Below are positions 1 to 40,806 of a DNA stretch of 40,806 nt, in pieces. The stretch lies in assembly GCA_030618105.1 (NCBI GenBank), contig JAUXED010000010.1, positions 1-40,806 of the forward strand, in the 5' to 3' direction. Position numbers and translations under genes: made by a program. The number at the start of each line of letters is the position of its first letter. Positions within the stretch are counted from its first letter, which is position 1. Source of the DNA: Bacteroidota bacterium. Lineage in GTDB: Bacteria; Bacteroidota; Bacteroidia; Bacteroidales; VadinHA17. The notes beneath the pieces were generated by a model. It had not been told where the DNA came from and ran no database searches. It saw only the letters and a list, made by a program, of their open reading frames with translations.

Positions 1-75
1 GTGGAGAATAAGGGAGTCGAACCCTTGACCTCTAGAATGCAAATCTAGCGCTCTAGCCAACTGAGCTAATCCCCC
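1..75 (-). tRNA. tRNA-Ala (UGC), 3' end at window edge
   Basis: Read on the minus strand this folds as a full cloverleaf: acceptor GGGGGAT, D-arm with AGTTGG loop, anticodon stem CTAGA/TCTAG around loop TTTGCAT (anticodon TGC, Ala), and T-arm with loop TTCGACT. The discriminator A is at position 2, so at most two bases of the CCA end lie outside the window. It follows tRNA-Ile by 11 bases in the 16S-23S spacer, the usual Ile-Ala pair, and the 23S gene should begin beyond the left edge. Confidence 0.95.
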
Positions 76-86
76 CGAAGCTTTTG

Positions 87-160
87 TAGTCCCACCCAGA
101 GTTGAACTGGGGACCTCTACATTATCAGTGTAGCGCTCTAACCAACTGAGCTACGGGACT
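87..160 (-). tRNA. tRNA-Ile (GAU)
   Basis: Minus-strand cloverleaf with acceptor AGTCCCG/TGGGACT, D-loop AGTTGG, anticodon stem CTACA/TGTAG around loop CTGATAA (anticodon GAT, Ile), and T-arm CCCAG/CTGGG. The bases after discriminator A73 read CAA, so the CCA end is not encoded and must be added by CCA transferase. It sits in the 16S-23S spacer directly before tRNA-Ala. Confidence 0.95.
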
Positions 161-197
161 TTGATTATTAATCTCTCAGCCACAAACTCATCTCCAT

Positions 198-262
198 TAG
201 TGCAGCGCTCTAATCCCGATCTTTGGAATTTCTGGTTTTCGGCACCAACTGAGCTACGGGAT
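198..262 (-). pseudogene. Broken tRNA-Ile-like 5' fragment with D-loop insertion
   Basis: Between 16S and tRNA-Ile the minus strand carries a second copy of the tRNA-Ile 5' part. CCCGTAGCTCAGTTGGT (262-244) and TAGAGCGCT (212-204) match the intact tRNA, but 31 unrelated bases (243-213) separate them inside the D-loop. Beyond the D-arm the similarity fades through the anticodon region, and there is no T-arm or acceptor 3' strand. The last six bases of the insert (CGGGAT) are complementary to the fragment's own 5' end (ATCCCG). It cannot fold as a tRNA. I infer a decayed tandem duplication; a role as a spacer hairpin is possible. Confidence 0.75.
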
Positions 263-295
263 TGCTATCCTTCACTCTTATTTAAAAGGTTAAAA

Positions 296-326
296 AAGAA
301 GGGAATCAAAAAGGTTTTATTAGCAT
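296..326 (-). other. Pre-16S processing stem, 3' arm
   Basis: This spacer stretch, about 40 bases past the 16S 3' end, is near-complementary to 1958-1987 upstream of the 16S 5' end. Shared blocks include AAAAGGTTT and TAGCAT, with only a few mismatches or bulges over about 28 bases. In the transcript the two arms would pair and loop out the whole 16S, as expected for an RNase III-type maturation stem. The pairing is seen by eye; cleavage is inferred. Confidence 0.7.
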
Positions 327-364
327 TCCCCCGTAAAGGGGACAGGTAATAAATCTTTCTCCAG

Positions 365-1888
<1,524 letters not shown>

Positions 1889-1957
1889 AAAAAAAATTTA
1901 AATATTTGCTCAAGATTTATTACTCATTCCGAAATAAACAAAGATGCTATTCAAGAT

Positions 1958-1987
1958 ATGCTATTTCAAACCTTTTCAATTCCTCTT
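1958..1987 (-). other. Pre-16S processing stem, 5' arm
   Basis: This is the leader partner of the spacer arm at 296-326. It lies about 70 bases upstream of the 16S 5' end. See the 3' arm entry for the pairing; the two arms would bring the 16S ends together. Confidence 0.7.
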
Positions 1988-1993
1988 CAATAT

Positions 1994-2005
1994 TTTCAAA
2001 GAACA
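1994..2005 (-). promoter_or_regulatory. boxA-like antitermination site
   Basis: On the minus strand this reads TGTTCTTTGAAA, close to the boxA consensus (TGCTCTTTAACA) and matching the TGTTCTTTGAAA form I recall from Gram-positive rRNA leaders. It lies about 20 bases downstream of the proximal promoter's -7 element, so it would be near the very 5' end of the transcript, where NusB/S10 would bind. Function is inferred from position and motif. Confidence 0.6.
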
Positions 2006-2024
2006 TATTAATATTTTTGGATTG

Positions 2025-2056
2025 CAAAGTTAACACCAATTGCTAAACTTTGCAAA
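2025..2056 (-). promoter_or_regulatory. rRNA promoter, proximal (P3)
   Basis: Bacteroidetes-type promoter on the minus strand: -33 TTTG at 2056-2053, a 20 bp spacer and -7 TAACTTTG at 2032-2025. Consensus is TTTG-N19/21-TAnnTTTG, so both elements match fully. Transcription would start near 2018, giving a leader of about 130 bases before 16S. Confidence 0.8.
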
Positions 2057-2187
2057 TAATCCTTCTTAATTATTAAAAGAATTTTTATTTAAAAAAGCTG
2101 CTGCAAGTTTACAAAATATTCCTTTATACTTGCCGCTTTTTTGCCTTTTTTCAGCCTCCAAAAAATTTTTTCAAAAAAACGTGGCTG

Positions 2188-2220
2188 CAAAGATAAAAAC
2201 TTATTTTTTACTACCGCAAA
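2188..2220 (-). promoter_or_regulatory. rRNA promoter, middle (P2)
   Basis: Minus-strand -33 TTTG at 2220-2217, a 21 bp spacer and -7 TATCTTTG at 2195-2188, followed by CAGCC. Both elements match the Bacteroidetes primary-sigma consensus. Confidence 0.75.
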
Positions 2221-2280
2221 CTTTTTTGAAAATATTTTTTCTTTTATAATTCTTTTCAAAAAAATATAAAAATCGGCCTG

Positions 2281-2311
2281 CAAAAATAGACTACATTTCT
2301 AATATTACAAA
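2281..2311 (-). promoter_or_regulatory. rRNA promoter, distal (P1)
   Basis: Minus-strand -33 TTTG at 2311-2308, a 19 bp spacer and -7 TATTTTTG at 2288-2281, followed by CAGGC. Together with P2 and P3 it makes three evenly spaced promoters driving the rRNA operon. A fourth, degenerate -7-like element (TAAACTTG, about 2115-2108) lies between P2 and P3 without a usable -33. Confidence 0.75.
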
Positions 2312-2349
2312 CCTGGAAATTAAAAAATCGGCAGTCAGCATTTTTCCTT

Positions 2350-2458
2350 CTATTCCCTTTATTCCCTCTTTTCCACTTTTCCATCTTTCTCTTCCATTAT
2401 TCCCTCTATTCCCTCTAATCCCTCTATTCCCTCTAATCCCTTTATTCCCTCTATTCTA
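2350..2458. repeat. 9-bp tandem array (ATTCCCTCT)
   Basis: Six consecutive 9-bp units ATTCCCTCT or AATCCCTCT run from 2399 to 2452. Degenerate units extend back to about 2350 and one partial unit follows. The array occupies the gap between the rRNA promoters and the glycosyltransferase gene. I see no gene in 2312-2584. Confidence 0.9.
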
Positions 2459-2584
2459 TTCCTAAATAGGTAAAATTGAAATAATCCTTATCTTTATAAA
2501 TTATTTTTTTGCTTGTTTTACAGTGCAATCCCTAAGAATGAAAAGTTATGTCCTGTCATTTAGTCTATATATATTATATCAACA

Positions 2585-3319
2585 ATGAATAATTGCCTGG
2601 TTATCGTGCCGACATACAATGAAAAGGAGAATATTGATAAAATAATTCCTGCTATCCTTTCCCAGCCAATTCCTGTTGAGATTCTGATTGTCGATGATAA
2701 TTCACCCGATGGGACTGCCAACATTGTCAGGGAACTGCAAAAAAATAACAAGAAAATACACCTGATTACCAGAAAAGGGAAACTTGGACTGGGTACTGCT
2801 TATCTTACCGGTTTTAAATGGGCACTGGATCATAAATTCGATTATATTTTTGAAATGGATGCCGATTTTTCTCATAATCCCAACGACTTGCCACGACTAT
2901 ATGATGCAGCTGCTCACAACGGTGCCGACCTGGCTATCGGATCACGTTACAAATCGGGTGTTAATGTTGTAAACTGGCCACTCGGAAGAGTTTTAATGTC
3001 TTATGCCGCATCTATATATGTGAGGCTCATTACAGGCATGAATATTAAAGATACTACAGCAGGTTTTAAATGTTACAAAAGCAAAGTTCTTAAAACCATC
3101 AACCTTGATAATATTAGTTCAAAAGGTTATGCTTTCCAGATCGAAATGAAATTCATCGCCTGGAAGTTCGGTTTTAATATTATTGAAGTTCCTATTGTTT
3201 TTACCGACCGGAAATTCGGCTCTTCAAAAATGAGTGGTGGAATTTTTAATGAAGCACTGTGGGGAGTAGTGAAGATGAAATGGAAAAGTTTTTATACCGA
3301 TTATAAACTTAATTCCTGA
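2585..3319 (+). CDS. Polyprenol-phosphate mannosyltransferase-like GT2 glycosyltransferase
   Basis: At 244 residues this is a single-domain GT2 enzyme of the dolichyl/polyprenyl-phosphate mannose synthase family. It is expected to move a sugar from a nucleotide sugar to a polyprenyl phosphate at the inner face of the membrane. Motifs seen are the N-terminal VPTYNE (8-13), DDNSPDGT (37-44), the metal-binding DAD (92-94), GSRY (119-122), and TTAGFK (157-162), typical of DPM1-type enzymes. There is no C-terminal membrane domain, as in the short soluble class. Mannose as donor sugar is inferred from overall similarity; another hexose is possible. It is separated from dihydroorotase by two hairpins and is probably monocistronic. 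Confidence 0.85.
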   Translation: MNNCLVIVPTYNEKENIDKIIPAILSQPIPVEILIVDDNSPDGTANIVRELQKNNKKIHLITRKGKLGLGTAYLTGFKWALDHKFDYIFEMDADFSHNPNDLPRLYDAAAHNGADLAIGSRYKSGVNVVNWPLGRVLMSYAASIYVRLITGMNIKDTTAGFKCYKSKVLKTINLDNISSKGYAFQIEMKFIAWKFGFNIIEVPIVFTDRKFGSSKMSGGIFNEALWGVVKMKWKSFYTDYKLNS

Positions 3320-3342
3320 AAACAGTTGTTTAAATGAACCGA

Positions 3343-3385
3343 GCCCCGAAAAAAATCGGGGCGAGCTATCCCGACATTGTCGGGA
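3343..3385. repeat. Pair of GC-rich hairpins
   Basis: Two inverted repeats lie back to back. The first is GCCCCGA/TCGGGGC with an A6 loop (3343-3362); the second is TCCCGAC/GTCGGGA with a 3-base loop (3369-3385). No T-run follows, so these are not classic intrinsic terminators. They could still end or stabilise the glycosyltransferase message, or be a dispersed palindromic element. Confidence 0.7.
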
Positions 3386-3421
3386 CAGACTATCTGACAA
3401 TTAAAAATCAATTATAAACAG

Positions 3422-4768
3422 ATGAAACCTCTCCTGATACATGAAGCTACCATAGTAAATGAGAATAAAAAACAAACAGGTAGTGTTCTGATAAGTGAAG
3501 GGAAAATTGATTCCATATATTATAAGAATGTACCCCGCGATGTTATCCAATATTCTGAAACAATTAACGCAAAAGGGAAATGTCTGTTTCCCGGTATTAT
3601 TGATGAACATGTTCATTTCCGCGAACCGGGATTAACACATAAAGCCGATATTCTTTCTGAATCAAAAGCCGCTGTAGCCGGTGGGGTTACTTCATATATG
3701 GAAATGCCAAATACTATACCCCAAACTATAACCCGTCAGGCACTGGATGATAAGTTAAATACAGCTTCAGGGAAATCATTAGCCAACTATGCCTTCTATA
3801 TTGGTGCAACTAACGATAACCTGGATGAACTGTTAAGAACCGATCCAACAAAAACATGCGGCATCAAAGTGTTTATGGGAGCATCCACCGGAAATATGCT
3901 GGTAGACAATCCCGATACATTAAAGCATATTTTTTCAGAGGTAAAAATGCTGATAGCAATCCATGCTGAAGATGAAGAGATAATTCAAAAAAACCTTCAA
4001 CTCTACAGGAAGCGATATAGTGATAATATCCCTGTATATCTTCATCCTGAGATCAGATCAGAACAAGCCTGTTACAAATCAACTGTAAAGGCTGTTGAAC
4101 TGGCTAATAAATACAATACACGATTGCATATCCTTCATCTATCTACAGCAAGAGAATTGAAGTTACTGGAAGGTCGTCCATATTCAAAAAATAAACTTAT
4201 TACCGGTGAGGTTTGTGTTCATCACTTGTGGTTTGACGATAGTGATTATAAGTTACTGGGCACACTGATCAAATGGAACCCTGCCATTAAAACCCGAAAG
4301 GACCGTGAAGCTTTACTAGAGGCTGTAAAATCAAATAAAATTGATACTATTGCAACTGACCATGCACCACATACATGGAATGAAAAAAACAGGGATTATT
4401 TACATTCTCCTTCTGGTGGACCAATGATCCAGCATTCACTCCCGGCTATGCTTGAGATGCACAACAGAAACCTGATTGATCTGGAAACAATTGTTGAAAA
4501 AATGTGCCATGCTCCCGCAAAAATATTTAGTGTCGAAAAGCGGGGTTTTATACGTGAAGGATACTGGGCTGATCTTGTTTTAGTTAACCCTGACAAACCC
4601 TGGAGAGTTTCAAAGGATAATATATTATATAAGTGTCGCTGGTCACCGCTCGAAGGTCAGGAGTTTAAAAACAGTATTGAAAAAACTTTTGTTAACGGAG
4701 AATTGGTCTATGATAATGGCACTATAAATGAAGATATCAGAGGTAAAGCATTGACATTTAACAGGTAA
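3422..4768 (+). CDS. pyrC: Dihydroorotase
   Basis: A 448-residue dihydroorotase of the amidohydrolase superfamily (long, class I-like type). It closes carbamoyl aspartate to dihydroorotate, the third step of pyrimidine synthesis, in the cytosol. The metal-binding signature DEHVHFREPG is at 61-70 (H63, H65), GIKVFMG near 143-149 would supply the bridging lysine, and TDHAPH at 312-317 gives the catalytic aspartate D313. Length is normal for the family. No other pyrimidine gene is adjacent, so it is a stand-alone locus here. The paralogue allantoinase is a less likely alternative. Confidence 0.92.
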   Translation: MKPLLIHEATIVNENKKQTGSVLISEGKIDSIYYKNVPRDVIQYSETINAKGKCLFPGIIDEHVHFREPGLTHKADILSESKAAVAGGVTSYMEMPNTIPQTITRQALDDKLNTASGKSLANYAFYIGATNDNLDELLRTDPTKTCGIKVFMGASTGNMLVDNPDTLKHIFSEVKMLIAIHAEDEEIIQKNLQLYRKRYSDNIPVYLHPEIRSEQACYKSTVKAVELANKYNTRLHILHLSTARELKLLEGRPYSKNKLITGEVCVHHLWFDDSDYKLLGTLIKWNPAIKTRKDREALLEAVKSNKIDTIATDHAPHTWNEKNRDYLHSPSGGPMIQHSLPAMLEMHNRNLIDLETIVEKMCHAPAKIFSVEKRGFIREGYWADLVLVNPDKPWRVSKDNILYKCRWSPLEGQEFKNSIEKTFVNGELVYDNGTINEDIRGKALTFNR

Positions 4769-4811
4769 TAAAGAGGGCTAATATTTGCAACGAAATTAAA
4801 TTCCAATACAT

Positions 4812-5336
4812 ATGTATATGAAAACATTAATTATTATTCTGCTTATTGCCGGCATAACAGCCTGCAAGCAACAAAGCAGTGAACCATCTATTACAGGAAA
4901 GGCTAAAACTCTGAAGGATACAACTCTATTAAACTTTCAAACAATTGCTGAATCCATCAGGTACGATGTGGTTATTAAAAATCCCGACCCTGCTAACGAA
5001 TGGACTGAAACATGTCTGAAAGGATTTGACAGGGAAAAACTTGTTGGTGAGGTTTATAAAGCGATTTATGCCGGAAAAGTTAAAGCATACGATTATTACA
5101 CTGATGAGCCTATGTCTGTTAAACAGGTAAATGAGATCGAAAAACAAGCTGAATCTGACGGAGCCGAGGTAGCAAAAGTCCAGTTTCTTGAAGACTGGTA
5201 TTTTGATCCTGTAACTTTTAATCTATATAAAAAAGTGCATTTTATTATGCTGGCATATGAAATTCTTGATGAAAAGGGTAACGCTAGAAGTTATAAAGCT
5301 GCATTTTATGTGCCTTTTGGATTGGAAATGGAATGA
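4812..5336 (+). CDS. Unknown lipoprotein
   Basis: A 174-residue protein with a lipoprotein signal: a short basic start, a hydrophobic run and a lipobox-like GITAC ending at Cys18, after which the export signal should be removed. The start could equally be the ATG two codons later (4818), which gives a more typical MKT start. The mature part is charged and rich in K/E/D, with an EDWYFDP stretch near residue 132 followed by K-x-V and a hydrophobic strand. That pattern vaguely recalls the C-terminal part of GldN/PorN-type proteins, but I cannot assign a family. Expected location is the periplasmic face of a membrane. The stop codon lies inside the first unit of an 8-bp tandem array. Confidence 0.75.
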   Translation: MYMKTLIIILLIAGITACKQQSSEPSITGKAKTLKDTTLLNFQTIAESIRYDVVIKNPDPANEWTETCLKGFDREKLVGEVYKAIYAGKVKAYDYYTDEPMSVKQVNEIEKQAESDGAEVAKVQFLEDWYFDPVTFNLYKKVHFIMLAYEILDEKGNARSYKAAFYVPFGLEME

Positions 5337-5370
5337 TAGAATGATAGAATGATAGAATGATAAAATGATT
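5332..5370. repeat. 8-bp tandem array (AATGATAG)
   Basis: Three perfect AATGATAG units, then AATGATAA and a partial unit. The first unit contains the TGA stop of the upstream lipoprotein gene, so gain or loss of later units would not change the protein. Confidence 0.9.
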
Positions 5371-5414
5371 AAATAGGAGAACAAATCAATTTTAATTAAA
5401 ACTATAACTTTTAT

Positions 5415-5452
5415 CATTTAAGCATTTACACATTTAAGCATTTAAGCATTTT
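5415..5452. repeat. 8-bp tandem array (CATTTAAG)
   Basis: Four units of CATTTAAG (one reads CATTTACA) and a partial fifth. This is the second octamer array in the same 178 bp gap between the lipoprotein and DUF2148 genes. Confidence 0.85.
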
Positions 5453-5514
5453 GTAATAAAACAAAGTACGATAATATAAGCTTAATCTAGAATAACTTAA
5501 ACTCCTACAGAATT

Positions 5515-6048
5515 ATGTCTATTACTAAAGAAGAACAGTTTAAGTCGGAAAGTGTAAAAAACATTGCAAAGAAAATGATCCTTGCTGCACGAACCGCGCC
5601 CAAAGCCCGGGGGCGGGATTATATTTCACTGGCACTGGCTGATGGTAAAGATTTACAGATAATTGCAGACAAAATGAAAGAGATCGGAAAACGAAAGGGG
5701 CAGCACTTTTTTGAGAGAGATGCAGGAAATATGCTCCAGTCTGAAGTGCTTGTAATGATGGGAACAAGTATCCAATCGCTTAAATTGGATTGCGGTATGT
5801 GCGGACATAAAGATTGTGCTGAAAAAGATAAGCACCCTGATATACCGTGTGTTTTTAATACCGGCGACCTGGGAATTGCAATGGGTTCTGCAGTAAGCAT
5901 AGCTATGGATCACCGGATCGATAACCGGATACTTTACTCTGCTGGACAGGCAATCCTGGAACTTGAATTGCTTGGTAAAGACACACGAATTGCTTACGGA
6001 GTACCTCTTTCAGCATTGTCAAAGAATATCTTTTTTGACAGGAAATAG
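5515..6048 (+). CDS. DUF2148 ferredoxin-like domain protein
   Basis: A 177-residue protein that I recognise as the DUF2148 family: an N-terminal helix rich in K/E and AARTAPKARG near 24-33, then the cysteine cluster CGMCGHKDC near 98-106 with a further Cys near 116 (PC), which could hold an iron-sulfur cluster. The C-terminal half is hydrophobic and Gly/Ala-rich but has no clear signal peptide, so a soluble cytosolic protein is likely. No enzymatic role is established. Its neighbours (lipoprotein, aspartokinase) do not form an obvious pathway with it, and it faces aspartokinase tail to tail. Confidence 0.8.
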   Translation: MSITKEEQFKSESVKNIAKKMILAARTAPKARGRDYISLALADGKDLQIIADKMKEIGKRKGQHFFERDAGNMLQSEVLVMMGTSIQSLKLDCGMCGHKDCAEKDKHPDIPCVFNTGDLGIAMGSAVSIAMDHRIDNRILYSAGQAILELELLGKDTRIAYGVPLSALSKNIFFDRK

Positions 6049-6085
6049 CTGTGAAGAGCAAAGAGTAAGGAAAATAGATATAATT

Positions 6086-7354
6086 TTATAACTTATAACT
6101 CTTCAATACTAATTGTGCTGTAAGGCGGCTCATTTGTTCCAGAAGGACTTTCCTGCCGCGTGTCATTTTATCAATAGCTTCCCGGTTATAATATCGTATA
6201 GTAACCAGTTCAACGTCCTCATTGAACCGGACCTCAAAATCCTTTTTCAGCTCATCAATAACTTTGTAAACCTGTCCGTTAGTCTGGTTTACACATACCG
6301 TTATGCTTACCGCGGAATTCTGGATCAGGTTTACGCTGATACGGTACGTATTAAACAGGCTGAAAATACGCCCAAGGTTTTCTTCTACAATAAAAGAATA
6401 GTCTTTTGGTGCCACAGACACAAGTATCTGGTCAGGTTTGATAACATAAATAGGTACAAGATCCAATGGATGGTCAACCAGGTGAATGATAGTTCCTGGT
6501 TCATCCGGCGAGTGAAAAGATTTTACATACAGGGGAATATTTTTGTTATGAAGAGGTTTGATCGTTTTAGGATGGATCACTTTGGCACCGTAATAAGCCA
6601 TTTCAAGCGCTTCATGGTATGACAACTCATCCAGTTTCTCAGCATCGGGAAAAACAACAGGATCGGCACTCATCACACCGGGAACATCTTTCCATATCAC
6701 CACCTTTTCGGCATCAAGCACATGAGCCAGGATAGCCGCTGTATAATCTGATCCTTCCCTGCCCAGGGTAGTGGACAACCCGCCGGCAGTACCACCGATG
6801 AATCCCTGGGTTATCAATCTTTCAGACCCGGGATTGTTAAATTCTTTATGAATAAGACTGCCCGACACCTGCCAGTCAACATGCGCATCCCTGAAAATAC
6901 TGTCAGTTTTTAAATACTCCCTAATATCCATCCACCTGACGGGTATTTTATTTTTCATTAACCATGAGGCGATGATCCGTGTTGACCACAGTTCACCCCT
7001 TGAAACAATCTGATCATAAGTCTGGTCATAACCGGATGAAGGAGACTTTTTTATAAATTCCTCCAAATCACGGAATGAGTTATTCAATTCCTTTCCTGTT
7101 TCATTATCTGTTGAACCGAAAAGATCGTTAACAATAATTTGATGAAATTGTCTGATGGTTTCAAGTTCCTTCGCAGTTTTAGTTATATTCCCGTCCAGGT
7201 AATGTTTAACAACCCTTTCGAGTGCATTGGTTGTCTTACCAAGGGCAGATATCACCACAACAAGATTTTCAGGAGCTTTCTTTACAATGTCAGTGATGTC
7301 ACGGATACCTTCCGCGTTACCAAGTAAAGAACCGCCGAATTTGTAGATAAGCAT
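6086..7354 (-). CDS. lysC: Aspartokinase (monofunctional)
   Basis: Aspartate kinase, which phosphorylates aspartate at the head of the Lys/Thr/Met/diaminopimelate pathway. The start is set at the ATG giving MLIYKFGGSLL, because family members begin with the KFGG nucleotide-binding strand; an in-frame ATG 22 codons upstream adds an unrelated hydrophobic stretch. GREGSDYTA and WKDVPGVMSADP in the middle are kinase-domain signatures. The C-terminal third looks like tandem ACT domains used for feedback control. There is no fused homoserine dehydrogenase. The pathway feeds the diaminopimelate that MurE in this window appears to use. It is divergent from fbp. Confidence 0.9.
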   Translation of the reverse strand: MLIYKFGGSLLGNAEGIRDITDIVKKAPENLVVVISALGKTTNALERVVKHYLDGNITKTAKELETIRQFHQIIVNDLFGSTDNETGKELNNSFRDLEEFIKKSPSSGYDQTYDQIVSRGELWSTRIIASWLMKNKIPVRWMDIREYLKTDSIFRDAHVDWQVSGSLIHKEFNNPGSERLITQGFIGGTAGGLSTTLGREGSDYTAAILAHVLDAEKVVIWKDVPGVMSADPVVFPDAEKLDELSYHEALEMAYYGAKVIHPKTIKPLHNKNIPLYVKSFHSPDEPGTIIHLVDHPLDLVPIYVIKPDQILVSVAPKDYSFIVEENLGRIFSLFNTYRISVNLIQNSAVSITVCVNQTNGQVYKVIDELKKDFEVRFNEDVELVTIRYYNREAIDKMTRGRKVLLEQMSRLTAQLVLKSYKL

Positions 7355-7537
7355 ACAATGATTTTTTGTAAAATTAACCAGTAATTCCAGTGGTACAAAG
7401 AAGAACATAAAGTTTTTCAAAAAAAATTTATTTCTTCACTTTAAATATTAAGATTTAGCATCTTACAATAACAGAAATCCCTATATTTACTCTTGCAAAG
7501 CAAGAACCAAAAAACGGATAATTAATAATTATATAGG

Positions 7538-8545
7538 ATGAAAAGTTACAGCTTTACAACCCTTAATGAATTCATAGTAGCAAGACAAAAGGAATTTCCT
7601 TATGCCAAAGGGGAATTGTCCAGTCTTCTGCATCACATGAGTATTGCCGCCAAGATGGTGAATAAAAAAGTGAATAAAGCCGGTCTGGTTGATGTCCTTG
7701 GTGAATCGGGGGATGTTAATGTTCAGGGTGAAGATCAAAAAATACTTGATGTCTTTGCAGATGAACAGTTTATTGCCGCGCTAAAAGCCAGTGGGGAATG
7801 TTGCGGGCTGGTAACTGAAGAAAACAAGGAACAGATCGTCTTTTATGATGAAATGGCTCGTGACGGGAAATATATATTTTGCATGGATCCCCTGGATGGC
7901 TCATCCAATATTGATGTGAACGTTTCTATCGGTACAATTTTTTCAATCTACCGACGCCTGTCAGACAGGGGATCAAAAGCCATAATGGATGATTTTCTGC
8001 AGCCGGGAACAGAACAGGTTGCCGCGGGATACATAATTTACGGCTCGTCAACTGTACTTGTATTTACCACAGGTTATGGGGTGAACGGATTTACTCTCGA
8101 TCCCTCTATCGGGGAGTTTTGCCTTTCACACTCCAACATAAAAACTCCTGAAGATGGGACTTTATACTCAATAAATGAAGGTAATTATCTTAGATTTCCT
8201 GACGGTGTTAAGCAATACATTAAATATTGCCAGGTAATGGATGAAAAATCCAACAGACCATACACCTCCAGATATATAGGTTCGCTTGTAGCAGACTTCC
8301 ACAGGAACCTTATTAAAGGGGGAATTTTTATTTACCCTGAAACAGAAAAAGATCCGAATGGTAAATTACGACTGGTTTATGAATGTAACCCTATTGCATT
8401 TATTGCCGAACAGGCAGGCGGAAAAGCAACAAACGGTAAACAAAGGATCCTCGAGATCAAGCCGGACTCCTTCCACCAGCGAACCCCTTTCTATACAGGA
8501 TCCCGAATGATGGTTGAGAAAGCAGTTGAGTTTCTTGGTGATTGA
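7538..8545 (+). CDS. fbp: Fructose-1,6-bisphosphatase, class I
   Basis: A 335-residue FBPase of the classical type, hydrolysing fructose 1,6-bisphosphate in gluconeogenesis in the cytosol. The metal and catalytic motif [18 protein letters not shown] is near 118-135, and VTEEN near 90 supplies the upstream acidic ligand. [12 protein letters not shown] near the C-terminus matches the conserved end of the family. Length is normal. It has its own upstream region of about 180 bases shared with divergent aspartokinase, with a possible -7 element TATATTTA at 7482-7489 but no clear -33. A small CTTGC/GCAAG hairpin follows at 7493-7505. Confidence 0.93.
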
Positions 8546-8582
8546 TACAGGTCTTTTTTTAACTTTCAGATTTGTTTAAACA

Positions 8583-8610
8583 GATTGCTTCGTCACTACG
8601 TTCCTCGCAA
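8583..8610 (-). repeat. Dispersed repeat copy, upstream of mfd
   Basis: On the minus strand this reads TTGCGAGGAACGTAGTGACG followed by AAGCAATC. It closely resembles the widespread short repeat with the consensus pattern TTGCGAGGAgcgaagcgACGAAGCAATC seen in many bacterial genomes. It is much GC-richer than its surroundings. A diverged copy in the opposite orientation lies after mfd. Confidence 0.75.
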
Positions 8611-8702
8611 AATCCTTTTTCATCCTTCATCCCTCAGTACAAGAGGCAAGAAAAGGAACTAAAAATCGTTCATGACAACATCCTACATTTTCCTTTAATT
8701 AC

Positions 8703-8710
8703 TACCTTTG
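8703..8710 (+). promoter_or_regulatory. Candidate -7 element for mfd
   Basis: TACCTTTG fits the TAnnTTTG consensus. The expected -33 position holds only T-rich sequence without a clean TTTG. Transcription would begin about 20 bases before the mfd start codon. Confidence 0.5.
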
Positions 8711-8738
8711 TCGCCGTTCAATAAAATCTACCAGGCTT

Positions 8739-11700
8739 TTGGAACTCAAAGACTTTTTAAATATATACAAGACCCATCCCAACCTGCAAACGCTTGTTGA
8801 ATGGACCCGGAAACAGGAAAATCCAAAGATCCGTCTGAAAGGACTTACCGGTTCATCCAAAAGTATGTTCTGCAGTCAATTCCTGAAGCAATCCTCTTCT
8901 TCTCACCTTTTTATTCATAATGACAAAGAAGAAGCTGCATATTTCCATAACGACCTGGCAAATATCCTTGGAGAAGAGAGTGTGAGTTTTTTCCCGGCAT
9001 CTTTCAAACGTTCCGTTCTGTATCATCAACCCGACCATTCTAACATTATTCTGAGAACGGAGATACTTAACGCCATTAGTTCAGGAAAACGAAAGATGAT
9101 CCTGGTTACTTATCCTGAAGCATTGGCAGAGAAGGTTGTTACCAGAAAAAAGCTCAGGGAAAAAACCTTTATGCTGGAAATTAACCGGGAAATAACAATT
9201 GAAGAGGTTGAAGAAACACTTCGGCAATATGATTTCCAGAGGGTTGATTTTGTATATGAACCTGGGCAGTATTCAATTCGTGGAAGCATTGTTGATATTT
9301 TTTCTTTTTCCAACGAACAACCCTTCCGCATCGATTTCTTTGGTAACGAAATTGATTCTATACGAACGTTTGATGTTGAAAATCAACTTTCTATTCAGTC
9401 TCTTGAAACAATTCAGGTTGTGCCTAATATTCCAGACCTCCATCCTGAAGAAGTAACAGACTCACTCATGAGTTTTCTCCCAAAAGGGATCACTGTCTGG
9501 ACCCAGGATATGAATTATGCCCGGGAAAAAATGAATGATCTTTTTAAACAGGTTTCCGAAAAAGATAATTTTAACAATGAGACTATAAAAAAAATAATTA
9601 CAGGAAATCATTTATATAAAGAATGCAGTGATCTTACTGTAATTGAATTCGGACATTATTTTAGCTTTCCACCTGAAAATGAATTGCACTTCAAAACCTC
9701 TTCCCAACCATCATTCAACAAGAATTTCGAGATCCTTTACCGCGACCTTTCCGGGAAAAGGGAAGAAGGATACCGGAATATTATTCTCTCCGGCAGCCGG
9801 AAACAGATTGACCGCCTCGAAGCTATATTCGCTGACATAAACAATAACAGGCACTTTAATCCTCTGCTTATGGTATTGCATGAAGGGTTTATTGATAATG
9901 ATCTGAAAATTTGTGCTTATACCGATCACCAGATATTTGAACGTTATCATAAATTCCGGCTGAGAGGAAACTTTACTCGTAGTGAAGCACTTACCGTGCG
10001 CGAATTTACAGGGCTGAAACCCGGTGATTACGTTGTACATATTGATCATGGTATTGCACGTTTCGGCGGACTTGAAAGGGTTGAAGTAAACGGGAAAACC
10101 CAGGAAGCATTGAAGCTGGTTTTTAAAGACAATGATACTTTATATGTAAAGATCCATGCTTTGCATCGCATTTCGAAGTACAGAGGAAAAGATGACAAAC
10201 CCCCGAAGATATATAAATTAGGCACGGGAGCGTGGCAAAAATTAAAACAAAGAACAAAGAAAAAAGTTAAGGACATTGCCAAAGATCTTATTGCCCTGTA
10301 TGCACAAAGAAAACAGGAAAAAGGATTTGCATTTTCACCCGATTCTTACCTGCAGAAAGAGTTGGAAGCATCGTTTATCTATGAGGATACCCCTGATCAG
10401 GAAGAAGCGACAACGGCTACCAAGAACGGTATGGAACATACTGTACCTATGGATAGGCTGATATGCGGTGATGTAGGATTTGGCAAAACAGAAATTGCTA
10501 TCCGTGCTGCTTTTAAGGCAGTAGCTGACAGCAAACAGGTTGCTATCCTCGTTCCAACCACTATTCTAGCTCTCCAGCATTACCAGACATTCACCGACAG
10601 ACTCAAAGACTTCCCGTGCACTATTGAGTACCTCACACGCCTGAAAAAACCTGCCGACCAAAAACGTATCATCAGCGAACTACCTGAAGGGAAACCTGAA
10701 ATTATTATTGGTACACATAAGCTGGTAGGCAAGAATATAAAATTCAAAGACCTTGGATTACTGATAATTGATGAAGAGCAAAAATTCGGTGTGGCAATTA
10801 AGGAAAAACTTAAAAACCTTAAAACAAATGTTGATACGCTTACCTTAACTGCTACCCCTATCCCGCGAACCTTACAATTCTCATTAATGGGAGCACGTGA
10901 CCTCTCCATTATCAACACACCACCACCAAACAGGCATCCCATTATCACCGAACTGCATGGCTTCAATGAAGAGATAATTAAAGAGGGAATTAATTATGAA
11001 GTAAGCCGGAACGGACAGGTATTTTTTATCCATAACAGGGTGCAAAATATCACGAAGATCGAAGCCATGATCAACCGTATTTGTCCCAAAGTTAAAACCG
11101 CGATTGTTCACGGACAAATGGAAGGAAGGCAACTGGAAAACGTTATGCTTGATTTTATCCATGGAGATTACGATGTTTTAATAGCAACTACCATTATTGA
11201 GTCTGGTCTGGACATACCAAACGCTAATACAATATTTATTAATAATGCAAATAATTTCGGGTTAAGCGACCTGCATCAATTGCGCGGACGGGTTGGACGA
11301 TCGAATAAAAAAGCATTTTGTTACCTGCTTGCCCCTCCCCTTTCAGTTGTTACTCCTGAGGCACGCCGGCGATTAAAAGCAATTGAAGAATTCTCGGAGT
11401 TGGGCAGCGGTTTTAATATTGCCATGCAGGACCTGGATATCCGCGGAGCAGGAAATCTTCTGGGAGCGGAACAGAGTGGTTTTATTGCCGATATCGGGTT
11501 TGAAACATATCACCGGATACTGGATGAAGCGGTGAATGAATTGAAAGAAACCAATTTTAAAAACCTGTTTGAAGAAGAAAAGAGTCAGGAAAACAGGAAA
11601 GTTACAGAGACAAAAAAGAAAAAATTCGTTAAAGATTGCCACATAGATACCGACATGGAGATCATGTACCCTGATGACTATATCCCGAACATTGCAGAGA

Positions 11701-12080
11701 GGATCAGGTTATACCGTGAATTGAATAATATTGACAGTGAACAGGATCTGGAGCAGTTTGAAAACAGACTGAAAGACCGGTTTGGCCCACTGCCTGAACC
11801 TGCTGTTGAACTATTTAATATTGTCAGACTAAGATGGCTGGCTGAAGTACTTGGTTTTGAAAAGATATTCCTTCAGAATAAAAAGATGGTGATCCATTTT
11901 ATCTCCAATCCGGAATCCCCGTATTTCAAATCACCATTATTTATAAATATCTTACAATTTATCCAGAATAACCCACAGCAGTTTATAATGAAAGAAAAGA
12001 CTGACAAGCTAACACTTACTATGTTACGGGTTAGTAATATCCGCCAGGCAATTGGTCTTTTAGAACAAATTAATGGATGA
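8739..12080 (+). CDS. mfd: Transcription-repair coupling factor Mfd
   Basis: A 1113-residue SF2 translocase that removes RNA polymerase stalled at DNA lesions and recruits UvrA. Domains in order are an N-terminal UvrB-like module (about 1-330), the RNA polymerase-interacting Tudor-like region around 420-490 (GDYVVHIDHGIARFGG), and the two-lobed motor with Walker A GDVGFGKTE near 577 and the DEEQ box at about 678-681. A RecG-like TRG region with LRGRVGR follows, then the C-terminal D7 domain. Length is close to E. coli Mfd. The start is a TTG; no ATG in a better position is seen. It appears monocistronic, flanked by dispersed repeats. Confidence 0.96.
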   Translation: MELKDFLNIYKTHPNLQTLVEWTRKQENPKIRLKGLTGSSKSMFCSQFLKQSSSSHLFIHNDKEEAAYFHNDLANILGEESVSFFPASFKRSVLYHQPDHSNIILRTEILNAISSGKRKMILVTYPEALAEKVVTRKKLREKTFMLEINREITIEEVEETLRQYDFQRVDFVYEPGQYSIRGSIVDIFSFSNEQPFRIDFFGNEIDSIRTFDVENQLSIQSLETIQVVPNIPDLHPEEVTDSLMSFLPKGITVWTQDMNYAREKMNDLFKQVSEKDNFNNETIKKIITGNHLYKECSDLTVIEFGHYFSFPPENELHFKTSSQPSFNKNFEILYRDLSGKREEGYRNIILSGSRKQIDRLEAIFADINNNRHFNPLLMVLHEGFIDNDLKICAYTDHQIFERYHKFRLRGNFTRSEALTVREFTGLKPGDYVVHIDHGIARFGGLERVEVNGKTQEALKLVFKDNDTLYVKIHALHRISKYRGKDDKPPKIYKLGTGAWQKLKQRTKKKVKDIAKDLIALYAQRKQEKGFAFSPDSYLQKELEASFIYEDTPDQEEATTATKNGMEHTVPMDRLICGDVGFGKTEIAIRAAFKAVADSKQVAILVPTTILALQHYQTFTDRLKDFPCTIEYLTRLKKPADQKRIISELPEGKPEIIIGTHKLVGKNIKFKDLGLLIIDEEQKFGVAIKEKLKNLKTNVDTLTLTATPIPRTLQFSLMGARDLSIINTPPPNRHPIITELHGFNEEIIKEGINYEVSRNGQVFFIHNRVQNITKIEAMINRICPKVKTAIVHGQMEGRQLENVMLDFIHGDYDVLIATTIIESGLDIPNANTIFINNANNFGLSDLHQLRGRVGRSNKKAFCYLLAPPLSVVTPEARRRLKAIEEFSELGSGFNIAMQDLDIRGAGNLLGAEQSGFIADIGFETYHRILDEAVNELKETNFKNLFEEEKSQENRKVTETKKKKFVKDCHIDTDMEIMYPDDYIPNIAERIRLYRELNNIDSEQDLEQFENRLKDRFGPLPEPAVELFNIVRLRWLAEVLGFEKIFLQNKKMVIHFISNPESPYFKSPLFINILQFIQNNPQQFIMKEKTDKLTLTMLRVSNIRQAIGLLEQING

Positions 12081-12087
12081 AAATGGA

Positions 12088-12148
12088 TTTTGCGAGGAGT
12101 GAAACAACGCTTTGCCCGCCGCAACGCAGTGAAGGTGGGAAGCAATCT
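12088..12148 (+). repeat. Dispersed repeat copy, downstream of mfd (partly duplicated)
   Basis: TTTGCGAGGAGTGAAACAACG at 12088-12108 matches the first half of the repeat found upstream of mfd, in opposite orientation. GAAGCAATCTC at 12138-12148 matches the end. In between, GCAACGCAGTGAAGG looks like a second, diverged copy of the repeat core. It is GC-rich against the local background. The small reading frame across it (12090-12284) is not a credible gene. Confidence 0.65.
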
Positions 12149-12212
12149 CCCAAAAACAACCGGAATGCCAAATAGATATACTGTCATGAGCTTTACGAAA
12201 ACTTTTTTTATT

Positions 12213-12243
12213 TTTGAAAAAGAATTAAAAAATGACATCTTTG
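12213..12243 (+). promoter_or_regulatory. Promoter for the envelope cluster
   Basis: -33 TTTG at 12213-12216, a 19 bp spacer and -7 CATCTTTG at 12236-12243 (one mismatch to TAnnTTTG). It lies about 50 bases before the outer-membrane protein gene, which has no gene directly upstream on the same transcript. Confidence 0.65.
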
Positions 12244-12291
12244 TGGTCTCAAATCTGAATTTTGGGGATTTAATAAGTAGCTGAAAATTCA

Positions 12292-13581
12292 ATGTTAAGA
12301 AAAGTACAATATCTGTTCATCATATTTATTTTTCTGCCGTACCTGGTTGCAGGTCAAACTGAAAACAATTCACCATATTCCCGTTTTGGAATTGGAGACA
12401 TTGCACATCACAGTTTTGGTAAAAACAGGGCACTTGGCGGGATGTCATTTGGATTGAGAGATCCGAATGCAATTGTAATGGCAAATCCTGCTTCACTAAG
12501 CGCCAGGGATACAATGTCATTCCTTTTTGAATTCGGGGTTATTGGTAAAAGCACCGAGCTTAGTTCAGGGGATTTGACCGATAAGTTTGATGACATAAAT
12601 TTTAACCATTTGGCTATTGCCTTTCCAATAACCAAATGGTTAGGAACAAGTATAGGAATTATTCCATACAGTAACCAGAATTATAACATCATTAGTACCA
12701 TAAGAGAGGGAGATTTATTATATAATCCGGCTACCGGAGATTTGGATTGCAAGTATATTGGAATAGGTGGAATCAATCAGTTTTTTATTGGTAACGCGCT
12801 GAAGTTGAATAAAAACTTCTCTTTGGGTTTCAATTTTTCATATCTTTTCGGTACATTAGAGCGCATAAGAACCCTGTCATTTGTCGACCGGTCTGATTTT
12901 TATAACTCTAAATACACTGACAAAACAATAATAGGTGATATAAAATTTGATTGGGGTTTACAATACACAGCTAATTTTAAACACGATCTGGAATTAACAG
13001 TGGGAGCAATTTTCAGTAGTAATACAAGGCTATCAGCCAAACAGGAGGTATTGCAGGAGAATATTGTTTATTCGGTCGATCCCGGTATTTATATTGACAC
13101 TATCCAGAATTATACTGATGATAACGGGCATATTTTCCTTCCGGGCAAGATTGGTGCCGGTTTTACCTTCAAAAAGGGTGATAAGCTGATGATAGGCGCT
13201 GATTATTACTCTCAAAACTGGTCTGATGCAAGATTCTTTGGAAAATCTGATTCTCTTCAAAACACCAATACTATCCGTGGCGGAATTGAATTTGTGCCAA
13301 ATAGCCGTGATTTACGTAACTACTTGAATTCTATACATTATCGTATTGGCGGACATTACTCTAATACTTATCTTCAGCTAAATGGAGAACAATTAACTGA
13401 CTTTGGCATAAGTTTTGGATTAGGATTACCGCTGAGAGGTTCAAAATCAATATTTAATATTGCTTTTGAACTGGGACAAAGAGGAACACTGGAAAAAAAT
13501 TTGATTAAAGAAAAATATGGTATCTTAAGTTTTAGTTTAACTTTGTATGATTTTTGGTTTTTAAAACCAAAATTTGATTAA
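12292..13581 (+). CDS. Outer-membrane beta-barrel protein (FadL/PorV-like fold)
   Basis: A 429-residue exported protein: basic start, hydrophobic core and cleavage likely after VAG (about residue 21). The mature part shows many alternating amphipathic strands rich in aromatic residues and Gly and ends in an aromatic-rich segment, as in outer-membrane barrels. An early NNSPYSRFGIGD stretch and a later ANPAS motif (about 63-67) resemble FadL/OmpP1/PorV-like Bacteroidetes proteins. Substrate is unknown. It begins the cluster with the TPR protein, LptC, CorC-like and PpiD-like genes, suggesting a role in envelope assembly. Overlaps none; the TPR gene starts 13 bases after its stop. Confidence 0.75.
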   Translation: MLRKVQYLFIIFIFLPYLVAGQTENNSPYSRFGIGDIAHHSFGKNRALGGMSFGLRDPNAIVMANPASLSARDTMSFLFEFGVIGKSTELSSGDLTDKFDDINFNHLAIAFPITKWLGTSIGIIPYSNQNYNIISTIREGDLLYNPATGDLDCKYIGIGGINQFFIGNALKLNKNFSLGFNFSYLFGTLERIRTLSFVDRSDFYNSKYTDKTIIGDIKFDWGLQYTANFKHDLELTVGAIFSSNTRLSAKQEVLQENIVYSVDPGIYIDTIQNYTDDNGHIFLPGKIGAGFTFKKGDKLMIGADYYSQNWSDARFFGKSDSLQNTNTIRGGIEFVPNSRDLRNYLNSIHYRIGGHYSNTYLQLNGEQLTDFGISFGLGLPLRGSKSIFNIAFELGQRGTLEKNLIKEKYGILSFSLTLYDFWFLKPKFD

Positions 13582-13594
13582 AAAACTTTACAAA

Positions 13595-14935
13595 ATGAAA
13601 GCAACAGCCACAAAATTTCTGTTAACCCTTTTAATTGTAACAGGATCAATTTCTGCCTTCGGACAAAAGGGCGTTGAGGATGGATCGAAGTTTGGTAAAG
13701 GAGAAGACAGTATAAGATGTGTCAGAAATCTTTCACTATATGCTGAATATTATCGTCAAAAAAGCTACGATGATGCTTTACCTTACTGGCAAATTGTTTT
13801 TGATGAATGTCCAACAGCTTCTTTCAACCTGTATATTCATGGTGTTAAAATGTACGAATTACTTGCTGAGAAAGCTGATAATGAAGAGCAAAAATTTACT
13901 TACCTGGACACCATGATGTTGATTTATGACCAAAGAATAAAATATTTCGGACATGAAGGAAAAGTATTGGGACGAAAAGGGATTGACTGGCTGTCGATTA
14001 GAAAAAGCACTGTTGAAGATATCAAAATAGGGTATGATTATATTAAACAGTCTATTGATATGCAAAAGAACAAGTCTGAGAATAAAGTACTTGCCTTGTT
14101 TATGACAGTTTCCGGAACTTTATTCAAATCCGGTGAATTAACGCAGGATAATATGATTCAAAATTATGCAACAGCAAGCCAGATTGCAGCTTATAAATTA
14201 AGCAAGAAGCCGGAAAGTACCGATTTCCAGAGATTGAAGGAAAGCATTGATGGAATTTTCTCGAAAAGTGGAGCAGCAACCTGCGAAGCATTAATTAAAC
14301 TTTTTCAGCCAAAATATGATCAGAACCCGGAGGATAAAGAACTTCTGACTAAAATTGTTATCTTTCTTGCAGGTACTGGTTGTAAAGACTCTGATCTTTA
14401 TTTCAATGCCAGCACTTCATTTCATAAAATCGAACCCAGTGCTAAATCAGCTTACTTTCTTGCTGAAATGAATGTTGACCGGGCTAATTATGAAAAGGCT
14501 GCTATACTATATAAGCAAGCCATTGAACTTGAAACTGATTCAAAAGAAAAAGCAAGATACTATATGAAGCTTGGCGATATAACTTATCATAAATTAGGCA
14601 GCAATTCTCTTGCCAGAACATTTGCAAGAAAAGCAGCTGAACTGGACCCGGAGTCAGGACATCCATACCTGCTTATTGGCGCAATATATGCTGATAGTGA
14701 GCCATGTGGTGATGACGATATTGCAAAGAAAGCGCTTTACTGGATTGCCGTTGATAATTTTGCGAAAGCTAAGCAGGTTGATAATGAACTTGCTGAAATT
14801 GCAAACAAAAGTATAGTTGCATATTCACAACATTTCCCCGATACTGAAACCATATTTTTTCATGGATTGAAAGAAGGCGATCGCTATACAGTGGGTTGCT
14901 GGATCAATGAAACAACTATTGTCAGAACAAGATAA
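13595..14935 (+). CDS. Exported TPR-repeat protein
   Basis: About 446 residues from the chosen ATG (MKATATKFLL...), which gives a clean signal peptide ending near AFGQ. An ATG seven codons upstream overlaps the previous gene and adds MIKKLYK. The mature part is alpha-helical with tetratricopeptide-like repeats; the clearest run is about 290-370, with A-x-x-x-Y-K-x-A and L-G-D-I-x-Y patterns. Such proteins act as periplasmic or outer-membrane scaffolds, but the partner is unknown. It sits between an outer-membrane barrel gene and lptC in what looks like one transcript. Confidence 0.8.
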   Translation: MKATATKFLLTLLIVTGSISAFGQKGVEDGSKFGKGEDSIRCVRNLSLYAEYYRQKSYDDALPYWQIVFDECPTASFNLYIHGVKMYELLAEKADNEEQKFTYLDTMMLIYDQRIKYFGHEGKVLGRKGIDWLSIRKSTVEDIKIGYDYIKQSIDMQKNKSENKVLALFMTVSGTLFKSGELTQDNMIQNYATASQIAAYKLSKKPESTDFQRLKESIDGIFSKSGAATCEALIKLFQPKYDQNPEDKELLTKIVIFLAGTGCKDSDLYFNASTSFHKIEPSAKSAYFLAEMNVDRANYEKAAILYKQAIELETDSKEKARYYMKLGDITYHKLGSNSLARTFARKAAELDPESGHPYLLIGAIYADSEPCGDDDIAKKALYWIAVDNFAKAKQVDNELAEIANKSIVAYSQHFPDTETIFFHGLKEGDRYTVGCWINETTIVRTR

Positions 14936-14942
14936 GGAACAC

Positions 14943-15509
14943 ATGGATTTTTGGGATATTTTCCCGAAAAGATCTTTTATCATAAGCATTGCACTTGCCG
15001 TTGCAATGCTTATGTCATGTAAGAACGATATTGAAGTTATTAGTTCGCTTACCAATATCGATAACTTACCTTCGCAAACTATTGTCAACCTTGAAACCCT
15101 TTATACCGATTCGGCAAAAATACAACTGAGAGTAAAATCAAAGCTTGTAAAAAGTTTTAATCAGGCAGAGAATCCGTATCTGGAATTCCCTGAAGGGCTT
15201 GAGGTTTTTTTCTATGATAAAAACGAGAAAATTGAATCACAGTTATCAGCCAGATACGCGATCTATTATGAAGCAGATGAACTCTGGGAAGCAAAGGACA
15301 GTGTAGTTGTTATTAATGCTAATGGCGAAATTTTAAATACTGAACAATTATTCTGGGATGAAAATAAAAAATTGATCTATACAGATAAATTTGTTTCAAT
15401 TACTACAGCTAATGAAATTATTTATGGCGATGGTATAGAGGCAAATGAAAATTTCACTAATTGGAAAATAATGAAACCCCGAGGCACTTTTTATTTAGAA
15501 AATGAATAG
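14943..15509 (+). CDS. lptC: LPS export protein LptC, lipoprotein form
   Basis: 188 residues from the chosen start, seven bases after the TPR gene. An earlier ATG at 14907 would overlap that gene by 29 bases and place the lipobox too far in. The lipobox LMSC ends at Cys26, so this LptC is predicted to be lipid-anchored rather than held by an N-terminal helix as in E. coli. The rest is beta-rich with LptC/OstA-like features: EFPEGLEVFFYD, YAIYYEADELWEAKDSVVVINANGE and GDGIEAN. LptC passes LPS from the LptBFG extractor to LptA in the periplasm. Its stop overlaps the next gene by 8 bases. Confidence 0.85.
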   Translation: MDFWDIFPKRSFIISIALAVAMLMSCKNDIEVISSLTNIDNLPSQTIVNLETLYTDSAKIQLRVKSKLVKSFNQAENPYLEFPEGLEVFFYDKNEKIESQLSARYAIYYEADELWEAKDSVVVINANGEILNTEQLFWDENKKLIYTDKFVSITTANEIIYGDGIEANENFTNWKIMKPRGTFYLENE

Positions 15510-15693
15510 GAAAAAGTTAAGAATCCTGGAATTAGCATGGCTCACAGTTGCCATCCTTTGTGTGATAGCAGGTATCCATAGTACCAGCAACTCCGGCTTT
15601 TCTTCGGGTATGCTGTTTTTCTTAATAGCTTCAATCTCATTTGCAATGTATTTTTTCAGAAAAAATATGAGACGAAAAAGTAAAGATAACTAG
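15502..15693 (+). CDS. Small two-helix membrane protein
   Basis: A 63-residue protein beginning inside the last codons of lptC, which implies translational coupling. It has two hydrophobic helices (about 11-27 and 35-51) joined by a short Ser/Gly-rich loop, and a very basic tail (FRKNMRRKSK), giving a likely cytoplasmic C-terminus. I do not recognise a family. Its conserved-looking position between lptC and the CNNM transporter suggests a membrane accessory role. After it, 75 bases contain a small GTCAAA/TTTGAC hairpin (15700-15716). Confidence 0.65.
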   Translation: MNRKKLRILELAWLTVAILCVIAGIHSTSNSGFSSGMLFFLIASISFAMYFFRKNMRRKSKDN

Positions 15694-15768
15694 TGTCATG
15701 TCAAACTTGTTTTGACGGTTGAAGAATAAACACTTACGACAAATTAACCTTAAACAGGCAAGTAATTA

Positions 15769-17037
15769 ATGTCCATCATTATTACAATTATCATATCGGT
15801 TCTATTCTCTGCATTTTTCTCAGGAATGGAAATCGCGTATGTATCATCTAATAAACTTAAGATTGAATTGTACAGAAAAGAGGGTTCTTTCAATTCAAAA
15901 ATTATTTCCCTGCTCTCCCGGTATCCCGGGCAATATATCGTTACAATGCTTATCGGCAACAATATTGCCCTGGTGATATATGGTATCTTTATGGCAATAC
16001 TGCTTGAACCAGTGATATATACAATAACTGAACATGACATAAATATCCTTATCCTTCAAACAATTATCGCTACTCTTATAATTCTCCTGACTGCAGAGTT
16101 CCTTCCAAAAACTTTGTTCAGGATAAATCCAAATTCTTTTTTAAAGATTTTTGCTATACCGGTATTACTGTTTTTCATAATTTTCTACCCTGTCAGTAAA
16201 TTAACCATATATATATCCAACTTCATTTTGGGAACCTTTTTCAAAGTAAAAACAGGTGAGAAGCAGGAAAATATTGTTTTTGGCAAGGTAGATATTGATA
16301 ACCTGATGAATGAGAAAATGGCAGAGCAAAAAAACAATAAAAATGACACCCTTGATTTCAGGATCTTCCAGAATGCTCTTGATTTTTCTGATGTAAAACT
16401 CCGTGAATGTATGGTTCCAAGAACAGAGATAATAGCTGTTAAAAACGACAGTGGAATTGATGATCTTCAACAGAAATTCATTGAGACAGGTTTATCCAAA
16501 ATACTTGTTTTCAAGGAATCAATTGATCGGATTATCGGGTATATCCATATGAAGGACATGTTTAATAATCCTGATAATATTGAATCAAACATTATTGATG
16601 TATCAATTGTACCAGAAACAATGCCGGCCAACAAGCTACTTGAAATGTTACTTAAGGAAAAAAAGAACATTGCTGTGGTGGTTGATGAATTTGGAGGAAC
16701 TTCAGGTATTGTGACAATTGAAGATATCCTGGAGGAAATATTTGGAGAAATTGAAGATGAACATGATACTTTAAAACTCACCGAACAAAAGATAAATGAG
16801 CACGAATACATATTTTCAGGCCGTCTTGAAGTCGACTATCTTAACGAAAAATACAACCTTAATCTACCCAAGCACGGTGAATATGAGACACTTGCCGGCT
16901 TAATACTACACTTCTACGAAAGTATACCAAAACCTAAGGAACTTATTATAATTGAGTTATTTGAATTCAGAGTACTGGAAGTTAGTGAAACAAGGATAGA
17001 ACTGGTAAAACTAACAATAACTAAGACTTTGAAGTGA
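15769..17037 (+). CDS. CNNM/CorC-type membrane transporter (hemolysin C-like)
   Basis: A 422-residue inner-membrane protein. The N-terminal 150 or so residues contain the CNNM (DUF21) transmembrane helices, with the small-residue signature SAFFSGMEIAY. A paired CBS domain follows (about 205-325), including MVPRTEI and the region VVVDEFGGTSGIVTIEDILEEIFGEI starting near 303. The last 85 residues form the CorC_HlyC (transporter-associated) domain. The family is linked to magnesium or cobalt efflux; the older hemolysin name is misleading. It lies in the envelope cluster 75 bases after the small membrane protein. Confidence 0.88.
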   Translation: MSIIITIIISVLFSAFFSGMEIAYVSSNKLKIELYRKEGSFNSKIISLLSRYPGQYIVTMLIGNNIALVIYGIFMAILLEPVIYTITEHDINILILQTIIATLIILLTAEFLPKTLFRINPNSFLKIFAIPVLLFFIIFYPVSKLTIYISNFILGTFFKVKTGEKQENIVFGKVDIDNLMNEKMAEQKNNKNDTLDFRIFQNALDFSDVKLRECMVPRTEIIAVKNDSGIDDLQQKFIETGLSKILVFKESIDRIIGYIHMKDMFNNPDNIESNIIDVSIVPETMPANKLLEMLLKEKKNIAVVVDEFGGTSGIVTIEDILEEIFGEIEDEHDTLKLTEQKINEHEYIFSGRLEVDYLNEKYNLNLPKHGEYETLAGLILHFYESIPKPKELIIIELFEFRVLEVSETRIELVKLTITKTLK

Positions 17038-17040
17038 GGT

Positions 17041-17110
17041 GTTATGTGTGGTGATGAGGTGATGCAGTGTGAAGAGCAGAGAGCAAAGAGCAAAGAATAA
17101 AGAGAAAAAG
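17041..17110. repeat. Low-complexity AG-rich patch
   Basis: GTG-rich then AGAGCAAAGAGCAAAG-like sequence between the transporter and the PpiD-like gene. A similar GTGAAGAGCAAAGAGTAA patch lies at 6051-6069, so this may be a dispersed degenerate repeat. Confidence 0.5.
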
Positions 17111-17144
17111 AAGATTTCATATTAAAGGAAATATCAAATTTTTA

Positions 17145-17152
17145 TATCTTTG
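17145..17152 (+). promoter_or_regulatory. Candidate -7 element for ppiD-like gene
   Basis: TATCTTTG matches TAnnTTTG exactly and is followed by CTGCC, much like the rRNA promoters. I see no TTTG at the usual -33 spacing. The start codon is about 41 bases downstream. Confidence 0.5.
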
Positions 17153-17193
17153 CTGCCTGAATTTTTACATCAAATAAAAATATTAAATAACTC

Positions 17194-19305
17194 ATGTCAA
17201 CATTACAAACCTTACGTGACAAAGCGGGAGTTCTTGTAGCAATTATTATTGGATTGGCACTTTTAGCCTTTATTTTAAGTGATTTTATTGGAAAAGGAAC
17301 CGGAGGGAGATCGAAAAAATATTTTGAAATAGCAGAAATTGCCGGAAAACCCATTACTTACCAGGACTTTGAGAAAAAAATAAATAAACTTACAGAGATC
17401 TATAAATTATCCGGCAACGGGATGATCGATGAAAGTACCTCGGAAAACATCAGGGAACAAAGCTGGCAACAACTAATCCGCGAAAATATTCTGAATAATG
17501 AATATAAGGAACTGGGGCTGGGTGTATGTGATGAAGAGTTATTTGACCTGATACAGGGAAACAACCCTCATATTTTTATCAGGCAAATGTTTACTGATCC
17601 CCAAACAGGAAGAATGAATAAGCCGGCACTGATAAATTTCCTTAAAAATATGGATAATGATCCAACCCAGAAAGCTTACTGGTTATTCATGGAAGACGAA
17701 ATTCTAAATGACAGGTATTCTATAAAGTATACAAACCTTGTTCGCAAAGGATTATATCCCACACGTAATCAAGCTGTAATTGAATTTCATGAGTCAAACA
17801 AAAAGGTTGATTTTAATTATTTTGTTGAACGATTTAATACTATATCTGATAGCGCAGTAACAGTAAATTCAAAAGACCTTGAAAGTTATTACAAGGAACA
17901 TAAAGATGATTACAAACAATCGCCTGCAAGGACTATTGAATATGTTGTATTCAGTGTAGAGCCGTCTGAAGCAGATATTTCTGAAAGCGAAAAGTGGATC
18001 AATGGTATCAAATCTGAGTTTGAAGAGGCTGAAGATGTGAAAGAATTTGTTAACCTTACAGCTGACACACGGTTTGAGGATATTAACCATACCCTGGATG
18101 AATTCCCGGAAATTATCAGAGGGTTTGTTGATACTGCTGAATTAGGAGAAGTTTACGGACCATATTTTGAAAATGAAACTTACAAGCTGACAAAAATAGC
18201 TGAGATAAATTACCTGCCTGATTCTGTACATGCACGTCATATACTTATATCAGCCGGTCAGAACAGAAGCTTTAGTAAAGCGGAATCTACTGCAGACAGT
18301 CTGAAAACACTGATCGGGAACGGCACTAATTTTGACATGATTGCAATAACTTTTTCCGACGATCAGGGGTCAGCCCAACTTGGTGGTGATCTCGGATGGT
18401 TCAGTGAAGGACAAATGGTTAAACCTTTTAATGATGCATGTTTTCAAGGAAAAACCGGTGATTTGACCATAGTTGAAACCCAATTTGGTTTTCACATTAT
18501 TGAAATACTTGATCAGGGTAGTGCTGTAAAAAAATTCAAAGTAGGAATAGTCGACAGAAAACTGGAACCAAGCTCAACTACATATCAGAACATTTATGCT
18601 GAAGCAAGCCGTTTTGCAGGTATGAACAACACATACGAGAAATTCAATGAAACTATTACCGGTGAAGGTTATGATAAACGAACAGCTAACGATTTAAAGC
18701 CCACGGATAAAGAAATTCCCGGTCTTGAGTCACCAAGGTATCTTATACGGTCGGTTTTTGATGGCAAGGAAAATGAGATTATTCTCGATTTTAATGAGCA
18801 GGCTGTTTTTGAAATAGGTAATCAATTCGTAATTGCATATCTATCCGATGTAAAAAATGAGGGATATTCTAAGCTTGAAGATGTTGAATCAGATATCCGC
18901 CTTAATGTTATGAAAGAGAAAAAAGCTTTGAAAATAATAGAAAATATTAAAGCCAGGATGGGTGAAACAGAAACTATTGAAGAACTTGGAACAAACCTGG
19001 GGGTAAATATTGAAACTGCAACAGGAATTTCTTTCAATTCATTTTCAATTCCCGGAGCCGGTATAGAACCACAGGTAATTGCCACCGCAGTTAATAGTGA
19101 TCAAGGTATACTTACCGGACCTATTAAGGGAAATAACGGAGTATATGTTATTACTGTCACAAATATTACAAATCCGGAAGAGACTGACCTTACTGTAATA
19201 ATAAACCGTTTAAAAAACACCTATAATTCCAGAGCCGGTTATGAAGCTTTTGAAGCATTAAAAGAAAGCGCCAATATAGTAGACAGCAGGTCTAAGTTTT
19301 ACTAG
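17194..19305 (+). CDS. PpiD/SurA-like periplasmic peptidyl-prolyl isomerase
   Basis: A 703-residue membrane-anchored folding factor. One transmembrane helix (about 14-34, VAIIIGLALLAFILSDF) is followed by a SurA_N-like helical region (60-180). A parvulin (PPIC) domain begins at about 347 with HARHILI and includes DQGSAQLGGDLGWF and FGFHIIEI. A long C-terminal helical/beta part follows. Architecture and length match PpiD of Bacteroidetes. It would stand on the periplasmic side and assist newly exported outer-membrane proteins, which fits the barrel and LPS-export genes before it. The last 14 bases overlap the convergent aminotransferase gene. Confidence 0.9.
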   Translation: MSTLQTLRDKAGVLVAIIIGLALLAFILSDFIGKGTGGRSKKYFEIAEIAGKPITYQDFEKKINKLTEIYKLSGNGMIDESTSENIREQSWQQLIRENILNNEYKELGLGVCDEELFDLIQGNNPHIFIRQMFTDPQTGRMNKPALINFLKNMDNDPTQKAYWLFMEDEILNDRYSIKYTNLVRKGLYPTRNQAVIEFHESNKKVDFNYFVERFNTISDSAVTVNSKDLESYYKEHKDDYKQSPARTIEYVVFSVEPSEADISESEKWINGIKSEFEEAEDVKEFVNLTADTRFEDINHTLDEFPEIIRGFVDTAELGEVYGPYFENETYKLTKIAEINYLPDSVHARHILISAGQNRSFSKAESTADSLKTLIGNGTNFDMIAITFSDDQGSAQLGGDLGWFSEGQMVKPFNDACFQGKTGDLTIVETQFGFHIIEILDQGSAVKKFKVGIVDRKLEPSSTTYQNIYAEASRFAGMNNTYEKFNETITGEGYDKRTANDLKPTDKEIPGLESPRYLIRSVFDGKENEIILDFNEQAVFEIGNQFVIAYLSDVKNEGYSKLEDVESDIRLNVMKEKKALKIIENIKARMGETETIEELGTNLGVNIETATGISFNSFSIPGAGIEPQVIATAVNSDQGILTGPIKGNNGVYVITVTNITNPEETDLTVIINRLKNTYNSRAGYEAFEALKESANIVDSRSKFY

Positions 19306-20470
19306 AATTGAAAAAAATCTCCATCCTGTCGAATGCTTTGTTTATCATATCTTCAGGTACACAAAAGGAGAGTCTCAGGTGACCTTCGCCTTTAAAAGCA
19401 ACACCGGGTGTTGCAGATACTTTGGCATCAAAAAGTAATTTCTTGCAAAATTCAGCAGAATCCGCACCATCCTCATGCAATATTTTCGGGAACATGAGAT
19501 ATCCACCCTGTGGTCTTTGATATTCAAATATCGAAGGCATACGGTCAAGCCTTTCACACATCAGGTTTCTGGCAGATAAATAATGTTTGCTGAATTCATT
19601 TACACAATCCTGTGGTCCCTTGAGTGCTTCAATAGCTGCATATTGTGAAACCACCGGTGTACAAATTGCAAACGGAATATGAGCTTTTGTTATCTGGGGT
19701 ATTAATTCCTCATCAGCATGAATATAACCTATACGCCAGCCGGTCATTGCATATGTTTTGGTAAATGTAAATGCACTGATCACGTTTTTTGACATTCCAG
19801 GAACAGAAGCAATACTAAAATGTTTGCTTTTATCGAATGTGAAATATTCATATGCTTCATCTGTAATGAGCATAAGATTATTTTCAAGAGCAATTTCTGC
19901 TAATTGTAATTGTTGTTCTTCACTAAAAACCGAACCGGTAGGATTACCAGGGGTACAATACATAATTGCTTTGGTTTTTGGCGTTATTGATTTTTTTATA
20001 GCTTGTATATCAAGAGCAAATCCACCTTCCTCAATGGTTGGAACCAGCACCGGTTTGCCTAAAGCCATTACAACCTGTCTGATATGTGTTGAATAGGTCG
20101 GGGTAGGAAAAATTACCTCGTCGCCCGGATCTACAATTGCCATAACTGCTGCTGCTAATCCTTCAATAGCACCAACAGTTACAATTATCTGCCCCGGATT
20201 AGCATTAATACTATTCTTCGTTTTTAATTTTTTTACTATTTCTTCTCTTAATTCCGGTAAGCCCGCCGACTCGGAATATCCTCCGGTCAGTCCTTTTTCT
20301 ATTGCATTAATCGCAGCTTTTTTAATATGTTCAGGAGTATCTGAAGTAGGTTTTGCCCAAGACAGGAATGCCACATCATCAAATTGCTTCGACAGCCGGG
20401 TCATTTCATGAATAGCTGATTTAGGTATTTGTGAAACTCTGTTTGAAATCAATTCTTTTCCTTTTCTCAT
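19292..20470 (-). CDS. Class I/II pyridoxal-phosphate aminotransferase
   Basis: A 392-residue PLP enzyme of fold type I. GGYSESAGLPELREEI (about 64-79), PTPTYSTH (about 124-131), GNPTGSVF and DEAYEYF are seen. The Schiff-base lysine is K238 in FTFTKTYAMTGWR, and the LRLSFC segment near the end carries the carboxylate-binding arginine. It looks like the aspartate/aromatic aminotransferase subgroup I-gamma. The exact amino donor cannot be told from sequence. It follows the CGGC gene by 23 bases and so may ride on the end of the dcw transcript. Confidence 0.88.
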   Translation of the reverse strand: MRKGKELISNRVSQIPKSAIHEMTRLSKQFDDVAFLSWAKPTSDTPEHIKKAAINAIEKGLTGGYSESAGLPELREEIVKKLKTKNSINANPGQIIVTVGAIEGLAAAVMAIVDPGDEVIFPTPTYSTHIRQVVMALGKPVLVPTIEEGGFALDIQAIKKSITPKTKAIMYCTPGNPTGSVFSEEQQLQLAEIALENNLMLITDEAYEYFTFDKSKHFSIASVPGMSKNVISAFTFTKTYAMTGWRIGYIHADEELIPQITKAHIPFAICTPVVSQYAAIEALKGPQDCVNEFSKHYLSARNLMCERLDRMPSIFEYQRPQGGYLMFPKILHEDGADSAEFCKKLLFDAKVSATPGVAFKGEGHLRLSFCVPEDMINKAFDRMEIFFNSSKT

Positions 20471-20493
20471 AATGTATTTTCCAGGTTTTGTTC

Positions 20494-20940
20494 TTAATTA
20501 TAAGCAAGCCTGATTTCCGGCGTAGCCAGAGTAGGCTTAATATATTCCTGCCATTCAGGATTATCCCATGTTTTTAAGGCACGATGTATCACATAATACT
20601 TCTCAGGAATAGGATGGGTACCAACAACTACCTTTAAATTATATTGCTCCGCTATGAACCTTTTAAAATATATAATGCGCGGACAAGGAGGATAGCCAAC
20701 CACCATTCCGGTAGCAAAATGAATGACCTCTGCCCCATTCTTTTTCATTTCCCCGGGAACGTATTCAATATTTCCACCAGGACATCCATCACAGGTTGAA
20801 TAACCAATAAGCTCAACATCCATGTCTTTATAAATACTAAAAGCACCTTCCCTGTTTTTTATTGATCTAAAACATTTACCACCACCACAGGTATGATAAC
20901 GGTGACAAATAATAATTCCGATTTTTACTATTTTGTTCAT
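20494..20940 (-). CDS. CGGC-domain protein
   Basis: A 148-residue cytosolic protein with the CGGC-domain pattern: Cys12, CGGGKC (18-23), CDGCPGG (50-56) and PPCPRI (85-90), which suggest metal or cluster binding. No catalytic role is established for the family. It starts 11 bases after ftsZ stops, so it is probably transcribed with the division genes, but nothing in its sequence ties it to division. Confidence 0.82.
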   Translation of the reverse strand: MNKIVKIGIIICHRYHTCGGGKCFRSIKNREGAFSIYKDMDVELIGYSTCDGCPGGNIEYVPGEMKKNGAEVIHFATGMVVGYPPCPRIIYFKRFIAEQYNLKVVVGTHPIPEKYYVIHRALKTWDNPEWQEYIKPTLATPEIRLAYN

Positions 20941-20951
20941 TTGTGAAATGT

Positions 20952-22448
20952 TTAATCAACATTATCATGCAGGTATGAATTATCATCTCTCAGTATTGAT
21001 TTTTTCTTTGTCTTATCCTCATTATCTTCCTCATCGCCAAGAGAATATCTTGAAACTTTAGATTTAGATGAATAAACATCATTCTTTATATTAATATTTC
21101 TTCTTATATAAGCAGGTTCATCTTCAAGTTCGTCAATATTATCTTTAATATCCTGATTTTTAAGACCTTTTTCTTTTATTATAGAATGTGTCTCTTTTAT
21201 TTTCCTAATCCGTTCAGCATTTTTTTCAGAATTGATTGATTGGTTTACCGGGTTATGATCCGGGTTTTTATTCACATCGGCCGGCTTTTCATCTTCCTCC
21301 AGCATATTGAAATTAATTGTACGTTGATTATTACTATATTCATCAACACGGTAAGTACCAAGATCTTTATCTTTAATTTCAAAAATGGTATCATGCCATT
21401 TTCTCCCATCCGATGAATTATCAGACAACGTTACACTTTTCCTGGATCTGCTTTTTACATACAATTCAGGGATACTATTAGCCTCAAAACCGGTAGCTAT
21501 TATTGTAACAATTACTTTTGCTTCAAGTAATTCATCAACACTTGTTCCCCATATTAATTGAACATCCTCCGCTGCCAGTTCATTTATATAATCGGTTATT
21601 TCGCCTACTTCATCCATACTTATTTCATCAGACCCGGATGAAATATTGAGCAAAATACTTTTTGCGCCGGTAATATCATTCGAATTAAGCAAGGGTGATG
21701 TTACTGCCTGTTCAATTGCTTTCAAAGCTCTTCCTTCACCTTCAGCTACACCGGTACCCATTATTGCCACACCCGAATCAGTCATTACTGTCTGGACATC
21801 GGCAAAATCAACATTTATGTAACCATGAACTGTAATTATTTCAGCTATTCCTTTAGCTGCAATAGTAAGCACATTATCAGCGTGCCCGAATGCTTCAGAC
21901 AACTTAAGATCTCCAAATATTTCCCTGAGTTTCTCATTATTAATTACCAGGAGCGAATCGACATATTGACTTAATTCATTAATACCTTCTATAGCCTGGT
22001 TAATTCTTTTCTGTCCTTCAAATTTAAAAGGGATTGTAGCAATGGCAACTGTAAGAATACCTGCTTCGCGGGTTGCTTTCGCGATTACCGGTGCAGCCCC
22101 CGTTCCTGTTCCTCCGCCCATTCCGGCTGTCAGGAAAACCATTTTTGTATTGCTCGAAATTGCATTTAATATATCATCCATGTTTTCCAGAGCAGCCTGT
22201 TTACCTATTTCAGGGATATTTCCTGCTCCTCTTCCTTCAGTAAGAGATTCACCAATTTGAATTTTCACAGGAACCGGACTGGTATTCAATGCTTGTGCAT
22301 CTGTATTACACACCACAAAATTAACATCCTTTATACCTTTTTGGTACATATAATTAACCGCATTACTCCCACCTCCACCAATACCCAGAACCTTTATAGT
22401 TGATGACTTTTCAACAGGCAGATCAAAGTTCATTATTTCGTCAGTCAT
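20952..22448 (-). CDS. ftsZ: Cell division GTPase FtsZ
   Basis: The tubulin-like protein that forms the Z-ring at the division site. The GTP-binding loop GGGTGTGA is at 111-118 with GIGGGGSNAV near 22-31, and the synergy loop NVDFADV is at 212-218. The conserved core ends near 330. At 498 residues it is over 100 longer than E. coli FtsZ: a charged disordered linker (about 340-440) leads to DEPAYIRRN (443-451), which resembles the E. coli C-terminal FtsA/ZipA-binding peptide. A further tail of about 45 residues ends in NSYLHDNVD. It is the last dcw gene, 47 bases after ftsA. Confidence 0.97.
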   Translation of the reverse strand: MTDEIMNFDLPVEKSSTIKVLGIGGGGSNAVNYMYQKGIKDVNFVVCNTDAQALNTSPVPVKIQIGESLTEGRGAGNIPEIGKQAALENMDDILNAISSNTKMVFLTAGMGGGTGTGAAPVIAKATREAGILTVAIATIPFKFEGQKRINQAIEGINELSQYVDSLLVINNEKLREIFGDLKLSEAFGHADNVLTIAAKGIAEIITVHGYINVDFADVQTVMTDSGVAIMGTGVAEGEGRALKAIEQAVTSPLLNSNDITGAKSILLNISSGSDEISMDEVGEITDYINELAAEDVQLIWGTSVDELLEAKVIVTIIATGFEANSIPELYVKSRSRKSVTLSDNSSDGRKWHDTIFEIKDKDLGTYRVDEYSNNQRTINFNMLEEDEKPADVNKNPDHNPVNQSINSEKNAERIRKIKETHSIIKEKGLKNQDIKDNIDELEDEPAYIRRNINIKNDVYSSKSKVSRYSLGDEEDNEDKTKKKSILRDDNSYLHDNVD

Positions 22449-22495
22449 GGCTATTATTTTTAATTTTAAATAAATACATTTTATATCACCGTTTG

Positions 22496-23794
22496 CTACT
22501 CCATTTTCACATCATTTTCAGCAAACATTTCATTAAATGTTTTTTTCCACTTCTCAAAAAAGCGAGGTTTTTCTCCCTTATTATCTTTTTCCTGTTCAAG
22601 GAACTCATGTGAGGTTTCTTTTTCAACCTCATAAGTATTCAGGTATTCGAATCCTTTAAGCACGAGGCCAACGCTGGTAGCAAATTGTGGCTGGTTAATA
22701 TCATCGTCTAATTCACCACCCATAAATTCATTTGGCAAACCTACTCTCACATCCATTCCTGTTTTAAATTTCACAAGTTGTGAGAGATGTCTGAGTAAAG
22801 CGCCTCCGCCTGTTAGTACAACACCGGCAGCAAGTTTCTCAAAATATCCACTGTTTTCTATTTCAAACATTACTGCATCAATTATTTCTTCCATCCTTGA
22901 CTGGATAATATATGCCAGGCTTTTAAAAGAGATCTCCTTTGGTTCCCGTCCTGAAATACCCGGAATTGTTACCACCTTATCATCGGGAGAAATATCGCCG
23001 AGCGCCGAACCAAACTGGATTTTCAACGATTCAGCCTGCCGCTGGAGGATAGCACATCCTTCTTTGATATCTTTTGTAACCACATTACCACCAAAAGGTA
23101 TCACAGCAGTGTGCCTGATAATATTATCATAATAAACAGCAACATCGGTTGTTCCTCCACCAATATCCACTAAAACCACACCTGCTTCTTTTTCATCAGC
23201 AGTAAGCACTGCCTCAGACGAAGCCAGTGGTTCCAGGATAAGCTCTCTTATTTGCAGTCCTGTCCTGTTAATACATTTCTCAATATTTTTTGCTGAAGCT
23301 ATCTGTCCTATCACTATATGGAAATTAGCTTCCAGCCTTCTACCATTCATTCCTACAGGATTTTTCACGCCTGTTTCATTATCAACAATAAAATTCTGAG
23401 GCAGGACATGAATAATTTCCTCTCCAACATCAATAGGGATCTTATACATATCCTTTATCAGCCGGATAATATCTTCCCGTGTTATTTCTTCTTCCACGGA
23501 ATCCCTGTTAATATATCCTCTGTTTCGCATGCTCCTGATATGTTGACCGGCAATTCCGACAAAAACCTGGCTGAAATTTATTTCAGAACGTTTTTGAACA
23601 TCTTCTACGGTTGAACGGATAGCATTCACGGTTTCTTCAATATTCAGGACAACTCCCCGTTTTATACCCTTTGAGGGAGCTTTGCTAAGTCCTAAAATCT
23701 CGATTTTACCATTCTCATTTTTCCTGCCGACTACAGAAACAATTTTTGTGGTTCCAATATCAACAGCCGCAACGATATGGTCTTTTTTGTTCAT
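22496..23794 (-). CDS. ftsA: Cell division protein FtsA
   Basis: A 432-residue actin-like ATPase that tethers FtsZ to the membrane. The phosphate-1 motif VDIGTTK is at 11-17, phosphate-2 is VDIGGGTTDVAVY near 203-215, and the adenosine motif GVVLTGGGALL is around 320-330. The final 20 residues (FEKWKKTFNEMFAEND) form an amphipathic helix suited to membrane binding. Together with FtsZ, 47 bases downstream, it forms the early divisome. The 102-base gap before it is filled by a tandem array, the only real break inside the dcw cluster. Confidence 0.96.
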   Translation of the reverse strand: MNKKDHIVAAVDIGTTKIVSVVGRKNENGKIEILGLSKAPSKGIKRGVVLNIEETVNAIRSTVEDVQKRSEINFSQVFVGIAGQHIRSMRNRGYINRDSVEEEITREDIIRLIKDMYKIPIDVGEEIIHVLPQNFIVDNETGVKNPVGMNGRRLEANFHIVIGQIASAKNIEKCINRTGLQIRELILEPLASSEAVLTADEKEAGVVLVDIGGGTTDVAVYYDNIIRHTAVIPFGGNVVTKDIKEGCAILQRQAESLKIQFGSALGDISPDDKVVTIPGISGREPKEISFKSLAYIIQSRMEEIIDAVMFEIENSGYFEKLAAGVVLTGGGALLRHLSQLVKFKTGMDVRVGLPNEFMGGELDDDINQPQFATSVGLVLKGFEYLNTYEVEKETSHEFLEQEKDNKGEKPRFFEKWKKTFNEMFAENDVKME

Positions 23795-23821
23795 AGTATT
23801 AGATTTTAATGTGGTTATTTA

Positions 23822-23864
23822 TTTTTAATTTTTAATTTTTAATTTTTAATTTTTAATTTTTTAA
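23822..23864. repeat. 7-bp tandem array (TTTTTAA) between ftsQ and ftsA
   Basis: Five perfect TTTTTAA units plus one with an extra T, all within the ftsQ-ftsA gap. Read on the transcribed strand it is TTAAAAA repeated. It could alter transcript folding or create a weak internal promoter region; no -7 element is clear. Confidence 0.9.
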
Positions 23865-23896
23865 TTCTATTCTACTGATAATTAATTTCCTTTTTG

Positions 23897-24679
23897 CTAA
23901 TAAGTACGTTTAGTACAGACTATTTGTCCGTCAAATTTCAGGTTAATTGCTTCATACTTGTTCCACCCCACCTTGTTCAGGCCTTTTTCAAACAATGCAT
24001 ATAGTTTCCTGAACTTTTCCTGATAACCGTCAAAACTTCCAAGAATAATTCTGTAGGCTCCAACACGTGGCACTAATTCAAACTCTCCTTTTTTGTTTAC
24101 ATATATCTGTTCAATCTGTGCCCTCCAGAAATCATGCGAACTGATAAAACAACCCAGTTCATGAACTTGTTTGATTATATTGTCAGAATTAATATTTTTT
24201 ATCATAAGTTCCTGCATAATTTCCTCAGGTTCATTAATATAACCACTGACTATCAGCACCCTGGGAGTGAATTTTTCAGAAAAAGGGACAATTGCACCTT
24301 CAGCGTCAATATAATAACTCATTCCCTTGTTATTTATAATTCTTACAACCGGTACTCTTTGAATTGCCTCAATATGCAATTTCCCCCCGATTGTTTTATA
24401 TACTTCTACTTTTTTCAGTGCAGGATGTAAAGCAAGCCGGATTTCAATTTCCCGGGTATTAAGAGTTCCAATTGGATAACCAAGCACCTGATTATCACGT
24501 TTATTAATAACATTGAGTATGTCATCTTGTGTAACGAACCGGCTTGTAAGGGAATCCGGTAAACTGATATCAATCGAATTACATGGAGTTTTTCCCGACC
24601 GGTCAACAACAAAACCGGGAACCACAACTATATAGGCTATGATAATTACCCAAACAAATATTTTCAGAATCCGCTTCAT
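23897..24679 (-). CDS. ftsQ: Cell division protein FtsQ (DivIB)
   Basis: A 260-residue bitopic protein with a short cytoplasmic N-terminus, one transmembrane helix (about 6-26) and a periplasmic part. The latter begins with a POTRA-like domain (about 37-110, including DDILNVINKRDNQVLGYPIGTLNTREIE cut into strand and helix) and then a beta-rich FtsQ domain (112-240). It links early and late divisome proteins. Identity rests on architecture and position between murC and ftsA, where ftsQ always lies. Confidence 0.9.
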   Translation of the reverse strand: MKRILKIFVWVIIIAYIVVVPGFVVDRSGKTPCNSIDISLPDSLTSRFVTQDDILNVINKRDNQVLGYPIGTLNTREIEIRLALHPALKKVEVYKTIGGKLHIEAIQRVPVVRIINNKGMSYYIDAEGAIVPFSEKFTPRVLIVSGYINEPEEIMQELMIKNINSDNIIKQVHELGCFISSHDFWRAQIEQIYVNKKGEFELVPRVGAYRIILGSFDGYQEKFRKLYALFEKGLNKVGWNKYEAINLKFDGQIVCTKRTY

Positions 24680-24686
24680 TTTTCCT

Positions 24687-26069
24687 TTATCTATTCTTAA
24701 GCATTTTTTTCACTGGTTCAACAAATTCACCTATATCTCCTGCTCCAAGTGTTAACAATACCTCCAAATCTTTTTTGCTCAACAGATCAACCAGGTTTTC
24801 CTTTTTTACCAATTGTTTATTTTCCATTTTCATTTTCTGTAATATCATCTCAGAAGTAACACCGGGGACCGGTTTTTCCCGGGCAGGATAGATATCCAAG
24901 AGTATAAGCTCATCCAATTCATCAAGACTGCCGGCAAATTCATTGGCAAAATTTTGTGTACGGGAATAAAGGTGTGGCTGAAACACCCCTGTTATTGATT
25001 TGCCGGGGAACAACTCCCTTACAGACGCGATGCATGCTTTCAATTCTTCAGGATGATGTGCATAATCGTCAATATAAACCAGCTTATCAGATTTGAATAC
25101 AATTTCAAACCTGCGTTTGACACCTAAAAAATTTAACAATGCTTTTTTAATTGTCTCCTGCTTTACTCCAAGCAGTGTAAGCGTTGCAACTGCGGCAACT
25201 GCATTTTCTACATTCATCCTTCCGGGATAACCAAAGTAAATATCTTTGATAATTCCGTCAGGTGTATGAATATTAAACAGATATAAACCTTCCTTGATAG
25301 TTACATCTGAACAATAAAAGTCAGCATTTGTATTAATTCCATATGTATATATTGAAACATCATGCAGGTTTTCAGATTCAAGCGATAGCCCTTTCTTTAT
25401 CAGCAATATACCTCCCGGTTTTATTTGTCCGATAAATTTCACAAAAGCTTTTTTCATTTCATCTTCCCCCCCGTAAATATCCAGGTGATCAGCATCAATA
25501 GCTGTCACTACTGCTATCCATGGATATAATTGCAGGAATGACCTGTCATATTCATCAGCTTCAAGCACAATCAAATCGCTTTTACCCGGAAGAAAATTTG
25601 TATTATAGTTTATTGAGATCCCTCCAAGGAAAGCGGAACAATCAAGCTCCGACTGTTTTAGCAAATGAGCAATGATAGTTGAAACTGTAGTTTTACCGTG
25701 AGTGCCGGCAACAGCTATACATTTGGCTTCACGGGTTATCCATCCAAGTGCTTCAGCCCTTTTCAATACCCGGAAACCCTTATTTCTGAAATATCTTAGT
25801 TCAGTATGAGCCTCAGGAACAGCAGGCGTGTATACAACCAGAACCTCCTCCTTTTTATTAATGTCCCTGTATATTTCAGGTATCTTATCCACATTATCAA
25901 TATAATGAATTATGCTCCCTTCTGCTGACAATTGCAATGTGAGTTTCGATTCAACAAGGTCGTACCCGGCAACTTCAAAACCACCGGCCATAAAATACCT
26001 GGCAAGGGCGCTCATCCCGATACCTCCGATACCGATAAAATAAACCCTATGTATTTTGTCCGGATCCAT
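24687..26069 (-). CDS. murC: UDP-N-acetylmuramate-L-alanine ligase
   Basis: A 460-residue Mur ligase adding L-Ala to UDP-MurNAc, the first stem-peptide step, in the cytosol. The N-terminal Rossmann motif GIGGIGMSALA is at 13-23, the ATP loop GTHGKTT at 122-128, EADEYDRSF around 172, and the C-terminal domain has YAHHPEE. Length is typical. It is separated from murG by one base and from ftsQ by seven. No ddl gene follows, unlike in E. coli. Confidence 0.96.
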   Translation of the reverse strand: MDPDKIHRVYFIGIGGIGMSALARYFMAGGFEVAGYDLVESKLTLQLSAEGSIIHYIDNVDKIPEIYRDINKKEEVLVVYTPAVPEAHTELRYFRNKGFRVLKRAEALGWITREAKCIAVAGTHGKTTVSTIIAHLLKQSELDCSAFLGGISINYNTNFLPGKSDLIVLEADEYDRSFLQLYPWIAVVTAIDADHLDIYGGEDEMKKAFVKFIGQIKPGGILLIKKGLSLESENLHDVSIYTYGINTNADFYCSDVTIKEGLYLFNIHTPDGIIKDIYFGYPGRMNVENAVAAVATLTLLGVKQETIKKALLNFLGVKRRFEIVFKSDKLVYIDDYAHHPEELKACIASVRELFPGKSITGVFQPHLYSRTQNFANEFAGSLDELDELILLDIYPAREKPVPGVTSEMILQKMKMENKQLVKKENLVDLLSKKDLEVLLTLGAGDIGEFVEPVKKMLKNR

Positions 26070-26070
26070 A

Positions 26071-27189
26071 TTAATTTTTTTTCATCAATTTAAGCACTTC
26101 ATCTGCAATCATGTCAGCTGAATTTCTTACAGTCATTTTCTTGATATTCAATGATAATAACTCTTTCTTTTTCTTATCAGCAGATAGTTCCAAAACGGCA
26201 TTCAATAAAGTTTCCCCGGTTTCACTGTCTTTCACCATAATGGCAGCCCTGTTTTTCACCAGCACCAGTGCATTTTTTGTCTGATGATCCTCTGCAACAT
26301 TTGGAGAAGGAACAAGGATAACCGGTTTCCCCACAAGGTACAATTCCGAGATAGTTCCTGCCCCTGCTCTGGACACTATCACATCTGCAACTGAGTAAGC
26401 AAGATCCATACGGTTGATAAACGGAAATAACTTTACATTTTCCACACCACTTAACAACATTGCCTCTTCAGCTTTTTTATGGTAAAATTCACCTGTTTGC
26501 CAAATAATACATACATCTTCATTTTTAATTCTGCTGAGGCCTGTCATAATACTTTCATTAATAGTCCTTGCCCCTCCACTACCGCCAAGAACTAAAACTA
26601 TTTCCGGTTCATTCTCAAGTCCGAAATATTTCAATGCCTCTTTCTTTTTATTCTCTAACTTTTCAAGATCCTGCCTGACCGGATTTCCGGTAAAAATTAT
26701 TTTATTTTCAGGAAAATATTTGTCCATATTTTTATAGGCAACACAAATTTTTTCAGCTTTTTTCCCCAGGATTTTATTAGTGATACCGGCAAAAGAATTT
26801 TGCTCCTGAATCAAGGTTGGAATTCCTTTTTTCGAGGCGCACCAAAGAACAGGAGCGCTGGCATATCCTCCAACTCCTATCACCACAGAGGGCTGAAACC
26901 TGTTTATGATTTTTTTGGCAATAAACAAACTGCGAAAAAGTTTAATTATAAAAACAATATTTTTAAAAGAAAATCCTCTATGTAAACCTGTTACGGGCAG
27001 ACCTTCAATAGCATAACCCGCTTCAGGCACCTTTTTCATTTCCATTTTTCCTTCAGCTCCGACAAACAAAATATCAAGCTCCTGCCTTTTCAATTTTAAA
27101 GCGTTTGCAATTGAAATTGCCGGGAATACATGCCCTCCGGTTCCGCCACCGCTGATAATAATTTTGTTATGCTGTAACTTCCTCTTCAT
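26071..27189 (-). CDS. murG: Lipid I GlcNAc transferase MurG
   Basis: A 372-residue GT-B glycosyltransferase (GT28) that adds GlcNAc to lipid I to give lipid II on the inner membrane face. It has the N-terminal GGGTGGH loop (14-20), GVGGYAS in the N-domain, QEQNSFAG, GGSGGARTIN in the C-domain and the donor-site region SRAGAGTISEL. Its first 23 bases overlap the end of ftsW, implying coupled translation. Confidence 0.97.
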   Translation of the reverse strand: MKRKLQHNKIIISGGGTGGHVFPAISIANALKLKRQELDILFVGAEGKMEMKKVPEAGYAIEGLPVTGLHRGFSFKNIVFIIKLFRSLFIAKKIINRFQPSVVIGVGGYASAPVLWCASKKGIPTLIQEQNSFAGITNKILGKKAEKICVAYKNMDKYFPENKIIFTGNPVRQDLEKLENKKKEALKYFGLENEPEIVLVLGGSGGARTINESIMTGLSRIKNEDVCIIWQTGEFYHKKAEEAMLLSGVENVKLFPFINRMDLAYSVADVIVSRAGAGTISELYLVGKPVILVPSPNVAEDHQTKNALVLVKNRAAIMVKDSETGETLLNAVLELSADKKKKELLSLNIKKMTVRNSADMIADEVLKLMKKN

Positions 27190-28324
27190 CCGGTTCGGTT
27201 TCGTTCAAATTTCTGCTTATACTTAAAATAATTCCAAATGCAATACTTGTAAACAGCATTGATGATCCACCCATACTAACAAGTGGCAATGTCTGTCCGG
27301 TTACGGGAAAAATTCCTACTGCCACTGCCATATTAACCATTGCCTGAACGACAATCATAAGTGTTAACCCAATTGCAAGGAATGCAGGAAATGTCCGGTC
27401 ACATTTTCTTACAATAACTCCAGCCCTGAACAATAAAAAAAGATAGGCCAGTAATATAGGGATCCCCCCGATTATCATTCCGTATTCCTCAACGATAATT
27501 GCGTAAATAAAATCAGAATATGGATTAGGCAGAAAGTTTCGCTGGACACTTTTCCCGGGATTTTTCCCGAACAATCCACCTGTTGCAATAGCAATTTTTG
27601 CCTGCTGGCTCTGATAACTTTCCTCACCACCTTCTTCGAAGTAATTCTCTATACGATTCTTCCATGTATTTATTCTTCCTTCCTTTTCAACCAATGTACC
27701 GACTGCAATAAAAAGTGCGAGTAATAATATAGCAACACCACCTGAGGCAAGAAGATGTTTCATGCTGATCCTGCCAATAAACATCAGCAAAAGTGAAATT
27801 CCGAAAATTAAGGCAGCAGTTGACAGGTTTGCCGGAAGGATCAATACACAAATTATTACAACAGGTATAATGACAGGTAAAAATGCCTCTTTGAAACTCT
27901 TTATTTCACCCTGTTTCATTGACAATACTCTTGCTATGTACATAATAAGAGCCAGCTTGGCAAAGTCAGATGTCTGAATTGTAAAACCCAGTCCCGGCAA
28001 AGTAAGCCAGCGGGTAGCCTGGTTGACGTTTGTACCCAGAAACAGGGTAAGTATCAAAAGAATAACAGCTATCCCAATCAATAATTGGGATAATTTTGAA
28101 TAGTATTTATAATGAATAAGGTGAGTGATAAAAATGATCATTATTCCAAAGGCGAGGATCACGCCATGACGAATCAGGTAATACAATGAATTCCCGCCCA
28201 TCTTATGCATAGCCAGCGTACTGGTTGCGCTATATACTGCCAGTAGTGAAAATATACTCAGGACAATAATAACACCCCAGATAATCGGGTCACCCTTCAG
28301 ATATTTATTTATCTTTTCACCCAT
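27167..28324 (-). CDS. ftsW: Cell division SEDS glycosyltransferase FtsW
   Basis: A 385-residue polytopic protein of the SEDS family (RodA/FtsW/SpoVE) with about ten transmembrane helices. SEDS proteins polymerise lipid II together with a class B penicillin-binding protein, here FtsI in the same cluster. Recognisable segments are ATRWLTLPGLGFTIQTSDFAK (about 103-123), where the family has W-x-x-GxxxxQPSE, and GGSSM near 355 in the late conserved loop. The position between murD and murG is the standard one. Its end overlaps murG. Confidence 0.94.
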   Translation of the reverse strand: MGEKINKYLKGDPIIWGVIIVLSIFSLLAVYSATSTLAMHKMGGNSLYYLIRHGVILAFGIMIIFITHLIHYKYYSKLSQLLIGIAVILLILTLFLGTNVNQATRWLTLPGLGFTIQTSDFAKLALIMYIARVLSMKQGEIKSFKEAFLPVIIPVVIICVLILPANLSTAALIFGISLLLMFIGRISMKHLLASGGVAILLLALFIAVGTLVEKEGRINTWKNRIENYFEEGGEESYQSQQAKIAIATGGLFGKNPGKSVQRNFLPNPYSDFIYAIIVEEYGMIIGGIPILLAYLFLLFRAGVIVRKCDRTFPAFLAIGLTLMIVVQAMVNMAVAVGIFPVTGQTLPLVSMGGSSMLFTSIAFGIILSISRNLNETEPDEEEVTA

Positions 28325-28329
28325 TCTTT

Positions 28330-29685
28330 TTACAGATTCCTCACTGCTTTTTTAAATTGTCTTCCACGATCTTCATAGTTATCAAACAAATCGAAGCTTG
28401 CGCATGCCGGAGAAAGCAGAACTGTATCTCCTTTTTTTCCATAAAAATAAGCAGTACGCACAGCTTCTTCCATTGAGCCTGAATCAACAACATCGGTAAC
28501 TATTTCATCATAAGCCTTATGTATCTTTGAATTTTCTTTTCCCAGACATATAATAGCCTTTACTTTTTCTTTAACTAATGTGGTAAGACCGGAATAGTCG
28601 TTTCCTTTATCAATTCCTCCAACAATCCAAATCACCGGCGTTTTCATGCTTTCAAGAGCATACCATGTTGAATTTACGTTAGTTGCTTTTGAGTCGTTGA
28701 CAAACCAGATCCCATGCACTTTAATAAAAGATTCCAGACGATGTTCCACGCCCTGAAAATCACTCAGGCTTTCCCTGATGGTTTCTTTCCTGATATGTAA
28801 TACCCGGCCGGCAATACTTGCAGCCATGGAATTATAAATGTTGTGTTTCCCTTGTAAGGCTAATTCATCAATTGACATTTTCATTATTTTGTTTTTTACT
28901 GTTTTAATATTTACCATATTGTTATGAATAAAAGCTGCCTGGTTTTCCGATTTATACAGGGAAAAAGAAAGTGAATTCCCTGCTATCTCTCTTTTTTTCA
29001 ACTCCCTGAGTATTATCTCATCGTCACCACAAAAAATAAAAGAGTCATTTTTTCCCTGGTTCCGTACTACTCTGAATTTCGAATTCACATATCTGTCAAA
29101 GTCATATCCATACCTGTCAAGATGGTCGGGAGTAATATTCATCAACACAGCTATATCAGCTTTGAAATTGTACATATTATCCAACTGAAAACTGCTTAAT
29201 TCAATCACATAATGATCATGATCTTCTATCGCCACCTGCATAGCCAGGCTATTCCCGATATTTCCTGCAATCCCCACATTCAACCCGGCTTTTTTCATCA
29301 TATGAAATATCAGGGAAGTTGTAGTGGTTTTCCCATTGCTGCCTGTAACACATATTTTTATGGCACTGGTATATCTCCCTGCAAATTCGATCTCAGAGAT
29401 TACCGGTGTTTGTTTTTCCTTTAGTTTACCTATTAGTTCAATATCATCAGGAATACCCGGACTTTTAATCACTTCATCTGCCAAAAGGATCTTTCCGGGC
29501 GAATGTCTTTTCTCTTCATATTCTATCCGGTAATTATTAAGCAACTTTTTATATTTATCCTTAATTTTCCCATTATCAGACACAAAAACATCCAGTCCTT
29601 TTTTAAGGCCCAGTATTGCAGCTCCTGTCCCGCTTTCTCCGGCACCAAGCACTACAATTCTTTTATGTTTTCTGTCTACTGACAT
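28330..29685 (-). CDS. murD: UDP-MurNAc-L-Ala-D-glutamate ligase
   Basis: A 451-residue Mur ligase adding D-Glu to UDP-MurNAc-L-Ala in the cytosol. N-terminal GAGESGTGAA is at 14-23, the ATP loop TGSNGKTTT at 114-122, ITPDHLDRY in the central domain, HRLE and NDSKATN in the C-terminal domain. Length fits the family. Gaps of five bases on each side place it firmly in the dcw transcript. Confidence 0.96.
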   Translation of the reverse strand: MSVDRKHKRIVVLGAGESGTGAAILGLKKGLDVFVSDNGKIKDKYKKLLNNYRIEYEEKRHSPGKILLADEVIKSPGIPDDIELIGKLKEKQTPVISEIEFAGRYTSAIKICVTGSNGKTTTTSLIFHMMKKAGLNVGIAGNIGNSLAMQVAIEDHDHYVIELSSFQLDNMYNFKADIAVLMNITPDHLDRYGYDFDRYVNSKFRVVRNQGKNDSFIFCGDDEIILRELKKREIAGNSLSFSLYKSENQAAFIHNNMVNIKTVKNKIMKMSIDELALQGKHNIYNSMAASIAGRVLHIRKETIRESLSDFQGVEHRLESFIKVHGIWFVNDSKATNVNSTWYALESMKTPVIWIVGGIDKGNDYSGLTTLVKEKVKAIICLGKENSKIHKAYDEIVTDVVDSGSMEEAVRTAYFYGKKGDTVLLSPACASFDLFDNYEDRGRQFKKAVRNL

Positions 29686-29690
29686 AGTAA

Positions 29691-30941
29691 TTATCTGATT
29701 TTCAACGTAACAATAGTTATTACAGCAAGCAAGACTGCAATAATCCAGAACCGGGTAACGATTTTTGGTTCGGGATATCCTTTTTTCTGGTAATGATGAT
29801 GAATAGGTGTCATCAAAAAAACCCGTTTACCCTGTCCATATTTCCTTTTAGTCCGTTTGAAAAAACTTACCTGAATTAATACAGACAAACTTTCTACCAG
29901 GAATATACCACAAAGGATAGGGATTAGCAGTTCTTTTCTTATCAGGATAGCAAAAACTGCAATTATACCACCCAGCGGGAGACTGCCGGTATCTCCCATA
30001 AAAACCTGAGCAGGATAGGAGTTATACCAGAGGAACCCGATTGTAGCACCGATAAATGCACTTATAAAAATTACTAATTCACCCGTATTGGGGATATACA
30101 TAATATTCAAATAATCAGCATATATCACATTCCCTGACAGATATGCCAATATTCCCAGTGTTGTTCCAATAATTGCTGACGTACCTGTAGTCAATCCGTC
30201 AAGCCCATCGGTAAGATTTGCCCCATTGGAAACCGCGGTAACAATAAAAATGGTTACAATAATAAAAATAACCCAACCCCACTGTTTACTCTTTTCACCA
30301 AGAAAGGAGACCAGATATGCATAATCAAACTCATTATTCTTTATAAAAGGTATTGTTGTAATAGTACTTTTTACATCCCTGCTAATATATTTTGCTTCTT
30401 CATTTTCTCCGGTTACTCCTTCGAGCATTTCTTCTGTTTGAACAGTCTGATCAATCATCACAATTTCCCTGACTAATACATCATCGTTAAGATAAAGGGT
30501 TATCCCAACTATAAGTCCCAGAATTATCTGTCCCAAAATTTTAAATCTACCGGCAAGTCCTTCCTTACTCTTTTTAAAGATTTTAATATAATCATCAATA
30601 AATCCTACAAACCCGAGCCAGACTGTAGTAATAAGCATCAGGATAACATAGATATTCCCAAGATCACCAAACAAAAGGGTTGGAATAATAATTGATGCCA
30701 GGATAATGATCCCGCCCATGGAAGGAGTGCCAACTTTGCGATACTGCCCTTCAAGTCCAAGGTCCCTTACCACTTCACCAATTTGTTTTTTCTGCAGATA
30801 CAATATGATTCGCTTTCCGAACAACAATGAAATGACAAGGGAGGTAATTATTGCCATTGCAGACCGGAAAGAAATATACTGAAACATACCCGCTCCGGGT
30901 ACATCCAGACTTTCAAGATATCCGAATAAATAATAAAACAT
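29691..30941 (-). CDS. mraY: Phospho-MurNAc-pentapeptide transferase MraY
   Basis: A 416-residue polytopic membrane enzyme that makes lipid I from UDP-MurNAc-pentapeptide and undecaprenyl phosphate. GTPSMGG (71-77), FIDDYIK (114-120) and NLTDGLDGL (242-250) carry the catalytic aspartates; PIHHHYQ appears near the C-terminus. It is some 55 residues longer than E. coli MraY because of a charged insertion at about 152-222 with an acidic core ([16 protein letters not shown]), lying between membrane helices. Confidence 0.96.
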
Positions 30942-30959
30942 ATTCTTTTTTCAATTCGG

Positions 30960-32432
30960 TTACATAGCTAAAACTTCAAACATACCGGCAATTACTTCTC
31001 TGTCATCAAAATGATATTTTACACCATTAATCTCCTGGTATGTTTCATGGCCTTTCCCGGCAATAAGGATTATATCATCTTTTTCTGCCAACATACAAGC
31101 GATTTTTATAGCTTCTTTTCTGTCAATCAGGATCAATACTTTCCTTTTTTCATTCTTTTCCACACCCTTATACATATCATCAATGATCTTTTGCGGGTTT
31201 TCTGTCCGGGGATTATCGGATGTAAGTATCACTTTATCACTTTTATTAACAGCAATACCGGCCATTACCGGTCGTTTTGCTTTATCCCGGTCACCCCCTG
31301 CTCCAACAACAGTTATTAATTGCTTTTTTTGTTTTTTTATTTTTCCAAGTGCATTCAAAATATTCTCCAGGGCATCAGGAGTATGTGCATAATCAACTAC
31401 AGCAGTCACACCTCCTTCCGACCTGATAATCTCAAGGCGACCCGGTACCGGTTCAGATTCGCTAATCAATCTTATAAGTTCATCTTTTTTCAAGCCAAGG
31501 AGATAAGCAGATGCATAAACAGCAAGCAGATTATAAACATTAAACTCCCCAATAAGCCTGCTCCATACTTCCTGGTTATCAATTTTAAGTAGTGTACCCT
31601 CCTGTAAACTTTCAATTATTTTACATTTGAAATCCGCAACAGACCTTAGAGCATAGGTGCTGATACCGGCGTCACAGTTTTGTACCATAATCTTCGCGTT
31701 CCTGTCATCTGCATTTACCAGAGCAAAAGCATCTTCCCCCAGATCATCAAAGAATTTTTTCTTAACATTTATATATTGCTTGAAATTTTTATGGTAGTCA
31801 AGGTGATCATGAGTAATATTGGTAAAAATCCCTCCTTTAAAAATAAGCCCGGCGGTCCGGTATTGATCAAGAGCATGAGAACTTACTTCCATAAAGACAT
31901 ATTCGCATTCTTTTTTAACCATTTCTGTAAGCAACCGGTTTATTTGTAAAATATCAGGGGTTGTATGGGTAGCGGGTATCTCTTTTTCAATAATTATGTT
32001 CCCTGTGGTAGAAATCAAACCTGTTTTCTTTCCGGCTTTCCTGAAAAGATCATAAAGAAGGTGTACAATTGTAGTTTTACCATTTGTACCTGTTACTCCA
32101 ACAAGTTTCAGTTTTCCTGTAGGATTCCCGAAAAAATTTGCTGCTATTCTGCCTAAAGCAACGGCAGTATTATTTACCCGGATAAAAGTTACTTTTTCAC
32201 CTGTTTTTACCGGAATTTTCTCACAAATAATTGCAGATGCTCCATTATTAACAGCCGACGGTATATACTTGTGTCCATCCGTATTTGTGCCTTTTACAGC
32301 AAAAAACATGTCACCCGGTTTTACCTCCCTGGAGTCAAATTGCAATCTTTTAACTTCGGTTTCCCGCAGGCCGGTAATTTTCAGGATATTTACCCCGTGT
32401 AATATGTCTTTTAATTTTACCATTCGAAACAT
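30960..32432 (-). CDS. murE: UDP-MurNAc-tripeptide ligase MurE (diaminopimelate type)
   Basis: A 490-residue Mur ligase adding the third stem residue. ATP loop TGTNGKTT is at 114-121, HDHLDYH near 208-214, and the third-residue specificity motif is DNPR (406-409). In the family DNPR marks meso-diaminopimelate enzymes, so this cell wall should be DAP-type. The neighbouring start codons MFRMVK allow either residue 1 or 4 as start; residue 1 is kept. It follows ftsI by seven bases. Confidence 0.95.
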   Translation of the reverse strand: MFRMVKLKDILHGVNILKITGLRETEVKRLQFDSREVKPGDMFFAVKGTNTDGHKYIPSAVNNGASAIICEKIPVKTGEKVTFIRVNNTAVALGRIAANFFGNPTGKLKLVGVTGTNGKTTIVHLLYDLFRKAGKKTGLISTTGNIIIEKEIPATHTTPDILQINRLLTEMVKKECEYVFMEVSSHALDQYRTAGLIFKGGIFTNITHDHLDYHKNFKQYINVKKKFFDDLGEDAFALVNADDRNAKIMVQNCDAGISTYALRSVADFKCKIIESLQEGTLLKIDNQEVWSRLIGEFNVYNLLAVYASAYLLGLKKDELIRLISESEPVPGRLEIIRSEGGVTAVVDYAHTPDALENILNALGKIKKQKKQLITVVGAGGDRDKAKRPVMAGIAVNKSDKVILTSDNPRTENPQKIIDDMYKGVEKNEKRKVLILIDRKEAIKIACMLAEKDDIILIAGKGHETYQEINGVKYHFDDREVIAGMFEVLAM

Positions 32433-32439
32433 TCGTTAT

Positions 32440-34560
32440 TTATCCCATACTCATTTCAAGCAACACTTTTGAGCCGGGGGATATTTTGGTACCCGGTGCA
32501 ATAGATTGTTTCCAAACTTTACCATATCCTTTTACTTCCACTTTCAAAGCCATATTCTCAAGAATATAAAGAGCATCCATGAGTCCCATCTCTTTAACAT
32601 TCGGCATTATTCCCTTGCGTATATTCAGTGGCTTCAACATGATAGTTGAATCTTGCTTGACCGTAGCTACCCATTTCGATGAGACATTTATATTTGTTGT
32701 TGCTATATTAAATCGATCAAAAACCGACTTCAGATCCTCAAGATTCCCGTGCTTTGAATATGGAGGGTCATATGCTTCAGGTATATTCAAATATTGTTGT
32801 TCGTCCCGAAACAGGCTGGTGGCATAAACTTTATCTGCAATTTCCTTAAAAACAGGGCCTGCAACCAGATTTCCATAGTAGATTGAACTGGTTGGAGAAT
32901 TAATAACAACAATGCAGGAATATTTTGGATTCTCTGCCGGAAAATATCCTACAAAAGAAGCCTGGTATGATACTTCCGATCCCTGCTTATAACCATATTT
33001 TTCATTTGCGATCTGTGCAGTTCCTGTTTTTCCTGCAATTTTAAAGTTATCATTCCGGAGATTCTTAGCTGTCCCATTTTCAACAACACCCTCAAGTATT
33101 TCGCGGGCTTTCCGAATAGTTTCATCAGAACAGATTGAAGGATTTAACACTTTAGTATCAAACTTTCGTATTCTTTCCCCGTGGTACCTTATCTCCCTGA
33201 CAAAACCCGGTTTTACCATTTTGCCATTATTCGCAACTGCATTATAGAATGTAAGTATCTGTAACGGTGTCATTCTAACTTCATATCCATGAGAAATCAT
33301 GGGAAGACTTAACCCCGACCAATACTTATCTCCCGGATATTGAATATACGGGCTCCCTTCGCCCTTTATCTCAACGTCAAGTTTTTCATTAAGACGCATA
33401 GCATAAAGTCTGTTAATAAACTGACTTTCACGGCCTTTATAATTTTCGTTGATTATTTTTGACATCCCTATGTTTGAAGATAACTCAAAGACCTGTCTGA
33501 CCGTTATTTTTCCATATCCTCCTTTTTTGGTATCCTTTATAGTTTTGTCGTAATACCGTACCTTCCCATTGCCGGTATCAATAGTATCATCCAGATTAAC
33601 CACTTTGTCTTCAAGGGCAACCATAAGCGCAGGAAGTTTAAAAGTTGATCCGGGTTCAGTACTTTCGCCGATCCCATAATTGTATAATTCACGATACCTG
33701 CCATTCTTATCCCTCTCCAGATTAACTATTGCTTTTACCTCACCTGTTTGAACCTCCATAAGTATAGCAGTGCCATGATGTGCATTATGTTTGGAAAGTT
33801 GTTTTAACAGGGCATGCTCGGCAACATCCTGCAGATTTATATCAATAGTTGTTACTACCTCATTACCATCACGTGGCTCCACTTCATTGTTGGTATTCAC
33901 AGGCATCCAAACATTACCCGAGAGGCGTTGCATCAACCTGACGCCAACCACCCCTGAAAGCTCATGATCATACGCTCCTTCAATGCCAACCACATTTCCT
34001 GATCTTCCCTTTGTCAGATACCCTATTGTTCTGGATGCCAGCCCCATATGAGGAAATATTCTTTTGTTTTCCTGAACATAAATAAATCCGCCTTTATAAC
34101 GGCCACGTCTGAACAGGGGGAAAGTTTTTAGTTCTTTCAATTCAATATAATTCACTCCTTTTTTTAGTAAATGATATCTCTCCCCATTTTCTCTGGCACG
34201 AACAAGCTCACGTCTATAAGCAGCTTTTGATTTATCATGAAATAGCCCTGATAAACAATAGGCAAGAGAGTCTACTTCTTTCCGGAATACTTCCCCGGGC
34301 ATAGCTGAACTCATCAGATCCATCCTTATCTCGTAATATGGCAATGAACTGGCAAGCAGTCGGCCATCATCGGTAAGAATATCCCCGCGATTCGGATCAA
34401 TGGTAATGTATTTCATGCTATGTTCTTCGGCTTTTTCCTCCCATTTGCTCCCTTCCACATAAATAATGAAGAACAGCTTACCTGCTATACACAGGGAAAG
34501 GATAAAAATGCCAAGGTATACTACCCCTACTCTCCAAACGATATGTTTTTTCAATGACAT
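32440..34560 (-). CDS. ftsI: Division-specific transpeptidase FtsI (PBP3-like) with PASTA domain
   Basis: A 706-residue class B penicillin-binding protein that crosslinks septal peptidoglycan. It has a short cytoplasmic start and a transmembrane helix (about 13-34), then a dimerisation/pedestal region (55-230). The transpeptidase domain has the active serine in STFK (305-308), SSN (361-363) and KTGT (511-514). The C-terminus (about 640-706) is a PASTA-like domain (IMPNVKEMGLMDALYIL...), absent from E. coli FtsI but known in Gram-positive and Bacteroidetes homologues. Partner of FtsW in the same cluster. Confidence 0.95.
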   Translation of the reverse strand: MSLKKHIVWRVGVVYLGIFILSLCIAGKLFFIIYVEGSKWEEKAEEHSMKYITIDPNRGDILTDDGRLLASSLPYYEIRMDLMSSAMPGEVFRKEVDSLAYCLSGLFHDKSKAAYRRELVRARENGERYHLLKKGVNYIELKELKTFPLFRRGRYKGGFIYVQENKRIFPHMGLASRTIGYLTKGRSGNVVGIEGAYDHELSGVVGVRLMQRLSGNVWMPVNTNNEVEPRDGNEVVTTIDINLQDVAEHALLKQLSKHNAHHGTAILMEVQTGEVKAIVNLERDKNGRYRELYNYGIGESTEPGSTFKLPALMVALEDKVVNLDDTIDTGNGKVRYYDKTIKDTKKGGYGKITVRQVFELSSNIGMSKIINENYKGRESQFINRLYAMRLNEKLDVEIKGEGSPYIQYPGDKYWSGLSLPMISHGYEVRMTPLQILTFYNAVANNGKMVKPGFVREIRYHGERIRKFDTKVLNPSICSDETIRKAREILEGVVENGTAKNLRNDNFKIAGKTGTAQIANEKYGYKQGSEVSYQASFVGYFPAENPKYSCIVVINSPTSSIYYGNLVAGPVFKEIADKVYATSLFRDEQQYLNIPEAYDPPYSKHGNLEDLKSVFDRFNIATTNINVSSKWVATVKQDSTIMLKPLNIRKGIMPNVKEMGLMDALYILENMALKVEVKGYGKVWKQSIAPGTKISPGSKVLLEMSMG

Positions 34561-34562
34561 TG

Positions 34563-34952
34563 TTATGGTTCCTTTTCTTTTTCTATAACAATTTTGCTGG
34601 GAGGCTCAACGAGTTCTTCAAGTCCCAGCTTTTTTTCCTTAACCAGCCTGGCTACCTCTGATTGTTTGCTTATATACATCAGACCGGAAGCCGTTGTTAT
34701 TGATTCAAACCTTAGCTCTTTTACTTCATTTTGTATTTTCACGGTTTCTCTTACTACACGTTCAGCATGGTAGCGATTGGCTATATAAATGATTGCAAGA
34801 AAGGTGAGGAAAATAATAAATGGCACCTGTTTAACTACCCCGTCTCTGGTTAATACAGAACCGTCAATCAGGCTCTTTACAGAGAATTTTTTCTCTTCCC
34901 TGTAATCAGCAGGCTCATCAATAAAATCAATATTTTTTCTGTCATAATCCAT
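34563..34952 (-). CDS. ftsL: FtsL-like division protein
   Basis: A 129-residue bitopic protein with a charged cytoplasmic N-terminus (1-40), one transmembrane helix (about 43-58, PFIIFLTFLAIIYIAN) and a periplasmic heptad-like segment (about 64-108) rich in V/L/E/K. This is the FtsL plan, and the position between rsmH and ftsI is the standard one. Sequence itself is poorly conserved in the family, so the call rests on architecture and place. It would form a complex with FtsQ and FtsB; no ftsB gene is in this window. Confidence 0.85.
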   Translation of the reverse strand: MDYDRKNIDFIDEPADYREEKKFSVKSLIDGSVLTRDGVVKQVPFIIFLTFLAIIYIANRYHAERVVRETVKIQNEVKELRFESITTASGLMYISKQSEVARLVKEKKLGLEELVEPPSKIVIEKEKEP

Positions 34953-34958
34953 TTTAAT

Positions 34959-35855
34959 TCAAATCCTTTCAGCTATGCGCAGCTTTGCACTACGTGCTCT
35001 TTTGTTCCTTAATATCTCGTTTTCGGCAGGTGTTATCACTTTCCGGTTAATCTGTTTAAAAGGAACGTCAAAATTCCCATAGATATCTTTCTCAATGCTG
35101 CCTGTAAAATTGCCGGCCCGCATAAAATTCTTCACCAGCCTGTCCTCAAGTGAATGATATGAGATCACAACCAGACGGGCACCGGCATCCATGATATCCA
35201 CAGTTTGCATTAGCATTTCTTTAAGGTTTTCCATCTCCCTATTCACTTCGATCCGGATTGCCTGAAAAACCTTTGCCATAAATTTATTCTCTCCTTCACG
35301 ACCGGTTAGCGGTTTTACCAAATTCACCAGCTCATAAACCCTTTCTATTTTTTTTATCTTTCTGAACTTGTCAATTCTTCCGGCCAATTCGCCGGATTTT
35401 TTGATCTCGCCATAAAATCTGAACATCTCTGATAATTTCTCAACACTATATTCAGAAAGTATATCTATCGCTGATTTTTTTGCTCCGGGATTCATTCTCA
35501 TATCCAGCACCGCATCCTGACGAAAAGAAAAGCCTCTTTCAGGGATATCTATCTGATGCGATGAGATACCCAGATCGGCTATTAATCCATCAATCCTGGA
35601 AACTTCGTGGTATCGCAAATTGTTACTTAAGAATCTGAAATTCTGTATCAGTAACTTAAATTTTTTATCATTCAATGAATTAGCCATAGCATCAATATCA
35701 GCATCGAAAGCGACCAGGCGACCATTCTTAAGATGACTTAGAATTTCTCTTGAATGTCCGCCGCCCCCAAAAGTTGCATCAACATAAATCCCATCAGGTT
35801 TTATTTTCAATCCTTCAATGCTCTTATGTAAAAGAACCGGTATATGGTATATCAT
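34959..35855 (-). CDS. rsmH: 16S rRNA (cytosine-1402-N4)-methyltransferase RsmH
   Basis: A 298-residue SAM enzyme (formerly MraW) that methylates C1402 of 16S rRNA. It has the N-terminal PVLLHKS, the SAM site DATFGGGGHS (26-35), DLGISSHQID (about 93-102) and the catalytic-region VISYHSLEDR, with RNKRARSAKLR at the end. Length is slightly short but complete. Its start overlaps the mraZ stop by four bases (ATGA). Confidence 0.96.
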   Translation of the reverse strand: MIYHIPVLLHKSIEGLKIKPDGIYVDATFGGGGHSREILSHLKNGRLVAFDADIDAMANSLNDKKFKLLIQNFRFLSNNLRYHEVSRIDGLIADLGISSHQIDIPERGFSFRQDAVLDMRMNPGAKKSAIDILSEYSVEKLSEMFRFYGEIKKSGELAGRIDKFRKIKKIERVYELVNLVKPLTGREGENKFMAKVFQAIRIEVNREMENLKEMLMQTVDIMDAGARLVVISYHSLEDRLVKNFMRAGNFTGSIEKDIYGNFDVPFKQINRKVITPAENEILRNKRARSAKLRIAERI

Positions 35856-36322
35856 TCTTCTTCAGGATCAATAAGTGAACCACCCATAAGTTTCTCTGCC
35901 AGAGCCGGAAAATCTTTTACCTCTTCGCCAGATATTTCATAGCTTTCTCTGGACCAGATCTCAATTTTTCCGTATTGTCCCGCGAGTATTACTTCCTTTT
36001 TTATCCCCGCGAATTCCAGCAATCTTTTAGGGATCAACATACGGTTATTACTATCCAGAACAATTTCAGCCGTACCCCTGTAGAAATTTCTTAGAAACTT
36101 ACTTTGTTCCTTATTGTAGGGATTAATACGACTGCGAATTAATTTATTCTGCCGTTCCCACTCGTCCATTGGATAGAGTACAAGACATTTCTCAAAAATA
36201 TCTTTCTTTATCACAAACCTGTCCTGCAATATTTTTGGCATATGCTTTTTAAAGGCAGATGGAATTAAAATCCTACCTTTGGAATCAACTTTGCATGTAT
36301 GGTCACCAATAAATGTCGACAT
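35852..36322 (-). CDS. mraZ: Transcriptional regulator MraZ
   Basis: A 156-residue protein with two SpoVT/AbrB-like halves (about 1-80 and 81-145). Each half carries a DxxxR-type region: VDSKGRILIP near 13-22 and LDSNNRMLIP near 94-103. MraZ binds repeated TGGGN-like boxes before its own gene and represses the dcw operon; such boxes are present here at 36356-36395. It is the first gene of the cluster and overlaps rsmH by four bases. Confidence 0.95.
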   Translation of the reverse strand: MSTFIGDHTCKVDSKGRILIPSAFKKHMPKILQDRFVIKKDIFEKCLVLYPMDEWERQNKLIRSRINPYNKEQSKFLRNFYRGTAEIVLDSNNRMLIPKRLLEFAGIKKEVILAGQYGKIEIWSRESYEISGEEVKDFPALAEKLMGGSLIDPEEE

Positions 36323-36343
36323 TTTACAGTATTAAAATTTGCT

Positions 36344-36351
36344 AAAATATA
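36344..36351 (-). promoter_or_regulatory. Candidate -7 element of the dcw promoter
   Basis: TATATTTT on the minus strand differs from TAnnTTTG by one base and lies 22 bases before the mraZ start. The usual -33 position falls inside the MraZ boxes, where no TTTG is at 19-21 bp spacing (one sits at 13 bp). A bound MraZ would cover that region. Confidence 0.45.
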
Positions 36352-36355
36352 CAAT

Positions 36356-36395
36356 AAATTACCACAAATTACCACTTTTTCCCATTTTTTCCCAC
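36356..36395 (-). promoter_or_regulatory. MraZ operator: four 10-bp direct repeats
   Basis: On the minus strand four exact 10-bp units follow one another: GTGGGAAAAA, ATGGGAAAAA, GTGGTAATTT, GTGGTAATTT. MraZ is known to bind TGGGN boxes spaced by five bases, giving one contact per helical turn. The first two units match exactly; the last two read TGGTA and are identical to each other. They lie 34-73 bases before the mraZ ATG. Confidence 0.85.
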
Positions 36396-36600
36396 TTTGT
36401 TAATAACTTTCGTCAAAATTTCCTATTTTTTATCATTTAATCATCTCCTCATTGCAACACAATTCCTCAACTCTTAACAATGAGAAAGTTTATTTGTTGA
36501 TTTGTTGATGAGTGTATTTGTAAGATTTAATAATGATAAACATCTTAACTTCTCAACTCCTAAACTTATACCCTTATAAACTTTTCATCACCACATCATC

Positions 36601-36660
36601 TCATTATCTCATTACCTCATTACCTCATTACCTCATTACCTCATTACCTTATTACCTTAT
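36601..36660. repeat. 8-bp tandem array (TCATTACC)
   Basis: Seven TCATTACC-type octamers (five perfect) followed by a partial one, in the 424-base gap between mraZ and the acyltransferase gene. The preceding 30 bases contain degenerate CATCA/TCATC units. Apart from the MraZ boxes and this array I see nothing coding in 36323-36746. Confidence 0.9.
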
Positions 36661-36746
36661 TTATTATTTTGCCGGATTTTTGTATATTTTTACAATCATT
36701 AACCATATGCTCTTTTAGCATGACCCATAGGAAATAAAATTCAAAA

Positions 36747-37610
36747 ATGAGAAAGGAAGAAAAACGAACTGAGGCATTTTTTATTGATATTGAGAAGGTA
36801 ATTTCAGATAAAAATCCACGGTTACTTAAATTGTTACCAGGATTTTTGATCCGTTACATGAAAAAGATCATCCATCAGGATGAGCTTAATGAATTCCTTA
36901 AATTACATGGAGATTTGGCGGGTCTTGATTTTATCCGTGAGGGTTTAAAATTCATGGAAACAAATTATGAAGCGAAAGGATTGGAAAATTTACCTAAGGA
37001 AGGACGGTATTTATTTGCATCGAATCATCCATTGGGGGGACTTGACGGGTTAATTTTTATCCACGAAGTAGGCAAAATATGGCCCCGGCTAAAATTTCCC
37101 GTCAATGATCTTTTAATGAATATAAAAAATCTCGATCCCATTTTCCTTCCCATAAATAAACATGGAAAACAGGATAAGCAAGCTGTTTTACAAATTGAAA
37201 AATCATATGCTTCAGATGATCAAATCCTCTATTTCCCTGCAGGTTTATGTTCCAGAAAAAAGAAAGGGAAAATTGAAGACCTTGAATGGAAAAAGCATTT
37301 TATTACCAAAGCCGTAAAACATAAAAGGGATATTGTCCCGATTCATTTTACAGGCCGCAATTCCAATTTCTTTTATAATCTCGCCAACCTTAGGGTTTTG
37401 TTGGGAATAAAATCAAATATTGAAATGGTTTACCTGGCTAATGAAATGTTTAAACAAAAAAACAGGAAAATCATTGTCAGGTTTGGAGAACCAATATCAT
37501 ACAGAATGTTTGACAAAACATTATCACCTGAAGCATGGGCGGTTAAGGTAAAAAAGATCGTATATTTTCTTGGTGAAGGAAAAAATATCTCTTTAAATAC
37601 TGTATCATGA
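36747..37610 (+). CDS. PlsC-family acyltransferase, GlsA-like (glycine lipids)
   Basis: A 287-residue 1-acylglycerol-phosphate acyltransferase-type enzyme. Motif I is NHPLGGLD (93-100), with H94 and D100; this is an H-x5-D spacing rather than the common H-x4-D. FPAGLCSRK (about 160-168) corresponds to the FPEG substrate motif, and DIVPIHFTG follows. The next gene is a GNAT-type N-acyltransferase. In Bacteroides the adjacent pair GlsB (N-acylation of glycine) and GlsA (O-acylation) makes glycine lipids, so this is probably the O-acyltransferase working at the inner membrane. Ornithine lipids are an alternative product. A weak purine stretch TAGGAAA precedes the start. Confidence 0.8.
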   Translation: MRKEEKRTEAFFIDIEKVISDKNPRLLKLLPGFLIRYMKKIIHQDELNEFLKLHGDLAGLDFIREGLKFMETNYEAKGLENLPKEGRYLFASNHPLGGLDGLIFIHEVGKIWPRLKFPVNDLLMNIKNLDPIFLPINKHGKQDKQAVLQIEKSYASDDQILYFPAGLCSRKKKGKIEDLEWKKHFITKAVKHKRDIVPIHFTGRNSNFFYNLANLRVLLGIKSNIEMVYLANEMFKQKNRKIIVRFGEPISYRMFDKTLSPEAWAVKVKKIVYFLGEGKNISLNTVS

Positions 37611-37637
37611 TTATTACCTGAATGACTAAAATTTCTG

Positions 37638-37645
37638 TATATTTG
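37638..37645 (+). promoter_or_regulatory. Candidate -7 element before glsB-like gene
   Basis: TATATTTG matches TAnnTTTG exactly, 28 bases before the chosen ATG. No TTTG is seen at the -33 position, so the gene may also be read from the upstream promoter. Confidence 0.45.
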
Positions 37646-37673
37646 GGTTTCAATAAAATAATTGATTATTTCC

Positions 37674-38621
37674 ATGGAAGCTATTATTCCTTCAATACCG
37701 CGAGAAAAACTAATTAAAGAACTAGTGCCGGAACGGTTTGTACGTAAAACCAATTACGGGAACAATGAAATTTATATTTGCACTCACCATGATTCCCCTA
37801 TGCTCATGCAGGAGGTTGGCAGGTTAAGGGAAATAGCCTTCAGGCTCGCGGGAGGAGGTACAGGGAAAAAGATTGATATTGATGAAATGGACACCCGTGA
37901 AAATCCGTATGAACAATTAATTGTTTGGAATCCGGAAGATCAGGAGATTTTAGGGGGTTATCGTTTTTATAAATGCATGGATGCGAAAAAGGGTGATTTT
38001 GATATTGATAAATTATCAACATCTCATTATTTCAATTTCTCTGAAAAATTCAAGAAAACTTATCTTCCTCACATGATTGAACTGGGTCGTTCCTTTGTGC
38101 AACCTTTTTCTACTTCAGGTAAAAGAAGAAAAAGCTTATTTGCTCTTGACAATCTCTGGGATGGTTTAGGAGCACTTGTAATTGACAACCCCGGAATGCG
38201 TTATTTCTTCGGAAAAGTAACCATGTATCCGCATTTCGACAGGTTTGCAAGGGATATGATCCTATATTTTCTTTATAAATATTTTGGAGATCCTGAAAAA
38301 CTGGCAACTCCTATTAATCCTATGCCTCTTGACCTTGAAAGAAAGGAGATCACTTCTATATTGACCGGCAAAAATTACATCGAAGATTACAAGTTGCTTT
38401 CCCAACAGGTACGAAAATTGGGTGAAAATGTCCCGCCTCTAATTAACGCTTATATGAACTTATCCCCAACAATGAAGACCTTTGGTACTATTATTAATAA
38501 TGATTTTGGCGATGTAGAAGAAACCGGGATAATGATCACGCTCAAAGACATGTATATCTCGAAAGTGAACAGGCATCTGGCTTCTTACCGTGAAGATTAC
38601 CAGTTACCTTCGCATGAATAA
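37674..38621 (+). CDS. GNAT-like N-acyltransferase, GlsB/OlsB-like
   Basis: 315 residues from the ATG at 37674. A TTG four codons earlier is possible but would lie only about 16 bases after the candidate -7 element. The region VGRLREIAFRLAGGGTG (about 44-60), LGGYRFYKC and IELGRSFVQP (about 130-139) are typical of the OlsB/GlsB family, which joins an acyl-ACP-derived 3-hydroxy fatty acid to an amino acid. With the PlsC-like gene 63 bases upstream it should make an N,O-diacylated amino-acid lipid, glycine being the Bacteroidetes substrate. The C-terminal half has a further conserved region (PINPMPLDLERKE) of unknown role. Confidence 0.82.
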   Translation: MEAIIPSIPREKLIKELVPERFVRKTNYGNNEIYICTHHDSPMLMQEVGRLREIAFRLAGGGTGKKIDIDEMDTRENPYEQLIVWNPEDQEILGGYRFYKCMDAKKGDFDIDKLSTSHYFNFSEKFKKTYLPHMIELGRSFVQPFSTSGKRRKSLFALDNLWDGLGALVIDNPGMRYFFGKVTMYPHFDRFARDMILYFLYKYFGDPEKLATPINPMPLDLERKEITSILTGKNYIEDYKLLSQQVRKLGENVPPLINAYMNLSPTMKTFGTIINNDFGDVEETGIMITLKDMYISKVNRHLASYREDYQLPSHE

Positions 38622-38800
38622 CACCTACTGGTTACTGGTTGCTGGTTATGAAGCTTTTCATATTTTTCTTTACTTCATCCTTCATCAATTATCCTTCATC
38701 GTTCCAAATGGTTTCAGGTTTAAAGTTTCAGGTTTCGGGTTTCTTAACTTCAAACATTCTTCAAACCTTAAACCTCAAACATTCTTATAACTTTTCCCTT
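38622..38800. repeat. Degenerate low-complexity repeats
   Basis: A run of short imperfect repeats: ACTGGTT/GCTGGTT near 38627-38648, TTCATCCTTCATC near 38674-38700, and GTTTCAGGTTT near 38710-38745 followed by complementary AAACATTC and AAACCTTAAACC stretches. Such text-like intergenic sequence is common in Bacteroidetes. I see no gene between 38622 and 38950. Confidence 0.6.
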
Positions 38801-38896
38801 TATTCAATATTTTCATAAAAAAACAAAAAACACTTGACAAATAAATTATTCAGAGAACATCTATAATATTACAATATAAAAAACCTTATTTATAAT

Positions 38897-38926
38897 TTGT
38901 CTAAATAAAAAATTGTTTTTACTTTG
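38897..38926 (+). promoter_or_regulatory. tetR promoter
   Basis: TTTG just after position 38896, a 20 bp spacer and TACTTTG ending at 38926. The latter is one base shorter than TAnnTTTG. The operator-like site begins six bases further on and would cover the transcription start, which fits autorepression. Confidence 0.55.
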
Positions 38927-38931
38927 CAAAT

Positions 38932-38950
38932 AGAAACAGTGTTCGTTATT
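38932..38950 (+). promoter_or_regulatory. TetR operator, site 1 (autoregulation)
   Basis: AGAAACA-G-TGTTCGT is an imperfect palindrome, and its right part TGTTCGTTATT is identical to site 2 at 39577-39595. It ends directly at the tetR ATG. I infer that the regulator represses its own gene. Confidence 0.65.
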
Positions 38951-39559
38951 ATGCAGATAAAAAAAACAGACATACGCAAAGTAATTTTAGAAGTTTCCGG
39001 AAAAGAATTCCTGGAGCATGGTTTTAAGGATGCTTCAATGCGCACCATTGCTAAAAAATCAGACGTTAGTTTAGGTAATATTTACAATTACTTTAAAAAT
39101 AAAGATGAAATTTTTACTCAAATTCTTTCAGTTCCTGTTTCATTATTGAATAAAGTAAATAATCTTTTTAATGATGAATACTTTTTTGATATTGAGAATA
39201 TAAGAAACGGAAAAATAAAACAACTAAAATTTACGTACAGCATTAAGTTTATTTGTAATTATCGGGATGAACTTAAATTGCTGTTATTTAAAGCACATGG
39301 TTCATCACTTCATGATTTTAAAGATAATTGGATAGATAAGAATACCGAAGCAAGTATAGAATGGTTAAAAAAATATAATAATATTCATTCAAAAAAAGTT
39401 CAAGCATCAGAGTTCTTTATTCATTATCTTAATTCGTCTTATGTAAATTTTATTACTGAAATTCTAATGCACGATATCCATAAAAATAAAATGATAGAAT
39501 ATTTAAAAGAGTATTTCGAATACTCTTTTCATGGATGGCAAAAGGTTATAGAAAAATAA
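38951..39559 (+). CDS. TetR/AcrR-family transcriptional regulator
   Basis: 202 residues from the ATG at 38951. A TTG nine codons earlier overlaps the promoter and operator and is rejected. The N-terminal 55 residues are a TetR helix-turn-helix: GKEFLEHGFKDASMRTIAKK then SDVSLGNIYNYFKNKDEIF (37-55). The rest is an AT-rich-coded, Lys/Asn-heavy helical ligand domain without recognisable similarity. Ligand is unknown; membrane lipids or a hydrophobic compound would fit the membrane genes it seems to control. Shared operators before this gene and before the next one support local control. Confidence 0.88.
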   Translation: MQIKKTDIRKVILEVSGKEFLEHGFKDASMRTIAKKSDVSLGNIYNYFKNKDEIFTQILSVPVSLLNKVNNLFNDEYFFDIENIRNGKIKQLKFTYSIKFICNYRDELKLLLFKAHGSSLHDFKDNWIDKNTEASIEWLKKYNNIHSKKVQASEFFIHYLNSSYVNFITEILMHDIHKNKMIEYLKEYFEYSFHGWQKVIEK

Positions 39560-39576
39560 TTCTTTTTGAACAAAAC

Positions 39577-39595
39577 ACGAACAATGTTCGTTATT
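39577..39595 (+). promoter_or_regulatory. TetR operator, site 2 (downstream genes)
   Basis: ACGAACA-A-TGTTCGT is a perfect 15-bp palindrome about a central base, followed by TATT as in site 1. It lies 37 bases before the first gene of the cassette and 17 after tetR. A TTTG at 39565-39568 just upstream and a T/A-rich -7 region just downstream suggest it sits inside a promoter. Confidence 0.75.
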
Positions 39596-39621
39596 AATTT
39601 AATCAAATAACAATTAAAAAC

Positions 39622-39626
39622 GGAGG
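39622..39626 (+). promoter_or_regulatory. Strong Shine-Dalgarno
   Basis: GGAGG ends five bases before the ATG at 39632. Strong sites like this are not seen before the other genes of the window. Confidence 0.75.
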
Positions 39627-39631
39627 TTAAA

Positions 39632-40012
39632 ATGACAAACAGATTTAAAAATTTATCAATCGAAACTCAGGCAGCTATTGCCTTAATGCTTATTCAACTG
39701 GCACATAAACTGGTAGCTGAAGTACAGAGTACCATAACAATGGTTGGCGTATTTAATCACTGGAAAGTATATGCCGTTCTTTTACTCGCCGGATTATATG
39801 TTGTCGCTATAATATTATGTTTATGGCAAAAAAAACCGGGTTTTATAATTGGTATGGTATTGGGCATTGAGATAGTTTTACAGCCACTTATTTTCCATGT
39901 TTTAGCGGGAATACCAAAGGATCCGCAGTATTATATTCTGTTCCCGATACTGCAGGGAATTTTAGTGTTTTATTTCTGCAGACTGGGATATAAAAAGGTA
40001 GAAGAAGAATAA
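39632..40012 (+). CDS. Four-helix membrane protein of unknown function
   Basis: A 126-residue protein with about four transmembrane helices (roughly 13-30, 47-66, 70-93, 99-117), a basic loop QKKPG after helix 2 and an acidic/basic tail KKVEEE. I do not recognise a family and no catalytic motif is visible. It is the first gene of the TetR-controlled cassette and lies three bases before the membrane methyltransferase, so it may be a subunit or a substrate-binding partner. Start chosen by the strong ribosome-binding site. Confidence 0.75.
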   Translation: MTNRFKNLSIETQAAIALMLIQLAHKLVAEVQSTITMVGVFNHWKVYAVLLLAGLYVVAIILCLWQKKPGFIIGMVLGIEIVLQPLIFHVLAGIPKDPQYYILFPILQGILVFYFCRLGYKKVEEE

Positions 40013-40015
40013 ATT

Positions 40016-40576
40016 ATGACTTTAATACCTGAATTTGAAATTGGTTTGTGGAATGGCTGGATTCCATTATGTTTGTTTTATTTAATATTTGGCATCCTAC
40101 TTATATCTTTTCCAAAGGATGTTGTGAAAAGACTTTATGATAGATCCTACTGGAGTAAAAAGCGAATAGTTTTAATTATTATTGGAAAATTATTAGCATT
40201 TGCTTATTTAATTCTAATAATTTTTACCCCATTAAAAATCGGATTTTTTATTTTCATCATTGGGATTACTATTTATGCCCTTGGCTTGGTAGGATTCGTT
40301 ATTGCTTTATTTAATTACAAAAATACATCAATCAGCCAGCCTGTTACTAGAGGACTCTATAGAATATCACGCCATCCACAGATTCTTACATTATTAATTT
40401 TATATTTTGGGATTTGTATTACTATAGGCTCATGGCTTATTTTATTAATGTTTTTTATATTTTCAGTATTTAATCACTTTAGAATTTTAGCAGAAGAAAA
40501 AGCTTGCTTAGAGCTATATGGTGATTCGTACCATGAGTATAAAAATAAAACGCCAAGATATTTTTTATTTTTTTAA
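40016..40576 (+). CDS. ICMT/PEMT-like membrane methyltransferase
   Basis: A 186-residue integral membrane protein with about five helices. The C-terminal half has the SAM-binding pattern of isoprenylcysteine carboxyl methyltransferase and phospholipid methyltransferase families: GLYRISRHPQ (113-122), an EE pair (160-161), YGDSYHEY (168-175) and a final PR. In this fold the RHP...EE residues hold the SAM cofactor at the membrane surface. The substrate could be a lipid, an isoprenoid or a small thiol/amine. It starts three bases after the preceding stop and is followed by a soluble methyltransferase. Confidence 0.82.
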   Translation: MTLIPEFEIGLWNGWIPLCLFYLIFGILLISFPKDVVKRLYDRSYWSKKRIVLIIIGKLLAFAYLILIIFTPLKIGFFIFIIGITIYALGLVGFVIALFNYKNTSISQPVTRGLYRISRHPQILTLLILYFGICITIGSWLILLMFFIFSVFNHFRILAEEKACLELYGDSYHEYKNKTPRYFLFF

Positions 40577-40577
40577 T

Positions 40578-40584
40578 AAGGAGA
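40578..40584 (+). promoter_or_regulatory. Strong Shine-Dalgarno
   Basis: AAGGAGA seven bases before the ATG at 40592; second strong site in this cassette. Confidence 0.75.
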
Positions 40585-40591
40585 CCCAAAA

Positions 40592-40806
40592 ATGAAAGAT
40601 AATAAAAGAATAAAAAAAGAAAGAAAATACTGGGATAAGTTTAGTTCTAAGTTTGATAAACGAAAAAAGAAAGAATGGAAAGTTTACGAATCGCTATTGT
40701 TCAATAAAATAGCAGATAATCTGGATAAAGGTAATACTGTATTAGAGGTTGCTTGTGGTACAGGACGTGTTACCCTGGAGATATCTAAACAGGCAAACAA
40801 GGTTTA
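40592..40806 (+). CDS. SAM-dependent class I methyltransferase, cut by window edge
   Basis: Only the first 71 codons lie inside the window. The N-terminus is lysine-rich (MKDNKRIKKERKYWDKFSS), then a helix, and SAM motif I reads VLEVACGTGRV (50-60), the standard Rossmann methyltransferase loop. Such YWDKFS...FD beginnings are common in UbiE/PmtA-like enzymes, so phospholipid N-methylation is possible, but the substrate region is missing. It follows the membrane methyltransferase by 15 bases with a strong ribosome-binding site. Confidence 0.8.
   Translation, partial: MKDNKRIKKERKYWDKFSSKFDKRKKKEWKVYESLLFNKIADNLDKGNTVLEVACGTGRVTLEISKQANKV

Follow-up and report, generated by a model that had tools for sequence, protein, structure and literature searches.

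A TetR-linked cassette of an unnamed membrane protein and two methyltransferases in a Bacteroidales bacterium

RhlM of Paraburkholderia kirstenboschensis is described in PMC11069360 (2024) as the first characterized bacterial member of the large ICMT-type class of membrane methyltransferases. According to this paper, it methylates the carboxyl group of an amphiphilic rhamnolipid, and a His and a Glu of the enzyme contact SAM. For a second member of the class, Ma-ICMT of Methanosarcina acetivorans (PDB code: 4a2n), the same source states that the methyl acceptor has not been determined. In phospholipid synthesis, Cho2 and Opi3 methylate phosphatidylethanolamine stepwise, as two enzymes (PMC12139422).

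Here we analyze a cassette at the right end of a stretch of 40,806 nucleotides (hereafter the window) from a Bacteroidota bacterium. Its membrane enzyme is like RhlM in being a bacterial, ICMT-class, integral-membrane SAM methyltransferase encoded in a small cluster. The SAM-contacting His and Glu described for RhlM probably correspond to H120 and to E160 or E161 here, as judged from the motif rather than from an alignment with RhlM. However, RhlM is encoded together with rhamnolipid biosynthesis genes, whereas the cassette has a TetR-family regulator, a membrane protein of an unnamed family (mem) and a second methyltransferase, with no substrate-making gene recognized. With Cho2, Opi3, PEMT and bacterial Pmt, as far as these are described in the source above, the cassette shares the Pfam PEMT family and, in principle, the possibility of stepwise methylation by two enzymes, but the gene context differs and we found no sign of phosphatidylethanolamine as its substrate.

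Layout and composition of the cassette

The gene order at the right end of the window is glsA, glsB, a gap, tetR, mem, PEMT and the 5' part of a soluble methyltransferase gene. The features of the cassette are as follows.

38896–38926, + strand: possible Bacteroidota-type promoter of tetR, TTTG-N19-TTACTTTG, one mismatch to the consensus
38932–38951, + strand: proposed TetR operator, copy 1, overlapping the tetR start codon by one base
38951–39559, + strand: tetR, TetR-family regulator, 202 aa, PF00440 above cut-off
39577–39596, + strand: proposed TetR operator, copy 2, with the perfect palindrome ACGAACA-A-TGTTCGT at 39577–39591
39622–39627, + strand: Shine-Dalgarno site GGAGGT of mem
39632–40012, + strand: mem, multi-pass membrane protein of an unnamed family, 126 aa
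40016–40576, + strand: PEMT/ICMT-type integral-membrane methyltransferase (PEMT), 186 aa, PF04191 above cut-off
40578–40583, + strand: Shine-Dalgarno site AAGGAG of the soluble methyltransferase
40592–40806, + strand: class I SAM-dependent methyltransferase, N-terminal 71 aa, open at the contig end

A first-pass annotation of this DNA had described a packed trio of a membrane protein and two methyltransferases behind a TetR gene, and this arrangement holds: the three ORFs (39632–40012, 40016–40576 and 40592 to the contig end) lie tightly packed on the same strand downstream of tetR, with 3 bases between the mem stop codon and the PEMT start. The window is one whole contig of a 184-contig genome. 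A genome of its family encodes a protein identical to one from Bacteroidales bacterium UBA2198 (rows L003 and L098), which assigns the host to Bacteroidales. The contig stops at the last base of the window, so the cassette may extend beyond it. A DNA query for a rightward extension returned no overlapping contig, and no lone C-terminal methyltransferase half is present among the 14 PF13649 matches of the genome, none of which starts past profile position 16. The full gene order, which the annotation had proposed to seek in other genomes, was absent from every other locus examined. An RNA element was rejected, as Rfam gave no match. Phage cargo was considered and rejected (PEMT had no phage match; PHROGs assigned it to a family of unknown function, and mem reached E 0.7). 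Anti-phage defense was likewise rejected, the PADLOC mad2 match of the soluble methyltransferase (21.5 bits) being taken as a generic SAM motif.

Directly to the left of the cassette lie the adjacent glycine lipid synthesis genes glsA and glsB (36747–38621). Both pass their NCBIfam cut-offs, glsA (36747–37610) with 387 bits to GlsA against 260 and glsB (37662–38621) with 467 bits to GlsB against 300. The 329 bases between glsB and tetR are AT-rich, repeat-rich and of low complexity; five short arrays with a 7-base unit lie upstream of tetR at 38626–38832. Upstream of glsA, at 36585–36661, there is a tandem array of the 8-base unit TCATTACC in 9.6 copies.

As the background for composition, we took 155 ORFs from 20 stretches of this genome, 235 kb in total. 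Coding had been called very AT-rich. This is true of tetR and PEMT, whose GC content is below that of all 155 background ORFs, and of the soluble methyltransferase (3rd percentile), but not of mem (30th percentile). Foreign codon use, a proposed sign of transfer, was not found: once amino acid content is allowed for, the codons used are in keeping with the genome, with typicality at the 99th percentile for TetR, the 97th for the soluble methyltransferase, the 39th for mem and the 34th for PEMT. Strong Shine-Dalgarno sites are present before mem and the soluble methyltransferase, but PEMT has none. Thus, sites of at least 6 bases precede two of the three cassette genes, compared with 4 of the 155 background ORFs and none of the 31 remaining window ORFs, tetR and PEMT being counted among the 31. 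The enrichment against the 155 has a Fisher p of 0.0036, for a claim that was picked after the sequence had been seen.

TetR and its proposed operator

The regulator carries the TetR_N helix-turn-helix (PF00440, 43 bits against a cut-off of 24). Control by TetR is the part of the first-pass annotation that is best supported by the sequence. A 17-base element, AACAnTGTTCGTTATTA, lies before tetR at 38935–38951 and before mem at 39580–39596, with 16 of 17 bases identical, and an ungapped match of this quality was equalled in 8 of 2000 Markov simulations. The mem copy of the element contains half of the perfect palindrome ACGAACA-A-TGTTCGT; copy 1 of the operator is an imperfect palindrome. No further site with up to two mismatches to the palindrome occurs in the window or in the 235 kb genome sample. 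By themselves, the palindrome (191 of 5000 simulations as good) and the shared 12-mer (a length of 12 reached in 179 of 5000) are weak, and aligning the two window upstream regions locally with gaps gave no significant score (203 of 2000). On both strands, terminator scoring also rates the palindrome as a weak hairpin. The Bacteroidota promoter consensus that we used is TTTG-N17-23-TAnnTTTG. Taken alone, the tetR promoter candidate is weak, since 11% of simulations yield one at equal stringency.

The operator claim rests on the 17-base ungapped match together with a cross-species scan. A pattern built from the two window copies alone was scanned over 120 bases before six TetR relatives. The window TetR is about 33% identical, over its full length, to the TetR proteins of two Prevotella records (L041, Prevotella nigrescens, and L042) and of one human faecal record (L180). 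Sites precede all three of these, with 4, 3 and 3 mismatches, and were matched in 70, 13 and 7 of 5000 simulations, respectively. Three more distant relatives have no such site (L181, 1425; L043, 4828; L044, 1805 of 5000), where the L043 scan starts at residue 12 of the match and so is part coding and covers less true upstream DNA. In local alignments, the mem upstream region scored against L041 and L042 at levels reached in only 3 and 6 of 2000 simulations. Gapped alignments were not significant for the tetR copy against L041 (986 of 2000) or L042 (205 of 2000), or for L180 against the mem region (224 of 1000). Because the element is shared by both window promoters and sites are kept before the three closest TetR relatives examined, it probably belongs to TetR, and we propose it as the operator.

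The related regulators have the following cargo. The TetR relative of L041 precedes two ABC exporters and an MMPL transporter (by annotation), and that of L042 precedes a TonB-dependent receptor. In L180 (3424–8176), TetR is followed by an LCM-type methyltransferase, an ABC exporter and a class I methyltransferase, and then by a truncated ORF that, by eye, resembles another ABC exporter. The L180 record is filed as phage but, by eye, looks bacterial rather than viral. L041 and L180 are like the cassette in having a related TetR and a similar upstream element, and L180 also in its two SAM methyltransferases. They are unlike it in having ABC exporters, none of which occurs here before the contig end, and in that no PEMT or mem was recognized at either. 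Because of the cargo of these relatives, we favor an inducible response over a housekeeping role, and the TetR protein may sense a foreign or membrane-active compound. The window TetR has no likeness among the 2431 ORFs of 80 PEMT loci (phmmer, E up to 10); thus, TetR control of a PEMT gene has been seen once.

The two methyltransferases and the mem family

PEMT passes the Pfam cut-offs of PF04191 (PEMT; 43.6 bits against 25) and PF06966 (DUF1295; 23.3 against 20.4), and it misses those of true ICMT, both in Pfam (PF04140, 22.8 against 24) and in NCBIfam (isopcys_mtase, 31 against 160 bits). Its AlphaFold model has a pLDDT of 92.0, and the nearest solved folds are ICMT (PDB code: 5v7p) and Ma-ICMT (Foldseek probability 1.00, with no E-value below 0.001). 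Ma-ICMT is also the one PDB sequence match (E 2.5e-5); by fold it ranks second (probability 1.00, TMq 0.64, E 7.2e-3), but it is only 20% identical over the fold. The SAM-site motif of the PEMT/ICMT class, RHP...EE, is present as R119-H120-P121 and E160-E161. R119, P121, E160 and E161 are invariant in 18 aligned rows, and position 120 is His in nine rows and Asn in the other nine. Residue 122 is Gln in the window and in four Asgard rows and differs in the other 13. Sequence, residues and the predicted fold agree in placing the protein in the PEMT/ICMT class.

We built a quick maximum-likelihood tree from 103 rows that had been picked out with two short peptide patterns. In it, PEMT joins proteins of Thorarchaeota, Hermodarchaeota and Lokiarchaeota (SH-aLRT 99), and the 26 rows from its own GTDB family fall elsewhere. 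The closest relatives by identity are fragments from an Aegiribacteria contig (63% over 70 residues) and an Anaerolineae contig (57% over 83), which were left out of the tree for their short length. Among full-length sequences, the best relatives found are archaeal. A PEMT-type match occurs in 94 of 117 family genomes, the own genome included, and the best-scoring non-self match is 38% identical. No mem or similar TetR is present in the flanks examined of the Asgard relatives, of which L060 has no upstream flank. Since PEMT groups with Asgard archaeal proteins and apart from its own family, its horizontal transfer is likely. The proposal that the cassette was transferred is supported for PEMT and probably for mem (see below), but not by way of codon use.

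These relationships bear on phospholipid head-group methylation, in which both enzymes would methylate phosphatidylethanolamine to its N-methyl forms or to phosphatidylcholine, like Cho2, Opi3 and PEMT or bacterial Pmt. PF04191 is the phospholipid methyltransferase family, and the pair of Cho2 and Opi3 is a precedent for two enzymes acting in steps. However, the closest solved relatives of PEMT, by fold and by sequence, are of the ICMT type, the archaeal origin of its best full-length relatives points away from this pathway, and the 71 residues of the soluble enzyme give no Pmt-specific match. Induction by a TetR ligand would also be unusual for a housekeeping lipid. We consider this explanation unlikely.

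The third ORF probably encodes the N-terminal part of a class I SAM methyltransferase (UbiE/Methyltransf_25-like). It falls under every Pfam and NCBIfam cut-off because the ORF is truncated at 71 aa, but a profile built from the full-length methyltransferases of L170, L171 and L173 gives it 50 bits. We noticed no PEMT-type neighbor of its relatives in L170–L173, and none is annotated in six plasmid contexts, so the enzyme appears to be a generic one. Its family, which is a broad one, adjoins PEMT in L118 and L123.

Membrane-plus-soluble methyltransferase pairs recur. A class I methyltransferase lies within 1.5 kb of PEMT in 12 of the 80 PEMT loci, and the density of such genes is 18 in 215 kb at less than 1.5 kb from PEMT compared with 8 in 327 kb beyond 2 kb (binomial p 0.0022). 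Without the three loci used in profile training, the counts are 15 near and 6 far (p 0.0032). Methyltransferases that look alike by eye end 17 bases before PEMT in L063 (Thermoplasmatales), and 855 and 47 bases before it in L093 and L116 (both Dehalococcoidia). In L118, a rumen Bacteroidetes contig, genes for an ATC_hydrolase protein and an LCM-type methyltransferase come after those for PEMT and the soluble methyltransferase. By eye, PEMT, methyltransferase and ATC_hydrolase (2402–7567) come after ribosomal protein genes there, through an insertion or a misassembly. As read by eye, L123 (Dehalococcoidia, 3255–8562) holds PEMT, several class I methyltransferases and flavodoxin-like proteins, and one of its methyltransferases resembles one of L127. 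Pairs of full-length PEMT-type genes, arranged head to tail and 29–84 bases apart, were observed in eight of the 80 PEMT loci (L065, L068, L070, L081, L088, L091, L092 and L093), mostly from Dehalococcoidia and other Chloroflexota.

The mem protein has no significant match in Pfam (none better than E 0.4), NCBIfam (searched with the window protein only), PHROGs or PDB. It had been annotated as a four-helix protein. The AlphaFold model, built from two rows, has four long helices and one short one, at a low mean pLDDT of 57.9. A hydropathy scan gives three membrane segments for the window protein and three or four across the family. Identity with DUF6326 was rejected (hhalign probability 0.5% over 19 columns against three DUF6326 proteins). 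The likeness to this family is that of a small membrane protein near methyltransferases, and we found no relation: an Acaryochloris plasmid (L178, 233–6136) carries, by annotation, three DUF6326 genes near two class I methyltransferases. Four mem relatives were found, scattered over phyla:

L139: genome G592 of the same order, 39–41% identity
L127: Guaymas spirochaete, 25–28% identity
L144: Aegiribacteria, 39% identity
L145: Methanosarcinales genome, 32% identity

The mem proteins of G592 and Aegiribacteria are 75% identical across phyla, which suggests transfer of mem. In the own family the gene occurs in 1 of 117 genomes (the own only). A search of the order gave 4 of 344, namely the own genome, G592 (E 2e-20) and two weak matches dropped for stop codons, and a profile search of the order gave 2 of 393, again the own genome and G592. 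Only G592 itself has it in the family of G592 (1 of 4), and only G873 itself in the phylum of G873 (1 of 392). The own phylum gave 8 of 395 at E up to 0.01, and the seven non-self matches (E 0.0017–0.0099) were judged to be chance, three with stop codons and four inside frames of 444–903 residues. Searches of contig, viral contig and plasmid collections gave no match. Among the ORFs of the 80 PEMT loci, L127 matched at E 7.5e-7, and a weak match in L074 (0.0095) was dropped.

A methyltransferase adjoins mem in four of the five loci: the window, L139, L127 (on both sides) and L144. In L145 there is none, and an ArsR-type regulator overlaps the mem relative. The L127 locus, which was found through its PEMT gene, has that gene about 3.4 kb from mem; one strand (1–5051) carries a methyltransferase, mem, a methyltransferase, polyketide-cyclase-like, transglutaminase and (by eye) MBL-fold genes, a methyltransferase and PEMT. 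Upstream of mem in G592 (L142, 8350–8862), a membrane protein of 170 aa carries the motif CINCYYWGKTC; at E 0.001, Pfam gave it no match. Of 40 genomes with PEMT relatives, 3 have mem, whereas in the remainder of the order 1 of 392 does (Fisher p 0.0028; 2 of 39 and p 0.023 without L127, which was known beforehand), where the 40 genomes stand for 40 of the 80 PEMT loci and habitat and lineage confound the comparison.

Proposed function and alternative explanations

These neighborhoods also bear on whether the cassette is a unit at all. It could be a set of four unrelated accessory genes at a transfer-prone site, of which only tetR and mem, or none, work together. The lack of a conserved full order, neighbors that vary among the loci viewed, the rarity of mem in the family and the absence of such a TetR at the 80 PEMT loci would fit this. 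However, the tight packing on one strand with 3 bases between mem and PEMT, one operator-like element for both tetR and the operon, and the recurrence of methyltransferase neighbors at mem and at PEMT argue against it, and we regard it as improbable.

Another alternative is that methylation makes small thiols or metal(loid)s volatile or less toxic and that mem is the exporter. There is a weak match to the methanethiol S-methyltransferase MddA (22 bits against a cut-off of 270), and the ArsR-type regulator that overlaps mem in L145 has, by eye, a cysteine-rich end. However, matches to NCBIfam methyltransferase families are far under cut-off and no metal transporter or reductase was recognized in any ORF between 34 kb and the window end, which makes this explanation quite improbable. 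The weakest alternative is methyl-esterification of the glycine lipid, in which the enzyme would cap the free carboxylate of the GlsA/GlsB acyloxyacyl-glycine lipid as RhlM, of the same class, caps the carboxylate of rhamnolipid (PMC11069360); although glsA and glsB end 329 bases before tetR, we give it very little credence, since PEMT probably came from elsewhere, a low-complexity gap separates the units and the neighborhood has been seen once, so that the adjacency may be chance, and since the main text of an aminolipid review that mentions GlsB does not contain the word methyltransferase (PMC11631085).

The best explanation, which we put at about an even chance, is a module that is induced by a ligand and adds methyl groups to a hydrophobic or amphiphilic compound. 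In such a module, the TetR-type repressor would bind one element before tetR and one before the operon of mem, PEMT and the soluble methyltransferase, keeping both off, until it is released by a small and most likely hydrophobic ligand. The membrane-embedded SAM methyltransferase could then reach substrates in the bilayer. The operon would also supply the soluble SAM methyltransferase, and mem would probably anchor, present or move the substrate. By analogy with RhlM, the substrate is probably hydrophobic or amphiphilic. The product would be a methylated compound of this kind, either a toxic incoming amphiphile that is disarmed or a lipid of the cell that is altered under stress. A relay of both methyltransferases on one substrate is possible. 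We infer that horizontal transfer brought in the cargo genes, which came to lie behind a regulator and operator of Bacteroidales type.

A bolder reading would make this an undescribed, horizontally mobile membrane-methylation system of anaerobic bacteria and archaea, consisting of mem with membrane and class I methyltransferases, in which a two-enzyme relay on a new family of membrane scaffolds rewrites a bilayer amphiphile on demand. Here it would be wired to a Bacteroidales TetR and operator, and its target may be the neighboring glycine lipid. We think that this is rather unlikely.

The enzyme and regulator families of the cassette are known; its membrane family is unnamed, and the combination was seen at no other locus examined. 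The first-pass view of it as a candidate for an undescribed system agrees with our literature search, in which the leading titles, drawn mainly from open papers, held no account of such a cassette. A cassette with a predicted switch, an operator and partner genes would give a handle on the roles of ICMT-type enzymes. In addition, the mem family is a marker gene for seeking similar clusters in archaea and bacteria.
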